Source: Candidatus Cryptobacteroides intestinigallinarum (lineage in GTDB: Bacteria; Bacteroidota; Bacteroidia; Bacteroidales; UBA932). Taken from it: a DNA stretch of 64,000 nucleotides. Position 1 is the stretch's first letter. Each line of letters starts with the position of its first letter. The DNA lies in NCBI GenBank assembly GCA_017694785.1, contig JADIMK010000068.1, positions 34,972 through 98,971 on the forward strand. Direction: 5' to 3'. This document shows positions 1 to 64,000 of this stretch, in pieces. Under the pieces are notes generated by a model that was given only the letters and a program-made list of their open reading frames with translations, was not told where the DNA came from and searched no databases. The position numbers were made by a program, and so were the translations under genes.

Positions 1-498
1 TTTGCGACACTTGACACTACAGTGAGGAAAGTTGTCATAGAAAATGTGCCTTTTCTCCTCAGCGATACAGTAGGATTCATAAGAAAACTTCCTACACAGC
101 TTGTTGAAGCATTCAAAAGCACTCTTGATGAAGTCAGAGAAGCTGACATACTTATGCATGTAGTTGACATATCACACCCTAACTTCGAAGAGCAGATGCA
201 GGTAGTCACACAGACACTCAAGGAAATAAACGCGTCAAACAAGCCCGTATTCGTCGTATTCAACAAGATAGATGCATACAGATATGAAGAGTACGACGAG
301 TTCTCCCTAGAGCCTAAAAAGGCCGAAAACTACACTCTTGATGAGTTCAAGAAAAGCTGGATAGCAAAAGAAAATACTCCATGTATCTTCATATCCGCAA
401 AAGACAGGATAGGGATAGACAAACTCAGAGCCGACCTGTACAAGATGGTCGCTGAAATACACGCAGGACGATATCCGTTCAACAATTTCCTCTGGTAA
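1..498 (+). CDS. hflX: GTPase HflX, C-terminal part (5' end outside window)
   Basis: Frame is open from base 1 (FATLDTTVRKVVIENVPFLLSDTVGFIRKLPTQLVEAFKSTLDEV); DTVGFIRKLP and NKID motifs typical of HflX. Confidence 0.93.
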   Translation, partial: FATLDTTVRKVVIENVPFLLSDTVGFIRKLPTQLVEAFKSTLDEVREADILMHVVDISHPNFEEQMQVVTQTLKEINASNKPVFVVFNKIDAYRYEEYDEFSLEPKKAENYTLDEFKKSWIAKENTPCIFISAKDRIGIDKLRADLYKMVAEIHAGRYPFNNFLW

Positions 499-559
499 AA
501 CAGCATATTGCTTGCAGAAAACTGAAAACAGTTGACTTCAAGCAAAAAAGAGATAAAAA

Positions 560-590
560 AAGAAGCTGACCGAATGGCCAGCTTCTTCTG
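560..590. terminator. Hairpin terminator, AAGAAGCTG/CAGCTTCTT, between convergent hflX and frdB
   Basis: Perfect 9-bp inverted repeat (560-568/579-587) with an A-run on the left, giving a T-run on the minus strand for frdB. Confidence 0.7.
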
Positions 591-610
591 TCATAATAGA
601 ATATCAGATA

Positions 611-1390
611 CTATTCCTTGAATTTAGCTGAGATGAACTGTCTGTTGAGACGTGCGATATGTGAAATAGTCACATGTTTAGGACACTCCATTTCACATGC
701 CCTGGTATTTGTACAAGCACCGAAACCGAGCTCGTCCATCTTGGCGATCATGGCCTTTGCACGTTTGGCAGCCTCTACCTTTCCCTGTGGAAGAAGAGCA
801 AGCGAACTTACCCTGGCAGCCACAAAGAGCATTGCTGAACCGTTCTTGCAGGTTGCTACGCAGGCACCGCAACCGATGCATGCAGCAGCGTCCATACTCT
901 CTTCAGCAGTCTCGTGCGAAATAGGAATGACATTTCCGTCAGGAACACCTCCTACATTCACAGAGATGAATCCACCTGCCTGCATGATCTTGTCAAATGC
1001 CCTGCGGTCTACGACAAGGTCCTTGATTACAGGGAAAACATTGCTGCGCCATGGCTCTATGGTGATGGTATCTCCATCCTTGAACTTGCGCATATGAAGC
1101 TGGCAGGTTGTAACTTCATCGTCTGGTCCGTGTGCACGGCCGTTGATGTAGAGTGAACATGCACCACAGATACCCTCACGGCAGTCGTGGTCGAATGATA
1201 CAGGACCGCTGCTCTGGCATCCCCTCTCAACAGCTACCGGATCCATGCCTTCATGGATGAGCTGCTCATTGAGAATATCGAGCATCTCAAGGAAAGAACT
1301 GTCAGGTGAGATATTCTTTACCTGATAGGTCTCAAAATGCCCTTTTGTCTTGGCGTTTTTCTGACGCCATACTTTCAAAGTCAAATCCAT
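611..1390 (-). CDS. frdB: Fumarate reductase/succinate dehydrogenase iron-sulfur subunit
   Basis: [15 protein letters not shown] 2Fe-2S motif, [11 protein letters not shown] and [15 protein letters not shown] cluster motifs. Confidence 0.95.
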
Positions 1391-1395
1391 TTCAA

Positions 1396-3342
1396 TTAGT
1401 CTTTATAGTTTCTGGTAGCTATCTTGATGTTTTCATATACGAGAGGCTCCTTGTGAAGCTCAGGCTCCTTGTCCTGTCCCTTGTATTCCCAGGCAGCGAC
1501 ATACATGAAGTGCTCATCGTCACGCTTGGTCTCGCCGTCCTCGGTCTGCATCTCCTCACGGAAATGTCCTCCGCAGGACTCTTTGCGATGGAGTGCGTCG
1601 CGCGCCATCAGTTCACCGATTTCAAGGAAATCAGCAAGTCTGAGAGCCTTCTCAAGCTCCTGGTTGAATGTATCGGTCTCACCGGCTACATATACATCGC
1701 TCCAGAATTCCTTGCGGAGCGCCTGGATAAGCTCAATGGCCTTCTTGAGACCGGCTTCATTGCGGGCCATGCCTACATATTCCCACATGATATGGCCGAG
1801 CTTCTTGTGGATCTCATCTACAGTATGGTGTCCCTTGATGGACATGAGCTTATCGATCTTTGCCCTGACAGCCTTCTCAGCCTCATCAAATTCAGGAGCC
1901 TTGGTATCAGGTACCGGATACTTGAACTGGCCGGCAAGGTAGTCACCTATAGTGTATGGAAGGATGAAGTAACCGTCAGCCAGACCCTGCATGAGGGCAG
2001 ATGCACCGAGACGGTTTCCGCCGTGGTCGCTGAAGTTGGCCTCACCTATCGCATAGAGTCCAGGGATAGTTGTCTGGAGATTGTAGTCTACCCAGAGACC
2101 GCCCATTGTGTAGTGGATTGCAGGATAGATCATCATCGGCTCCTTATAAGGATTGCTGTCAGTGATCTTCTGATACATCTGGAAGAGGTTACCGTATCTC
2201 TCGCGGATCTTCTCTACACCGAGTCTCTTGATTGCAGAGCTGAAGTCAAGGAAGACAGCAAGTCCGGTCTCATTGACACCGAAGCCGGCATCGCATCTTT
2301 CCTTTGCAGCGCGGGAAGCAACGTCACGAGGGACGAGGTTACCGAATGCAGGATATCTGCGCTCAAGATAGTAGTCGCGGTCTTCCTCAGGAATCTGTGA
2401 AGGCTTCACTTCCTTCCTGCGGAGTCTCATAACATCTTCCATCTTCTTAGGTACCCAGATACGTCCGTCGTTACGAAGTGACTCGGACATAAGGGTAAGC
2501 TTGGACTGCTGGTCACCATGGACAGGGATACAGGTAGGATGGATCTGTGCGAAGCAAGGGTTTGCGAAATAAGCACCTTTCTTGTAGCACTGCCATGCTG
2601 CTGATCCGTTGCTGTTCATTGCATTTGTAGAAAGGAAGTATGTATTTCCATATCCGCCTGAAGCTATGACAACCGCATGTGCGCCGAATCTCTCAATTTC
2701 TCCTGTAACAAGATTCCTGGCAATGATACCTTTGGCCTCACCGTTGATAAGGACGACATCAAGCATCTCATGACGTGGATAGCTCTTTACCGTACCCTCG
2801 GCAATCTGACGGTTCATAGCCGCATAAGCTCCGAGAAGAAGCTGCTGACCGGTCTGGCCACGGGCATAGAACGTACGGCTTACCTGGGCACCTCCGAAAG
2901 AACGGTTTGCAAGAAGTCCGCCGTACTCACGTGCGAAAGGAACACCCTGTGCAACACACTGGTCAATGATATTTCCGCTCACTTCAGCAAGACGGTAGAC
3001 ATTGGCCTCGCGGCTGCGGTAGTCACCTCCTTTGATGGTCTCATAGAAAAGACGGTAAACGGAGTCATTGTCACTCTGGTAGTTCTTTGCAGCATTGATA
3101 CCTCCCTGTGCGGCGATAGAGTGTGCGCGACGAGGAGAGTCACTGATGCAGAAGACCTTTACATTATAACCGAGCTGACCCAATGTTGCAGCTGCAGATG
3201 CACCACCGAGTCCGGTTCCGATGACGATGATCTCGAGTTTCCTCTTGTTGCCAGGATTGACAACCCGAAGCTGAGATTTATGCTTTGTCCATTTTTCAGA
3301 CAAAGGACCCTCAGGAATCTTAGAAATTAGTTTTTCGGCCAT
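1396..3342 (-). CDS. frdA: Fumarate reductase/succinate dehydrogenase flavoprotein subunit
   Basis: FAD-binding [60 protein letters not shown]; start chosen at [12 protein letters not shown]. Confidence 0.95.
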
Positions 3343-3423
3343 TTTATATCGATTAATGAAATTTCGGCACAATTTTAAGCAATTTTAGGCGAATTAACAA
3401 TTAATTCAGCCATTATCAATCCT

Positions 3424-4698
3424 TCATGGCATATCCGGAAGATCATCTTCAAGAATGTAACTCTTGAAGGACTTGAGATATAAATTGAAGAAACAGGACG
3501 AGATGCCCATATATCTGCTGATGTATTCCTTCACTGAAATCCTGCCCTTGATATAATCAGACCATATCGGAAGAAACAGTCTGCTTATCCGGTCTTCACA
3601 GTCGCGGCTGCATGAAATCAAAGACAGGGCCCCTCCGAGACCACGGATCACAGGACGCAGATCCGCATATCTGGACATGCTGCTAACATCACTGGTGAAG
3701 ATATATCTCTTCTTGAGCCATGATGACAATCCGCAGAATGAAGAATCCCTGCACAATCCTTCAAGTGATTCGGGGACACATTCAATGGCAGATACAGGTA
3801 CAGGCACAGCCACCGAACACGGAGGATATCCGAGTGCAGCCCACATCACACAGGACTGAGGATCATCACCTTCCCGTGCCCCTGTTATCACAACCGATGC
3901 TGAAGTGGATTTCCTGGGTATGAAATCCTGGTCAACTGCAAGACCAGTAGTGCCGGCGAAAAATGCCGCGGAATCCCTTATAAGATCTATTCCGAGTACC
4001 TCATGACGATACGAGCGTGACAATGAATCAATTATATCAAGTGCTCCAGCAGAGGCAAGAGAACCGGAACGTTCCATGCCAGCGAATATCACAGAAGCGG
4101 TCTTGTACCGTTCCACTCCTTTCCACCGGTCCTCAGGGCCGGAAAGTGAAAAATTTGTCACTACCATATATCCCCCGGGACAGTCATTGACGTCGATCTT
4201 GTGCCATGAGAAATTACCTGTCTCGTACCAGGCAGCCCCTCCATGGGCATCGATGCAGCCGAAATTGGCTTCTACTCCCATAGGCCGGGACAATGTATCA
4301 AGGAAATGCTCGAAATCCTCAAGTGTGGCGCATATCTCAAGAGCCCTGTACATAACTCTCCCCTCCCTGTCCATGGAGGATGCCGGGACATCGTCATCCT
4401 TTAGACAATATGAAGCGGTGTTCATCACTGCAAAGCCTGCTGTATTTACGCCTATCCAGGACTCCCCCTCCGTACACCCGGTGTTTACAAGAGATATGAA
4501 TGAATATTTCTCCCCCTTATAATGCCTGACACTGTTTGCCAGAGAATCCGTGTCCCGGTTCTTCCACATCAACGGACGTCCGTCGGCCCTGGCACGGCCT
4601 GATATTATTACGGATGTGCATGCGTAAGCCTCCTGTACGGAGGTCAGCACCAGCAGAGAGAATACTGCCGAAAATATATATGTAGCAAATCTTTTCAT
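3424..4698 (-). CDS. Secreted Ntn-hydrolase-fold protein, C45/choloylglycine-hydrolase-like
   Basis: Signal peptide ending AYA|CTSVIISGRARADGRPLMWKNRDTD; N-terminal Cys and NRD context typical of linear amide C-N hydrolases. Confidence 0.75.
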   Translation of the reverse strand: MKRFATYIFSAVFSLLVLTSVQEAYACTSVIISGRARADGRPLMWKNRDTDSLANSVRHYKGEKYSFISLVNTGCTEGESWIGVNTAGFAVMNTASYCLKDDDVPASSMDREGRVMYRALEICATLEDFEHFLDTLSRPMGVEANFGCIDAHGGAAWYETGNFSWHKIDVNDCPGGYMVVTNFSLSGPEDRWKGVERYKTASVIFAGMERSGSLASAGALDIIDSLSRSYRHEVLGIDLIRDSAAFFAGTTGLAVDQDFIPRKSTSASVVITGAREGDDPQSCVMWAALGYPPCSVAVPVPVSAIECVPESLEGLCRDSSFCGLSSWLKKRYIFTSDVSSMSRYADLRPVIRGLGGALSLISCSRDCEDRISRLFLPIWSDYIKGRISVKEYISRYMGISSCFFNLYLKSFKSYILEDDLPDMP

Positions 4699-4757
4699 GA
4701 CGGCAATGTACCAGATGTCAGATCAATGAAAGATAACCGATATCGTAATGAAGAGCT

Positions 4758-5786
4758 TCAGAACAATGAAGGAGCGGAATCGTCACCGGAGATCCTGTCG
4801 AGTCCGAGATGGGTGTATGCAAGCTCCGTGGCTTCCCTGCCCCTCGGAGTCCTCACTATGAACCCCTCCTTTATAAGGAAAGGCTCATATACTTCTTCAA
4901 GCGTCCCCTGGTCCTCACCCACAGCGGTGGCGATAGTGTTCGCCCCCACAGGACCGCCCTTGAATTTGGTGATTATGGTGCGGAGTATCTTGTTGTCGAT
5001 TGCATCAAGCCCACGCTTGTCTATATTGAGAGCATCAAGGGCATACCTTGCTATGGCTATATCTATATGTCCGTTTCCCATGACCTGGGCGAAATCCCGG
5101 ACACGTCTCAGAAGCGAATTCGCGATACGAGGAGTTCCACGGCTCCTGAGCGCTATCTCATAGGCAGCATCATCTTCGATGCCGATCTTGAGTATAGAAG
5201 CACTTCTCTTGACTATATGAACAAGAGTAGAAGTATCATAATACTCAAGTGCGAACGTGATGCCGAACCTCGCACGCAGAGGAGCTGTAAGCAGACCGCT
5301 CCTTGTAGTCGCTCCAACAAGGGTGAACGGATTGAGGGAAATCCGCACCGACCTTGCTCCAGGTCCCTTGTCTATCATGATGTCAATGACAAAGTCCTCC
5401 ATGGCGGAATAAAGATATTCCTCGACTTCCGGAGAAAGACGGTGTATCTCGTCAATGAAAAGCACATCTCCTTCATCAAGAGATGTAAGCAGACCGGCAA
5501 GATCTCCCGGCTTGTCAAGTACCGGACCTGACGTTACCTTCATGTTGACCCCGAGCTCATTTGCTATTATATGTGCAAGAGTAGTCTTGCCGAGACCTGG
5601 AGGGCCGTGGAAAAGTACGTGATCGAGGGATTCCCCTCTCATCTTTGCGGCCTTTATGAATATCTTGAGATTGGCTACAGTCTTATCCTGGCCGGTGAAA
5701 TCTTCGAGTTCCTGAGGCCGTATGATTCCGTCAAAATCTTTATCTTTGTCTGAATTTACATCGTGAGGATCGAAATGTCCGTTCAT
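4758..5786 (-). CDS. ruvB: Holliday junction branch migration helicase RuvB
   Basis: [56 protein letters not shown]. Confidence 0.97.
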
Positions 5787-5814
5787 TTTCCAAGCCGATT
5801 AAATTTTTGCCGCG

Positions 5815-6137
5815 CGGCAACATCATCATTAAAATCATACAAATATAATCTTTTTATATTTCAATTGATGTTGTTTATATTTGTGTGAATATGTTGACAA
5901 GATTTGTATTTAATTGATTATTAAATATTTATAATTACATATAATTGTTAAGAACTGTTGTTGGAACTTCTTGTTAAATTGTTGAGGAAAAATTTTGAAT
6001 TTGATTTCTGTTTCTGCCTATAATGATTTATGTAAAAAGCACAATAAACTTTTTATCAGTTATCACCAGCTGTTTCAACACGTTTTCAACAGATTTTTGA
6101 TGATTTTCAACAGGGTTATCAACAAAGGGCATCTGAA
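5815..6137. promoter_or_regulatory. AT-rich divergent intergenic region with clustered DnaA-box-like 9-mers (candidate origin region)
   Basis: TTATCACCA 6060, GTTTCAACA 6072, TTTTCAACA 6083, TTTTCAACA 6104, TTATCAACA 6116, beside about 240 bp of AT-rich DNA. Confidence 0.4.
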
Positions 6138-9100
6138 ATGACCATAGGTAAGAAAACAACTGAGAGACTTTCTGAGAAACTCAAGGATTCTGATGAGATA
6201 TACTGTTCCGGACTCCTGCTTTCGGCAAGATGGTTCGTACTTTCGTCTGTCGCGGACAAAGGAATACATCTGGTGGTCCTTCCTGACAGGGAAAGTGCCG
6301 AATACTGTGCTTCTGATTTCTATAACCTGATAGACGGGGACAGGGTATTCTTCCTGCCGGATTCCGGGAAGAACCTGGAAAGGAGCAACTATAAGTCATC
6401 CCTGGGCGTGCAGAGAACATCTGCCATAGGAAAGATCGGCGAATATTCCGGTGACGGACCTCTTGTGATAGTCTCTTATCCGGCTGCAATTGAGGAGCCT
6501 GTCCCTGGCGCTGACAAGATAAAGGGATCGGTGCTGAGACTGCATACCGGCGATGAGGTAAGCCATGACAGTATCGCCCAGACGCTTTTTTCAGAAGGGT
6601 TTGAAAGAGTTGATTTTGTGGCGGCTCCAGGTCAGTTCGCTGTCAGAGGCGGCATCATAGACATATTTTCATTCTCATACAACTATCCGTACAGGATAGG
6701 ATTCTTCGGAGATGAGATTGAGAGCATAAACATCTTTGACTGCAATACGCAGCTTTCTGTAGAAAAGACAGATGAGGCCACGATCTATCCTGACCTGGCG
6801 TGCGGAGAAGGTGATGAGATGACATATATATATGACAAGCTCCCTTCTGGTACTACAGTATGGATGGATTCGTCCGACATGTACCGGGAGAGGCCGTTCT
6901 ATTCCCCTCTGCTGTCGTACAGGCATGTCTTCCTTGATACTCCCCTGTCTGCACAGCAGAGGGACGATGTACTCAGGTTCAGCATTGCTCCGCAGCCTGT
7001 GTTCAACAAGAATTTCGAACTTCTTACAGCTGACATAAGGCAGAAGATAGAGACCGGCTACAAGGTATATATATATGGAGAGAAAGAGTCTCAGCTTGAC
7101 AGGCTCAGATCCATACTGAGCCAGAACGGAGGCATACTTCCGGAATTCTGTCCCGGAAAGAACATACACAGCGGTTTCATTGACAATGAGGACAGGATAT
7201 GCTGCTACTCAGACCATGAGATCTTCGACAGGTTCCACCGCGTCAGCATCAGAAGAACGGTGGAAAAGAGCGAACAGCTTACCATAAATGACCTTACATC
7301 TTTCAACATAGGCGACTATGTGGTCCATATTGACTATGGTATAGGTATCTTCGGTGGACTTGTAAAGATGAAGGATGACAAGGGCCGTATCCATGAGGTG
7401 GTCAAGATCTCATACAAGGACAATGATACTGTCTTCGTGTCTGTCCATGCCCTCCAGAAGATATCACGCTACAAGTCCAAGGATGCGGAGCCTCCGAAGA
7501 TAAACAAGCTCGGCTCGAAGACATGGCAGAACCTCAAGAACAGCACGAAGTCAAAGGTCAAGGACATAGCAAAGGAGCTTATACAGCTCTACGCAAAGAG
7601 AAAAGCTGCGAAAGGCTTCGCATTTTCACCGGATTCATATCTGCAGCAGGAGCTGGAATCTTCATTCATGTATGAGGATACTCCTGACCAGGAGAAGGCT
7701 GTCAAGGCTGTCAAGAGAGACATGGAGGATGATTGCCCTATGGACAGGCTGGTGTGCGGAGATGTAGGCTTCGGAAAGACGGAGGTGGCCATAAGGGCTG
7801 CTTTCAAAGCCGTTGCGGACAGCAAGCAGGTCGCTGTCCTTGTACCTACCACGATCCTTGCCCTCCAGCATTACAATACGTTCTGCGGCCGTCTCAAGGA
7901 TTTCCCTTGCAGCATAGACTATGTCAGCAGGCTGCGTACTGCAAAGGAGATACAGGATATCCAGGAACGGCTGAAGAAAGGTACTCTTGACATAGTCATA
8001 GGCACGCACAAGCTTCTGGGAAAGGGATTTGAGTTCAAGGACCTGGGTCTGCTTGTCATAGATGAAGAGCAGAAGTTCGGTGTGAGCGCAAAGGAAAAGC
8101 TCAAGCAGATGAAGCTTTCTGTAGATACCCTTACACTTACAGCTACACCTATCCCGAGGACACTGCAGTTCTCTCTTCTGGGGGCAAGGGACCTTTCAAT
8201 AATCAACACTCCCCCGCCAAACAGGATACCTGTACAGACTGAGATAATGCTCTTTGACGATGACGAGATAAAAAGCATCATAAACTATGAGCTGAACCGA
8301 GGCGGACAGATATTCTTCGTCCACAACAGGGTCGAGGAACTCCAGTCCATAGAAGATATACTGCACAGGATGGTACCTGACATGAAGATATGTACAGCGC
8401 ATGGACAGATGGAACCTAAGGTCTTGGAGAACAAGATACTGGACTTCATGGCCGGGGACTATGACATGCTCCTGTGCACAACAATCATAGAAAATGGTCT
8501 GGACATACCTAATGCCAACACCATCATCATCAACCAGGCTCAGAACATCGGCCTGAGCGACCTTCACCAGCTCCGCGGGAGGGTCGGACGCTCAAACAAG
8601 AAGGCTTTCTGCTATCTCATAGTGCCTCCTATGACGTCCATGACAGAAGATGCAAGGAGAAGACTCAAGGCAATAGAGGCTTTCTCTGATCTTGGAAGCG
8701 GGTTCAATATCGCCATGCAGGACCTTGATATCAGAGGGGCCGGAAATCTGCTCGGTGCTGAGCAGAGCGGCTTCATATCCGACATGGGTCTTGAGACATA
8801 TCAGAAGATATTGTCTGAAGCTATGGAGGAACTAGGTGTCGAGACCGGCATAGCTGCTTCCAAGTCCGAGGATTCAGGAGTCACCGACTGTACGATAGAT
8901 ACCGATCTCGAGGCAATCATTCCTGACAGCTATATCAATGTCACCGCAGAGAAGATCAGGATATACAAGGAACTTGATTCTCTTTCTGATGAGCGTGAGA
9001 TAGAGAGGATGAAGCATAAGATGTCAGACCGTTTCGGCAAGATGCCTCCTGAGACAGAACGGCTTTTCGAAATAGTCAGGATAAGGAATCTCGGGCAGAG

Positions 9101-9329
9101 GCTCGGCTTTGAGAAGATAATAATAAAGAACGGCATTGTGATAGCCTTCTTTATTTCAAATCCAATGTCAAAGTATTACAGGTCAAGGAAGTTCGCCGGT
9201 ATATTGGACAAGATACAGGAGAATCCTTCCCTGTATGAGCTCAAGCAGCCTGACGGAAGGTTGAGGATAATAATGAAGAATGTACCTTCTGTAGAGAAAG
9301 CATATTCACTTTTGGCGCGACTCTCGTAG
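6138..9329 (+). CDS. mfd: Transcription-repair coupling factor Mfd
   Basis: 1063 aa; DRLVCGDVGFGKTEVAIRAAFKA, DEEQKFGV, TLTATPIPRTLQFSLLGARDLSII. Confidence 0.97.
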   Translation: MTIGKKTTERLSEKLKDSDEIYCSGLLLSARWFVLSSVADKGIHLVVLPDRESAEYCASDFYNLIDGDRVFFLPDSGKNLERSNYKSSLGVQRTSAIGKIGEYSGDGPLVIVSYPAAIEEPVPGADKIKGSVLRLHTGDEVSHDSIAQTLFSEGFERVDFVAAPGQFAVRGGIIDIFSFSYNYPYRIGFFGDEIESINIFDCNTQLSVEKTDEATIYPDLACGEGDEMTYIYDKLPSGTTVWMDSSDMYRERPFYSPLLSYRHVFLDTPLSAQQRDDVLRFSIAPQPVFNKNFELLTADIRQKIETGYKVYIYGEKESQLDRLRSILSQNGGILPEFCPGKNIHSGFIDNEDRICCYSDHEIFDRFHRVSIRRTVEKSEQLTINDLTSFNIGDYVVHIDYGIGIFGGLVKMKDDKGRIHEVVKISYKDNDTVFVSVHALQKISRYKSKDAEPPKINKLGSKTWQNLKNSTKSKVKDIAKELIQLYAKRKAAKGFAFSPDSYLQQELESSFMYEDTPDQEKAVKAVKRDMEDDCPMDRLVCGDVGFGKTEVAIRAAFKAVADSKQVAVLVPTTILALQHYNTFCGRLKDFPCSIDYVSRLRTAKEIQDIQERLKKGTLDIVIGTHKLLGKGFEFKDLGLLVIDEEQKFGVSAKEKLKQMKLSVDTLTLTATPIPRTLQFSLLGARDLSIINTPPPNRIPVQTEIMLFDDDEIKSIINYELNRGGQIFFVHNRVEELQSIEDILHRMVPDMKICTAHGQMEPKVLENKILDFMAGDYDMLLCTTIIENGLDIPNANTIIINQAQNIGLSDLHQLRGRVGRSNKKAFCYLIVPPMTSMTEDARRRLKAIEAFSDLGSGFNIAMQDLDIRGAGNLLGAEQSGFISDMGLETYQKILSEAMEELGVETGIAASKSEDSGVTDCTIDTDLEAIIPDSYINVTAEKIRIYKELDSLSDEREIERMKHKMSDRFGKMPPETERLFEIVRIRNLGQRLGFEKIIIKNGIVIAFFISNPMSKYYRSRKFAGILDKIQENPSLYELKQPDGRLRIIMKNVPSVEKAYSLLARLS

Positions 9330-9381
9330 GCAAGTTATGATATTATTTATAAATTTGCATGATGCAATTTAATGTGACATT

Positions 9382-10107
9382 GTGGGCAATCTTGTAATTG
9401 ATATTGGGAATACAGCCTTGAAGGCAGCCTGGGCAGATGGCGTCACCCTCGGAAAGACCTTCCGGTATCAGGGTGAGAAAATGTCAGACTTCATATTGTC
9501 ACTGGTTTCTAAAAACAAGCCTGATGTCATTGTAGTCTCATCTGCAAGAGATATAACTGACCGTGAGGAAAAGGTCTTCAGGGACAACTGCCGGGTCGCT
9601 GTCCTGATGGATCCTTCCCGCAATGATGAAGCGGCTGCACATGGACTTCCCCAATATCTTTCCGCCGACAGGACAGCTTCCGTGATAGCTTCAAGATATC
9701 TGTTCAAAGGGAAAGGTTGTACTCTTTTTGATTTCGGTACAACACTTACAGTAGATTTCCTTGATTGTGAAGGAAACTACTGCGGAGGAAACATTTCATT
9801 GGGATGCAGGACACGCTTCAAGGCTCTGAACAGGTATTCAAAGTCACTTCCTCTCGTGGATACTCCTGAGCATAATGTGATTACACCTGCTTCAGGACTA
9901 GTTGCCTCAATTGAATCAGGAATAGTTTCAGGCATAATATTTGAAATCGAGGGATATCTTGGGCAATTCCCTGATAATATTAGTGTTTTTACAGGTGGCG
10001 ATGCGATTTATTTTGCAAAAAGAATGAAAAACTCCATCTTTGTAGTTTGCAACCTTGTTTTAATTGGTCTGGCTTTAATAGCTGAAGATTATGTCCAAGA
10101 TATATAG
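9382..10107 (+). CDS. coaX: Type III pantothenate kinase (GTG start)
   Basis: NLVIDIGNTALKAAW, DFGTTLTVDF, GGNISLGCRTRFKAL. Confidence 0.9.
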   Translation: MGNLVIDIGNTALKAAWADGVTLGKTFRYQGEKMSDFILSLVSKNKPDVIVVSSARDITDREEKVFRDNCRVAVLMDPSRNDEAAAHGLPQYLSADRTASVIASRYLFKGKGCTLFDFGTTLTVDFLDCEGNYCGGNISLGCRTRFKALNRYSKSLPLVDTPEHNVITPASGLVASIESGIVSGIIFEIEGYLGQFPDNISVFTGGDAIYFAKRMKNSIFVVCNLVLIGLALIAEDYVQDI

Positions 10108-11422
10108 CAGAATATTCTTTTTGTGCCTCAGCTTCATATGCGGAGTTGTGTCCTATGGACAGACCAATGGTGCGTATGGTTCATTTTCACCATATTCGAT
10201 ATATGGTATCGGTAATCTTCAGAAAGAGGGCACTGCGTATAACAGGAGCATGGGTGGCGTCGGTATAGCCAACCGCAGCAAACGGTTCATAAACATAATG
10301 AATCCGGCATCCATAACTGCGAGGGATTCGCTTTCGTTCATGGCTGATTTCGGCCTTTCCGAGACCAATACGGTATACAGGCAGAATCTGGGAGGGTCAA
10401 TGCTGACATCCGGCAACAATACTTTCAATATCCACGACTTCATAATAAGCTTCCCGATATACAGGTCATCAGCCTTCATGGTCGGGATTACTCCGTTCAG
10501 TGATGTCGGCTACCGGTATTCATCGACTGTGACGGACCAGGACATAATAGGCAATACCGGTAACATTTCCCGCAGCAATTATGGCGAAGGAAGCATATAT
10601 CAGGTATTTGCAGCTGGTGCGGTGACATTCTGGAGAAGACTTTCCATAGGAGCAGAAGCCATATACTACTTCGGCTCGATAGACAAGGTGTACAACATGA
10701 ATTTCACAGATGATTCCTACAGGTCTGTGAACAACGGATACAACCTTTTGCTCAGAGGTATTACGGGAAAGTTCGGAATACAGTACGAGCAGCCTCTCGG
10801 AAACAGTATTTCCCTTACTGTGGGAGCTACCTACAGGCTCAGGACCAATGTAAAGGGACGTCTGACCGATTACAGCTATGCAAATACATCTGAGACAACT
10901 GATACACTCAAGAACAATGTCAACCTCCTTGATCCTGCTGATGGTATAAGATTTGGAGATGAACTCGGTGTGGGAATATCGCTCAAGGGTGGAGACAAAT
11001 GGAGCGCCGAAGTGAACTATCTGATGTCAGACTGGAGAAAATCAGGAATGTCCGGTATGGATGGCTTCTCTGCGAACGGTACATCTGTATTCACTTCAAC
11101 TGTCTCTCATTCAATAAGGGGCGGATTTGAAATAGTCCCGAACAGAAATGACATCAGGTACTATCTGAAACGTTGTGCCTACCGGGCAGGAGTGTATTAT
11201 GACACTTCATATTATCTGTTTGACGGAAATATGGTCAACTCTCTTGGCATTACACTTGGAGTGACACTTCCTGTATTCAGGTGGTATAACGGCATTACTC
11301 TCGGAGTCGATTTCGGCCAGAGGGGAAGCCTGAGGAACAACATGGTCAGGGAAAGATATGTTTCATTTGCCATAGGTTTCAACATACACGACCTCTGGTT
11401 CCAGAAACCACGATATAATTAA
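10091..11422 (+). CDS. Outer-membrane beta-barrel protein, uncharacterised
   Basis: Signal peptide, SFSPYSIYGIGNLQKEGTAYNRSMGGVGIA, alternating beta-strand pattern; overlaps coaX by 17 nt. Confidence 0.75.
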   Translation: MSKIYSRIFFLCLSFICGVVSYGQTNGAYGSFSPYSIYGIGNLQKEGTAYNRSMGGVGIANRSKRFINIMNPASITARDSLSFMADFGLSETNTVYRQNLGGSMLTSGNNTFNIHDFIISFPIYRSSAFMVGITPFSDVGYRYSSTVTDQDIIGNTGNISRSNYGEGSIYQVFAAGAVTFWRRLSIGAEAIYYFGSIDKVYNMNFTDDSYRSVNNGYNLLLRGITGKFGIQYEQPLGNSISLTVGATYRLRTNVKGRLTDYSYANTSETTDTLKNNVNLLDPADGIRFGDELGVGISLKGGDKWSAEVNYLMSDWRKSGMSGMDGFSANGTSVFTSTVSHSIRGGFEIVPNRNDIRYYLKRCAYRAGVYYDTSYYLFDGNMVNSLGITLGVTLPVFRWYNGITLGVDFGQRGSLRNNMVRERYVSFAIGFNIHDLWFQKPRYN

Positions 11423-11441
11423 TTGAATTAAAACTATAATT

Positions 11442-12764
11442 ATGAAGAAATTACTTTTTACTTTGGCAGCTTTGCTGATTGCCGGCAGCTTTTCAATGTC
11501 AGCTCAGGGAAAGTATGGCCCTGACAGTGCTGAATGTATCAAATACCTTTCCTATTACAAGGAGTATTTCAAACAGAAAAGCTATGATTCAGCTCTGCCT
11601 AACTGGAGGAAGGCATATACTCTCTGTCCTCCTACAGCCAGCCAGACTATGCTCATCGACGGTACTACTCTAATGAGATATCTCATAGGAAAGAATGCCC
11701 AGAATACTGTATACAGGAATGCCCTTATCGATACTCTTCTCAGCATACATGATACACGTGCACAGTACTATTCAAAATATGCTGTGACTGCCATGAACAA
11801 CAAGGGTACAGATATCATCAATTACCTGAAAGACAATCCTAAGGAGCAGTATGAAGGTTTCAAGGAAGTCATAGCTGCAAACGAGGAGCAGACAAAGCCG
11901 AATATCCTTCTTTTCATGATCAATACCGCAGTATCACTCTATCAGGACGGTCTCCTGGACGGTGATGCAGTGCTCAACGACTATGAGGAAGTGCTTGCCC
12001 TCATGTCAAAGATGAAGCCGTCAAATGATATTGAGAAACAGCAGAATGAAAAGGTAAAGAAAGATATCGAGAGCCTGTTCATTTCCAGCAAGATAGCTGA
12101 CTGCGACAAGCTTATCTCACTCTTTACCCCTAGATTCGAGGCTAATCCGGATGACCTTGAGACTGTAAGCAGCATCGTCATGATGATGGGATCGACTGAA
12201 GGATGTACTGACAATGACCTCTTCCTCAAGGCAGCAACCAAGATGCATCAGCTCAATCCTTCATATACTACAGCATACTTCCTGTACAAGCTTTATAACT
12301 CAAAGGGAGACATTGATTCAGCAATCAAGTATATGGAAGAAGCCATAGCATCTCCTGAGTCAGACAATCTTACTGATGCAGAATACTATTATGAGCTTGC
12401 TACAGCATGCTTCAAGGCAGGAAACAATGCCAAGGCCTTCAAGTCTGCCCTTGATGCCATTGATCTTGATCCTTCATTTGCCGGTAAATCCTATATGCTC
12501 ATCGGAACAATCTGGGGCTCTCAGGTATGTCCTGGCAACGAGATCGACAAGAGGGCACCATATTGGGTAGCAGTGGATTACCTTATAAAGGCACGCAATG
12601 CTGATCCTTCGCTCGCAGAAGAGGCAAACAAGCTCATTGCACAGTACAGTTCATTTTTCCCTCAGACTGCTGAAGCATTCATGTACAACATCACAGACGG
12701 TGATTCGTATACTGTTTCCTGCGGTGGCATGAGAGCTCTTACAACAGTGAGGACACAGGAATAG
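11442..12764 (+). CDS. Secreted tetratricopeptide-repeat protein
   Basis: Signal peptide MKKLLFTLAALLIAGSFSMSAQ; TPR-like helical repeats (AEYYYELATACFKAGNNAKAFKSALDAIDLDPSFAGKSYMLIGTI). Confidence 0.75.
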   Translation: MKKLLFTLAALLIAGSFSMSAQGKYGPDSAECIKYLSYYKEYFKQKSYDSALPNWRKAYTLCPPTASQTMLIDGTTLMRYLIGKNAQNTVYRNALIDTLLSIHDTRAQYYSKYAVTAMNNKGTDIINYLKDNPKEQYEGFKEVIAANEEQTKPNILLFMINTAVSLYQDGLLDGDAVLNDYEEVLALMSKMKPSNDIEKQQNEKVKKDIESLFISSKIADCDKLISLFTPRFEANPDDLETVSSIVMMMGSTEGCTDNDLFLKAATKMHQLNPSYTTAYFLYKLYNSKGDIDSAIKYMEEAIASPESDNLTDAEYYYELATACFKAGNNAKAFKSALDAIDLDPSFAGKSYMLIGTIWGSQVCPGNEIDKRAPYWVAVDYLIKARNADPSLAEEANKLIAQYSSFFPQTAEAFMYNITDGDSYTVSCGGMRALTTVRTQE

Positions 12765-12767
12765 GTT

Positions 12768-13397
12768 TTGACTAGAATATCACATATTGCAACAACGGCA
12801 GCAACCGCATTTGCGGTTGCTTTCGTTGTATATTCATGCAAGAGCAATCTGGGTGTAGCGGATTCGATAGATATTGATGAAACACCTGTCCAGACTGTGG
12901 ATGACATGTTTGTCGTCCAGTCTGAAAACGGTATCCTCCAGATGAGGATGGAAGCTAAGCTTATGGAAAGGTACGACAGGGATACCATGTCTTATGAGCT
13001 GTTTCCGGAAGGTTTTGCGGTGTACGGATACAATGAGGAGGGACTACTGGAGACGGAAATCACTTCTGACAATGCCAAGCACGAGAAATTTGAGGATGAC
13101 GACAGGGAGACATGGCAGGCATTCGGCAATGTCGTGGTGAAGAACATCATAAAGAAGGAAGTGATGGAGACGGATACCCTTTACTGGGACAGGAAGAACG
13201 GCAAGATATATACAGACTGCTATGTCAGGATGTATTCACCGGACGGCCTTATCCAGGGGTATGGAATGGAATCAGATGAAAGGGCAAGGAACACGGTAAT
13301 ACTTAAAGTGTTTGACAATTTTGCCGTTGTCGTGCAGGATTCGACGGAAACCGACGTTGATACTGTGAATTTTATAGGTCCCATACTAAAAAAATAG
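12768..13397 (+). CDS. lptC: LPS export ABC transporter periplasmic protein LptC (TTG start)
   Basis: SENGILQMRMEAKLMERYD, ETEITSDNAKHEKFEDDDRETWQAFGNVVVKN typical of LptC; upstream of a PpiD-like gene. Confidence 0.82.
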   Translation: MTRISHIATTAATAFAVAFVVYSCKSNLGVADSIDIDETPVQTVDDMFVVQSENGILQMRMEAKLMERYDRDTMSYELFPEGFAVYGYNEEGLLETEITSDNAKHEKFEDDDRETWQAFGNVVVKNIIKKEVMETDTLYWDRKNGKIYTDCYVRMYSPDGLIQGYGMESDERARNTVILKVFDNFAVVVQDSTETDVDTVNFIGPILKK

Positions 13398-13472
13398 TGA
13401 GTATTTGCCGGAAAATTATTATCTTCGCAGCCCATATTGAATCAGTAAAAAACAATAAATCAGATAAAGAAG

Positions 13473-15569
13473 ATGGCGGTTCTTGAAAAAATACGCGTGA
13501 AGCTCGGTGTGTTCATCACCGTGGTCATTGCAATTGCGTTGCTGTCGTTTATAATCGATCCTACGACCCTCGAGGCCGTATCAAATTCAATGTCATCAAA
13601 ATATGATGTCGGAAGCATAAACGGCAAGAATATTTCGTACCAGGATTTTGAGAAAGACATTGAGTATTTCACGAATCTCAATGAGATGATGACTGGCTCC
13701 TCAGTTCATTCAGAGCAGCAGATAGAGTCCATCAGGAATGCAGCATGGCAGTCTCTGATCGACAAGTATCTCTTCGTAAGGAATGCGAAGGATGCAGGTC
13801 TTGCTGTCGGTGATGCTGAAATGCTGGCCCTGACTACAGGTGACATGGTGTCTCCTCTCATTTCCCAGGATCCGGCTTTCTTTGATGAAAGCGGCAGCTT
13901 CTCCAAGGATAAGTTCGTACAGCTGGTGCAGCAGAGGCACAATGATGCTTCAGGAAGCATAAGCATGTACATAGAATATCTCCAGAACAGCATCTACAAC
14001 CAGCAGTTCTATGCCAAGTATGGTTCTCTCTTCACTCAGAGCAATTTCGTGAATCCTCTGATGCTTTCAAGGCAGATAGATGAGAACAACAATACGACAG
14101 ATGTCGAGTTTGTCATGGTGCCTTACGGTTTCCAGACTGATTCAACCATCGTAGTATCTGACAGTGAGATCAGGTCATATTACAAGGCTCACAAGGACAT
14201 GTACCGCCAGAATGCCAGCCGTGACATCGAGTATGTTGTCTTTGAGGTTGTTCCTTCTGAGGACGATATCAATGCTGCAAACGAGGAGGTTCTCAAGGTA
14301 TATGATGAATTTGCAGCTACTGGCAAGGACGACATGAAGGGATTCCTTCTCAGAAATTCCGACAGGCCTTATTCAGAATACTATTACAGACCAGGTGAAC
14401 TTACTTCATTGTCAAAGGAAGTGAACGACTTCGTATTCAATGAAGGTGAAGGTACCTCGAAGATATTCAGGAAAGACAATGTTTTCTATGTTGCTAAGGT
14501 CCTTGACACAAGGATGGTCCCTGACTCAGTGTTTGTAAGACATATACTTCTCCAGGGTGAGCAGGAAGCTCTTGCCGACAGCCTTGTGACTGTACTCAAC
14601 AGCGGACAGGAATCATTTGCAAACGTTGCTGCAATGTATTCAGCTGACCAGAATCCGAATGTTGCTGAAAGGGGAGACATCGGCTGGATGACCCAGACTT
14701 ATATGATCCCTGGCATGGAGTCAGTGATGACTGCACCTGTAGGTAAGATCTTCACGATAGACACTCAGTATGGAAAGCATATAGTTGAAGTTACACGCAG
14801 GACTGAACCGCTTCTTAAGAAGCAGGTAGCCATACTTGAAAAGACAGCCCTTGCAAGCAAGGAGACATTCAATACATACTATTCACAGGCAAATGACCTT
14901 GCAGTCAAGTCAAACGGAAAATATGAGGATTATCTGAAAGCTGTCCAGGAAGGTGGTCTTTATTCACATCCTGTAAACAGAATGGCTGAAGGAACTGACC
15001 GTTTCGGTGCAATTGACGGTGCTAGGGAAGTTTCAAGATGGGCCTTTGATGCCAAGAAAGGCAAGGTTTCAGAAATCATAACCGTCAACAACAACTACTT
15101 CTTCATTGTAGCTTTGAAGGGTATCCACAAGGAAGGTTATGCTACTGTAGAAGAGGTTGCACCTTCAATCAGGAATATCCTCTACAGGGAGAAGCTCGGA
15201 GAGAAGAAGGCGGCTGAAATAGCTGAAAAGATCAAAGGTCTTGACAATATGCAGTCTATAGCTGATACACTCGGTACTACAGTAAGCACAAAGGACAATA
15301 TAACCTTCGCTTCACTTACTTCACAGGGACTTGATCCTAAGTTCATCGGAGCAGTCTCTGTTGCAGAAGTCGACAAGATCTGCGGTCCTCTTGCAGGCAA
15401 TATAGGTGTCTATGTATATAAGGTTACTGCACACGATACAGGCTCCTTCTATACAGAAGATGATGCAAAGACAAGAGACAGCCAGATGTCTCAGTACAGT
15501 CTCCAGATGCTTGTTCCTGTCATGATGCAGGATGCTGATGTGAAAGACAACAGAGTACGTTTCTATTAG
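13473..15569 (+). CDS. PpiD/SurA-like peptidylprolyl isomerase, membrane anchored
   Basis: MAVLEKIRVKLGVFITVVIAIALLSFIIDP N-terminus; parvulin domain VFVRHILLQGEQEALADSLVTVLNSGQESFANVAAMYSADQ. Confidence 0.9.
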   Translation: MAVLEKIRVKLGVFITVVIAIALLSFIIDPTTLEAVSNSMSSKYDVGSINGKNISYQDFEKDIEYFTNLNEMMTGSSVHSEQQIESIRNAAWQSLIDKYLFVRNAKDAGLAVGDAEMLALTTGDMVSPLISQDPAFFDESGSFSKDKFVQLVQQRHNDASGSISMYIEYLQNSIYNQQFYAKYGSLFTQSNFVNPLMLSRQIDENNNTTDVEFVMVPYGFQTDSTIVVSDSEIRSYYKAHKDMYRQNASRDIEYVVFEVVPSEDDINAANEEVLKVYDEFAATGKDDMKGFLLRNSDRPYSEYYYRPGELTSLSKEVNDFVFNEGEGTSKIFRKDNVFYVAKVLDTRMVPDSVFVRHILLQGEQEALADSLVTVLNSGQESFANVAAMYSADQNPNVAERGDIGWMTQTYMIPGMESVMTAPVGKIFTIDTQYGKHIVEVTRRTEPLLKKQVAILEKTALASKETFNTYYSQANDLAVKSNGKYEDYLKAVQEGGLYSHPVNRMAEGTDRFGAIDGAREVSRWAFDAKKGKVSEIITVNNNYFFIVALKGIHKEGYATVEEVAPSIRNILYREKLGEKKAAEIAEKIKGLDNMQSIADTLGTTVSTKDNITFASLTSQGLDPKFIGAVSVAEVDKICGPLAGNIGVYVYKVTAHDTGSFYTEDDAKTRDSQMSQYSLQMLVPVMMQDADVKDNRVRFY

Positions 15570-15597
15570 CATAAATCCATCTTTTACAGATATTTCA

Positions 15598-15636
15598 AGC
15601 AAGGCTTCCCGGGTCTCCGGGAGGCCTTGTTTTTTA
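15598..15636 (+). terminator. Rho-independent terminator after the PpiD-like gene
   Basis: AAGGCTTCCCGG gtct CCGGGAGGCCTT followed by GTTTTTTATT. Confidence 0.85.
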
Positions 15637-15669
15637 TTGTGATGTCGCCGGCAAGATAGCTGTACCATG

Positions 15670-15706
15670 ATATGAAAAAGCCGGCCCGGGATTCGGGTCG
15701 GCCTGT
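15670..15706 (-). terminator. Terminator downstream of ychF (minus strand)
   Basis: Inverted repeat GCCGGCCCG ggatt CGGGTCGGC with GAAAAA on its left. Confidence 0.65.
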
Positions 15707-15742
15707 CGATATCAATGGGGAATCTGCCTTTGGATCCTGTCA

Positions 15743-16846
15743 TCAGACATTGAAGAGGAAGTGCATGATGTCACCGTCCTGGACAACATAGTCCTTTCCC
15801 TCGATATAAAGCTTTCCTGCGGCCCTGCAGGCAGCTTCAGACTTCATCTCGACAAAGTCATCATACTTTATGACTTCTGCCCGTATAAAGCCTTTTTCGA
15901 AGTCTGTGTGGATTACTCCGGCAGCTTTCGGAGCCTTGTCTCCTTTGTTGATGGTCCATGCACGGCATTCATCTGCACCGGCTGTGAAGAACGTCTGCAG
16001 ATTGAGGAGGGAATAGGCTTTCTGTATGAGCCTTACGACACCTGACTCTTCCAGCCCCATCTCCTCAAGGAACATCTGGCGCTCTTCATAAGTCTCAAGC
16101 TCGGCAATGTCAGACTCGATCTTCGCTGCTATGACAAGTATCTCGGCATTCTCATCCTTTACTGCCTCACGTACTCTATCTACATAGGTATTTCCATGGG
16201 CTGCAGACGCTTCGTCAACATTGCAGACATACATCACCGGCTTGTTGGTGATGAGGAACAGATCCTTTGCAAGAAGCTGTTCTTCAGGTGTCTCCAGCTG
16301 GACTGTGCGGCATGATTTTCCTTCAAGCAAAGCTTCCTTGTAGCGGAGAAGGAGTTCGCAAAGTTTCTTCGCGTTCTTGTCTCCTCCGGCCTGAGCCTGT
16401 TTCTGTACTTTTGCAAGCCTGTTTTCAACAGTCTCAAGGTCCTTCAGCTGTAGTTCCATATCTATGACTTCCTTGTCTCTGACAGGATCTACGCTTCCGT
16501 CCACATGCACAATATTAGGATCATCGAAGCATCTCAGCACGTGGAGTATGGCATCTGTTTCACGTATGTTTGCAAGAAACTGGTTGCCGAGTCCTTCTCC
16601 TTTGCTGGCACCTTTGACGAGACCTGCGATATCTACTATCTCAACTGTAGCCGGTACGACTCTCTTCGGATTGCAGAGCTTCTCCAGTACTTCAAGACGT
16701 TTGTCCGGTACGATCGTGGATCCGATGTTAGGTTCTATTGTACAGAAAGGGAAATTGGCGCTCTGTGCCTTCCCTGAGCTGATGCAGTTGAAAAGAGTGG
16801 ATTTTCCCACATTGGGCAGTCCCACTATTCCACATTTCAGTGACAT
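15743..16846 (-). CDS. ychF: Redox-regulated ATPase YchF (Obg family)
   Basis: MSLKCGIVGLPNVGKSTLFNCIS, NFPFCTIEPNIG, FFTAGADECRAWTINKGDKAPKAAGVIHTDFEKGFIRAEV. Confidence 0.97.
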   Translation of the reverse strand: MSLKCGIVGLPNVGKSTLFNCISSGKAQSANFPFCTIEPNIGSTIVPDKRLEVLEKLCNPKRVVPATVEIVDIAGLVKGASKGEGLGNQFLANIRETDAILHVLRCFDDPNIVHVDGSVDPVRDKEVIDMELQLKDLETVENRLAKVQKQAQAGGDKNAKKLCELLLRYKEALLEGKSCRTVQLETPEEQLLAKDLFLITNKPVMYVCNVDEASAAHGNTYVDRVREAVKDENAEILVIAAKIESDIAELETYEERQMFLEEMGLEESGVVRLIQKAYSLLNLQTFFTAGADECRAWTINKGDKAPKAAGVIHTDFEKGFIRAEVIKYDDFVEMKSEAACRAAGKLYIEGKDYVVQDGDIMHFLFNV

Positions 16847-17013
16847 GTGATATTGATTTTAAAAATTTCTACAAGAGCGGCAAAGTTACTAATTATTCGC
16901 CCATTTCGCCACATTTTTCTTTTTTTGGCGACTATTTCTGATCTGCATTGCCAGATTTGTATGTTCATAGTCAAGACAGTAGTCCGGTCCGGACAATAAC
17001 AGAGGAATTCAAT

Positions 17014-18114
17014 ATGGTGAGATTTCCGGTCCATATTTCATGCAGATCTGCAGTAATGTTGTCTCTTTGTGCTGCAGTGTGTATTTTAGTATCATTCCAT
17101 GGATGTTACGGATATGCAAGGAATGGCTATCTGCAGCATTCATCCTATCAGGATTCCACACATCATGTGCTTGTGATGTTCTGGAATCTGGAGAATTTTT
17201 TTGACTGGAGGGACGGAGGATACAGCGCTTCAGACAATGAGTTTTCTTCCTATGGGCAGAGGCATTGGACAAAGGGACGTTTCTATGCCAAGTGCGATGC
17301 GGTTGCGAAATCACTCATGTGGACAGAAGGGGAGTACGGCAGGATACCTGATGTGATAGGAGTGGCTGAAGTGGAGAACCGTCTTGTGCTGGAGGCTCTG
17401 CTCGGAAGCACTTCATTGAGGAAATACGGCTATGCTATAGTCCATCACGACTCTCCTGATTCCAGAGGAATCGATGTTGCCCTGCTATATAGGAAAGATG
17501 TGTTCTCACTTGCAGGGGAGAGGCCGGTAAAGGTATCGGGAACCCCTGCATTCTCTACCCGAGACATACTGTATGTGTGTCTTGAACCTGCTGCAGGAGG
17601 CCGGCCTGTCCATTTCCTTGTAAACCATCATCCTTCAAAATATGGTGGAGAAGAGGTATCTGTACCGCGCAGAAGGGTTGCTGTGGAGACAATGCTGTCG
17701 GTTTGTGATTCTGTGTACAGGACTGGGCCGGGACCGCATGATATAATCTGCATGGGTGATTTCAATGATACTCCAGACAATCCTCTGCTGGATTTTGGAG
17801 ACGGTCATCCCGGAAGCGGAGACCTTGTGAATATGGCTGTGCATCTTTCAGAAAGAGGTGAGGGTACTATCCGCTATCAGGGCAGACGGGAGATGATAGA
17901 TATGTTCATAGTCAGCCCTGGCGTCGCATCCAGGTCCGAGATGGAGGTCTTGCACATTCCTTTTCTTACAGTGCCTGACAATGCTCATCCGGGAGACAAG
18001 CCTTTCCGTACGTATTCAGGTCCTGCATATATCGGGGGTGTAAGCGACCATTGTCCGATACTTTTGAAAATAAAGGTTGTTTTATCGGATGATATTGGTA
18101 TATTTGGAAGATGA
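17014..18114 (+). CDS. Endonuclease/exonuclease/phosphatase family protein, secreted
   Basis: FWNLENFFDWRDGG, IGVAEVENRLVLEALL, VNHHPSKYGGEE, MGDFNDTPDNPLL, SDHCPILLKI. Confidence 0.88.
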   Translation: MVRFPVHISCRSAVMLSLCAAVCILVSFHGCYGYARNGYLQHSSYQDSTHHVLVMFWNLENFFDWRDGGYSASDNEFSSYGQRHWTKGRFYAKCDAVAKSLMWTEGEYGRIPDVIGVAEVENRLVLEALLGSTSLRKYGYAIVHHDSPDSRGIDVALLYRKDVFSLAGERPVKVSGTPAFSTRDILYVCLEPAAGGRPVHFLVNHHPSKYGGEEVSVPRRRVAVETMLSVCDSVYRTGPGPHDIICMGDFNDTPDNPLLDFGDGHPGSGDLVNMAVHLSERGEGTIRYQGRREMIDMFIVSPGVASRSEMEVLHIPFLTVPDNAHPGDKPFRTYSGPAYIGGVSDHCPILLKIKVVLSDDIGIFGR

Positions 18115-18174
18115 ACTGCATGATTTGACACCTGTCAGACAAGATTTGACTGAACTATAAAACCTTATAATAAA

Positions 18175-19320
18175 ATGAAATCCAGGATATCTGAAAAATT
18201 CAGGACTCTTTTTGGCCACGACGGCGAATTCTTCGCGTCAGCAGGCAGAATAAATCTAATTGGTGAACATACTGACTATAACGGGGGCTTTGTATTCCCG
18301 GGAGCGATAGACAAGGGGATCATGGCTGAGATAGAACTCAACGGCACGTCAAAGGTGTGTGCTTACTCCCTTGACCTGGACGAATGTGTAGAGTTCGGGC
18401 TCGAAGAGGAGGATTTGCCTCAGCAGAGCTGGGCAAGATATGTGTTCGGAGTGTGCCGTGAGATCATCAAGAGAGGCGGCAGGATAGGCGGCTTCAACAC
18501 TGTCTTTGCGGGCGATGTTCCTCTCGGAGCCGGAATGTCGTCTTCCGCTGCCCTTGAAAGCACGTTTGCCTTTGCACTCAACTATCTCTTCAATCTCGGC
18601 ATAGACAAATTCGAGCTTGCGAGGATAGGTCAGTCGACAGAGCACAACTACTGCGGCGTCAACTGCGGAATAATGGACCAGTTCGCATCAATCTTCGGCA
18701 AGAAAGGCAATCTCATGAGGCTTGACTGCAAGACTATGGAATACAAGTATTATCCTTTTGATCCGAAAGGATATAAGCTTGTCCTGCTTGACTCAGTCGT
18801 AAAGCATGAGCTTGCTTCCTCAGCCTATAACAAACGTCGCCAGTCATGTGAGAATGCTGTGGCTGCGATAAAGAAGAACCATCCTGAGGTAGAATACCTG
18901 AGGGATGCCGACATGAAGGCTCTGCAGGAAGTCAAAGGAGTGATTTCCGATGAAGACTACATGAGGGCAGAATATGTGATAGAGGAGATCCAGAGGGTGC
19001 TTGATGTCTGTGATGCACTTGAGAAAGGTGATTATGAGACTGTCGGACAGAAGATGTACGAGACACACTATGGCATGAGCAAGCTTTATGAGGTAAGCTG
19101 CGAAGAGCTTGATTTCCTCAATGACGTGGCAAAGGAATGCGGTGTCACCGGCTCACGTGTCATGGGCGGAGGCTTCGGCGGATGTACCATCAACCTCGTG
19201 AAGGACGGTCTCTACGACCATTTCATCGCAGAAGCCGTGTCAAGGTTCAAGGAAAGGTTCGGTCATGAGCCTAAGGTCTACGATGTAGTGATAAGCGACG
19301 GAGCCAGGAAGCTTGAGTAA
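18175..19320 (+). CDS. galK: Galactokinase
   Basis: SAGRINLIGEHTDYNGGFVFPGAID, GDVPLGAGMSSSAALE, CGIMDQFASIFG, VMGGGFGGCTINLV. Confidence 0.96.
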   Translation: MKSRISEKFRTLFGHDGEFFASAGRINLIGEHTDYNGGFVFPGAIDKGIMAEIELNGTSKVCAYSLDLDECVEFGLEEEDLPQQSWARYVFGVCREIIKRGGRIGGFNTVFAGDVPLGAGMSSSAALESTFAFALNYLFNLGIDKFELARIGQSTEHNYCGVNCGIMDQFASIFGKKGNLMRLDCKTMEYKYYPFDPKGYKLVLLDSVVKHELASSAYNKRRQSCENAVAAIKKNHPEVEYLRDADMKALQEVKGVISDEDYMRAEYVIEEIQRVLDVCDALEKGDYETVGQKMYETHYGMSKLYEVSCEELDFLNDVAKECGVTGSRVMGGGFGGCTINLVKDGLYDHFIAEAVSRFKERFGHEPKVYDVVISDGARKLE

Positions 19321-19369
19321 TCTTCCCGGCATGATGCTTCAATAAGCCGTACGAACGGTCCTCAGGGAC

Positions 19370-20059
19370 CTATCCGATATGAGATGCAAGCCAGGTGGAG
19401 TCGATCTGTTCGAATCCTTCGCCTGGCTTTATCCGTGGATTGCGCTGCATGATTCCTTCGCAGTCTTCGTAGACATTGTATCCGATGCCTACGGCCTGCA
19501 TCTTGCCTTCGGAAGGGTACATGAATGTGATGGTCCTGTCTCCGTCCTGGCCATCCAAAGAAAGAAAATGGAACGTGGAAGAGGCTATTGCCGCAGCCTT
19601 TTCCTTGTCAGGAGTCTTTGACACGATCTCCATCCGGGTGACGTACTTGCATATCTCTATCACCGCGTCATCAAGTCCGGCATCGAATATGAGTACCTTT
19701 TCCATCAGAGAGCCAGTGTCCTTTACCTTCCTGAGCCTGTAGTCTCCTATGGCCTTTGCGTGGAGGGTAATGGAGTTCATCTGGGTCTCTGATATCTCTA
19801 TGCCGTCAGGCAGGAGCCAGATCATGACCTTTTCGGCAGGATCATGGTAAAGGGTATCGTATTTTGCAAGGTTGTTCTGTCCGCAGGACGGACATTTCCA
19901 CAGGAAGAGGGATCCGTCCTTTACCTTGTCCTTAAGCTCAGGATTCTCAGATACGTTTATGCTTCTGTAGACAGTTATTTCATTCTTGTTCCCGCATCTT
20001 GAGCATGCGGCTTCAGCTTTTCTTATTATAGACATATCATTTCTGGTTTCGGTTGCCAA
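19370..20059 (-). CDS. CpXC-domain (zinc-ribbon-like) protein
   Basis: CSRCGNKNEITVYRSINVSENPELKDKVKDGSLFLWKCPSCGQNN. Confidence 0.75.
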   Translation of the reverse strand: MATETRNDMSIIRKAEAACSRCGNKNEITVYRSINVSENPELKDKVKDGSLFLWKCPSCGQNNLAKYDTLYHDPAEKVMIWLLPDGIEISETQMNSITLHAKAIGDYRLRKVKDTGSLMEKVLIFDAGLDDAVIEICKYVTRMEIVSKTPDKEKAAAIASSTFHFLSLDGQDGDRTITFMYPSEGKMQAVGIGYNVYEDCEGIMQRNPRIKPGEGFEQIDSTWLASHIG

Positions 20060-20209
20060 ATATAGGAAACAGTTTTGGATTTATTGTGATTTTGCGTCCG
20101 GACAGGTCCTGAGGATTTGGAATAATTATAAATAGCGGCTATATTTGTCCGTTTCGCGTCCTCAGAAGCAGGATGTCAAGTGTACTTTAAACCCAAACAT
20201 ATCCTAAAA

Positions 20210-21445
20210 ATGAAAAAGTGGCTCAGACAATTTGCTACGGAAGACTGGATCATAGTCTTTGCCGGAGCTGTCATTCTCGCTCTTGCCATTGCATTTCCAA
20301 CCTTGATGCCGGAGATGCCCAAGACCTTGAGTTCAACCCAGGACTGGCTTTCTGCCCTATATATGTTCCTTTTCGTGCTTGTGCTGACATATATCACATC
20401 CGCAGCATTGAGAAGGCCACTCAAGGGAATTTTCCTTTCGCTGCTGGTGATATTTGTCCTTACCCTTGCCGCCCAGCTGCTGGCTTCGATACCCGCGGTA
20501 AAGGAGCTTGGCTTTGAGTCTGTCTTCTTTGCTGTGATCCTGGGACTTATTGTCAGCAATGTATTCAAGGTGCCGGACTGGCTACGTCCTGCAATACAGA
20601 GTGAGTTCTATATAAAGATAGGCATTATCTGCCTCGGTTCCACCATCCTTTTCAAGGAAGTCCTCGAATCAGGTATATTCGGTCTCGCACAGTCTCTGAT
20701 AGTCGTATTCACAGTGTGGTATTTCGCTTTCTGGGTGGGAAAGAAGATGAATGTCGATCCAGAGATGCGTACCATGCTTTCTTCGGCAGTTTCCATATGC
20801 GGTGTCTCTGCTGCGATAGCGACCTGCGGAGTGATAAAGGGAGACAACAAGAAGCTTTCCTACGTGATTTCACTTGTACTTATCATAGCTATCCCGATGA
20901 TGTATCTGCTTCCGTGGCTTTCAGGACTGATGGGCCTGAATGAAGAAGTGGCAGGAGCATGGCTCGGAGGTACAATCGATACCACCGGAGCTGTGGCTGC
21001 TTCAGGCACATTGATAGGGGATACCGCCGCAAAGACGGCAGTCATCGTGAAATCGTCCCAGAATGTCCTGCTTGGAGTGGCAGCATTCGTGATTTCACTC
21101 CTGTGGTCATACAGAGGTACAAACCATGTTGAAAGACCTACGGCCGGCGTCATCTGGGAGAGATTCCCTAAGTTTGTAGTGGGCTTCATCCTTGCATCAC
21201 TTGTCTTCAGTTTCTGTATGGACGAACCGACCGCCAAAGCTGTAGGCACTGTGACCAAAGGATTCCAGAACACTCTTTTCAGCATAGCTTTCGTGTGCAT
21301 AGGACTTGAGACAAGATTTTCCGAGATCTTCGGGAAGGAAAACAGGAAGCCTCTCTATGTGTTCCTTATCGCACAGGGGTTCAATATCGTATTTACCCTT
21401 CTGATAGCATGGATAATGTTCGGGCTTGTAAAGCCTCTGTTCTGA
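20210..21445 (+). CDS. YeiH-family putative sulfate exporter (UPF0324)
   Basis: Multi-TM; LGLIVSNVFKVPDWLRPAIQSEFYIKIGIICLGSTILFKEVL; SICGVSAAIATCGVIKGD; AWLGGTIDTTGAVAASGTLIGDTAAKTAVIVKSSQNVLLG. Confidence 0.88.
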   Translation: MKKWLRQFATEDWIIVFAGAVILALAIAFPTLMPEMPKTLSSTQDWLSALYMFLFVLVLTYITSAALRRPLKGIFLSLLVIFVLTLAAQLLASIPAVKELGFESVFFAVILGLIVSNVFKVPDWLRPAIQSEFYIKIGIICLGSTILFKEVLESGIFGLAQSLIVVFTVWYFAFWVGKKMNVDPEMRTMLSSAVSICGVSAAIATCGVIKGDNKKLSYVISLVLIIAIPMMYLLPWLSGLMGLNEEVAGAWLGGTIDTTGAVAASGTLIGDTAAKTAVIVKSSQNVLLGVAAFVISLLWSYRGTNHVERPTAGVIWERFPKFVVGFILASLVFSFCMDEPTAKAVGTVTKGFQNTLFSIAFVCIGLETRFSEIFGKENRKPLYVFLIAQGFNIVFTLLIAWIMFGLVKPLF

Positions 21446-21456
21446 TCTGACCGGTT

Positions 21457-21480
21457 GCCTGGCCCGCCCGGAGGCCAGGT
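21457..21480. terminator. Bidirectional hairpin between convergent genes
   Basis: CCTGGCC (21458-21464) / GGCCAGG (21473-21479). Confidence 0.5.
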
Positions 21481-21497
21481 CTATTCAAGTTTGTCGT

Positions 21498-24400
21498 CTA
21501 AGGCAATTCAAATGTCACTACAGGACCGATGTAGTGATGGTTGAGGTCTATGCCCCGGCTCCTGAAGCGGTCGAATGATTTTCCACCGTTATATGACCAT
21601 GTCAGTCCTATGTTGATAGGTGTGCCTATCCAGAAGAAGCATCCGAATTCTATTTCCAGGGTAGCACCTGCGGAGAAAAGGTTTCCGCCTTTGAAGAATG
21701 TGTAGTCGAAGTGCGGGGTAAGGATAGCGCGTTTGCCATAGAATGCAGGACCTATGCTGAAGTCTCCCAGGTAGATAGGGATGGCATAGTCAGCAGTCAG
21801 CTTTGCACTGTATCCGTACCGGAGAATCTGGTCCCTGAGGTCTGCCCTTTCAGAAAGTCCCCTCGGCAGGGTACTTGTGATGCCTGTGTCGAAGATCGCA
21901 TCGTCAAGGAGCTGCTTCTGGTACAGGGCTGTAAGCCTCAGTCCCTGGCTGTGTGTTATGCCTGGAAGATAACCGTATGCATACATGTATGCCACAGGAG
22001 AGAACCATTTTGCCAGGCCGGCGTTGAGCGATATGCCTGTTTCAATTCCAATGCCCCAGTCCGGGTAGATTTCAGATGTAGCAGAGTTGCGTATCACATA
22101 TGCCCTTGCTGAAGCTGATATTGTCTGTGCCGGGATCTTCTTGCCGTTCTCTGAACTGCTGTATGACAGCCATCCCGTGGATGACCCTGAGGCCGAGACG
22201 ATATTGTAGAAATTCCTGCCGGTATGATAGATATCGTTGGAAATGGAATATGATACCTGAGGTATCACCCCTCTGGACCAGCCTCCTGACGAGAAATTGA
22301 ACGGGATGTAGGCTGAAATCTTGCCTCTGACGTATGGTCTTGATGATTCAATGGAAGTCATTGACATCATGATCATGTTGCCTATGTAGTCATTGAAAGA
22401 ATAGTCAAGCGCCGACCTGTCGTTGAAGTCGACTGAAGCTTCTATCACAGGATAAAGCCCTGTGTAGGTGAATTCTACATGTCCGGAATGTTTCCATTTG
22501 TTCCAATGGTACGGATTCCTGTGGGCGGAATATCCGAAGTTTGCGGTCATTGTGCCGAGATTGTTCTGGATCAGAGCTGCCGCTCCCAATGAAGCCATCT
22601 CATATCCGTAGTCATAGCTCACGTCCATTATCCTGTCGGCGTTGAAATATACCGGAGCCCAGGAATGTATGTTGAACAGATGGTCGAATTTACGGTATCT
22701 CTCTGGCTTTGAGAATATTATTCCAGTCTCCTGTAGTGCAGAGCTGTCTGCATCCTTGTCCTGTCCGGTGTTGAGGCAGCGTCTTGCCTCTGCCAGAGCC
22801 TTTTCCTGACGTGAAAGCTCATCTGCAATCCTGTAGCGGTGTATTTCGCTGAAGGATGTCTGCCTTTCTTCGAGAGAGTCTGCAGAGATGGCTTTCACGG
22901 GCTTTCCGTCGTGGCGGAGAGCTACATAATATAGCTGCGAGCCGTCAGGGCTGAAACAGAAATCGGTTGCTCCATACTCTGTTGAAGTCACCTGGAAGAG
23001 GTCACCTTTGCCCGGATCCAGCCTGTAGAGTTCGTTTACTCCGTTTTTGTCTGATGTGAAATAAAGGCTGCCGTCGTGTGGCCTCAGACGCCGGATCTTG
23101 ACAGGCTGAGGTCCAAGCACTGTCTCAAGGTCGGGGAATCCTGAGCCTGTATCCGCCTTTTTCATCTCCAAGGAATAGAGTCCGTAGCCCCTTTCAGATA
23201 TTCCGCATATATAGAGTCTGCCATATGCGATAACTGCTTCTGTCGCCTGGATCGAGTCAGGCATGCTTATGTAGATGTCACGGTGCCCGGATGCCATGTC
23301 ATATATCTCTATTCCTGAACCGCCTTTCACCGGATAGTCTATGGCTGTAAGCATCATCCCGTCAGAAGATACTGAAGGACAGAATTTCTTTCCTCCGGAG
23401 ACAAATGTGCTTTTCCTCTTCCTGTCCAGGTCATAGCATCTGATGACAGAATGTGTCTCCTGTGACCATCTTTCATCGTCGATATATTCGCTCCACCATA
23501 TCTGTCTGCTGCCTTCCGAATGCCACAGCGGGCTCGAAAGCGATCCTGAAGAAGTAAGGATGCGCTCCTTCCCGGACGGAAGTATCATAACAAGGGCGGA
23601 GGATTTCCCCATGCTCTGCCTGATTGCATAAAGGGTATCGGATACAGCTGTGAGATCCGAATAACGTGTGTATTCTTTGCGTTGCCGGCTTATCTGCTCC
23701 GCATCGATGAACGGAGCCCTGGCAGCCTTTTCTTCAGTCCAGATGTCATGGTAAAGCTGTATGGTGCTCCTGAAGGCATTGCGGAAATCCTTTCCTGTAT
23801 ATTTTCTTGTTATTGTAGAATATGAAAATACATCGTACGGCCTTCTGGACACATATTCAAGGTAGTCTCCCATGAAATCAGGAGATCCTGATACATATCT
23901 GATGCCGCTTATGGTCATGTATCCCAGCGCATAGTGGTCAGGAGTCCAGTACCTGAAGGATCCGTACCTCCATCTGTTCCAGTTCCTGAAGTCACCATTG
24001 TCAAATGCAGCCATGTAGTAGTTGAGGAAATCGGCACTGCGACCTCTTCCGGCATCTGTAAGAGCAGTTTCGGCTACTACAGCATCTCCTTCCAGCATCC
24101 ATTTGCTGGGGTACAGTCCGGACATGGCTCCGGCGAACATTTCTCCGGTAAGCCAGTAGAACGGCTTGAAGACATTGTCCCTGCCGAACTGTATCTGTGC
24201 GGCATGCCTGGATTCGTGGATAGCGAGCATCTTCACCCATGGCATAGCCTCCGCTCCGTATCCTTCCGGTGAAGTGAAAAGGTCCATCCGGACAGGAGCC
24301 CATGCTACAGAACCGTTAGACATGGCATTGTATGCATGCAGTATGACCGGCATCTTCCTTGACATAAGCTCACCGGGGACATATCCGGCACTTCCGGACA

Positions 24401-24611
24401 CAGGTATACGGTATTTTTCCAGTTCGGTTCCGTAGACCTTGGCCAGGGAATCCAGGCCTTCCGGATAGATTATCTTGTACGAAGGACTTTCAATGCTGGA
24501 CCACCTTATCCTTCCCGGATCGTCACCTACACTGTAGAACTGGGCTTCCATCTTATGGCAGAATCCCAATAATACTATTATTATCAATAATTTAACGTTT
24601 CTCAACATCAT
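21498..24611 (-). CDS. Outer-membrane protein: gluzincin-like metallopeptidase domain, TolB-like beta-propeller and C-terminal beta-barrel
   Basis: Signal peptide; LAIHESRHAAQIQ and WMLEGDAVVAETA; propeller segments (FCFSPDGSQLYYVALRHDGK); C-terminal alternating strands ending VVTFELP. Confidence 0.7.
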   Translation of the reverse strand: MMLRNVKLLIIIVLLGFCHKMEAQFYSVGDDPGRIRWSSIESPSYKIIYPEGLDSLAKVYGTELEKYRIPVSGSAGYVPGELMSRKMPVILHAYNAMSNGSVAWAPVRMDLFTSPEGYGAEAMPWVKMLAIHESRHAAQIQFGRDNVFKPFYWLTGEMFAGAMSGLYPSKWMLEGDAVVAETALTDAGRGRSADFLNYYMAAFDNGDFRNWNRWRYGSFRYWTPDHYALGYMTISGIRYVSGSPDFMGDYLEYVSRRPYDVFSYSTITRKYTGKDFRNAFRSTIQLYHDIWTEEKAARAPFIDAEQISRQRKEYTRYSDLTAVSDTLYAIRQSMGKSSALVMILPSGKERILTSSGSLSSPLWHSEGSRQIWWSEYIDDERWSQETHSVIRCYDLDRKRKSTFVSGGKKFCPSVSSDGMMLTAIDYPVKGGSGIEIYDMASGHRDIYISMPDSIQATEAVIAYGRLYICGISERGYGLYSLEMKKADTGSGFPDLETVLGPQPVKIRRLRPHDGSLYFTSDKNGVNELYRLDPGKGDLFQVTSTEYGATDFCFSPDGSQLYYVALRHDGKPVKAISADSLEERQTSFSEIHRYRIADELSRQEKALAEARRCLNTGQDKDADSSALQETGIIFSKPERYRKFDHLFNIHSWAPVYFNADRIMDVSYDYGYEMASLGAAALIQNNLGTMTANFGYSAHRNPYHWNKWKHSGHVEFTYTGLYPVIEASVDFNDRSALDYSFNDYIGNMIMMSMTSIESSRPYVRGKISAYIPFNFSSGGWSRGVIPQVSYSISNDIYHTGRNFYNIVSASGSSTGWLSYSSSENGKKIPAQTISASARAYVIRNSATSEIYPDWGIGIETGISLNAGLAKWFSPVAYMYAYGYLPGITHSQGLRLTALYQKQLLDDAIFDTGITSTLPRGLSERADLRDQILRYGYSAKLTADYAIPIYLGDFSIGPAFYGKRAILTPHFDYTFFKGGNLFSAGATLEIEFGCFFWIGTPINIGLTWSYNGGKSFDRFRSRGIDLNHHYIGPVVTFELP

Positions 24612-24716
24612 AAAGAACCGCCTCTTGGATAAGGCGGTGGTAAAGCACTTGCAAAAATAGTGATAAAACGCTCAATTTTTTTATTAATTTGCCGGTGATT
24701 CAAAATTTTATAATCC

Positions 24717-25078
24717 ATGTTTTCTGAAAAATATATTCCATTGATATTCTGCATATCTGCAATACTGTCATCTTGCGGTTCAAGCCAGGTGGAGGAAAGG
24801 AATTTCCCTTTTGTCAAGGTTCCTTCCGTCATTTCTTCCGGAGAGGAAGCTTCATCCTATACTGCAACATATTTCTGGGATGATTTTACAGATACTTCCA
24901 GTGTTTTCCATGACGATTCAAGCCATGTCAACGGTGTCAGTACAGATGATCTTGAAAAGGCTTTACTCAAGAGCTGAAGCCTTTGAAAAAGCAGATACTG
25001 CATCAGTCCTTTTCGAGACCTTGTGCGGCTTTGCGGAAAAATATTTTTATGACCCTAATTCCCCTTTCAGGAATATCG
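24717..25078 (+). pseudogene. DUF5106-like lipoprotein remnant: frameshifted, C-terminal thioredoxin-like half missing
   Basis: Frame A: lipobox ILSSCGSS, TATYFWDDFTDTSSVF...STDDLEKALLKS*; the next frame continues RLYSRAEAFEKADTASVLFETLCGFAEKYFYDPNSPFRN. Confidence 0.65.
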
Positions 25079-25675
25079 CTTCTTTGGACCGCCACCGAAC
25101 GCAAAGCCGACATTGAGTCCGAGAAAAGAGCAGTAGGGCCGGATTCTCTTGTATTCAAGGGTTATGCGCAGGTGCCCGAAGAGTTCGATCCCGGCCCTGG
25201 GGTTAAGCACAAAGGCGGCTTCCTGCACATGTCCGGAGCTTATCCCCATGCTTTCGACGGCAGCAGCTCCGACACCTAGTCCGATGAACGGTGCTGCTGT
25301 CCTGCCGGGACGCCAGTTCCAGTCGGCAAAGAAGATTCCTCCTGCGTTGAGGTTTACGGCAAGGTTGTCTTCCTTTCTGCTGAAAGAGCCTGTTACAGCC
25401 TGTATAGATATATCAAACGGAGTCATCGGGAAATTGTGCCTTGCTTCGATAAACAGTACCATACCGGGCTTTGCCTGGTTTCCGGCATATTTTCCGGCAT
25501 AGGTGAATCCGCCTCCGACCTCGACTTCAATTCTTCTGACATTGTTGCCGCCGGCAGATACGGAGTATCTTTCTCCTGTTTTCCCGGCAGCTGAAGCCTG
25601 TCCGGGAGATGAGACAAGAAGCATGATGACTGCCAGTGCAGTCATTGATATCCTGTGTATGGGGGTAGATGCCAT
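25067..25675 (-). CDS. Secreted outer-membrane beta-barrel-like protein
   Basis: Signal peptide MASTPIHRISMTALAVIMLLVSSPGQASA; VEVGGGFTYAGKYAGNQAKPGMVLFIEARHNF...APFIGLGVGAA; start chosen because a -7 motif (25695-25703) sits only 5 nt before the next upstream ATG (25690). Confidence 0.65.
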   Translation of the reverse strand: MASTPIHRISMTALAVIMLLVSSPGQASAAGKTGERYSVSAGGNNVRRIEVEVGGGFTYAGKYAGNQAKPGMVLFIEARHNFPMTPFDISIQAVTGSFSRKEDNLAVNLNAGGIFFADWNWRPGRTAAPFIGLGVGAAAVESMGISSGHVQEAAFVLNPRAGIELFGHLRITLEYKRIRPYCSFLGLNVGFAFGGGPKKRYS

Positions 25676-25795
25676 AAGGGGAAAAGTCATAGCTGCAAAT
25701 CTACTCAACAACCGGATAAAAACAATGAAAATCCATATCTTTGCAAAGAATCCGGGCCAATGGACCGGCTGATAATCCAGATAAAACTGAAAGAC

Positions 25796-26866
25796 ATGGA
25801 AATAGAAAAGGAACTCTGGGCAAGGACGCCCCAAGGGAAGGAAATCTTCAGATATACCTTGAAGAACAGGAACGGATCTTCTGTGCAGCTGTCTGACATA
25901 GGAGCCGGAATCGTGGCTATAAATGTGCCGGACGCAAACGGGAAGATGGCAGACGTGGTCCTCGGATATCGTGATCCGATGAGCTATTTCGGAGACGCCC
26001 CTTGTGCAGGCAAGATCCCTGGACGGTATGCCAACAGGATCGCAGGCGGCCGTTTCGAGCTTGACGGCAAAGTCTATGAGCTTCCGGTGAACAACGGGCC
26101 CAACCATCTCCACGGAGGACCTGAGGGCTTCCAGAACAAGGTCTGGGAGAGCCGCATTGAAAACGGGGGAGTGGAGTTCATGTACTACGCCGAAGACGGA
26201 GAAATGGGATATCCGGGAGCACTGAAGGCTGTGGCCCGCTACGAATGGAGCGAAGACAATGAGCTCAGGCTGACCCTTACAGCTCAGTGCGATGCCCCTA
26301 CAGTCATCAATCTGACCAACCATGCGTATTTCAACCTGAATGGAGAAGGAAGCGGCACTGTCCTCGGGCATGAGCTCAGGCTCAATGCCTCGGAATATCT
26401 GCCTTCGGACAGTACCCTTGTACCTCTCGGCGAAAGCTCTCCTGTGGCCGGTACACCTATGGATTTCATTGTGGCAAAGCCTCTTGGCCGGGACATACGT
26501 CAGGAGTTCCCTGCACTTGAATACGGGAAAGGATATGACAGCTGCTGGGTGATAGACGGCTACGAAAAAGGCCAGATACAGGCAGCTGCGGAGCTCTATT
26601 CTCCGGAAAGCGGAAGAGTGCTTGAAGTGTTCACTACACAGCCTGGTGTGCAGGTATATACCGGCAACTGGCTTTCAGGCTGTCCTGTCGGCAAATGCGG
26701 AAGGAGCTATGAAGACTATGAGGGTGTCGCCATTGAGTGCCAGCATTTCCCTGATTCTCCGAATGAGCCGGAATATCCTTCCACAGTGCTGCGTCCAGGC
26801 GAAGTCTACGAAGAGGCTATCATCTTCGCTTTCAGCATAAGGGAAAACGGCAAAGCCGGAGAATGA
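25796..26866 (+). CDS. galM: Aldose 1-epimerase (galactose mutarotase)
   Basis: PGRYANRIAGGRFELDGKVYELPVNNGPNHLHGGPEGFQNKVWE, NLTNHAYFNLNGEGSGTVLGHELRL, GVQVYTGNWL, IECQHFPDSPNEPEYPSTVLRPGE. Confidence 0.95.
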   Translation: MEIEKELWARTPQGKEIFRYTLKNRNGSSVQLSDIGAGIVAINVPDANGKMADVVLGYRDPMSYFGDAPCAGKIPGRYANRIAGGRFELDGKVYELPVNNGPNHLHGGPEGFQNKVWESRIENGGVEFMYYAEDGEMGYPGALKAVARYEWSEDNELRLTLTAQCDAPTVINLTNHAYFNLNGEGSGTVLGHELRLNASEYLPSDSTLVPLGESSPVAGTPMDFIVAKPLGRDIRQEFPALEYGKGYDSCWVIDGYEKGQIQAAAELYSPESGRVLEVFTTQPGVQVYTGNWLSGCPVGKCGRSYEDYEGVAIECQHFPDSPNEPEYPSTVLRPGEVYEEAIIFAFSIRENGKAGE

Positions 26867-26909
26867 CTTCTGCATTTTGCTGCCTGATATTTGAATTGAA
26901 GCTACCTGT

Positions 26910-27704
26910 ATGAAACAATATCTTGACCTTCTGCGCCATATCCGCGAGCATGGCGTCATGAAAGAAGACCGTACCGGAGTCGGTACGCAGAGCATATTCG
27001 GCTATCAGATGCGCTTTGACCTGTCCGAGGGCTTTCCTCTGCTCACAACAAAGAAAGTACACCTGAAGTCCATCATATATGAGCTCTTGTGGTTCATAGC
27101 CGGAGACACCAACATAAAGTATCTTAAGGACCACGGCGTGAGCATCTGGGATGAATGGGCAGACGGGAACGGTGACCTCGGGCCTGTCTACGGACACCAG
27201 TGGCGCAGCTGGCCTGCCCCTGACGGACGTAGCATCGACCAGCTGTCCAATGTAATAGAAATGATAAAGCGCAGCCCTGACTCCAGGAGGATGATCGTCT
27301 CAGCATGGAATCCTGCAGAGGTCGACAAGATGGCGCTTCCTCCTTGCCATACTCTATTCCAGTTCTATGTGGCTGAGGGGAGGCTGTCCTGTCAGCTGTA
27401 CCAGAGGAGTGCCGACGTATTCCTCGGTGTGCCGTTCAATATCGCATCCTATGCCCTTCTTACGATGATGGTTGCCCAGGTATGCGGACTGCAGTCTGGC
27501 GAATTCATACATACCACAGGCGATACCCACATATACAGGAATCATTTCGACCAGGTGGCCCTCCAGCTTTCAAGGGAGCCGCGCAAGCTGCCTGTGATGA
27601 AGATCAATCCTGATGTGAAAAGCATCTTCGACTTCAGGTACGAGGACTTCACCCTCGAAGGATATGACCCTTGGCCGGCAATAAAGGCACCGGTGGCCGT
27701 GTAG
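26910..27704 (+). CDS. thyA: Thymidylate synthase
   Basis: [68 protein letters not shown]. Confidence 0.98.
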
Positions 27705-27817
27705 GACGCGGTTTTTTCCGGCAGCAGGAATAATTGACGTATATTCAGCAAATCAGAATACACCGGCATTATGATACCGTACGGAAGATAAGCCGGAAAA
27801 GCTATAGATCCAGCAGA

Positions 27818-28606
27818 ATGGGAAAAGACAAACTCAGGAAATTCAAGGAGAACGAGACATTCTCCTGTCTTATACAGCCTCTCGCCGATGATCTTATAAG
27901 CCGTCAGGGCGAAGGCATCTCATACAAGGACCATCCTCTCAAAGGCCATTGGGGGGAAAAGGTCTTCCATAACCAGAATCCGATAGTGGTCGAGCTGGGA
28001 TGCGGAAAAGGAGAATACACCATAGACCTTGCCTTGCGCAATCCTCTTTGCAACTATATCGGGGTGGACATCAAGGGCGCCCGCCTCTGGAAAGGAGCGA
28101 AATATGCCGAAGAGAAGCATCTGCCGAATGTCGCGTTCCTCCGCACCAGAATAGAATTCATAGAAGCCATGTTCGGGAAAGAGGAAATATCCGAGATATG
28201 GATAACCTTTGCCGACCCTCAGATAGGAAGGGAGAAGAAACGCCTTACTTCACCTCTTTTCCTGTCCAGATACAGGAATTTCCTCAGGAAAGGGGGAATA
28301 GTGCATCTGAAGACAGACAGCCGGTATCTGCATGAATATACACGTGCCGTGGCCGAGCAGAATTCCCTGGAGATCCTGGCCTCTTCAACAGACATATACG
28401 CCAACCGTTCAGATGAGAAGCTGCTGTCCTCTCCTCTTGCATCGGTGTGCGGGAAAGACGCCGTGGATGCTCTCTTCCAGGTGCAGACTTTCTATGAATC
28501 ACAGTATCTTGCCCAGGGCATCCCTATTACCTATCTTGCCTTCAGGATCAACCATGACGGCGACTATATCAGTCCCGACTGGGATCCTGACCTCTGGGAA
28601 CGCTGA
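27818..28606 (+). CDS. trmB: tRNA (guanine-N7-)-methyltransferase
   Basis: VVELGCGKGEYTIDLALRNPLCNYIGVDIKGARLWKGAKYA, ITFADPQIGREKKRLTSPLFL, LKTDSRYLHEYT. Confidence 0.92.
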   Translation: MGKDKLRKFKENETFSCLIQPLADDLISRQGEGISYKDHPLKGHWGEKVFHNQNPIVVELGCGKGEYTIDLALRNPLCNYIGVDIKGARLWKGAKYAEEKHLPNVAFLRTRIEFIEAMFGKEEISEIWITFADPQIGREKKRLTSPLFLSRYRNFLRKGGIVHLKTDSRYLHEYTRAVAEQNSLEILASSTDIYANRSDEKLLSSPLASVCGKDAVDALFQVQTFYESQYLAQGIPITYLAFRINHDGDYISPDWDPDLWER

Positions 28607-31208
28607 TGAATACCGCTCCTGCGGCGGACAGAACCAAAAGCAATATCAGTACTATCGATGAGGCGCGGGACAAATTCTCTCCTACAGCATAGGAGCGTGG
28701 CTCGAATCTCATCACTATCTCATGTTCACCTGCGGGGATGAATGCTCCGCGGAGTATCCAGTCGGCCCTGAAAAGCGGTGCAGGCTTGCCGTCGATTGTG
28801 AGTGTCCATCCGTCCGGATAATAGATCTCGCTGAAGATCACGGCATTTTCTGAAATGCTCCTTGACTTGTATCTGAGCTCGTTAGGTGCATATGAAGTCA
28901 TCCATATCGAGTCTGCCGGTGCATTGTCGGTGCGTGGCAGGGCACTGAGTGAATCCAGCCTTTCCCTTGCCCACAGGAAGTCTTCCCCGATGACCGCGCT
29001 GTTCCTTAGGTCTGTGGAGCCGAGCAGGGCGATCTCCTCGTCAGGAGAAGCAGCAGGGGTGCATGAACGCACCATCCAGCAGTTGCCGAAGGCATTGGTG
29101 TTGACAACAGGAGGATATTCGGCGCCGATTACTATGTAGCGTCCGTTGAGCATCGAGATCACAGGTACAGGAGGAAGAGAATCCTGGATGTCCTGTATCG
29201 TGGCGGAAGAGTTGACTGTCCTGACAAGACTTGCTATCTCTCCGTTTAGGTACCTGTCGATCAGGTCCTGGTATCTCTGCATCTTGGCTGGGCTGTAGCC
29301 TCCTATGGACTTGTGCCAGTAGCTCAGGTGGGAGTCGTTGAAGGTGTTGACACTGATGTCTATCACCCTGTAGTCAAGCGACTTGTCCTGAAGGATGACC
29401 TTGTCTACAGGCCTCTGCGCAAACTGTCCGGAGAATTCCCTCTTTGATACGAAATGCTCCTTGTTGAGGTATCTCTTGCCTACAGGGAAAAGGTCTATGG
29501 CCACAAGGACAGCCATGGTGATGCCTGCCGCCATCATGCCTTTGCTCTTCTTTGAGCTTGAGAAGAAATATACCGCTCCGGCTGCGCATAGCACAAGTAC
29601 AAGGCTCCGGATGGCATCGTGCACAAGCATTGTCTTCCTGTCCGCTGCAAGGGCTGAAGTCAGGATGTCAGGAAGAGATGAGTCTGAAGCTGAGGTGAAT
29701 GTTCCGGCTATTCCAGGCATGAGTGCGAATATGAGGCAGAAGCCACCGGTCACGGCCGTAGATATGATCAGGCCCTTTCTGAGTTCCTCCTTGCCGTATC
29801 CGGCCTTGAGTATCCTGTCAAGTACGATGAATCCGAGTATAGGCAGGGTGACCTGGAGTACGACAAGTGCCATTGACACTGTGCGGAACTTGCTGTAAAG
29901 CGGAGCATAGTCAAACCAGAGTCTTGTGAACCACATGAAATGGCTGCCCCACGCAAGGAACACCGCTATGACGGTAGCTATGACAAGCCACCACTTCTCT
30001 TTCCTGTCGTAAAGGCACAGGCCCAGGATGAAGAGGAAAATGGTGACAGCTCCCATGTACATAGGCCCGGCAGTGAACGGCTGCGGCCCCCAGTACAGCG
30101 GCAGATGCTTTATGACATTCTCCACATCAGGCTGTCCTGCGTCCCTGAGAAGCTTTTCCGTCTCTGAATCCTTGAAATTGATTGCGCCGGAAGATGATCC
30201 ACCGTTGAAGTCCGGGATCAGCAGATTCGGCGTCTCCTCTATGCCGTAGGACCATGCCGTGGCATAGTCCAGGTCAAGTCCCTTGGTATTCTCTGCTTCG
30301 TGTTCCGGTGTGAGCTCAGACCCTCCCCTCATCGTGTATGGGGTGTAGCTCATCGTAGGAAGCAGTTTGTTGGTGTTGGTGGCGATTCCTATGCAGCCTA
30401 TTACAAGCAGAAGTGCAGAGGCGGAGAAGAATCTTCCGAGCTTGCTCCTGTCTTCCTTCCGTATGCACAAGGCTACAAGGCTGACCAGGGCATAGATGAA
30501 GATAATTATCGCGAGGTAATATGTTATCTGGGGATGGTTCGCCTTGATCTGGAAGCTGAGGGCGAAAGCGAAGAGGACAGCTCCAAGTACAGTCAGCGGC
30601 AGCCACGACATAAGTCCTTTCTTGCCTGTGCCGGTTCCTGCACCCTTCATTGCACTCCGGTAGGTGAACACCATTGCGGCAAGTACCCATGGCATAAAGG
30701 CTATGGCCTGCATCTTTGTGTTGTGACCCACCTGGATGATCTGCATGTTGTAGGAGCAGAAAGCCACCGCTATGGCTCCCGCTATCGCTATCCACCAGTT
30801 GACCCCGAAGGCAAGCATCAGGAGGAAGCCTCCGAGCAGCGCAGCAAAGATATATGAGGCAGGTCTTGCTCCTCCGAGTATGAAATCATAGACAGGAGCG
30901 GTCCAGTCTCCCTTGAAGTCATCGTACATGGTGACATTCGGCATTCCTCCGAACATCGAGTTTGTCCAGGCCGTGCGGTCATGGGGGTGTGCTGCGTTGT
31001 GGGTGATGGTCTCCTGGGCCATGCCTCTCCAGCCGGATATGTCCGACTGGTTGACTATCTTTCCGCTGAGCACCTCCGGCACGAATGCGTAGGCTATGAC
31101 TATGAAAAGCACTATCGTACCGATGAGTGCAGCTGTTTTCATGAGAAGGGATTTCTTGTCCATGATATGGATTTTCCTTTTTATGGTTACTGTGTCTGCG
31201 CTGTTCAT
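28569..31208 (-). CDS. YfhO-family integral membrane protein
   Basis: Multi-TM, 879 aa; SDISGWRGMAQETITHN, TNSMFGGMPNVTMY, periplasmic C-terminal domain PDGWTLTIDGKPAPLFRADWILRGAFIPAGEHEIVMRFEP. Confidence 0.85.
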   Translation of the reverse strand: MNSADTVTIKRKIHIMDKKSLLMKTAALIGTIVLFIVIAYAFVPEVLSGKIVNQSDISGWRGMAQETITHNAAHPHDRTAWTNSMFGGMPNVTMYDDFKGDWTAPVYDFILGGARPASYIFAALLGGFLLMLAFGVNWWIAIAGAIAVAFCSYNMQIIQVGHNTKMQAIAFMPWVLAAMVFTYRSAMKGAGTGTGKKGLMSWLPLTVLGAVLFAFALSFQIKANHPQITYYLAIIIFIYALVSLVALCIRKEDRSKLGRFFSASALLLVIGCIGIATNTNKLLPTMSYTPYTMRGGSELTPEHEAENTKGLDLDYATAWSYGIEETPNLLIPDFNGGSSSGAINFKDSETEKLLRDAGQPDVENVIKHLPLYWGPQPFTAGPMYMGAVTIFLFILGLCLYDRKEKWWLVIATVIAVFLAWGSHFMWFTRLWFDYAPLYSKFRTVSMALVVLQVTLPILGFIVLDRILKAGYGKEELRKGLIISTAVTGGFCLIFALMPGIAGTFTSASDSSLPDILTSALAADRKTMLVHDAIRSLVLVLCAAGAVYFFSSSKKSKGMMAAGITMAVLVAIDLFPVGKRYLNKEHFVSKREFSGQFAQRPVDKVILQDKSLDYRVIDISVNTFNDSHLSYWHKSIGGYSPAKMQRYQDLIDRYLNGEIASLVRTVNSSATIQDIQDSLPPVPVISMLNGRYIVIGAEYPPVVNTNAFGNCWMVRSCTPAASPDEEIALLGSTDLRNSAVIGEDFLWARERLDSLSALPRTDNAPADSIWMTSYAPNELRYKSRSISENAVIFSEIYYPDGWTLTIDGKPAPLFRADWILRGAFIPAGEHEIVMRFEPRSYAVGENLSRASSIVLILLLVLSAAGAVFISVPRGQDPSRD

Positions 31209-32545
31209 TACTGCGCTGTGTCTTTCTGCTGGTGCTGGCGGTGCTGCCTGCTGCCTTCCAGAAGGGATTCCATCAGTGTGGCCATCCTTCCTGCAAGTAC
31301 TTTTCTCGAATACTGGGCTATGCTTCCTTCCTCATTCTCGAGCCCGCCTTCCTTGAATGATTCCCAGCAGGAGTCAATGTATGATTCCATCCCGGACCTG
31401 TTGTTCCAGTCATATACTACGCCGGCTTTGGTCCTGTGCAGGATTCTTGCCATTGCACCGTCTTCCTGACCTATACCCAGGACAGGCCTCCTTGAAGCAA
31501 GATACTCGAAGAGCTTGCCTGGAAGCACTGCCTTGTACTCAGGTTCCTTTCTCAGCGGCAGTATGAGCAGGGAAGCTCCTTTCTGTTCCCTTACGGCTAT
31601 CTGGTGAGGCTGGTATCCGAGGTCAAGCAGATTCTCATCCAGTCCGCAGCTGCGCATGGACGAGATGATCTCCCTGTCGGTCTTCCCGGCGAGCCTTATG
31701 CGGAGCATCTTCTTGAACAGCTTGTCTTTCCTGCATTTCTCCCCGAGTATCTGCCAAAGAACATCCGGATTGCCGTCCGATGCGAACAGACCTGTGTGCA
31801 CTATGTTGAAATATCCGTCCGGCTCCACTACCTGCTCGAAGTCACTTTCATCATATCCGTTGGTTATGAGTTCCACCGGAGTGGATGTCATGCTCTGGAA
31901 GTCCTCCTGGACAAGCGGCGACACTGCCACTATGACGGAAGCATCGTCCAGTACCTGCTTTTCAAGCTTCGTGTGCTTTCTTGTGGCCCATCTGCTGAGC
32001 TGCAGGTGCTTGAAATAGAACATCCTTGTCCACGGGTCTCGGAAGTCTGCAATCCACGGGATACCGGTGGCTATTGACACTTTCCTGGCTATCAGGTGCA
32101 TCGAATGAGGCGGTCCTGTACTTACTATCACATCGACAGGGTGCTCCTTGAGATATCTGCACAGGAATCTTGCCGAAGGACGGATCCACAGGCATCTCGG
32201 GTCCGGAATGAAAAGGTTCCCCCTTATGTACATGGATATTTTCTTCAGGAAGCTTTTCTTCTGGGAATTGATCGGATTTACTTCACCGTCTGAAGCCTTT
32301 CTTCCCCCTGTAAGCTTCCGGTAGATGCCATATGGCTCGAATATATGTCTTCTGATGACTTCGGCGCATTCAGGGATTTCCTCTTCGAGGGTCTTGTCTG
32401 TGGTCGTCAGATCGGGATTCTCCGGGGTATATATGACAGGCTGCCATCCGTATTCCGGAAGGTATTTGGAAAACTTCACCCATCTCTGTACTCCGGAGCC
32501 TCCGGAAGGCGGCCAGTAATATGTGATGACAAGAACTCTTTTCAT
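31208..32545 (-). CDS. Glycosyltransferase family 4-like protein
   Basis: MKRVLVITYYWPPSGGSGVQRWVKFSKYLPEYGW, VSTGPPHSMHLIA, LPGKLFEYLASRRPVLGIG. Confidence 0.88.
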   Translation of the reverse strand: MKRVLVITYYWPPSGGSGVQRWVKFSKYLPEYGWQPVIYTPENPDLTTTDKTLEEEIPECAEVIRRHIFEPYGIYRKLTGGRKASDGEVNPINSQKKSFLKKISMYIRGNLFIPDPRCLWIRPSARFLCRYLKEHPVDVIVSTGPPHSMHLIARKVSIATGIPWIADFRDPWTRMFYFKHLQLSRWATRKHTKLEKQVLDDASVIVAVSPLVQEDFQSMTSTPVELITNGYDESDFEQVVEPDGYFNIVHTGLFASDGNPDVLWQILGEKCRKDKLFKKMLRIRLAGKTDREIISSMRSCGLDENLLDLGYQPHQIAVREQKGASLLILPLRKEPEYKAVLPGKLFEYLASRRPVLGIGQEDGAMARILHRTKAGVVYDWNNRSGMESYIDSCWESFKEGGLENEEGSIAQYSRKVLAGRMATLMESLLEGSRQHRQHQQKDTAQ

Positions 32546-32667
32546 AGCGGTCTGCAGTCCTTCTGGACATCAGTAAACAATCTTGCAAACTTACTAAAAA
32601 TTTTTGTTGACCCTCTCCAAGACTTGCTGAATAAGTTGTAAATTTGCTATCCTTAACGATACGGAAG

Positions 32668-35379
32668 ATGAAACAGGACAAGATAGCGGAGACCCCGCTG
32701 ATGAAACAATATTTCAAGGTGAAGGCAGAGCATCCTGAAGCAGTGCTGCTGTTCAGGGTAGGCGACTTCTACGAGACCTTTGCCGACGATGCCCTCATAG
32801 CCAGCAAGGTGCTGGGCATAGTGCTCACGAAGAGGGCGAACGGTTCTGCTTCATCAGTGCCCCTTGCAGGCTTTCCGCATCATTCGATAGACGTATATCT
32901 TCCTAAGCTCGTGCGGGCAGGATACAAGGTTGCCGTGTGTGACCAGCTTGAAGACCCTAAGCTGACAAAGAAGATAGTGAAGAGGGGAGTGACAGAGCTC
33001 GTGACCCCGGGAATTGCCTTCAGCGACCAGCTTCTGGAGCAGAAGGAGCACAACTATCTTGCCGGCCTTACATTTGACAATGACCGCTGCGGAGCAGCCT
33101 TCCTGGATGTCTCCACAGGTACATTCCAGGTAGCTGAAGGTACACTGGACTATATAGGGACTCTTCTTTCGTCGTTCGCACCGAAGGAGGTTGTGGTGCC
33201 GAGAAGCTATGCAAAGGGTGTGAAAGAGAGGTTCGGCGACGGTTTCTATATCTCTACCCTTGACGAATGGGCCTTCGTCTATGAGGCCTCTGTCGAGAAA
33301 CTCAAGAAACAGCTTAGAGTGGATTCCCTCAAAGGTTTTGCCATCGACGGATTCCCTCTCGGGGTGACTTCGGCCGGAGCTCTGCTCGTCTATCTTGAGC
33401 AGACACAGCATACCGGACTCAGGAACATCTGCTCGATCTCGCGCATAGATGAGGCGAAGTTCGTCTGGATGGACAAGTTTACATTCCGCAATCTTGAGAT
33501 CTTCTCTTCTGCGGCTGGAGGTGAAGGGGTGTCGCTGGTGTCTGTCATAGACAAATGTTCTTCTCCGATGGGGGCAAGGCTCCTGCGCAGTTGGCTCGCC
33601 ATGCCTGTCATGGACCTCAAGGAGCTCAATGACCGATACGATGTCGTGGAATATTTCACACGGCACGGCGATGATCTGCTTAAACTGCAGGAGCATCTTG
33701 GCAATGTGGGCGACCTTGAGAGGATAATCTCCAGGGCTGCGGCAGGAAAGATCGCACCGAGGGAAGTCATGCAGCTGAAAAGGGGACTGGAACAGACCGC
33801 TCCTGTCATGGAGATCTGCCAGGGCAAAGACGTGGCCCATCTTGACCAGATGATGTCGTCCCTTGACGTATGCTCGGCGCTGCTGGACGAACTTGGACGC
33901 ACAATGTGTGCCGACCCGGCATCGGCCATAGGCAAGGGAGATGTCATAGCTTCCGGAGTGGATGAAGAGCTCGACTCTCTCCGTAATCTCGCCCGCCACA
34001 GCAAGGACATCCTTCTTGAGATACAGCAGAGGGAGATGGAGGAGACAGGCATCACATCCCTGAAGATAAGCTACAATTCCGTGTTCGGATATTACCTTGA
34101 AGTGCGCAATGCCCACAAGGACAAGGTCCCTGAGACATGGATCAGGAAACAGACCCTCGTCAACGCCGAAAGGTACATTACTCCGGAGCTCAAGGAATAT
34201 GAAGAGAAGATTCTCGGAGCCGAAGAGAAAATATATGTACTAGAATCAAAGATATATGCAGCTCTTGTGGAAAAGATCCAGGACAATATAGCATCCATCC
34301 AGAAGAACTGCCGCATACTCGCACGCCTCGATGTACTTGCCGGCTTTGCTGAACTTGCCGTATCCAACAGGTATTGCCGTCCTGTGATGAACGACGGCTA
34401 TGCCATAGACATCAAGGCCGGAAGGCATCCTGTGATCGAGACCCTGATGCCTGCCGGAGAGGAATTTGTGCCTAACGACATCTTCCTTGACAACAAGTCG
34501 CAGCAGATCATTATCCTTACCGGTCCGAATATGGCCGGTAAATCCGCCCTTCTGCGCCAGACAGCACTCATTGTCCTGCTTGCACAGATCGGCTGCTTCG
34601 TGCCGGCGGATTCCGCAGAAATAGGCTGGTGCGACAAGCTTTTCACCAGAGTAGGGGCTTCTGACAACATTTCCCGCGGCGAGTCAACCTTCATGGTGGA
34701 GATGCTGGAGACTTCGATGATCCTGCACAATCTCTCAGCACGTTCACTTGTCCTTCTGGATGAGATAGGAAGAGGAACATCGACATACGACGGCATGTCG
34801 ATAGCCCGAGCCATAGTCGAATATATCCATGAATACGGCCATGGGGCGAAGACCCTCTTCGCCACACATTACCATGAGCTCAATGACCTGGAGAACATCT
34901 ATCCGAGGGTCAGGAATTTCCATATAGCCGTGAAGGAAGTCGGCAAGAATGTCATTTTCCTCAGGAAACTCAAGGAGGGAGGAGTGGCCCACAGCTTCGG
35001 TATCCATGTGGCCAGGCTTGCCGGCATGCCACGCCAGGTGATAGAATCTGCGGAAAGGACTCTGGCTGCACTTGAAAAGGAAGAAAAGGATACTGCTGCC
35101 CTCGGGGAAGCCTCTGAAGGACAGACGGCGGATTCAACTGCAGAATCTCCGGCGGGCTATCCTGCTGCGACCCGGAGCGGAGTGAAGAGAATGCGTGCCC
35201 ACAATGTCAAGGAAGGCCGCATCGAGAGCGACGGCTCACTCCAGCTGTCATTCTTCCAGCTTGAGGATCCTCTTCTTATGTCACTTCGTGATGACCTCAA
35301 TGCCGCCGATCTCAACAACATGACCCCTCTGCAGGCTTTTGACCTGCTCCGAGACATGAAGGCAAAGATGGGTATCTGA
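32668..35379 (+). CDS. mutS: DNA mismatch repair protein MutS
   Basis: TPLMKQYFKVKAEHPEAVLLFRVGDFYETFADDA, ILTGPNMAGKSALLRQTALIVLLAQIG, LVLLDEIGRGTSTYDGMSIARAI. Confidence 0.98.
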   Translation: MKQDKIAETPLMKQYFKVKAEHPEAVLLFRVGDFYETFADDALIASKVLGIVLTKRANGSASSVPLAGFPHHSIDVYLPKLVRAGYKVAVCDQLEDPKLTKKIVKRGVTELVTPGIAFSDQLLEQKEHNYLAGLTFDNDRCGAAFLDVSTGTFQVAEGTLDYIGTLLSSFAPKEVVVPRSYAKGVKERFGDGFYISTLDEWAFVYEASVEKLKKQLRVDSLKGFAIDGFPLGVTSAGALLVYLEQTQHTGLRNICSISRIDEAKFVWMDKFTFRNLEIFSSAAGGEGVSLVSVIDKCSSPMGARLLRSWLAMPVMDLKELNDRYDVVEYFTRHGDDLLKLQEHLGNVGDLERIISRAAAGKIAPREVMQLKRGLEQTAPVMEICQGKDVAHLDQMMSSLDVCSALLDELGRTMCADPASAIGKGDVIASGVDEELDSLRNLARHSKDILLEIQQREMEETGITSLKISYNSVFGYYLEVRNAHKDKVPETWIRKQTLVNAERYITPELKEYEEKILGAEEKIYVLESKIYAALVEKIQDNIASIQKNCRILARLDVLAGFAELAVSNRYCRPVMNDGYAIDIKAGRHPVIETLMPAGEEFVPNDIFLDNKSQQIIILTGPNMAGKSALLRQTALIVLLAQIGCFVPADSAEIGWCDKLFTRVGASDNISRGESTFMVEMLETSMILHNLSARSLVLLDEIGRGTSTYDGMSIARAIVEYIHEYGHGAKTLFATHYHELNDLENIYPRVRNFHIAVKEVGKNVIFLRKLKEGGVAHSFGIHVARLAGMPRQVIESAERTLAALEKEEKDTAALGEASEGQTADSTAESPAGYPAATRSGVKRMRAHNVKEGRIESDGSLQLSFFQLEDPLLMSLRDDLNAADLNNMTPLQAFDLLRDMKAKMGI

Positions 35380-35400
35380 GAATCGTTCCTGGGAATCGTC

Positions 35401-36747
35401 CTATTTGAGCAGGTTGGTCAGGAAGATCACAATGATGGCAAGAGGCGCTATATACCTGATGAGAAAATAGACAGGTGCCGATACAAGGAGGTTTCCCTTA
35501 AGAGAGCCTCCGTTTGTGAATTCATCCAGCACATCTTTCCTTTTCATCTTCCATCCTGCAAAGAGGACTATCAGAAGGGCACCTATAGGCATCAGCCAGC
35601 CGGCAGACAGCTTGTCAAAGAAGTTGAATATCGAATTGCCGAATATTGTGATGCCGGAAAGTCTGCCGAATGATAGGGAGCACAGTATGCCCATGACCCA
35701 GATGACAGCAAATACTGTCCATACCGACGCTTTCCTTGAAAGATGCTTTTCTTCCACAAGCCATGCTACACCTACTTCCACAAGGGATACAGAAGATGTG
35801 AGTGCCGCTACCAGAAGGGCTATGAAGAAGAGTATCGCTATTACCCCTCCGAGCGGCATATTGGCAAATATGAACGGCAGTGTCTCGAACACAAGGCCCG
35901 GCCCTTCCTGCGGATTGAGCCCGAAGGCGAATACGGCTGGCATTATCGCACAGCTTGCTATCAGGGCAAATACAAGGTCGGCTACGGCTGTCCAGGTGGA
36001 ATTGGCTGCAATATTCTCTTCCTTGCGTGTATATGATCCGTACGTGAGTATTATCCCGAATCCAACTGAGAGCGAAAAGAAGCCCTGCCCGAGCGCAGCG
36101 GCGCAGACTTCAGGTGTGATCTTTGAGAAATCGGGACTGAACAGGTATTTCAGACCTTCAGCGGCACCGGGAAGTGTAATTGACCTTATGGCTATGGCTA
36201 TCACTGTGATGAAGAGGACTGGCATCATTATCTTGCCGAATTTCTCGATACCTTTGTTCACTCCTCCCAGGACTACAGCGACTGTCAGCAGGAGGAACAC
36301 CAGATGCCAGAGCAGGGGGGCCCATGTGGATGTGATGAAGCTGTTGAATATCATGCCGAGTTCTTCCCTGGATGCTCCTCCGGTGAATGAGAAGGTACAT
36401 GCCTTGAACAGATATTCAAGCGACCAGCCTCCTATGACGCTGTAGTATGAGACGACTATTATGGGGGTGGCTACCATCAGTATTCCGACCCATTTCCACT
36501 TCGTGCCGGGAGCAAGTTTCTCAAATGCCCTGAATGCGTTCGTGTGGCTTCTGCGTCCGATGATTATCTCTGCGAAGAGGATCGGAAGGCAGAGCAGGAA
36601 AGTGAAGACAATATAGACGAATATGAAGGCGGAGCCTCCGTAGACTCCGACCATATAAGGGAATCTCCAGAGGTTTCCAAGTCCTATGGCCGATCCGGCC
36701 ATGGCAACAAGTACTCCGAATGTACTCTTGAAATGTTCTCTTTCCAT
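35401..36747 (-). CDS. Sodium-dependent (NSS/SNF family) transporter
   Basis: FGVLVAMAGSAIGLGNLWRFPYMVGVYGGSAFIFVYI; start set at MEREHFKSTFG. Confidence 0.92.
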   Translation of the reverse strand: MEREHFKSTFGVLVAMAGSAIGLGNLWRFPYMVGVYGGSAFIFVYIVFTFLLCLPILFAEIIIGRRSHTNAFRAFEKLAPGTKWKWVGILMVATPIIVVSYYSVIGGWSLEYLFKACTFSFTGGASREELGMIFNSFITSTWAPLLWHLVFLLLTVAVVLGGVNKGIEKFGKIMMPVLFITVIAIAIRSITLPGAAEGLKYLFSPDFSKITPEVCAAALGQGFFSLSVGFGIILTYGSYTRKEENIAANSTWTAVADLVFALIASCAIMPAVFAFGLNPQEGPGLVFETLPFIFANMPLGGVIAILFFIALLVAALTSSVSLVEVGVAWLVEEKHLSRKASVWTVFAVIWVMGILCSLSFGRLSGITIFGNSIFNFFDKLSAGWLMPIGALLIVLFAGWKMKRKDVLDEFTNGGSLKGNLLVSAPVYFLIRYIAPLAIIVIFLTNLLK

Positions 36748-36781
36748 GTTGTCCGGTGTATTTCTGTCATCAGCTATGCCT

Positions 36782-37342
36782 TCAGCTATTGCGGCGTCTG
36801 ATGTAGGTGACGAATTCAAATCCGTATCCTGTCTCAGGGTCCTGCCTGAGGTCTGACCGTTCAGATACAATCCATGCTGACGGATCTATATCAGGAAAGA
36901 ATGTATCTGCATCAGGGATATCGGTGTGGACATGAGTTATGATGAGCTTGTCGGCATACTCCATTCCCTGTCGGTAGATTTCACCTCCTCCTATCATGAA
37001 GCATCTGTCGGCATCGGCTGCTATTCTGAATGCGTCTTCAAGGGATGCCGCATACACAAGGCCTGTCCCCGGTATCGCCGATCCCGTCCCCGAAGGGCCG
37101 GAATAATGTCCGCCGGCATTTGCTTCATCGGCATTGTCAGCGGCTGAACGGGACACGACGATATTGAGCCGTCCGGGCAGTGCCCTGCCGATTGATTCGA
37201 ATGTCCTTCGGCCCATGACCACAGGATAGCCCGATGTCTTTTCCTTGAAGAACTTCAGGTCTTCCCTTATGTGCCAGAGCAGAGAGTTGTCTTTTCCTAT
37301 CGCCATGTTGTCGGTGACAGCTGCTATGATTACCTTTTCCAT
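36782..37342 (-). CDS. folA: Dihydrofolate reductase
   Basis: MEKVIIAAVTDNMAIGKDNSLLWHIREDLKFFKEKTSGYPVVMGRRTFESIGRALPGRLNIVVSR; FMIGGGEIYRQ. Confidence 0.96.
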   Translation of the reverse strand: MEKVIIAAVTDNMAIGKDNSLLWHIREDLKFFKEKTSGYPVVMGRRTFESIGRALPGRLNIVVSRSAADNADEANAGGHYSGPSGTGSAIPGTGLVYAASLEDAFRIAADADRCFMIGGGEIYRQGMEYADKLIITHVHTDIPDADTFFPDIDPSAWIVSERSDLRQDPETGYGFEFVTYIRRRNS

Positions 37343-37782
37343 CTGACTTGTATGCCTATACCCCTCATGTCGGGAAACCTGTCTTCGTTGCCGACTGTTA
37401 TGCATAGATTCCATATGCCGTGCTCGACCGGCACAAGATCTCTTCTGTACGGGATTATGTATTCTTTTGAAAATGATGATGACTGGCTGAACGAATCCTT
37501 TGCTGCAGCAAACTTTTCCGCATATTTCCTGCCTGAAGGAGAAGTGTAGACCATATTCATCCGTATTGAGTCTGGCATTGATGCAAACTGCTGCATGCTG
37601 CAGTCTATCCTGGTGTAGAGATCGAGGTCATATGTGCATAGCGTGTCGCTCATGTCTATCATGAAACAGTAGCTTCCGTTTTCTTTTGCGGATGCTTTCC
37701 TGAATTCTTCGTAGGCATCAGGCCGTGAGCAGGCGCATAAGAGCAATGCGGCAATGCACATATATCGGACAGCCCGGATCAT
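37330..37782 (-). CDS. gldH: Gliding-motility-type lipoprotein GldH
   Basis: Lipobox LLLCACSRPDAYEEF; NMVYTSPSGRKY...GIWNLCITV; directly downstream of the PSP1-domain gene. Confidence 0.78.
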   Translation of the reverse strand: MIRAVRYMCIAALLLCACSRPDAYEEFRKASAKENGSYCFMIDMSDTLCTYDLDLYTRIDCSMQQFASMPDSIRMNMVYTSPSGRKYAEKFAAAKDSFSQSSSFSKEYIIPYRRDLVPVEHGIWNLCITVGNEDRFPDMRGIGIQVRWKR

Positions 37783-37783
37783 G

Positions 37784-39043
37784 TCAGTTTCCTCCTTTGT
37801 CAGCCTTGTCGGTCTTTCCGTTCTTGTCGTTTCTGTCCGGTTTGTCGTTCCTTTCAGGTTTCTGGGCATTAGGTTTCCCGTTTCCGTTCCTGTTCTGTCT
37901 GTTTTTGTTGCGCTTCTGGTTGTTGCGGCGTTTCTTCTTTGCTTCGTCGAATCTTGTTATGCTGTCGTCCCCCACTGCCGATATGAATTCAGGAGTTGCA
38001 GGAGTCGGCTCGGACTTGAGAGACTCAGGCTTTTCTCCGTTACGGTTCATTGCTAGGATTTCCTTGACTTCAGAAGCAGGCAGAGGATAGAGATTGGCGA
38101 ATGACCCCTGTTCATAGGAGAAATACATTGTCTCCTTGAGGATGTCTGTCTTCATGAGGTAGGCGAAGCCGTCCTGAAGCTCGAGAGGTCCGCTGAGCTT
38201 AGGTATCCTGGACTGTGCGTCAAGGTAGGCCGCTGTCTCATAGTTGAGGCAGCATTTCAGCTTGCCGCACTGTCCGGCAAGTTTCTGCGGATTGAGAGAA
38301 AGGTCCTGACACCTTGCAGCGGATGTCGTGATCGAAAGGAAGTTATTGATGTAGTTCGAGCAGCACAGCTCTCTTCCGCATACACCGAGTCCGCCTATAA
38401 GGCCGGCCTCCTGGCGGGCACCGATCTGCTTCATCTCTATCCTTATGCGGAATTCTTCTGCAAAGACCTTGATCAGCTGCCTGAAGTCTACTCTTCCGTC
38501 GGCAATATAGTAGAAGATGGCTTTCGTTCCGTCTCCCTGGAACTCAACGTCTCCGATCTTCATCTCCAGGTTGAGTTCGGCTGCTATCTGACGGGCCCTT
38601 ATCATTGTCTCATGTTCCCTGGCTATGGCTTCCTGCCATTTTTCCAGATCGAACATCTTGGCTTTCCTGTAGATTTTCTTGAATTCGGCAGTCTTCGGGT
38701 CAATCCTTCTGCATATCATCTGTCTTGCTACGATAGGACCTTCAAGTGTCACTATCCCGAGGTCATGTCCGTTTGCCGCTTCCACTATGACAAGGTCCCC
38801 TGTCATTATGGTCTGTCCTGAGGCATTGATATATATGCCTTTCCTGGTATTCTTGAAGCGGACTTCAAAGAAATCCTTGAACTGTTCCTGCCGTATTCCG
38901 GACATCCAGTTGTACACTTCCTGTTTGCAGCACCCCTGCCTGTATGTACAGTTGAGTTCTCCTTCTTCTGTGCGTTCGACTGTACATCCTCTGGAACAGT
39001 CGAACTGTTTTGTCTCATTATCTTGATTCATGGTGCTATACAC
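37784..39043 (-). CDS. PSP1/RicT-like domain protein
   Basis: VEAANGHDLGIVTLEGPIV, KAIFYYIADGRVDFRQLIKVFAEEFRIRIEMKQIGARQEAGLIGGLGVCGRELCCSNYI, GQCGKLKCCLNYE; K/R/N/D-rich C-terminal tail. Confidence 0.93.
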   Translation of the reverse strand: MYSTMNQDNETKQFDCSRGCTVERTEEGELNCTYRQGCCKQEVYNWMSGIRQEQFKDFFEVRFKNTRKGIYINASGQTIMTGDLVIVEAANGHDLGIVTLEGPIVARQMICRRIDPKTAEFKKIYRKAKMFDLEKWQEAIAREHETMIRARQIAAELNLEMKIGDVEFQGDGTKAIFYYIADGRVDFRQLIKVFAEEFRIRIEMKQIGARQEAGLIGGLGVCGRELCCSNYINNFLSITTSAARCQDLSLNPQKLAGQCGKLKCCLNYETAAYLDAQSRIPKLSGPLELQDGFAYLMKTDILKETMYFSYEQGSFANLYPLPASEVKEILAMNRNGEKPESLKSEPTPATPEFISAVGDDSITRFDEAKKKRRNNQKRNKNRQNRNGNGKPNAQKPERNDKPDRNDKNGKTDKADKGGN

Positions 39044-40166
39044 TTAAAAATAAACGGTTGGCAAGGTCGCAGAACACTATCTTGGAATTCACGTTCCTGT
39101 CTATCAGTGCCGCTGCCTTGTCTAGATATCCCAGGACCTTTGTACAGAATCCGGGGCCTGTGCTTTGTGCCGCTTCAGTAAAAAACTGTTTTTCCTGGGG
39201 CGATATCCATGCTATCTGAGGCATGTTCTGCTGAAGCATGAAAATCTTTCTGATGCACTCTCCTGCAAAGTTACAAAAAGCTTTCTGTTTTTCTCTGGAA
39301 TCCAATGCAGACATTGCCTCTCCTGCCTCCAGGGCTGCAGACAGGTCTTTCTTTACGGCAGCCCTCAGAAGGTCTGAGAAAATGTCCAGGAATTCGTTTT
39401 CAGTCTCCTTGCCGGAAAGGTCGGCAAGAGCCTTGCCGATGCTTCCTCCGCACAGTCCGGCCTCTATCGATGCTTCTTCGTCTCCTGCTCCGGAATATCT
39501 TGCTATTGCGGCAGCTATCTCTTCTTGTGGCTGAGGCGGTATCCTTATGCTCTGGCATCTTGAGAAGATTGTCTGGAGGACTTTTTCCGGGGCATGTGTG
39601 ATGAACAGGAATAGTGTCTTCTCAGGCGGCTCTTCCACTATCTTCAGCAGGCGGTTGGCCGCTTCTGCATTCATTTTTTCCGGAAGCCAGACCAAGATGG
39701 TCTTGTAGCCGTCTTCGACAGCAGTGAATGAGAGTTTCTCCAGTATTGACTTGGCTTCAGCTACCGCTATGTTGCCGGACTTTCCTTCTATTCCGAGAGC
39801 TCGGTAGAGGTCATTTTCTGTAAAATACGGATTCTTCAGCACAAGCTCTCTCCAGTATCTGATATATGTGTCAGATGTCGGTTTCGACGAGCTGTCTGCC
39901 TTTGATCCTCCGGTGACAGGGAAGACAAAATGTACATCAGGATGTATCAGCCTTGACATCCTGATGCATGAAGGACATTCACCGCATGAGTCTCCGTCAT
40001 GATGGTGACGGCAGTTGAGATACTGGATGAAAGCCAGGGCCAGTGCAAGTCCGCCGCAGCCTTCATTTTCGTAGAAAAGCAGGGCATGAGGAACTCTTCC
40101 GCTGTCTGCCATAGAGCGGAGCACCTTCTTTATGTCTTCATGTCCTGTTATCTCTGCAAATCTCAT
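39036..40166 (-). CDS. holB: DNA polymerase III delta-prime subunit
   Basis: MRFAEITGHEDIKKVLRSMADSGRVPHALLFYENEGCGGLALALAFIQYLNC, CGECPSCIRMSRLIHPDVHFVFP, LLKIVEEPPEKTLFLFI, IFSRCQSIRI. Confidence 0.92.
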   Translation of the reverse strand: MRFAEITGHEDIKKVLRSMADSGRVPHALLFYENEGCGGLALALAFIQYLNCRHHHDGDSCGECPSCIRMSRLIHPDVHFVFPVTGGSKADSSSKPTSDTYIRYWRELVLKNPYFTENDLYRALGIEGKSGNIAVAEAKSILEKLSFTAVEDGYKTILVWLPEKMNAEAANRLLKIVEEPPEKTLFLFITHAPEKVLQTIFSRCQSIRIPPQPQEEIAAAIARYSGAGDEEASIEAGLCGGSIGKALADLSGKETENEFLDIFSDLLRAAVKKDLSAALEAGEAMSALDSREKQKAFCNFAGECIRKIFMLQQNMPQIAWISPQEKQFFTEAAQSTGPGFCTKVLGYLDKAAALIDRNVNSKIVFCDLANRLFLSV

Positions 40167-40218
40167 GACCTGTCCTTTTTCCGGCTCGGATATTTTCCAG
40201 CTATGCTGACATTTGGGC

Positions 40219-41205
40219 CTAAGAACGTCTTTCAGCCACAAAACGTGCAAGCTGTGCAAGATATTCCCTGTCCCTTGACTCAGGGAGTTTCTCCAGTGCG
40301 GATGTGGCTTTTCCTATATATTCTTCAAGTACAGTCCTGGCGTAGCCTATCCCGTCATATTCCCTGACGAATGCAAGTATCTCTTCACGTATCTGTCCGC
40401 TGTCTCCGGAGATCTTCTTTATCTTTTCCCTGATTTCCTGCTCATTGGTCTTGCCGGCTTTTGCAAATGCTCCGAGAAGAGGAAGTGTGATCTTCTGTTC
40501 CAGTATGTCAACTCCAGCAGGCTTGCCTGTGTCCAGCTCCGGCGAGTAGTCGAAGATGTCGTCCCTGATCTGGAAGGCGAGTCCCAGGGATATTGCAAAA
40601 TCCTTTACAGCAAGGATTGTCTGTTCGTCCGCGTTTACGGATATGGCCGCTGATACTGCCGCGGCTTCAAACAGAGAGGCTGTCTTGTTGAATATGATCC
40701 TGAAATAGTCCTTTTCGTCAGTATCTCCGCTCTGAGCTTTCTGCAGCTGGAGAAGCTCCCCTTCTGCAAGATCGCTCAATGTCCTTGAGAACAGCTTGAT
40801 GACCTTGGCCATTTCCGTATGGCTGTCAAGTATCAGGTGCATGGCTTTTACAAGCCAGTAGTCTCCTATCAGCACAGACACGGACGGTCCCATCATTGAC
40901 CTTATCGTAGGCATGCCACGTCTCTGGTCACTGTCGTCAGCGACATCATCATGAAGCAAGGTCGCATTGTGGAGAAGTTCTGCTCCGGCGGCATACCTGC
41001 AGCTGTCGTCTTCAGCTCTGCCGCATGAACAGGCTCGCGCCACCAGCAGCGCTATTATAGGACGGAGCTGTTTGCCTGAATGCGACAATATTGACCTGTT
41101 GGTCTTGTCCAGCAGGTCAATATCACTTTTAAGAGAATCAATTATATAGTTTTCAGTCCTTTCCCAGTCTTCTCCAAGATATGATTTTATTCCGTTGAGG
41201 TCCAT
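40219..41205 (-). CDS. Polyprenyl diphosphate synthase
   Basis: GKQLRPIIALLVARA, LLHDDVADDSDQRRGMPTI, LAFQIRDDIFDY (two Asp-rich motifs). Confidence 0.95.
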   Translation of the reverse strand: MDLNGIKSYLGEDWERTENYIIDSLKSDIDLLDKTNRSILSHSGKQLRPIIALLVARACSCGRAEDDSCRYAAGAELLHNATLLHDDVADDSDQRRGMPTIRSMMGPSVSVLIGDYWLVKAMHLILDSHTEMAKVIKLFSRTLSDLAEGELLQLQKAQSGDTDEKDYFRIIFNKTASLFEAAAVSAAISVNADEQTILAVKDFAISLGLAFQIRDDIFDYSPELDTGKPAGVDILEQKITLPLLGAFAKAGKTNEQEIREKIKKISGDSGQIREEILAFVREYDGIGYARTVLEEYIGKATSALEKLPESRDREYLAQLARFVAERRS

Positions 41206-41224
41206 GTCATTTACGCTATTCTTT

Positions 41225-41890
41225 TCAGAAAAGGAAAGACACCGAGAGCGTCAGTCCCTTGAAGGAACTTCCGTTTCCGAAAGCTCCTTTTGTGTACCAT
41301 CCTGCCTGTGATGATGTATCTGTATTCTCATCAGCTCTGTATACGGAACTGAAGTTCCAGTTGTATCTTCCGATCACCTGGAATCTCCATATTTCTATGC
41401 CGATTCCGACACCTGCTCCATATTCCATCCTGGCAATCCCGGCTCCTTGCCATATGTTTTTTCCTGCAAAAACCTCTGTCCCGGCGGCACTGCAGTACAG
41501 CTCGTTGTTCACACCCACTCCGATATATGGAGTGACGTCCAGGAAGGGCCTGAAAAGCAGGAGATCCGGACCCCACTGGAATGATACCGGAAGCTCAAGG
41601 TAACCGATGGCAAGATCCAGATCCGCTCCCTGTAATCCCTCTATGGATCCGACTCTCGCACCCTTGACATGGTAGACCAGTGACGGCTGTATGGAAAATC
41701 CCAAAGGCAGCTTGAACTGGCAGGTGACACCTGCATTGAACTTTGTCATTGTACCCCTGTTCATCGTATTGGATGCATGCGGGAATGAAAACCCACCTGT
41801 CACTCCGTATTTTATCTGTGCAGCAGCATCAGGAGCTGCAGAGAACAGGAGAAGGGCGATGGCGGTTAAGAAGAGTATGGAGCGTCTCAT
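41225..41890 (-). CDS. PorT-family-like outer-membrane beta-barrel protein
   Basis: Signal peptide; KYGVTGGFSFPHASN...FSIQPSLVYHVKGARVG...GYLELPVSFQWGP...PYIGVGV; ends LTLSVSFLF. Confidence 0.82.
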   Translation of the reverse strand: MRRSILFLTAIALLLFSAAPDAAAQIKYGVTGGFSFPHASNTMNRGTMTKFNAGVTCQFKLPLGFSIQPSLVYHVKGARVGSIEGLQGADLDLAIGYLELPVSFQWGPDLLLFRPFLDVTPYIGVGVNNELYCSAAGTEVFAGKNIWQGAGIARMEYGAGVGIGIEIWRFQVIGRYNWNFSSVYRADENTDTSSQAGWYTKGAFGNGSSFKGLTLSVSFLF

Positions 41891-41954
41891 GATTGTTGCC
41901 TGTAGTGTTCTTGGTACTGTAGATCCTTTGGTTATGGCCCTTTGGCCTCTGTCT

Positions 41955-42269
41955 CTACAGAAGGGAATCTATCTTATTTGCAAGCTGTGACTTCGGCATG
42001 GCACCTACGAGCTTGTCCACAAGCTTGCCGTTCTTGAAGAAGAGCAGGGTAGGGATGCTGCGTATGCCGAACTGCATAGGGATGTCCTGGCATTCGTCCA
42101 CATTGCATTTCCCGATGACGGCTTTCCCTTCGTATTCTGCCGCAAGTTCTTCAACTATAGGGGCAAGAGCCCTGCAAGGGCCGCACCAGGTGGCCCAGAA
42201 GTCTACCATAACGAGTTTGTCGGTATTGATGATTTCTGCAAAATTTGCATCTGTCACTGTCTTTTCCAT
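41955..42269 (-). CDS. trxA: Thioredoxin
   Basis: KLVMVDFWATWCGPCRALAPIVEELAAEY, YGIRSIPT-type cis-Pro motif (FGIRSIPTLLFFKNG). Confidence 0.97.
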   Translation of the reverse strand: MEKTVTDANFAEIINTDKLVMVDFWATWCGPCRALAPIVEELAAEYEGKAVIGKCNVDECQDIPMQFGIRSIPTLLFFKNGKLVDKLVGAMPKSQLANKIDSLL

Positions 42270-42299
42270 TTTTCCTTTATTTAGAGTTGTATTTCGTTG

Positions 42300-42902
42300 T
42301 CAGAATATTATTGCAAGAGAGATGGTATAGCCGCTGAAGTTAGACTCGTTGAATATCTCCTTGAATGTCTGTTCGGCGAGATCAAAGTTCGCCAGGCTTC
42401 CAAGACTCCAGTTGTACTGTGCCGATACCTGGAAGTGCCAGAGTTGGACACCGAGTCCTGCAGCAACTCCGTATTCGAACCTGTTTATGTTTTTCCATGA
42501 ATACTGGTTGCCGTCCTTGTCCCTCAGATCCTTCGAGATGGCATAGCCTATATATGGAGACCCTTGGGCAAATACCCTTATGTCTCCGTCCTTGAACCTA
42601 GGTCCCCACTGTATGTGGACCGGAACTTCAAGATATCCCAGACCGAAGGAACTGTCCTTTATATCTGTGAGCTTGGCTCCCTTCACATGGAAGAGGAGCT
42701 CCGGCTGAACCGAAAACCATAGAGGAAGGTCTATCTGATAGAGAAGTCCGGCCTGATATCCGAGATAGTTCTTTGCATCAGTCACATTGCGCATATTGGA
42801 AAGATTGACTCCTCCCTTGATGCCGAAGCCATCAGCCTTTGAAGTAAGAGGCAAGAGTGCAAGTACTGTTGCGATGGCTGCAATTCTTATCATTCTGTTC
42901 AT
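42300..42902 (-). CDS. PorT-family-like outer-membrane beta-barrel protein (paralog of 41225-41890)
   Basis: GFGIKGGVNLSNMRN...WFSVQPELLFHVKGAKLTD...GYLEVPVHIQWGP...YIGYAI; ends YTISLAIIF. Confidence 0.82.
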   Translation of the reverse strand: MNRMIRIAAIATVLALLPLTSKADGFGIKGGVNLSNMRNVTDAKNYLGYQAGLLYQIDLPLWFSVQPELLFHVKGAKLTDIKDSSFGLGYLEVPVHIQWGPRFKDGDIRVFAQGSPYIGYAISKDLRDKDGNQYSWKNINRFEYGVAAGLGVQLWHFQVSAQYNWSLGSLANFDLAEQTFKEIFNESNFSGYTISLAIIF

Positions 42903-42999
42903 GGCTGCATTGTCTTTATATCTTATGCAAAGATAATAAAATGAATATTGATTCCAAGAGATTTGTCATAGCCTCCGGTCTGCCCGCGGAAAGCATATC

Positions 43000-43773
43000 T
43001 TACAGGATGCCGAAGTGCTTCAGGGCCTTTGCTATGCCGTCATCATCGACTGATGCCGTCACATGATCTGCCGCTTGTTTGACATCCTCGGATGCATTGC
43101 CCATTGCTATGCCGGTACCGGCGGCCTTGAGCATTGATATGTCATTCCCTCCGTCTCCGAAAGCCATTGATTCTTCTCTGGAGAAGCCGAAGTACCTGAG
43201 TACTGCGTCTATCCCGTCTGCTTTGGACAGTCCCTTGGGATTCAGGTCCATGAAAAGCGGATGCCATCTTGACGGCTCAAGTCCGGCCTCGAATCTTTCC
43301 AGCATCCTGGCCTCGATATCCTTGTCGGCAAATATAGTGAACTGGAATACCGGCCCATCAGTCATTTCCATACATGAGATATCCGGTATCTGAGGAAGCT
43401 TTATCATCGAGAAGATCTTTTCTGTCATTGCATTCCTCATGTTGATGGCAACGGTCTCTTCTCCATATGTCACGCACGGGATACCTTCTCTGTCTGCTGT
43501 CATTGCTATGTTCCTTGCCGTCTCCGGATCTATAGGTGTCTTGCTGATTGTCCTGCCGTCGACTGTTACCAGGGCACCGTTCATGGCTACATAGCCGTCA
43601 AAAGGAAAACCGCTCAGGTTGTCCATGGTAAGACGATGTCTGCCGCTGGCTATGAAGAGTCTTATGCCTTGTTTCCTCAGTCTGTATAGACAGTCCATCG
43701 TGCTGTCTGAAATTGTATGTGTACGGAAACTTACAAGTGTCCCGTCTATGTCGAAGAAAATTGCCTTTGTCAT
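43000..43773 (-). CDS. HAD-superfamily Cof-type hydrolase
   Basis: KAIFFDIDGTLVSF, FIASGRH, GLSKADGIDAVLRYFGFSREESMAFGDGGNDISMLKAAGTGIAMGNASEDVKQAADHVT. Confidence 0.95.
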   Translation of the reverse strand: MTKAIFFDIDGTLVSFRTHTISDSTMDCLYRLRKQGIRLFIASGRHRLTMDNLSGFPFDGYVAMNGALVTVDGRTISKTPIDPETARNIAMTADREGIPCVTYGEETVAINMRNAMTEKIFSMIKLPQIPDISCMEMTDGPVFQFTIFADKDIEARMLERFEAGLEPSRWHPLFMDLNPKGLSKADGIDAVLRYFGFSREESMAFGDGGNDISMLKAAGTGIAMGNASEDVKQAADHVTASVDDDGIAKALKHFGIL

Positions 43774-44378
43774 ATTTCAAGCCATTCGTATTCGCCTCCC
43801 CATATCTCCAGGAACCGCATGAAATCAGAATTGCTTATGATGACCCCTGATGTGTTCTCGCAGGGGTGGAAGCTGAGTCTTTCGGCCTTCTGCAGGTCCT
43901 TGTCAAGGAAGAGCTTCACCCTGTGGCCGTTTTCAAAGAGTTCCTTCGGGTCAGCCGATGAAGCTATGTCCATGTCATTGATAAGACCCATCGGGGATAC
44001 TGAGCCCGGCAGAAGTCCAAGGCATCTGACCATCCTTTCCGTGGATGCAAAGGACAGCTTCCCCTGGCGCAGAATGTGTTCAAGCGCATGTATGTCAAGG
44101 TCCTTGTGGCATTCCAGCACCACAAGATAATGTCTGTTGCCCTTGTGGTTGCGGAAGAACAGGTTTTTGCAGTGGACCGCATCTTCATTTTTCCAGTATG
44201 CGATCGCTTCAGCGATTGTGGGAAGAGGAGGATGGGTGTGCAGTTCGTATGATATGCCGTGCTCCTGGAGGAACTGCAGTGTCTTCTGTCTTCTTGCCAG
44301 CCTGTCCTGCTCCCCGTCAGTCATTTCTTCTCCATGAGTCTTCTTCTCTATCGTCTTTTCTGTCATCTTTGCCGTCAT
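43770..44378 (-). CDS. YbaK/ProX-type aminoacyl-tRNA deacylase domain protein
   Basis: LQFLQEHGISYELHTHPPLPTIAEAIAYWKNEDAVHCKNLFFRNHKGNRHYLVVLE, LGLLPGSVSPMGLIND. Confidence 0.88.
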   Translation of the reverse strand: MTAKMTEKTIEKKTHGEEMTDGEQDRLARRQKTLQFLQEHGISYELHTHPPLPTIAEAIAYWKNEDAVHCKNLFFRNHKGNRHYLVVLECHKDLDIHALEHILRQGKLSFASTERMVRCLGLLPGSVSPMGLINDMDIASSADPKELFENGHRVKLFLDKDLQKAERLSFHPCENTSGVIISNSDFMRFLEIWGGEYEWLEI

Positions 44379-45256
44379 TTCGAGAGACTTCTGGCGTGGA
44401 TTACCGTCTCATGCTTCGGCTTCTGGGGATGCTGGAGCATGGCCGGCTTGCACCACTTCAGACTATAGACCAGAAGGACTATGCCGGCTATGATGAAAGG
44501 TATGCTTAGCAGCTGTCCCATGTTGAGGGCCATGCCTTCTTCAAATCCGACCTGCGGCTCCTTGATGAATTCGATCAGGAATCTCATGCCGAAAAGTACG
44601 ATGAAGAATATGCCGAGAAGAGTGCCGCTCTTGAGTTTTTCAAGCCTGTTCTTGTACAGTCCCAGAAGTGCAAGGCCGAGGATGAGATAGCTGAGCGCCT
44701 CATAAAGCTGCGTAGGATGCTTAGGCTCTGTCTCGCCCCTGAGGGAAAATATGAAGCCCCATGGAAGAGAGGTGACATCTCCGTAGATCTCCGAGTTGCA
44801 TAGATTGCCGAGCCTGATCAGGGCTCCTGCGAAACATACTGTGATGCAGAGCCGGTCAAGCAGCCAGAGCATGTCGAAGCCATATTTCCGTCCATAGTGA
44901 TGTGAGAACCACCACATGGCAAGAATCAGCGCTATCGTGCCTCCGTGGCTTGCCAGACCGCCTTTCCATACCATGAAGATCTCCCAGAAACCTTTCCAGC
45001 TTCCGAAATAATAGTCCGGCTGATAGAATATGCAGTGGCCTAGGCGGGCTCCTACTATTGTTCCTATGAGCAGCGTGTACAGAAGCGGATCAAGGAGCTT
45101 TTCCGGGACGCCTTCTCTCTTGAAGAACCATTTGAAGATGAACCAGCCTATGAAGAACCCTGATATGAACAGGAGGCTGTACCACCTGATTGAAAATGAC
45201 CCGATATGGAATATCTCGGGATTCATGTGCCAGTTTACAAACAGAATGTCGAACAT
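44375..45256 (-). CDS. lgt: Prolipoprotein diacylglyceryl transferase
   Basis: GARLGHCIFYQPDYY, WKGGLASHGGTIALI, RLGNLCNSEIYG, HPTQLYEAL, RFLIEFIKEPQ. Confidence 0.97.
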   Translation of the reverse strand: MFDILFVNWHMNPEIFHIGSFSIRWYSLLFISGFFIGWFIFKWFFKREGVPEKLLDPLLYTLLIGTIVGARLGHCIFYQPDYYFGSWKGFWEIFMVWKGGLASHGGTIALILAMWWFSHHYGRKYGFDMLWLLDRLCITVCFAGALIRLGNLCNSEIYGDVTSLPWGFIFSLRGETEPKHPTQLYEALSYLILGLALLGLYKNRLEKLKSGTLLGIFFIVLFGMRFLIEFIKEPQVGFEEGMALNMGQLLSIPFIIAGIVLLVYSLKWCKPAMLQHPQKPKHETVIHARSLSK

Positions 45257-45404
45257 TGTACTTTAGTGTATTATGCTGTTTCTCCGTCTTCTCCTGTCAT
45301 ACCGGTGAAATCCAGGCAGGCGGATTGGCAAAGATAGGGATTTTGTACGTAAAACAGAAGAGGCCTGCCACAAAAGCAATTTGAGTACGCTCCGTCTTAA
45401 AAAA

Positions 45405-45445
45405 GAGAGTGACCGGAAGAACCATACGGCTTCCGGCCACTCCGA
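45405..45445 (-). terminator. Strong terminator for pgk (minus strand)
   Basis: GAGTGaCCGGAAG (45407-45419) / CTTCCGGcCACTC (45430-45442) with AAAAAAG on its left. Confidence 0.85.
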
Positions 45446-45475
45446 TATCATTTTTCTGCCTGGAGGCAGATGCTG

Positions 45476-46729
45476 TTATTCGCGGATTGCTGCGATACCA
45501 GGAAGTTCCTTTCCTTCGAGGTACTCAAGCATTGCACCACCGCCTGTTGACACATAGCTTACTTTCTTTGCGTAGCCCATCTGTGTAACTGCCGCTACAG
45601 AGTCACCGCCTCCAACGAGGGTGAATGCTCCGTTTTCAGTAGCCTTGGCGAGGATTTCTGCAACCCTGTTTGTACCCTTTGCGAATGAAGGGATCTCGAA
45701 TACGCCTACAGGACCGTTCCAGAGGATGGTCTTTGACTTCATGAGGACATCTTCCCACTCTGCGAGTGTGCTAGGAGCTGCATCGACACCCTCCCATCCG
45801 TCAGGAATCTCGGTGTTGTGGCAGATCTTGGTGTTTGCGCCTTCTGCAAATGCGTCAGCGATGACAACTTCCTTTGAAAGATAGAGCTTTACGCCTTTCT
45901 CCTGGGCTTTCTTCAGGGTGTTGAGAGCCACCTGGAGCTGGTCGTCCTCACAGAGTGAGTTTCCGATTTTTCCGCCCTGGGCCTTTACGAATGTATATAC
46001 CATTCCGCCGCCGATGATCATGTTGTCGACAACATCAAAGAGGTGCTCGATGATACCGATCTTTGAAGATACCTTTGCTCCACCGATGATAGCGGTTACA
46101 GGACGCTCAGGGTTCTTTACTACTCTCTCGAGGGCCTTGATCTCACCTTCCATGAGGTAGCCGAACATCTTGTCGTTAGGGAAGTATTTTGCTATGAGAG
46201 CTGTAGAAGCATGTGCCCTGTGTGCAGTGCCGAATGCGTCGTTGACATAGCAGTCACCGTAAGAAGCGAGCTTCTCGACGAATTTCTTCTGGCTTTCCTT
46301 TACGGCAGCCTTTGCAGCCTTCTTCTCTTCGTCAGAAGCATCGTCAGCAAGTCCTCTCGGCTTGCCTTCCTCTTCTGCGTAGAAGCGGAGGTTTTCAAGT
46401 ACGAGAACCTCACCTGGCTTTAGGGCAGCTACCTGCTCGTCAGCCTTCATGCAGTCCTCTGCGAATTTCACAGGAACACCGAGGAGTTCTTCAACACGGC
46501 CGAGGATATGTTTGAGAGAGAATTTCTCAGTCACTCCCTTCGGACGTCCGAGGTGAGACATGATGATGACTGAACCGCCTTTCTCAAGGATTTTCTTGAG
46601 GGTCGGGACAGCAGCCCTGATGCGGGTGTCGTCAGTGATCTCGAACTTCTCGTTGAGAGGAACATTGAAATCTACTCTGACAAGAGCTTTCTTGCCAGTG
46701 AAATCGTAAGTATCAATACTCTGTTGCAT
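45476..46729 (-). CDS. pgk: Phosphoglycerate kinase
   Basis: [67 protein letters not shown]. Confidence 0.98.
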
Positions 46730-46844
46730 AACGTTATTTTGTTAAAAGTTGTTTCTTTCCGACTGGCGGCAAATATAGCAAAATATACCGAATAATACTT
46801 ATTTTTGCACAATTGAATTGTCAGACAAGAAACAGCACGGGCAG

Positions 46845-47804
46845 ATGATAACAGTAGAGACACCGGGAGAGTTCTGGAAAGACTATGAGCTCCTTGATTC
46901 AGGAAATTTCGAGAAACTTGAGAGATTCGGCAGATTTGTACTTTCCAGACCTGAGCCGAAGGCCCTCTGGGGCAAGACCATGTCGGATGCAGACTGGGCA
47001 AGGGCCGCTCATATACGCTTCAAGCCTGGGGCCGGCTTCGCAAAGGCGGGCAAGGAGGACAGCGGCACATGGGAAAAGCTCAAGAAGGCTGATGACCAGT
47101 GGGTCATCCGGTATGCCGGCGGACAGGAAGGCCTGTCATTTTCCCTTCGTCTAGGGCTTACCGCCTTCAAGCATGTCGGAGTCTTCCCTGAGCAGGCCCC
47201 GAACTGGGAATACATCTACAGGAACACCAGGGAGCTGGTCGAGGCCGCTCAGCGCGACGGCCGTCCGAAGCCAAAGGTGCTCAATCTCTTCGCCTATACC
47301 GGAGCTGCTTCCCTTGCCGCAAAGGCAGCCGGTGCTGATGTCACTCATCTTGACTCTGTACGGCAGGTCGTGACATGGGCCAGGACTAACATGGAGCTGA
47401 GCTCGCTTGACAATATCCGCTGGATAGTCGAGGATGCCATGAAGTTCGCCCGCAGGGAAGCACGCCGCGGAAATCTCTACCAGGGCATAATACTTGACCC
47501 TCCGGCTTATGGCCACGGTCCTGACGGAGAGAAATGGAAACTGGATGAGTGCCTTTTCGAGATGCTCAGGAATGTCTCTGCAATACTTGCCCCTAAGGAC
47601 AGTTTCCTTGTCCTGAACCTTTATTCCAACGGCTATTCTGCAGTCCTTGGCGAGACCCTTGTGCGGGAAGCATTCGGCCTCGGACACACAAAAGACAAAA
47701 GTAATCCCGAAGAAGGCATCAGGCTTGATTCGGGTGAACTTGTCCTTGATGACCGCTTCGGGAAAAAGCTTCCTCTTAGTATTTTTGTGCGCATGAGGCG
47801 CTGA
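46845..47804 (+). CDS. Class I SAM-dependent (RlmI/RlmK-like) methyltransferase
   Basis: KVLNLFAYTGAASLAAKAAGADVTHLDSVRQVVTWARTNMELS, IILDPPAYGHGPDGEKW; ATG chosen because a -7 motif at 46800-46808 lies just before the alternative TTG (46818). Confidence 0.88.
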   Translation: MITVETPGEFWKDYELLDSGNFEKLERFGRFVLSRPEPKALWGKTMSDADWARAAHIRFKPGAGFAKAGKEDSGTWEKLKKADDQWVIRYAGGQEGLSFSLRLGLTAFKHVGVFPEQAPNWEYIYRNTRELVEAAQRDGRPKPKVLNLFAYTGAASLAAKAAGADVTHLDSVRQVVTWARTNMELSSLDNIRWIVEDAMKFARREARRGNLYQGIILDPPAYGHGPDGEKWKLDECLFEMLRNVSAILAPKDSFLVLNLYSNGYSAVLGETLVREAFGLGHTKDKSNPEEGIRLDSGELVLDDRFGKKLPLSIFVRMRR

Positions 47805-47879
47805 CAGTTCCTTGCCGGACCAGTGGCAGGGCGGCTTAGGATGAGGCCGTCCTGAACCGTGCCGGATCTGTCATCCGGA

Positions 47880-48953
47880 TCATTTTTCCAGATTCTTTGC
47901 CGCTTCTGCGACTTTCCCTGCCAGGGCGACGAAAGCAAGTCCGTCCGGCCTGTCTGAAAGAGCTGCAGGAGTGCCTTCGTCTCCGTTTTCGCGTATGCTC
48001 TGTACGATAGGTATCTGGCCGAGGAGAGGTATGCCGTATTTGGCTGCCATCTGCTCTCCTCCGTTCTTGCCGAAGATATAGTACCTGTTTTCAGGAAGTT
48101 CGGCAGGAGTAAACCATGACATGTTTTCGATGAGTCCCAGGATTGGCTTTTTTATGCCGTCGTTGCGGAACATGTTGACTCCTTTCTCCACATCAGCAAG
48201 TGCCACAGCCTGAGGGGTTGTGACAATGACTGCCCCTGTGAGAGGAATGTCATGCACGAGACTGAGATGTATGTCTCCGGTTCCTGGAGGCATGTCGATG
48301 AGCAGAAAGTCCAGTTCGCCCCATCTTACCTGCAGAATCATCTGCTTCAGTGCGTTGCAGGCCATCGGGCCTCTCCAGATCAAAGCCTGTTCCGGCTTTG
48401 CGAAGTAGCCTATGGACATCCATTTGACTCCATATTTCTCAAGAGGGAGGATGACTTCCTTGTCTCCGTCCATGAAGGCCTGCGGCTGGTCATTCTCTGT
48501 GCCTGTCATCTTCGGTACCGAAGGTCCGTAGACATCGGCATCGGCCAGTCCTACCTTATATCCGAGCCTGGCGAGTGCCACAGCGAGGTTGACGGCGACG
48601 GTAGATTTGCCTACTCCACCTTTGCCGGAAGCAATCCCGATTATGGCCTTGACATTGGCAAGCTCTTCTGTGCCCAGGTCAAGTCCAACAGGCTTCTTTT
48701 TCGCTTCCTCGCGAACGATCGTCTTCACTTCCACTTCGGTCCCCGGGGCGGAATGTCTTATGACAGCTGCCTTGGTGCTGCCGATAAGGTATTCGGCAAG
48801 CGGGTCGCGGTGTTTAGGGAATGCGAGGGTGACTGTCACCTTGTTACCTTCGCATTCCACCTTGTCCACCATGCCGAGCTCTACGATGTTCCTGTCTCCT
48901 TTTGCAGGATGCTGGACATCATAGAGCATTTTCATTATTTCATTCTGTTTCAT
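47880..48953 (-). CDS. Mrp/NBP35-family iron-sulfur cluster carrier ATPase
   Basis: IIGIASGKGGVGKSTVAVNLAVALARLGYKVGLADADVYGPSVPKM, DFLLIDMPPGTGDIHLSL, IENMSWF. Confidence 0.95.
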   Translation of the reverse strand: MKQNEIMKMLYDVQHPAKGDRNIVELGMVDKVECEGNKVTVTLAFPKHRDPLAEYLIGSTKAAVIRHSAPGTEVEVKTIVREEAKKKPVGLDLGTEELANVKAIIGIASGKGGVGKSTVAVNLAVALARLGYKVGLADADVYGPSVPKMTGTENDQPQAFMDGDKEVILPLEKYGVKWMSIGYFAKPEQALIWRGPMACNALKQMILQVRWGELDFLLIDMPPGTGDIHLSLVHDIPLTGAVIVTTPQAVALADVEKGVNMFRNDGIKKPILGLIENMSWFTPAELPENRYYIFGKNGGEQMAAKYGIPLLGQIPIVQSIRENGDEGTPAALSDRPDGLAFVALAGKVAEAAKNLEK

Positions 48954-48965
48954 CTGTTCAGTATG

Positions 48966-51137
48966 TTATCTTACGATATCCATCTCGTCAAGCAGATAGC
49001 CTGCACCTCCGAGCTTGTCCATGATGAAGAGGACATAGCGGATATCTACGTTTATACATCTCTGGAGATCGGGCTCGAACATGATGTCGCTGCTCATGGA
49101 TTCCCAGTTGCCGTCGAATGCAAGGCCTATGAGCTGGCCGTCGGCATTCATTATAGGACTTCCCGAGTTTCCTCCTGTGATGTCATTGTTGCTCAGGAAT
49201 GCTACCGGCATCTTGCCGTCAGCCATGGCATAATCCCCGAAATCCTTGTCTTTCCACAGCTGCTTGAGCTTCTCAGGCACGACGAATTCCCAGTTGTCCG
49301 GATCTTCCTTTTCCATGACTCCGTCAAGGGTCGTATAGTAGCGGTATATCACGGCATCTTTCGGAGAATATCCCTTCACTGTGCCATAGGTAAGCCTCAT
49401 CGTGAAGTTTGCATCAGGGTATGAAGGCTGGCCTTTCTTCCATTCGAGAAGGCCGGCGGTGTAGTCTTTCTGTCCCTGTGCAAGTTTTTCTAAGCTTGCC
49501 TTCCTGTCGGGATAGACTGAGTACAGTGTAGCGGATGCCGATTTCGCAAGGGCAATGGCCGGGTCATCGAGTATTTTTCCTGGGGCATTGCCGGCTATGG
49601 CTTGGGACAGCTTTTCTTCCGAAGAGAACACGCTCGCGTCGAAGAGAGAATCCACATAGCAGTCGAGATCAGCCTTGGCGAAGTCTATGCCCAGGTCTTT
49701 CAGGAAGAATGTTGAATCCACATGGCTTCGGTAATATCCGAGCATGGCCTTGGCTACTTTCCTGTCGGTCGATACGGAGTAGTCCTTGTAGAAGCTCTGA
49801 AGTGCTGCAAGTGCATCCTGGAGAGCAAGGGCAGAATCCTTTGCCTCGCTCTGGTCAAGTGATGTGCTGGCGGCATTGCTGAATATGGTTGCGGCTCTGA
49901 CCAGTTCTATGTTGAAGACCGATTCGATGACGGTACGGTAAAGCATATTAGCTGCCTTTCCTTCTTCTACACCTTCACGGATGGTCTCAAGTGCGTTGCC
50001 GTAGGCCTTGACCCTTTTCGGGCTTGCATTTACCCACTGCATGAAATCCTCCTCTTCCTGCTCGGCTCTTCCTATTACATCAAGCTTTGCAAAAGCCTGC
50101 TTCATGCCGATCCATTTCTTCCATCCGTTTGATGATCCTGCATATTTGCTTGCATACTGGATCTTCACCTTAGGGTCAGCGAGCATGTCTTCCATGAGTA
50201 TGTCCTGGCGGATTGTGCGTGCTTCGATGGATATGTCCTGCATCTCAAGCAGATTGATCAGCTCAGGGGAAGTATAGAACCTGTTGGTCCTTCCGGGGTA
50301 TCCCATGATCATGGTATAGTCCCCTTCCTGGACACCCTTGAGTGAAATGGTCAGGAATTTCTTTGGTCTGTACGGCACATTGTCCTCGGAATAGTCGGCC
50401 GGATTGTTGTCCTTGTCGGCGTATATCCTGAACATGGAGAAGTCTCCTGTGTGGCGCGGCCACATCCAGTTGTCGGTGTCGGCGCCGAACTTGCCTATGG
50501 ATGAAGGCGGTGCGCCCACGAAACGGATGTCCCTGTAGGTCTTGTAGACTATAAGGTATCTTACATTGTCATTGTAGAAGGACATTGTCTTTATGGTGCA
50601 GTAAGGGTTGGCCTTCTCAGCGGCTTCAACAAGCTGCTGTTCCTTTGCCTCTATGGCTGCATTTACGAGAGAGTCACGTGTCTGCTGGTTCTCGGATGCA
50701 TATTTCCTGAGGGCTGCGTTCCTTGCCTTGTCCACGTCGTTTGTGATGTCGGTCATGCTTTCAAGGAAAGTTACTGTTAGTCCTTCGGCGGGAAGTTCCT
50801 CGCTTCTGGACATTGCCCAGTATCCGTCTGTCAGGTAGTCGTGTTCGACTGAACTGAGTTTCTGGATGCTTGCATAACCGCAATGGTGGTTGGTCACGAG
50901 CAGGCCTTCATCTGAAATCACCTCTCCTGTGCATCCGCCGCCGAACTGTACGACAGCATCCTTGAGGGAAGAGTGGTTGATGCTGTAGATGTCTTCAGCC
51001 GTGAGCCTGCAGCCCATATCTTCCATTGTCTTGATGTTCATTTTCTTAAGGAGTGGAAGCATCCACATTCCTTCGTCAGCTGCCATGCTTGCCGAGAATA
51101 CGGCAAAGACAGTTATGACGCAAAGCAATTTTCTCAT
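48966..51137 (-). CDS. S46-family dipeptidyl-peptidase (DPP7/DPP11 type)
   Basis: LLVTNHHCGYASIQKLSS, ITGGNSGSPIMNADGQLIGLAFDGNWESMSSDI, INVDIRYVLFIMDKLGGAGYLLDEM. Confidence 0.95.
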   Translation of the reverse strand: MRKLLCVITVFAVFSASMAADEGMWMLPLLKKMNIKTMEDMGCRLTAEDIYSINHSSLKDAVVQFGGGCTGEVISDEGLLVTNHHCGYASIQKLSSVEHDYLTDGYWAMSRSEELPAEGLTVTFLESMTDITNDVDKARNAALRKYASENQQTRDSLVNAAIEAKEQQLVEAAEKANPYCTIKTMSFYNDNVRYLIVYKTYRDIRFVGAPPSSIGKFGADTDNWMWPRHTGDFSMFRIYADKDNNPADYSEDNVPYRPKKFLTISLKGVQEGDYTMIMGYPGRTNRFYTSPELINLLEMQDISIEARTIRQDILMEDMLADPKVKIQYASKYAGSSNGWKKWIGMKQAFAKLDVIGRAEQEEEDFMQWVNASPKRVKAYGNALETIREGVEEGKAANMLYRTVIESVFNIELVRAATIFSNAASTSLDQSEAKDSALALQDALAALQSFYKDYSVSTDRKVAKAMLGYYRSHVDSTFFLKDLGIDFAKADLDCYVDSLFDASVFSSEEKLSQAIAGNAPGKILDDPAIALAKSASATLYSVYPDRKASLEKLAQGQKDYTAGLLEWKKGQPSYPDANFTMRLTYGTVKGYSPKDAVIYRYYTTLDGVMEKEDPDNWEFVVPEKLKQLWKDKDFGDYAMADGKMPVAFLSNNDITGGNSGSPIMNADGQLIGLAFDGNWESMSSDIMFEPDLQRCINVDIRYVLFIMDKLGGAGYLLDEMDIVR

Positions 51138-51292
51138 TTCTGTACTTTTGATTTATTGTGTATTTTGATCTATTGTGTCTTTATTCCGGGATTCTTTCTG
51201 CAGAATTCCTGGTATTGTTCTGCAAAGATAACACTTCCTGCGGATTGACGGACACCACTTCCTGCGATTGACGACAAGAAACTGGACCGGGG

Positions 51293-51973
51293 TCAGAAAA
51301 GGGAAGGCTCCAGCTCCTTGGGATGGAAGCTTCGCCTGTGGTAAGGTGTAAGCCCGTATTTCCTTATGGCCTCAATGTGTTCTCTGGTAGGATAGCCCAT
51401 GTTTCGGTCCCACCCGTACTGTGGATACTCCAGTGCCAGCCGCTTCATGCATCTGTCCCTTTCTGTCTTTGCAAGTACCGAGGCTGCGGCTATGTCCATG
51501 AGGGTGGCGTCACCTTTTATTATACATGTATATGGGATGGTGTCATATCCTTTTGTGAGAGCGATGTCTCTCCACGGGTCATGATCCTCGCCTTCAGGGA
51601 GAAGACTGTATCTGCGGAATCGGTTTCCGTCGACCGCAATGGCATGTGGCCTGATGTCAAGCGACATGACGGCTCTCCACATGCCTGCTATGGAAGCGTT
51701 CAGTATGTTGATCCTGTCGATTTCTTCTGCAGATACCTCTTGTATGGAGAAGGCGACGGCATTTCCGGTTATGAAGTCGCGTACTGTGTCCCTCTGCCTG
51801 GCAGTCATTTTCTTGGAGTCGTCAAGCAAGGGGTGGAAGAATCCGTCCGGGAGTATTACGGCAGCGGCAAATACAGGTCCTGCAAGAGGCCCGCGGCCGG
51901 CTTCGTCGCATCCGGCTTCAAGAGGATCGTCTCCCAGGCGGAGCGCAAGTCTATGTTCAGCTTTTCTGTTCAT
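51293..51973 (-). CDS. rnhB: Ribonuclease HII
   Basis: EAGCDEAGRGPLAGPVFAAAVILPDGF, LDDSKKMTARQRD, GDATLMDIAAASVLAKTERDR. Confidence 0.96.
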   Translation of the reverse strand: MNRKAEHRLALRLGDDPLEAGCDEAGRGPLAGPVFAAAVILPDGFFHPLLDDSKKMTARQRDTVRDFITGNAVAFSIQEVSAEEIDRINILNASIAGMWRAVMSLDIRPHAIAVDGNRFRRYSLLPEGEDHDPWRDIALTKGYDTIPYTCIIKGDATLMDIAAASVLAKTERDRCMKRLALEYPQYGWDRNMGYPTREHIEAIRKYGLTPYHRRSFHPKELEPSLF

Positions 51974-52034
51974 CTGCTGTGTCGGGTCAAGACTGCAAAG
52001 ATAATGTTTCTGTACGGTCTTTTGTCGCAGGATT

Positions 52035-52457
52035 TCATCCTTTGCTTTCTCCGGCCAGCGTTTTTTTCAACATCCCTATGACTTCGTCCTTGGTCCTGAC
52101 CGTTTCCTTCAGTGCGGCAATGTATTCTTCAAGGAACTTTATCTGGGATCTCAGCCTTGCTTCCTCTGCCGTGTGGCCTGATTCTATGTCTTTGATTCTG
52201 GTGTCGTAACTTGCCTTGATGTCGGAGAGTGTATCTGCCGTGTTTTCTCTGTCGCTGCCGAACAGCAGTTCTTCTGTAGATATCCCGAGGATTGAGGCCA
52301 TTTTTTCAGCATTTCTGCTTATGAGCCTTGTCTTTCCTGTCTCTATGTTTCTGTATGCTGTCCTGGATATTCCAATCTTTTCGGCCATCTCTTCTTGAGA
52401 AAGCCCTGCTTCCTTACGGTGCTTAAGTATGTTCCCTTTGGCGGAATCAGTGTTCAT
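52035..52457 (-). CDS. XRE-family HTH regulator with C-terminal coiled-coil
   Basis: GNILKHRKEAGLSQEEMAEKIGISRTAYRNIETGKTRLI; heptad-like RLRSQIKFLEEYIAALKETVRTKDEVIGMLKKTL. Confidence 0.9.
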   Translation of the reverse strand: MNTDSAKGNILKHRKEAGLSQEEMAEKIGISRTAYRNIETGKTRLISRNAEKMASILGISTEELLFGSDRENTADTLSDIKASYDTRIKDIESGHTAEEARLRSQIKFLEEYIAALKETVRTKDEVIGMLKKTLAGESKG

Positions 52458-52516
52458 AGCAGATCGTGAGATTAATCACATATGAACAAATTTATGCCAG
52501 GGCATTTTTATTTTAA

Positions 52517-52554
52517 GGCAATAATTTATTGCCAATGATAAGATGAGATTATCA
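52517..52554. promoter_or_regulatory. Two adjacent inverted repeats upstream of the XRE gene (candidate operator)
   Basis: GGCAATAA t TTATTGCC (52517-52533) and TGATAA gatgaga TTATCA (52536-52554). Confidence 0.45.
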
Positions 52555-52668
52555 AAAAAAGAAAAATCATCAAAAAAAAGAAAAAAATATATCCCAACTC
52601 AGAAAAATGTTGTCCTTGTTGTTGCTGTTTATGTGCTGTAATTTCATTTTTGCAGATAAAAAAAGACA

Positions 52669-52908
52669 ATGAAAAGTGCCGATATGGAAAATTATTTCAA
52701 GCTCTTCTCTATCCTTATGGATAAGGAAAAGGTATATATGGATCCTTCGTTGACTTTCGGAGACGTCTGCCGTTGGATCGGAGTCCGGAGCACCGCCTTT
52801 GACAGGTGGCTGATGTCGGAGCTGGGCTTCCATGGCGATGATATTCTGAAAGCATACAGGGGTGCTGCATCTTCATATTTTTGGAAAAAATACGGTATTT
52901 TGTTATAA
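52669..52908 (+). CDS. Small conserved-looking protein with HTH-like region
   Basis: 79 aa MKSADMENYFKLFSILMDKEKVYMDPSLTFGDVCRWIGVRSTAFDRWLMSELGFHGDDILKAYRGAAS. Confidence 0.6.
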   Translation: MKSADMENYFKLFSILMDKEKVYMDPSLTFGDVCRWIGVRSTAFDRWLMSELGFHGDDILKAYRGAASSYFWKKYGILL

Positions 52909-52938
52909 AATAGTGTTGATTTTGCTGTTTTATTTCAT

Positions 52939-52947
52939 TAAATTTGC
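52939..52947 (+). promoter_or_regulatory. Bacteroidota -7 promoter element TAAATTTGC upstream of the EF-G paralog
   Basis: Exact TAnnTTTGC, with a TTG about 20 nt upstream. Confidence 0.7.
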
Positions 52948-53004
52948 AAGGATGCACTTCCGTGGTGCGCGATATGAAACAATAACCAGTAATCAATAAG
53001 TAAA

Positions 53005-55161
53005 ATGAAAGCTTATTCAACACAAAACATCCGCAATGTGGTTCTTCTTGGCAGCACAAAGTCAGGCAAGACCACATTATCTGAAGCCATGCTCTTTGAA
53101 GGCAAAGTCATCGACAGAAGAGGTACTGTCGAGGCAGGTACTACGGTTTCGGATAATTCTGAAATAGAACAGAGCAACCAGAGGTCAATATACTCTACAC
53201 CGCTATATGCAGAATTCATGGACACAAAGTTCAATATAGTGGATACTCCAGGGGCGGATGATTTTGTGGGAGGAGCAGTGTCTGCATTCAAGGTATGCGA
53301 TACCGGTATCCTTCTTGTCAACGCCCAGCAAGGGGTTGAGGTCGGCACAGAGATCTTCGCAAGGTATGCTGACAATTACAATGTGCCTCTGATCATGGCC
53401 ATCAATCAGCTCGACGGCGAGAAGGCTTCGTGGGACAATACACTTGAGACAATGAAGGAAGCCTTCGGCGGCAAGCCTGTGATAATCCAGTATCCGGTCA
53501 ATCCGGGACCTGCCTTCGACGGGTTCATCGATGTCCTCAAGATGAAATACTATCATTTCAAGGATGATAACGGTACCAGGGAAGACCTTGAGATTCCTGA
53601 TGCATACAAGGACGAGGCGCAGGAGCTCCGTTCGGCTCTTATCGAGAGGGCTGCGGAATACGATGATACCCTCATGGAGAAATTCTTCGATACAGGTGTG
53701 CTTACTGAAGATGAAATCCGCAAGGGACTCGGTATAGGCCTCCGTGCCGGTGAGGTGATGCCTGTATTCTGCCTTTCTGCGAAGAAAGACATAGGTGTGA
53801 AGAGACTCATGGAATTCACCATCAGGACTGCCCCGTCTCCTGCAGAAAGACCGTCTAAGACTGTGGATGGGCGCGAGATCGAGTGCAAGCAGGATGCTCC
53901 TACTTCACTTTTCATATATAAGACGGCCGTCGAGTCGCATCTGGGCGAAGTAGCATATTTCAAGGTCATGTCCGGAGAGCTTACCGAGGGTCAGGATCTT
54001 GAGAATCCTGCTACCGGAGACAAGGAGCGTATCTCTACAATCTATGCCGTAGCCGGCAAGAAGAAGGAAAGGGTGACTGACCTTTATGCAGGAGACATCG
54101 GATGTACGGTGAAGCTGCGCAATGCAAAGACCAATGTCACGCTTTCACAGCCTGGCACTGAGATAGAGTTCCCTCCGATTGTCTTCCCTGCACCTAAGTT
54201 CCGTACTGCCGTGAAGGCCAAGGAGCAGAAGGATGAGGAGAAGATGGGTGAAGCCCTCGCCAAGATGTCCGCTGAGGATCCTACGATCATCGTTGAATAT
54301 TCAAAGGAGCTCAAGCAGACCATACTCAAGGGGCAGGGTGAGCAGCATATCAATATCGTCAAGTCGAGACTCAAGAATGAGAACAAGATAGAGATCGAGC
54401 TCTTCCCTCCGAAGATATCCTACAGGGAGACAATCACCAAGGTGGCTACTGCAAGCTACCGCCACAAGAAGCAGTCCGGAGGAGCCGGCCAGTTCGGTGA
54501 AGTGCATCTTCTGGTATGTCCTATCGTAGAAGGCGTCGATGCTACAAACCGCTTCAGGATCGACGGCAAGGAAATGGTGCTGAATATAAAGAACAAGGAG
54601 TCCTACGACCTTGACTGGGGCGGAAAGCTTGAATTCTACAACTGTATCGTCGGTGGCGCCATAGATGCACGCTTCATGCCGGCCATCCTCAAAGGTATCA
54701 TGGACAAGATGAGCGAAGGTCCTCTGACAGGATCCCTCGCCAGGGATATCCGCGTATATGTCTATGACGGCAAGATGCATCCTGTAGATTCCAATGAGAT
54801 CTCCTTCGTCCTTGCCGCCAGGAATGCATTCAAGGAAGCATTCCGTAACGCAGGCCCGAAGATCATGGAGCCGATCTACAGCCTTGAAGTCATGACTCCT
54901 TCAGAGTATATGGGCGCCTGCATGTCAGACCTTCAGAACAGAAGGGCTCTCATAGAAGGTATGAGCAGTGAAAAGGGTTTTGATGTCATCAAGGCGAGAG
55001 TGCCTCTTGCAGAGCTCTACAAGTATTCTACTGCCCTGAGTTCACTCACTTCAGGAAGTGCTACATTCACTATGCAGTTCGCTGATTATCAGCCGGTACC
55101 TGGAGATGTCCAGGAGAAGCTGCTGAAGGCGTACATGGAGCAGGACAAGGACGAGCAGTAG
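53005..55161 (+). CDS. Elongation factor G paralog (EF-G2-like)
   Basis: Full EF-G architecture (GSTKSGKTT P-loop, HKKQSGGAGQFGEV domain IV) but DTPGADDF in place of DTPGHVDF and NQLD in place of NKxD. Confidence 0.9.
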   Translation: MKAYSTQNIRNVVLLGSTKSGKTTLSEAMLFEGKVIDRRGTVEAGTTVSDNSEIEQSNQRSIYSTPLYAEFMDTKFNIVDTPGADDFVGGAVSAFKVCDTGILLVNAQQGVEVGTEIFARYADNYNVPLIMAINQLDGEKASWDNTLETMKEAFGGKPVIIQYPVNPGPAFDGFIDVLKMKYYHFKDDNGTREDLEIPDAYKDEAQELRSALIERAAEYDDTLMEKFFDTGVLTEDEIRKGLGIGLRAGEVMPVFCLSAKKDIGVKRLMEFTIRTAPSPAERPSKTVDGREIECKQDAPTSLFIYKTAVESHLGEVAYFKVMSGELTEGQDLENPATGDKERISTIYAVAGKKKERVTDLYAGDIGCTVKLRNAKTNVTLSQPGTEIEFPPIVFPAPKFRTAVKAKEQKDEEKMGEALAKMSAEDPTIIVEYSKELKQTILKGQGEQHINIVKSRLKNENKIEIELFPPKISYRETITKVATASYRHKKQSGGAGQFGEVHLLVCPIVEGVDATNRFRIDGKEMVLNIKNKESYDLDWGGKLEFYNCIVGGAIDARFMPAILKGIMDKMSEGPLTGSLARDIRVYVYDGKMHPVDSNEISFVLAARNAFKEAFRNAGPKIMEPIYSLEVMTPSEYMGACMSDLQNRRALIEGMSSEKGFDVIKARVPLAELYKYSTALSSLTSGSATFTMQFADYQPVPGDVQEKLLKAYMEQDKDEQ

Positions 55162-55203
55162 AAAGCCGCATTGTCAATAAAGGAAACTGCATTGTCAATA
55201 ACT

Positions 55204-55247
55204 GGAGAAACCGACCCGAAAGCGATTTCGGATCGGTTTCTCTTTTC
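55204..55247 (+). terminator. Rho-independent terminator after the EF-G paralog
   Basis: GAGAAACCGA (55205-55214) ... TCGGTTTCTC (55233-55242) followed by TTTT. Confidence 0.85.
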
Positions 55248-55394
55248 AGCAAGAGGCTATATTATTACGTCAAGGTTATGTTTTCGCCTCTATCCGTTCT
55301 TAGGACGGGCTTCGCCTTTACGGGGCCATTGATGCTCAATCCCAGCTGTCTGTCCTGAAAGGAAATGCCGGCAGATTACGGCTTCCTGTAAGGT

Positions 55395-57137
55395 TTCCCG
55401 GCCGGGTTGAACGCTTTCCTTATGCAGGAAGCCCGGAATATACTTGCCGCCTACGGCAACCATCCTTCGTTCGTGATGTTTTCTCTGGGGAATGAACTCC
55501 ATTGGGATGTCTCCCTGATGAGGAAATGGACAGATGAACTGCGGAGTGCCGACAGCCGCCATCTGTATTGCTTCGGATCCAACAACAATCTCGGCTGGGA
55601 AGGACCGTAGGAGGGAGAGGATTTCTTCGTAGGCTGCCGTGTCGGCTGGGGTGAAGGCTATTCGTCCCATGTGAGGACCACATTTGCCCTTGTCGATGCT
55701 GAAGACTGCGGCATACTCAACGGTACACGGCCCGGGACATCCGGTGATTACTCCAGGGCCATCTCCTCCAGCCGGGTCCCTGTGATAAGCCATGAGAACT
55801 GCCAGTTCCAGATATATCCGGACTATTCCGAAATCGGAAAATATACAGGAGTCCTCTATCCGTACAATCTTGAGATTTTCCGCGACAGGCTGTACTCGGC
55901 AGGTATGGGCGGAATGGAAAAGGATTTCAGCCTGGCGTCCGGGAAGTTTGCCGTGGAGTGCTTCAAGTCCGACCTTGAATATGCCTTCCGTACCCCTGGC
56001 TTCGGAGGATTCCAGATGCTTGACCTACAGGATTATCCGGGACAGGGGACGGCGCTTGTCGGGGTCCTTGACGCATTCATGGACAGCAAGGGGATAGTGA
56101 CTCCGGGAGAGTTCCGCTCGTTCTGTTCCCCTCTGGTCCTGCTCGCCGGATTTGAAGATTATTGCCTGTCCCGCAGGGATTCCCTCAAGATAAGGCTCAT
56201 GGTAGCCAATTATACGGAAGAAGACTGGCGGACTCCTCTGATGTGGAGGATTTCTGTCTCTGATGCCAGGAGCCTTTCTTCTGGAGAGCTTGAAGGGAAG
56301 ATGCAGATGTCGGGAGTGATTATGGCAGACATACCGCAGGGAGAAGTGGCTGATGCAGGATGGATATATGCCGCAGCTGAGGAGTTTGCCGCAGACCTTC
56401 CTGAAGATGCTGCCTTCTGCCTGGAGCTGGACCTTTTTTCCGGAGACTATGCCAACTCATGGAAGCTCTATGTCTATCCGGATGATATCGAGGACAAGAT
56501 ATCTGTCCATGTGGCCACAAAGGCAGACAGCACTCTGTCCGCTATGCTGGAGTCCGGATGCAGGGTTGTGCTTTTCCCTGACCACAAGGACATTGAGGCT
56601 CGTTCGGTGGGAGGACTTTTCATCACGGACTTCTGGAACTGGTCGATGTTCAAGACAATCTCGGAGAATGCCGGGAAAAGTGTTTCTCCAGGGACTCTCG
56701 GAGTGATAAATGACCCGTCTCACCCTCTTTTCGGGCTTTTCCCTAATGAAGGCCGCAGCAGCTGGCAGTGGTGGAGCATCTGCCGGGCTTCAAGGCCTCT
56801 GATCGTTGATGAACTACAGGGATATGATCCTGTTGTGGAAGTGATTGACAATATTGAGAGATGCCATAGGCTCGCCATGGTCTCTGAGTTCGCAGTAGGC
56901 AAGGGTTCTCTACTTGTATGCACGGCCGATCCAGAAGCTTTGTCCCGGACTCCTGAAGGCAGAGCTTTCCTCGCCTCGCTCATGCACTATGCGGCTTCAG
57001 AGGATTTCTCTCCTGCTTACTCTCTATCCTGGGATGCCCTTCTGGATATCCTGTACGGCAGTGCAGAGACAAGGGATATCCGCGGAGTCGACAACCAGAC
57101 CGACTATAAGGAATTCTCTGAAAACAGCCGTGACTGA
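55395..57137 (+). pseudogene. Glycoside hydrolase family 2-like gene remnant: 5' truncated, in-frame TAG at 55608-55610
   Basis: NILAAYGNHPSFVMFSLGNELHWD...CFGSNNNLGWEGP*EGEDFFVGCRVGWGEG...ILNGTRPGTSGDYSRA...GFQMLDLQDYPGQGTALVGVLDAFMDSKGI in one frame. Confidence 0.75.
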
Positions 57138-57178
57138 TTCTCTGGAAACAATCAGGACTGTTTCTCTGAAAAAAATCC
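57114..57178. repeat. About three copies of a 24-bp tandem repeat across the GH2 stop codon
   Basis: TTCTCTG at 57114, 57138 and 57162, each followed by (A/G)AAA; exact 24-nt spacing. Confidence 0.7.
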
Positions 57179-57183
57179 GGAGC

Positions 57184-58584
57184 CTACAGTCCGAGTTCGA
57201 CCTGGAAGCGAAGCATCCACCTGTCGTAGTCCGGGCTCATTGCCTTGTTGCGGTAGTTGTATGAGAGATCCATTTGGAGCTTGAGGCTGTGCCTTATCAG
57301 ATAGCGTGTAACACCTATTGTGCTCTGGTTCCAGCTTGCGTATCCCAGCAGCGGCTGTATGCCGGCATCCGGCAGCATTGTGGAGTTGCGCAGAGCCACT
57401 TCCCATTTCCTGTCGAAAAGGTAGCTTGTCTGTACGTTGACTCCGCAGCCTGTGTAGATGAAGTTAGGTGCTCCGTCCCCAGACGGTATTATTCCGGAAG
57501 CCTGTCCTGGAACATGTCTTCCCATGAAGTCTGTGACGAACGCGAAGCCTCTGTATTTCAGTATGAAATCAAAATAATACGAGCCTATGTCACGGGGCGA
57601 AGGAAGGAGAGAGCCTTTCATCCCCTGGGTACGCAGGGCATTGTCGTTGAAGATGTATGCTCCGGCCAGCATTATCTTTGGTGTCTCTTCCCATACTACA
57701 TCGCCTTCAAGAAGTTCACCATTGCCGTGGAAGCGTCCGAGAGGGTAGAATTCCAGGCGTCCGTTGTAGGCAAAGCCCGCTGTCGAGGATGTGTTGAAAT
57801 TTCGTCCTTCACCGAGTGTTACCGAACCTTTTGCCGAGAGGGCAAATGAATCGAAATCCCCGTAGTTGTATTCTCCGAAGAATCCGAAGTCCCTGTCTCC
57901 TCCGAACTCGCTGTTGACTATGCTCCTGTCAATGAACTGCAGTGCGCTGGAAGAATTGACCCTTGCGCGGTTGCCCTTTATCTTTGTCTGTCCGAAGCCT
58001 ATGTTCCATGACGGTCCCGGCACATAGTAGACTATGGCGTCACGGATGAGGTTCATGTTGCCGTTCGGAATGATTTCTGTGTCGTAGCTGCTGAATCCTA
58101 GCTGTATCGAATATACTATCTTCGGGGAGAATATATAGCCGTCGAATCTCAGGCGGAGTCTCTTGACCTGTGCGTCGGTCGAAGTAAGGGTCATGTTCCT
58201 GTTGAACGAAAGGCCTACCATGTTCTGCATCCTGAAGCGGATGGTCATCTCGTAGGAATTGTTCTTGGGCCTGAATGTGACTCCTTTGCCGACTTCGATG
58301 TTCGGGAGGTTCATCAGTCTTTCCATTATGTCTGTCTTTCCTCCGTCGAGCGAATCTGTCACAAATGTCCGGAAGTCTTCAGCGGACATCTTCCTTTTCC
58401 CGTCCTGGACGGTCCCGTTTTCTGTTGTAGTCTCTGTCCGTGCTTCCTTGCCGGACTCATGGTCTGTAAGGTCTTCCTGTCTTGCGGAAGAGAGTACCGG
58501 TGCGGCTAAAGAAATGACGGCTGCTGACAATATGCAGGATGCTGTCCTGAGAATGGAATTGAATGCATGAGCTCTTGTGTCCAT
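57184..58584 (-). CDS. Porin, phosphate-selective porin O/P-like
   Basis: Signal peptide; FRMQNMVGLSFNRNMTLTSTDAQVKRLRLRFDGYIFSPKIVYSIQLGFS, YVPGPSWNIGFGQTKIKGNRARVNSSSALQFIDRS; ends WMLRFQVELGL. Confidence 0.85.
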   Translation of the reverse strand: MDTRAHAFNSILRTASCILSAAVISLAAPVLSSARQEDLTDHESGKEARTETTTENGTVQDGKRKMSAEDFRTFVTDSLDGGKTDIMERLMNLPNIEVGKGVTFRPKNNSYEMTIRFRMQNMVGLSFNRNMTLTSTDAQVKRLRLRFDGYIFSPKIVYSIQLGFSSYDTEIIPNGNMNLIRDAIVYYVPGPSWNIGFGQTKIKGNRARVNSSSALQFIDRSIVNSEFGGDRDFGFFGEYNYGDFDSFALSAKGSVTLGEGRNFNTSSTAGFAYNGRLEFYPLGRFHGNGELLEGDVVWEETPKIMLAGAYIFNDNALRTQGMKGSLLPSPRDIGSYYFDFILKYRGFAFVTDFMGRHVPGQASGIIPSGDGAPNFIYTGCGVNVQTSYLFDRKWEVALRNSTMLPDAGIQPLLGYASWNQSTIGVTRYLIRHSLKLQMDLSYNYRNKAMSPDYDRWMLRFQVELGL

Positions 58585-58758
58585 AGTCTGTGGCTTTTCT
58601 GGTCTGAGGCTATAAAATCATGAGTCTATAAATGAAACTGCCAAAATATGGTCTGAAAATGAAATGGAATTGAAATTCCAGCCATAGATTGCAAAATTCG
58701 CTATTTTTGTTAAATGAATATTACAACCGACAGATAATTTCACATTTTATACACAGAA

Positions 58759-59505
58759 ATGATAGAATCACTGCTCATCCCGTACATTTCGGAGAAATTC
58801 GCGGCCGATCCCCGCTACCGGGCCGGCCATATAAGGGTCATCAATCCTCTTCCCGGAACAAGGATCCTAGGACTCCACATCCCGGAAATGAAGAAAGTCG
58901 CCAGGGACCTTGCCCGCTCTCAGGATGCGGAGCTGCTTCATGGAAGGTTTCTGGCAGAAAAGGACCTGTCCCACGAAGAAAAGACTGTCTGGGGGCTGAT
59001 GCTCGACTATATGAAGGTCCCTCTGGAAAAAAGGTTTGAGATGTTTTCCGGTTTCGTTCCCCGCATAGACAACTGGGCCGTCTGCGACACAGTATGCGCG
59101 GCTGCCCGCTGGGCGTCACCTGTGGATGCCGTATGGAATTATCTCCGGCGGTGGTGGGATTCCGACAGGGAGTTTGAAGTGAGGTTCGCCATCATCATGT
59201 CCATGACGTGTTTTCTTGATGAGCATTGGCTTCCTGAGGTCTTCGGCAAGATTGACTCACTTGATTTTTCCAGGATATCGTCTGATTATGTCAAGGGCCG
59301 CAGGCCTGCCGAGGGCACGGTATCAGGCCCTGCCCCATACTACGTGCGGATGGGGACTGCATGGCTTCTTGCTACAGCTCTTGCGAAATTCCCTGACATG
59401 ACAAGGGCCTATGTCAGGGACTCGAAACTGCCCGGAGATGTCCTGAAGCTGTATGTCCGCAAGGCGCGGGAGTCCTTCCGGACGAGGACGGTATCTCCGT
59501 TCTGA
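58759..59505 (+). CDS. DNA alkylation repair (AlkD-like HEAT) protein
   Basis: LGLHIPEMKKVARDLA, WAVCDTVCAAARWASPVDAVWNYLRRWWDSDREFEVRFAIIMSM. Confidence 0.88.
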   Translation: MIESLLIPYISEKFAADPRYRAGHIRVINPLPGTRILGLHIPEMKKVARDLARSQDAELLHGRFLAEKDLSHEEKTVWGLMLDYMKVPLEKRFEMFSGFVPRIDNWAVCDTVCAAARWASPVDAVWNYLRRWWDSDREFEVRFAIIMSMTCFLDEHWLPEVFGKIDSLDFSRISSDYVKGRRPAEGTVSGPAPYYVRMGTAWLLATALAKFPDMTRAYVRDSKLPGDVLKLYVRKARESFRTRTVSPF

Positions 59506-59579
59506 TTTTTTTCTCCGTGACTGCAACATTATGTCCGTTTTCTCTGTCAGATATGCAGAAACCAAAAAACAGATTTATT

Positions 59580-60035
59580 ATGGACAGTGTTAGTATTATT
59601 GTTCCTCTTGGAGTCTGTGTAGTGTTGCCGGTCCTGGTTGTATGGCTGGTGTCCAGATCAAGGAAGAATGATATCGACAGAAGGACAGAAGTGATGCTCA
59701 AGGCCATTGAACACGGCCAGGAGATTGATCCTGAAGCATTCTCATCCAAAGGCAAAGGACGCAGGACAATCAAGATGGCTCTCCTCGGGAAGCTCCAGTC
59801 AGGTATCATACTGTTCCTGGTCGGAACAGGCATGCTTATAGCAGCTCCATTTGTTGAAGAGAATACGGCGCTTTACATTGTCGGCGGTATTCTGGTCGCA
59901 CTCGGTGCAGGATTCCTCGTGTCATTCTTCGTAGGCAGGAAGTGGATGGCACCGGAGATAGAGGCTGAGCAGAAGCAGATCCTTGAACAGGCCAAGGGAC
60001 AGGCCCCGGAGCAGAAAAATCCTTCGGAAGAGTAG
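59580..60035 (+). CDS. Small two-TM membrane protein (DUF6249-like)
   Basis: MDSVSIIVPLGVCVVLPVLVVWLVSRSRKNDIDRRTEVMLKAIEHGQEIDPEAF; second TM region downstream. Confidence 0.7.
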   Translation: MDSVSIIVPLGVCVVLPVLVVWLVSRSRKNDIDRRTEVMLKAIEHGQEIDPEAFSSKGKGRRTIKMALLGKLQSGIILFLVGTGMLIAAPFVEENTALYIVGGILVALGAGFLVSFFVGRKWMAPEIEAEQKQILEQAKGQAPEQKNPSEE

Positions 60036-60553
60036 TGGACAAGTCTGAGTTCATAGAACTTGTCTCGCATGAGCAGGAACCCCTGAGGAGGTTCCTGTGC
60101 GTGCTGTGCAGGGGCGATTCCTTCAGGGCCGATGACATCGCACAGGAGGCCCTTCTGAAAGCATGGCTTGCCTGTGGCTCATTTGAAGGGAGGTCGAAAT
60201 TCTCAACCTGGCTTTTCAGGATAGCCTACAGATGCTGGTGCGACAACTTCTCGGCGAGCATAAGGGCTGAAGGTGAGTCGCTTGGACCTGAGGTCCGGGA
60301 GAAGGCCGATGAAGACCAGCCGGATGCCTTTGCCCATCAGGATCTGTATCAGGCCATAGGTGAACTTCCTGAAAATGAGCAGTCTGTCATCCTCCTGTTC
60401 TATATGGAAGACAAGTCCGTAAAGGAGATAGAGGCGATTACAGGCATGCCGTCCGGCACTGTGCGCTCACATCTTTCAAGGGGCCGTGCCCACCTGAAGA
60501 AGTATCTCCGGAAGGCCTCTTCAGAGCGTAAGGACAAAGAAGGGAATATTTGA
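60035..60553 (+). CDS. ECF-type RNA polymerase sigma factor (GTG start overlapping upstream TAG)
   Basis: DDIAQEALLKAWLACGSFEGRSKFSTWLFRIAYRCWCDN; LPENEQSVILLFYMEDKSVKEIEAITGMPSGTVRSHLSRGRAHLKKYL. Confidence 0.93.
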   Translation: MDKSEFIELVSHEQEPLRRFLCVLCRGDSFRADDIAQEALLKAWLACGSFEGRSKFSTWLFRIAYRCWCDNFSASIRAEGESLGPEVREKADEDQPDAFAHQDLYQAIGELPENEQSVILLFYMEDKSVKEIEAITGMPSGTVRSHLSRGRAHLKKYLRKASSERKDKEGNI

Positions 60554-60598
60554 TTCAAAGGAGAGAGTATTTGATTTATAAACAGATTGGTAAAGGAT

Positions 60599-60979
60599 AT
60601 GTCAACAGACAAGGAAATAAGACGGTTCATGAAGGACAATATGCCCCGCGTCGATGACGGAGGCAGATTCATGGAGGAACTGTCAAGACAGATTGACCTT
60701 CTGCCTCAGCCTTCACATGCTGCGCACCAGACAGCAGAAGAGAAAGCGGCTGTGGAAAAGGTCATGGAGACAGCCCGCAGACTCAAGAGAGAGAATCTTG
60801 CAGGTGCCGTGTCAGCTGCCATTGTTGCTGCAATAGTGATTGCAGCACTTCTCATTCTGTATCTTTCTTCTCCTGACATCAGACTTGCCGTCGGCAGTCA
60901 TCTGGAGTATGTCATGGCCGGTTTCTCTTTGATTGTGCTTGGCGCCGCGCTCCTGTCCCTGATGGGCGAACGCATCTGA
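60599..60979 (+). CDS. Small membrane protein downstream of the ECF sigma factor, candidate anti-sigma-like
   Basis: MSTDKEIRRFMKDNMPRVDDGGRFMEELSRQIDLLPQ, then two TM helices. Confidence 0.6.
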   Translation: MSTDKEIRRFMKDNMPRVDDGGRFMEELSRQIDLLPQPSHAAHQTAEEKAAVEKVMETARRLKRENLAGAVSAAIVAAIVIAALLILYLSSPDIRLAVGSHLEYVMAGFSLIVLGAALLSLMGERI

Positions 60980-60987
60980 TCCTCATG

Positions 60988-61797
60988 TCAGAACTTCAGG
61001 GCAAGGGCAATGAAGTCTTCTACTCCGAGCCTTTCCGGCCTGAGGTCAAAGACAGGGTCGGAGGCGAATTCCGCCGTCTGCTCTGGAGTCCATCCTTCCT
61101 TTGCAGCCTTGGCGTTGATCAAGGTCTTGAGGGAGTTGCGCATGGTCTTGCGCCTCTGGTTGAAGGCTGTCTTTACCACTGTCTTGAACATGGCTTCATC
61201 ACATCCGAGGCTGGTGCGTCCGTTGCGTACCAGACGGATCACCGCAGACTTGACCTTAGGAGGCGGGTTGAATGCCCCTTCGCCTACCGTAAACAGATAT
61301 TCTATGTCGTACCATGCCTGGAGCAGGACCGAAAGTATACCGTAGGTCTTTGTGCCGGGCTTTTCCGCTATCCTTTCCGCTACCTCCTTCTGTATCATGC
61401 ACACTACCTGAGGCACTGAGTCCTTGTAGTCCAAGATCTTGAAGAATATCTGTGAAGAGATGTTGTAAGGGAAGTTGCCTATCACGCAGAAGCTGCCCTT
61501 GAAGAAATTCTCCAGCCGCAGCTTCAGGAAGTCAGCCTCGATGAGATTGCCGTTGACCTGCGGGAAATGGACGAGAAGATAGTCTACTGATTCCCTGTCT
61601 ATCTCTACCATCTTCAGATTCAGTTCCGGTCTCTGGAGGAGGAACTGAGTGAGCACTCCCATTCCCGGTCCTACTTCAAGTACATCGGTCTTTGTGTCCG
61701 CATTTTCTTCTGTCTGCAGAGCATCGGCTATCTGCCTTGCCGCAGTCAGGTCAGTGAGAAAGTGCTGTCCCAGTGATTTTTTTGGCCTTACTTCCAT
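60988..61797 (-). CDS. rsmA: 16S rRNA dimethyladenosine transferase
   Basis: KKSLGQHFLTDLTAARQIADAL, VLEVGPGMGVLTQFLL, VIGNFPYNISSQIFFKIL, FNPPPKVKSAVIRL. Confidence 0.97.
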   Translation of the reverse strand: MEVRPKKSLGQHFLTDLTAARQIADALQTEENADTKTDVLEVGPGMGVLTQFLLQRPELNLKMVEIDRESVDYLLVHFPQVNGNLIEADFLKLRLENFFKGSFCVIGNFPYNISSQIFFKILDYKDSVPQVVCMIQKEVAERIAEKPGTKTYGILSVLLQAWYDIEYLFTVGEGAFNPPPKVKSAVIRLVRNGRTSLGCDEAMFKTVVKTAFNQRRKTMRNSLKTLINAKAAKEGWTPEQTAEFASDPVFDLRPERLGVEDFIALALKF

Positions 61798-61916
61798 TTT
61801 TCTTTGTCTTTCGCCGCAAATATAGGCAGTTTTATACTATTTGCAGGCATTGGGTATGATTATATTTATTACTTTTGTGAGATTTTAGACCCTAGAAAGT
61901 ATAAATTCATATAAAT

Positions 61917-63689
61917 ATGTACAGAACACATACTTGCGGTGAACTCCGCATTTCTGATGTCGGAAAGACTGTCACTCTGGCCGGATGGGTGCAGAGGACA
62001 AGGAAGCTCGGAGGCATGACATTCATCGACCTCCGCGACAGGTACGGTATCACACAGCTCGCACTGGACGGTACCGCTTCAGAAGAGCTGGCTGCGACAG
62101 CAAATTCCCTCGGCAGGGAATATGTCATCCAGGCAACGGGAGAGGTGATCGAGCGTCAGAGCAAGAATGCAAAGATGCCTACCGGAGACATCGAGATAAG
62201 GCTCAGCGGGATCAATATCCTCAACAAGGCCCAGACTCCTCCTTTCACCATCGAGGATGTGAGCGACGGCGGCGAGGAGCTCCGTGCAAAATACAGATAC
62301 CTTGACCTCAGGAGAAATCCTCTGAAGAAGGCCCTTGAGCTCCGCCACAGGCTTGCTCACGAGGTCCGCAACTACCTTGACTCCCTCGGGTTCATGGAGA
62401 TAGAGACCCCATACCTCATAAAGTCCACTCCGGAAGGTGCACGTGACTTCGTGGTGCCTTCACGTATGAATCCGGGACAGTTCTATGCCCTTCCTCAGTC
62501 TCCGCAGACTTTCAAGCAGCTGCTTATGGTCGCAGGCTACGACAGATATTTCCAGATCGTGCGCTGCTTCCGTGACGAGGATCTGCGTGCAGACCGTCAG
62601 CCTGAGTTCACACAGATAGACTGCGAGATGTCATTCGTCGAGAGAGACGATGTGCTCGATACATTCGAGGGCATGATGCGTACCCTTTTCAAGAATGTAC
62701 TCAATGTGGACATACCTAATCCTATACCTCGCATGAGCTGGTTCGATGCCATGGACAACTACGGTTCAGACAAGCCGGACATCAGGTACGGGATGAAGAT
62801 ACATGAGATCACATCCGATGTCCAGGGACACGGCTTCTCTGTATTTGATTCAGTGGAATATGTCGGTGCAATAGCTGTCGAAGGCCTTGCTGGCTACACA
62901 AGGAAGCAGCTTGACGAGCTCACCGAATGGGTCAAGAGACCTCAGGTCGGCGCCAAGGGACTCGTATATATCAAAGTCAATCCGGACGGAAGCATAAAGT
63001 CTTCAATTGACAAGTTCTTCACTCCTGAAGAGCTCAAGGCAATCGCCGAAAAGACCGGCGCAAAGGCAGGAGACCTCGTCCTTGTGCTCTGCGGACCGAA
63101 ACGCAAGACACAGACTATGCTCGGAGTGCTCCGTATCGAGATGGGCAACAGGCTAGGACTTCGCGACCCTCATGTCTTTGCACCTCTCTGGGTCATCGAT
63201 TTCCCTCTTCTTGAATGGGATGACGAGACCAACAGGTTCTATGCAATGCACCATCCGTTCACTGCCCCTAAGCCTGAGCAGCTGGATCTCTTCTACAGCG
63301 ACAAGAAGGAAGACCTTGAGAAGGTATGTGCCAATGCCTATGACTTCGTGCTCAACGGCACCGAGCTCGGAGGAGGTTCAATAAGGATCCATGACTCACA
63401 GATCCAGCAGAGGATGTTCGAGGTGCTCGGATTCACTGACGAGGATGCGCAGTACAAGTTCGGCTTCATCATCAATGCCTTCAAGTTTGGTGCTCCGCCT
63501 CACGGAGGTCTTGCATTCGGCTTCGACCGTATGTGCGCTCTCTTCGGCGGCCAGGAGACCATACGTGACTTCATCGCCTTCCCTAAGAACAACCAGGGCC
63601 GCGATGTGATGATCGACTCTCCTTCATACATCGACCAGATCCAGATGGACGAGCTCTGCCTTGTCTCTACAGCAAAGAAAGACAAGTAG
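61917..63689 (+). CDS. aspS: Aspartyl-tRNA synthetase
   Basis: [93 protein letters not shown]. Confidence 0.98.
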
Positions 63690-63711
63690 AAGAGACTCTA
63701 CAGATAAAATA

Positions 63712-64000
63712 GGGACTGTCGTAAAAAGAATAAAAACTTTATAACGAATTGATTGCCAATGTAATATAAAATTTGTATATTAGCTAAAGATAAAAAGAAT
63801 ACCTCCAATTGCCCTAGAAAAGCCAAATTTGGAGGTATCGCAAAAATTAATCTGCATGGCTAAGGTACAAAAATTTCTCTGAAATATCACCCGATCTCCC
63901 TTTCACGGAGTTCGATTTTTATGAATTGTATAGGCGGACGTTCGAGACTAGCGAGCTGGGAAAAATCAGGAAGAGGCTGCCGCTTGGTGAGATGGCAGAG
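63712..64000 (+). mobile_element. Left end of an insertion sequence with transposase 5' region (continues beyond window)
   Basis: GGGACTGTCGTAAAAAG end-like sequence; ATG at 63856 opens MAKVQKFL*, and the +1 frame continues EISPDLPFTEFDFYELYRRTFETSELGKIRKRLPLGEMAE. Confidence 0.6.
63799..63838. repeat. Perfect 10-bp inverted repeat in the putative IS leader
   Basis: ATACCTCCAA (63799-63808) / TTGGAGGTAT (63829-63838). Confidence 0.7.

Follow-up and report, generated by a model that had tools for sequence, protein, structure and literature searches.

Bacterial chromosomal origins, in the definition used for E. coli and by Ori-Finder, combine a cluster of DnaA boxes with an A+T-rich unwinding element and lie at a skew minimum. 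Adjacency to dnaA is common for oriC, is not required and is usually absent in Bacteroidetes. The oriC predicted on chromosome 1 of Prevotella intermedia OMA14, also in Bacteroidales, has multiple DnaA boxes where the GC skew shows a transition and is distant from dnaA, and the paper that describes it notes that oriC commonly lies far from dnaA in Bacteroidetes (PMC4755523). The present analysis concerns the intergenic region between ruvB and mfd in a window (the whole stretch of DNA analysed, 64 kb, C60:34972-98971) of a 2.24-Mb draft genome of 102 contigs, whose closest named relatives, judged by mfd, are MAGs of Candidatus Cryptobacteroides (Bacteroidales). In common with bacterial oriC in general, this region holds clustered 9-mers one base off TTATCCACA, unstable A+T-rich DNA alongside, a skew minimum and a single copy in the draft. 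It differs in its main box, TTWTCAACA, with A at position 6, and in that the predicted origin is flanked by ruvB and mfd and does not lie beside dnaA. With the predicted origin of P. intermedia it shares the boxes, the skew and the distance from dnaA, but the adjacency of ruvB and mfd has no counterpart in 28 other Bacteroidales genomes from other families, in every one of which ruvB is not near mfd (0/28). The element is thus of a known type, and what is particular to it is its family-specific location and layout; no paper was found that names the ruvB-mfd gap as an origin.

Features of the ruvB-mfd region

The features discussed below are as follows, in window coordinates.

4758..5786, minus strand: ruvB, left flank (Pfam PF05496, PF17864, PF05491)
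5787..6137: predicted oriC, the entire ruvB-mfd intergenic region, 351 bp, 73% A+T (own-contig skew minimum at 5861; box arrays kept in 73 family loci)
5830..6059: A+T-rich stretch (79.6%), candidate unwinding region
5837..5847, minus strand: conserved ATACAAATATA, read on the minus strand as TATATTTGTAT, probable ruvB promoter (alignment and 9-mer counts)
5892..5900, minus strand: reversed DnaA-box-like site and left-array member, TGTTGACAA on the plus strand and TTGTCAACA on the minus strand (aligned with TGTTGATAA of relatives)
5901..5950: least stable 50-mer anywhere in the window (64 kb), likely the core of the unwinding element (nearest-neighbour duplex energy scan)
5946..5954, minus strand: degenerate reversed box, TGTTAAGAA on the plus strand (aligned with the conserved TGTTGAAAA/TGTTGATAA of relatives)
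6060..6068, plus strand: Box 1, TTATCACCA, one mismatch (sequence check)
6072..6080, plus strand: Box 2, GTTTCAACA, one mismatch (sequence check)
6083..6091, plus strand: Box 3, TTTTCAACA (sequence check; genome-wide TTWTCMACA search)
6104..6112, plus strand: Box 4, TTTTCAACA (sequence check; genome-wide TTWTCMACA search)
6116..6124, plus strand: Box 5, TTATCAACA (sequence check; genome-wide TTWTCMACA search)
6138..9329, plus strand: mfd, right flank (Pfam PF17757, PF02559, PF03461)

The gene calls of the initial annotation (ruvB, mfd and a PpiD/SurA-like gene) proved correct, by Pfam for ruvB and mfd, which start at 5786 on the minus strand and at 6138 on the plus strand and so form a divergent pair with 351 bp between them. 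The same annotation had listed five DnaA-box-like 9-mers at 6060-6124, and their positions, strand and spacings (12, 11, 21 and 12 nt) are all exact, as is its observation that three of them deviate from TTWTNCACA at a single position, which proves to be position 6 (A for C); the reversed box at 5892-5900 (TGTTGACAA) had been overlooked. The forward array ends about 14 bp ahead of the mfd ATG. The DNA beside the boxes, which had been described as very A+T-rich, has the highest A+T content among 230-bp stretches scanned across the 64-kb window in 10-bp steps (79.6% at 5830-6059).

The draft genome (2.24 Mb) contains 105 TTWTCMACA sites, or about one in every 21 kb, a density at which some 1.3e-4 clusters of three sites inside 42 bp are expected; the ruvB-mfd gap has one. 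No other pair of these sites lies closer than about 680 bp among the matches listed (about 100 of the 105). The tandem pattern TCAACA-N2-3-TTWTCAACA has two matches in the genome, both in the gap, and its reversed control has none; across the tandem-pattern search of the draft and the TTWTCMACA matches listed, no second tandem box array was found.

Outside the boxes, ATACAAATATA is present in nearly every row of the family alignment and is among the most conserved motifs of the gap, with two of its 9-mers found in 55-65 of 73 loci. Read on the minus strand as TATATTTGTAT (5837-5847), it matches TAnnTTTG, the -7 promoter element of Bacteroidetes, and it probably drives ruvB.

Conservation across the family

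Eighty mfd loci were gathered together with loci from seven further genomes, and four of these seven loci, which ran in the reverse direction, were re-oriented first; the comparison of gaps comprised 73 family ruvB-mfd gaps, counting that of the window. Wherever the contig of a family member extends far enough, ruvB and mfd are divergent neighbours. Alignment of the gaps, a check that the initial annotation had itself proposed, confirmed that the box repeats are conserved across the family: the 73 gaps contain 197 exact TTWTCMACA sites, as against 4.0 +/- 2.2 in dinucleotide shuffles (an excess of about 50-fold), and none of them has fewer than three sites when up to one mismatch is allowed. 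The sites form two arrays, with reversed boxes on the ruvB side, clustering about 120-260 bp ahead of the mfd start, and forward boxes on the mfd side, clustering 20-60 bp ahead of it. Of 132 intervals between adjacent forward boxes, 103 measure 11 or 12 bp, and most of the remainder 21-24 bp, or about two turns. The column of reversed TGTTGATAA in relatives corresponds to TGTTGACAA at window position 5892, and a second, degenerate column falls at 5946. In 59 genomes of the same genus the tandem pattern has 90 matches, of which 49, from 37 genomes, fall in the 400 bp upstream of mfd, against an expectation of 0.015; in the sister genus for which complete genomes are available, boxes in the gap are sparser.

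Beyond the family the arrangement is not seen. No box array was found upstream of ruvB in the 28 other-family Bacteroidales genomes, nor upstream of mfd at the distant Bacteroidales mfd loci (L070, L072-L076, L078-L081), and the array therefore tracks the ruvB-mfd locus and neither gene by itself.

Several further observations were made in the course of this comparison. Relatives L010-L047 carry, about 95 bp before mfd and between the two arrays, a short conserved motif that resembles a palindrome (CCGTTATATACGG / CCGTAATATACGG); it is degenerate in the window (around 6015-6030). In genus g14, which belongs to the same family, overlapping tandem matches place three boxes in a row at G080:C48:8037-8066 and G085:C4:84587-84616, on contigs where mfd is absent among the matches listed; these may represent an origin that has relocated or a second locus bound by DnaA. 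G017, a genome of genus g18, has six tandem-box matches on six contigs, far more than other genomes. The contigs of many relatives break just past ruvB, and an rRNA operon beside the origin was considered as the cause and rejected, as Rfam found none; by eye, many of these contig ends resemble frdA-like coding sequence.

Strand composition

Over the full 98,971-bp contig, cumulative GC skew reaches its minimum at C60:40832, which is window position 5861, inside the gap. A divergent gene pair can by itself bend the skew, and the comparison across the gap was therefore made between genes of like orientation; top-strand third-position GC skew in the contig differs by +0.13 for plus-strand genes (0.130; p=0.002) and by +0.15 for minus-strand genes (0.149; p=0.0004). 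Two complete genomes from a sister genus in the family place the minimum likewise. In G009 (2,657,245 bp, 30% sampled for skew) the circular minimum, at 16,395, precedes the mfd match (16,715) by 320 bp; the curve descends to it from a maximum near 1.34 Mb, on nearly the opposite side of the circle, passes the end of the record on the way, and rises after 16,395. In G053 (2,379,874 bp, half sampled for skew) it lies at 1,494,134, 321 bp upstream of the mfd match, which is on the minus strand and ends at 1,493,813. Tests on genes of like orientation reach significance in each of the two (p=0.0002), and in each the best arm contrast is within about 80 kb of the gap. The skew minimum, which the initial annotation had proposed as a check, was thus found at the gap both for the contig of the window and for the two complete genomes.

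Among other relatives the signal is less regular. A minimum within +-10 kb falls inside the gap in 16 of the 36 with usable loci, and the same-orientation effect pooled over relatives has p=0.0035 for minus-strand genes and p=0.43 for plus-strand genes. In two contigs of the same genus, the minimum lies 23 kb from mfd in a broad, shallow basin (G106 C1), or no clear minimum is present at mfd (G157 C3). Skew in these genomes is shallow and has probably been scrambled by rearrangements. The outward-pointing genes on either side of the gap, which had been offered as an argument for an origin, make a weak one: gene orientation carries little weight because the leading strand holds just 50% of genes in G053 and 53% in G009.

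dnaA and the DnaA protein

The predicted oriC is not adjacent to dnaA, whose single copy is on a different contig (C87); in the complete genomes, dnaA and mfd are 1.04 Mb (G009) and 0.78 Mb (G053) apart round the circle. A dnaA-linked origin was considered and rejected, as no TTWTCMACA occurs in a 3.5-kb stretch around dnaA and none is on the dnaA contig among the matches listed (about 100 of 105). Domain IV of the organism's own DnaA matches the structure of E. coli DnaA in complex with a DnaA box (1j1v; E=2e-17) and keeps the GG(K/R)DH motif, with alanine replacing the E. coli threonine after DH (GGKDHATV in L001, as against GGRDHTTV). This change beside the DNA-reading DH might be related to the fact that A is preferred at position 6 of the box.

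Discussion

The present data support the reading of the initial annotation, through the repeats kept family-wide and the skew minimum found at the gap for the window's contig as well as for two complete sister-genus genomes, and allow the ruvB-mfd gap to be proposed, with a probability of roughly 0.9, as the site where chromosome replication starts in this Cryptobacteroides-type bacterium and in its family. The assignment is well supported, as a strong prediction and not a demonstration. This model proposes that DnaA would bind the forward array beside mfd, at sites one helical turn apart, as well as the reversed boxes on the ruvB side, and would then polymerise and melt the adjoining A+T-rich DNA (about 5830-6059, most likely around 5901-5950). 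The melted DNA would admit the replicative helicase, and forks would depart both ways, so that initiation at the gap is predicted to be bidirectional.

An alternate scenario would make the array an operator through which DnaA or another protein regulates ruvB and mfd, with no role in the start of replication. Its position between divergent genes, ending about 14 bp before the mfd ATG, would suit such a function, as would the fact that both are repair genes; however, an operator predicts neither that the genome-wide skew minimum should fall at the gap, as it does in two complete genomes, nor the strand switch among genes of the same orientation, and no array lies upstream of ruvB in the 28 other Bacteroidales genomes or of mfd in the distant Bacteroidales loci, all of which makes this scenario very improbable. 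Regulation could nevertheless coexist with origin function. Clusters of DnaA boxes also constitute datA- and DARS-like sites, and the array might by that token titrate or reactivate DnaA and time initiation from a distance. Such sites require neither a skew minimum nor a long unstable stretch, yet the gap has both, and with no other tandem box array found in the draft (by the tandem pattern, or among the TTWTCMACA matches listed) this possibility is fainter still.

Least credible, to the point of being negligible, is a chance cluster in an A+T-rich gap whose local skew switch is caused by the divergent gene pair alone. It is true that such 9-mers are more frequent in A+T-rich DNA and that divergent genes bend the skew locally; however, a chance origin of the boxes is refuted by their 50-fold excess over dinucleotide shuffles in 73 loci and by their phasing at one helical turn, and the same-orientation gene test argues against a skew switch of that kind.

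With the gap taken as the origin, a more speculative extension, which on balance is doubtful, is that the origin moved to this site in the ancestor of the family, where its boxes form two arms, a reversed one towards ruvB and a phased forward one just ahead of the mfd start, and that DnaA loading would thereby also control transcription of both flanking repair genes. The box variant and the two-armed layout are directly testable with recombinant DnaA. The prediction narrows the origin to one intergenic region, applicable across a large uncultured family of the gut and rumen, in a phylum where dnaA fails as an origin landmark, and can serve in the orientation of genomes, in peak-to-trough estimates of growth from metagenomes and in the design of vectors.
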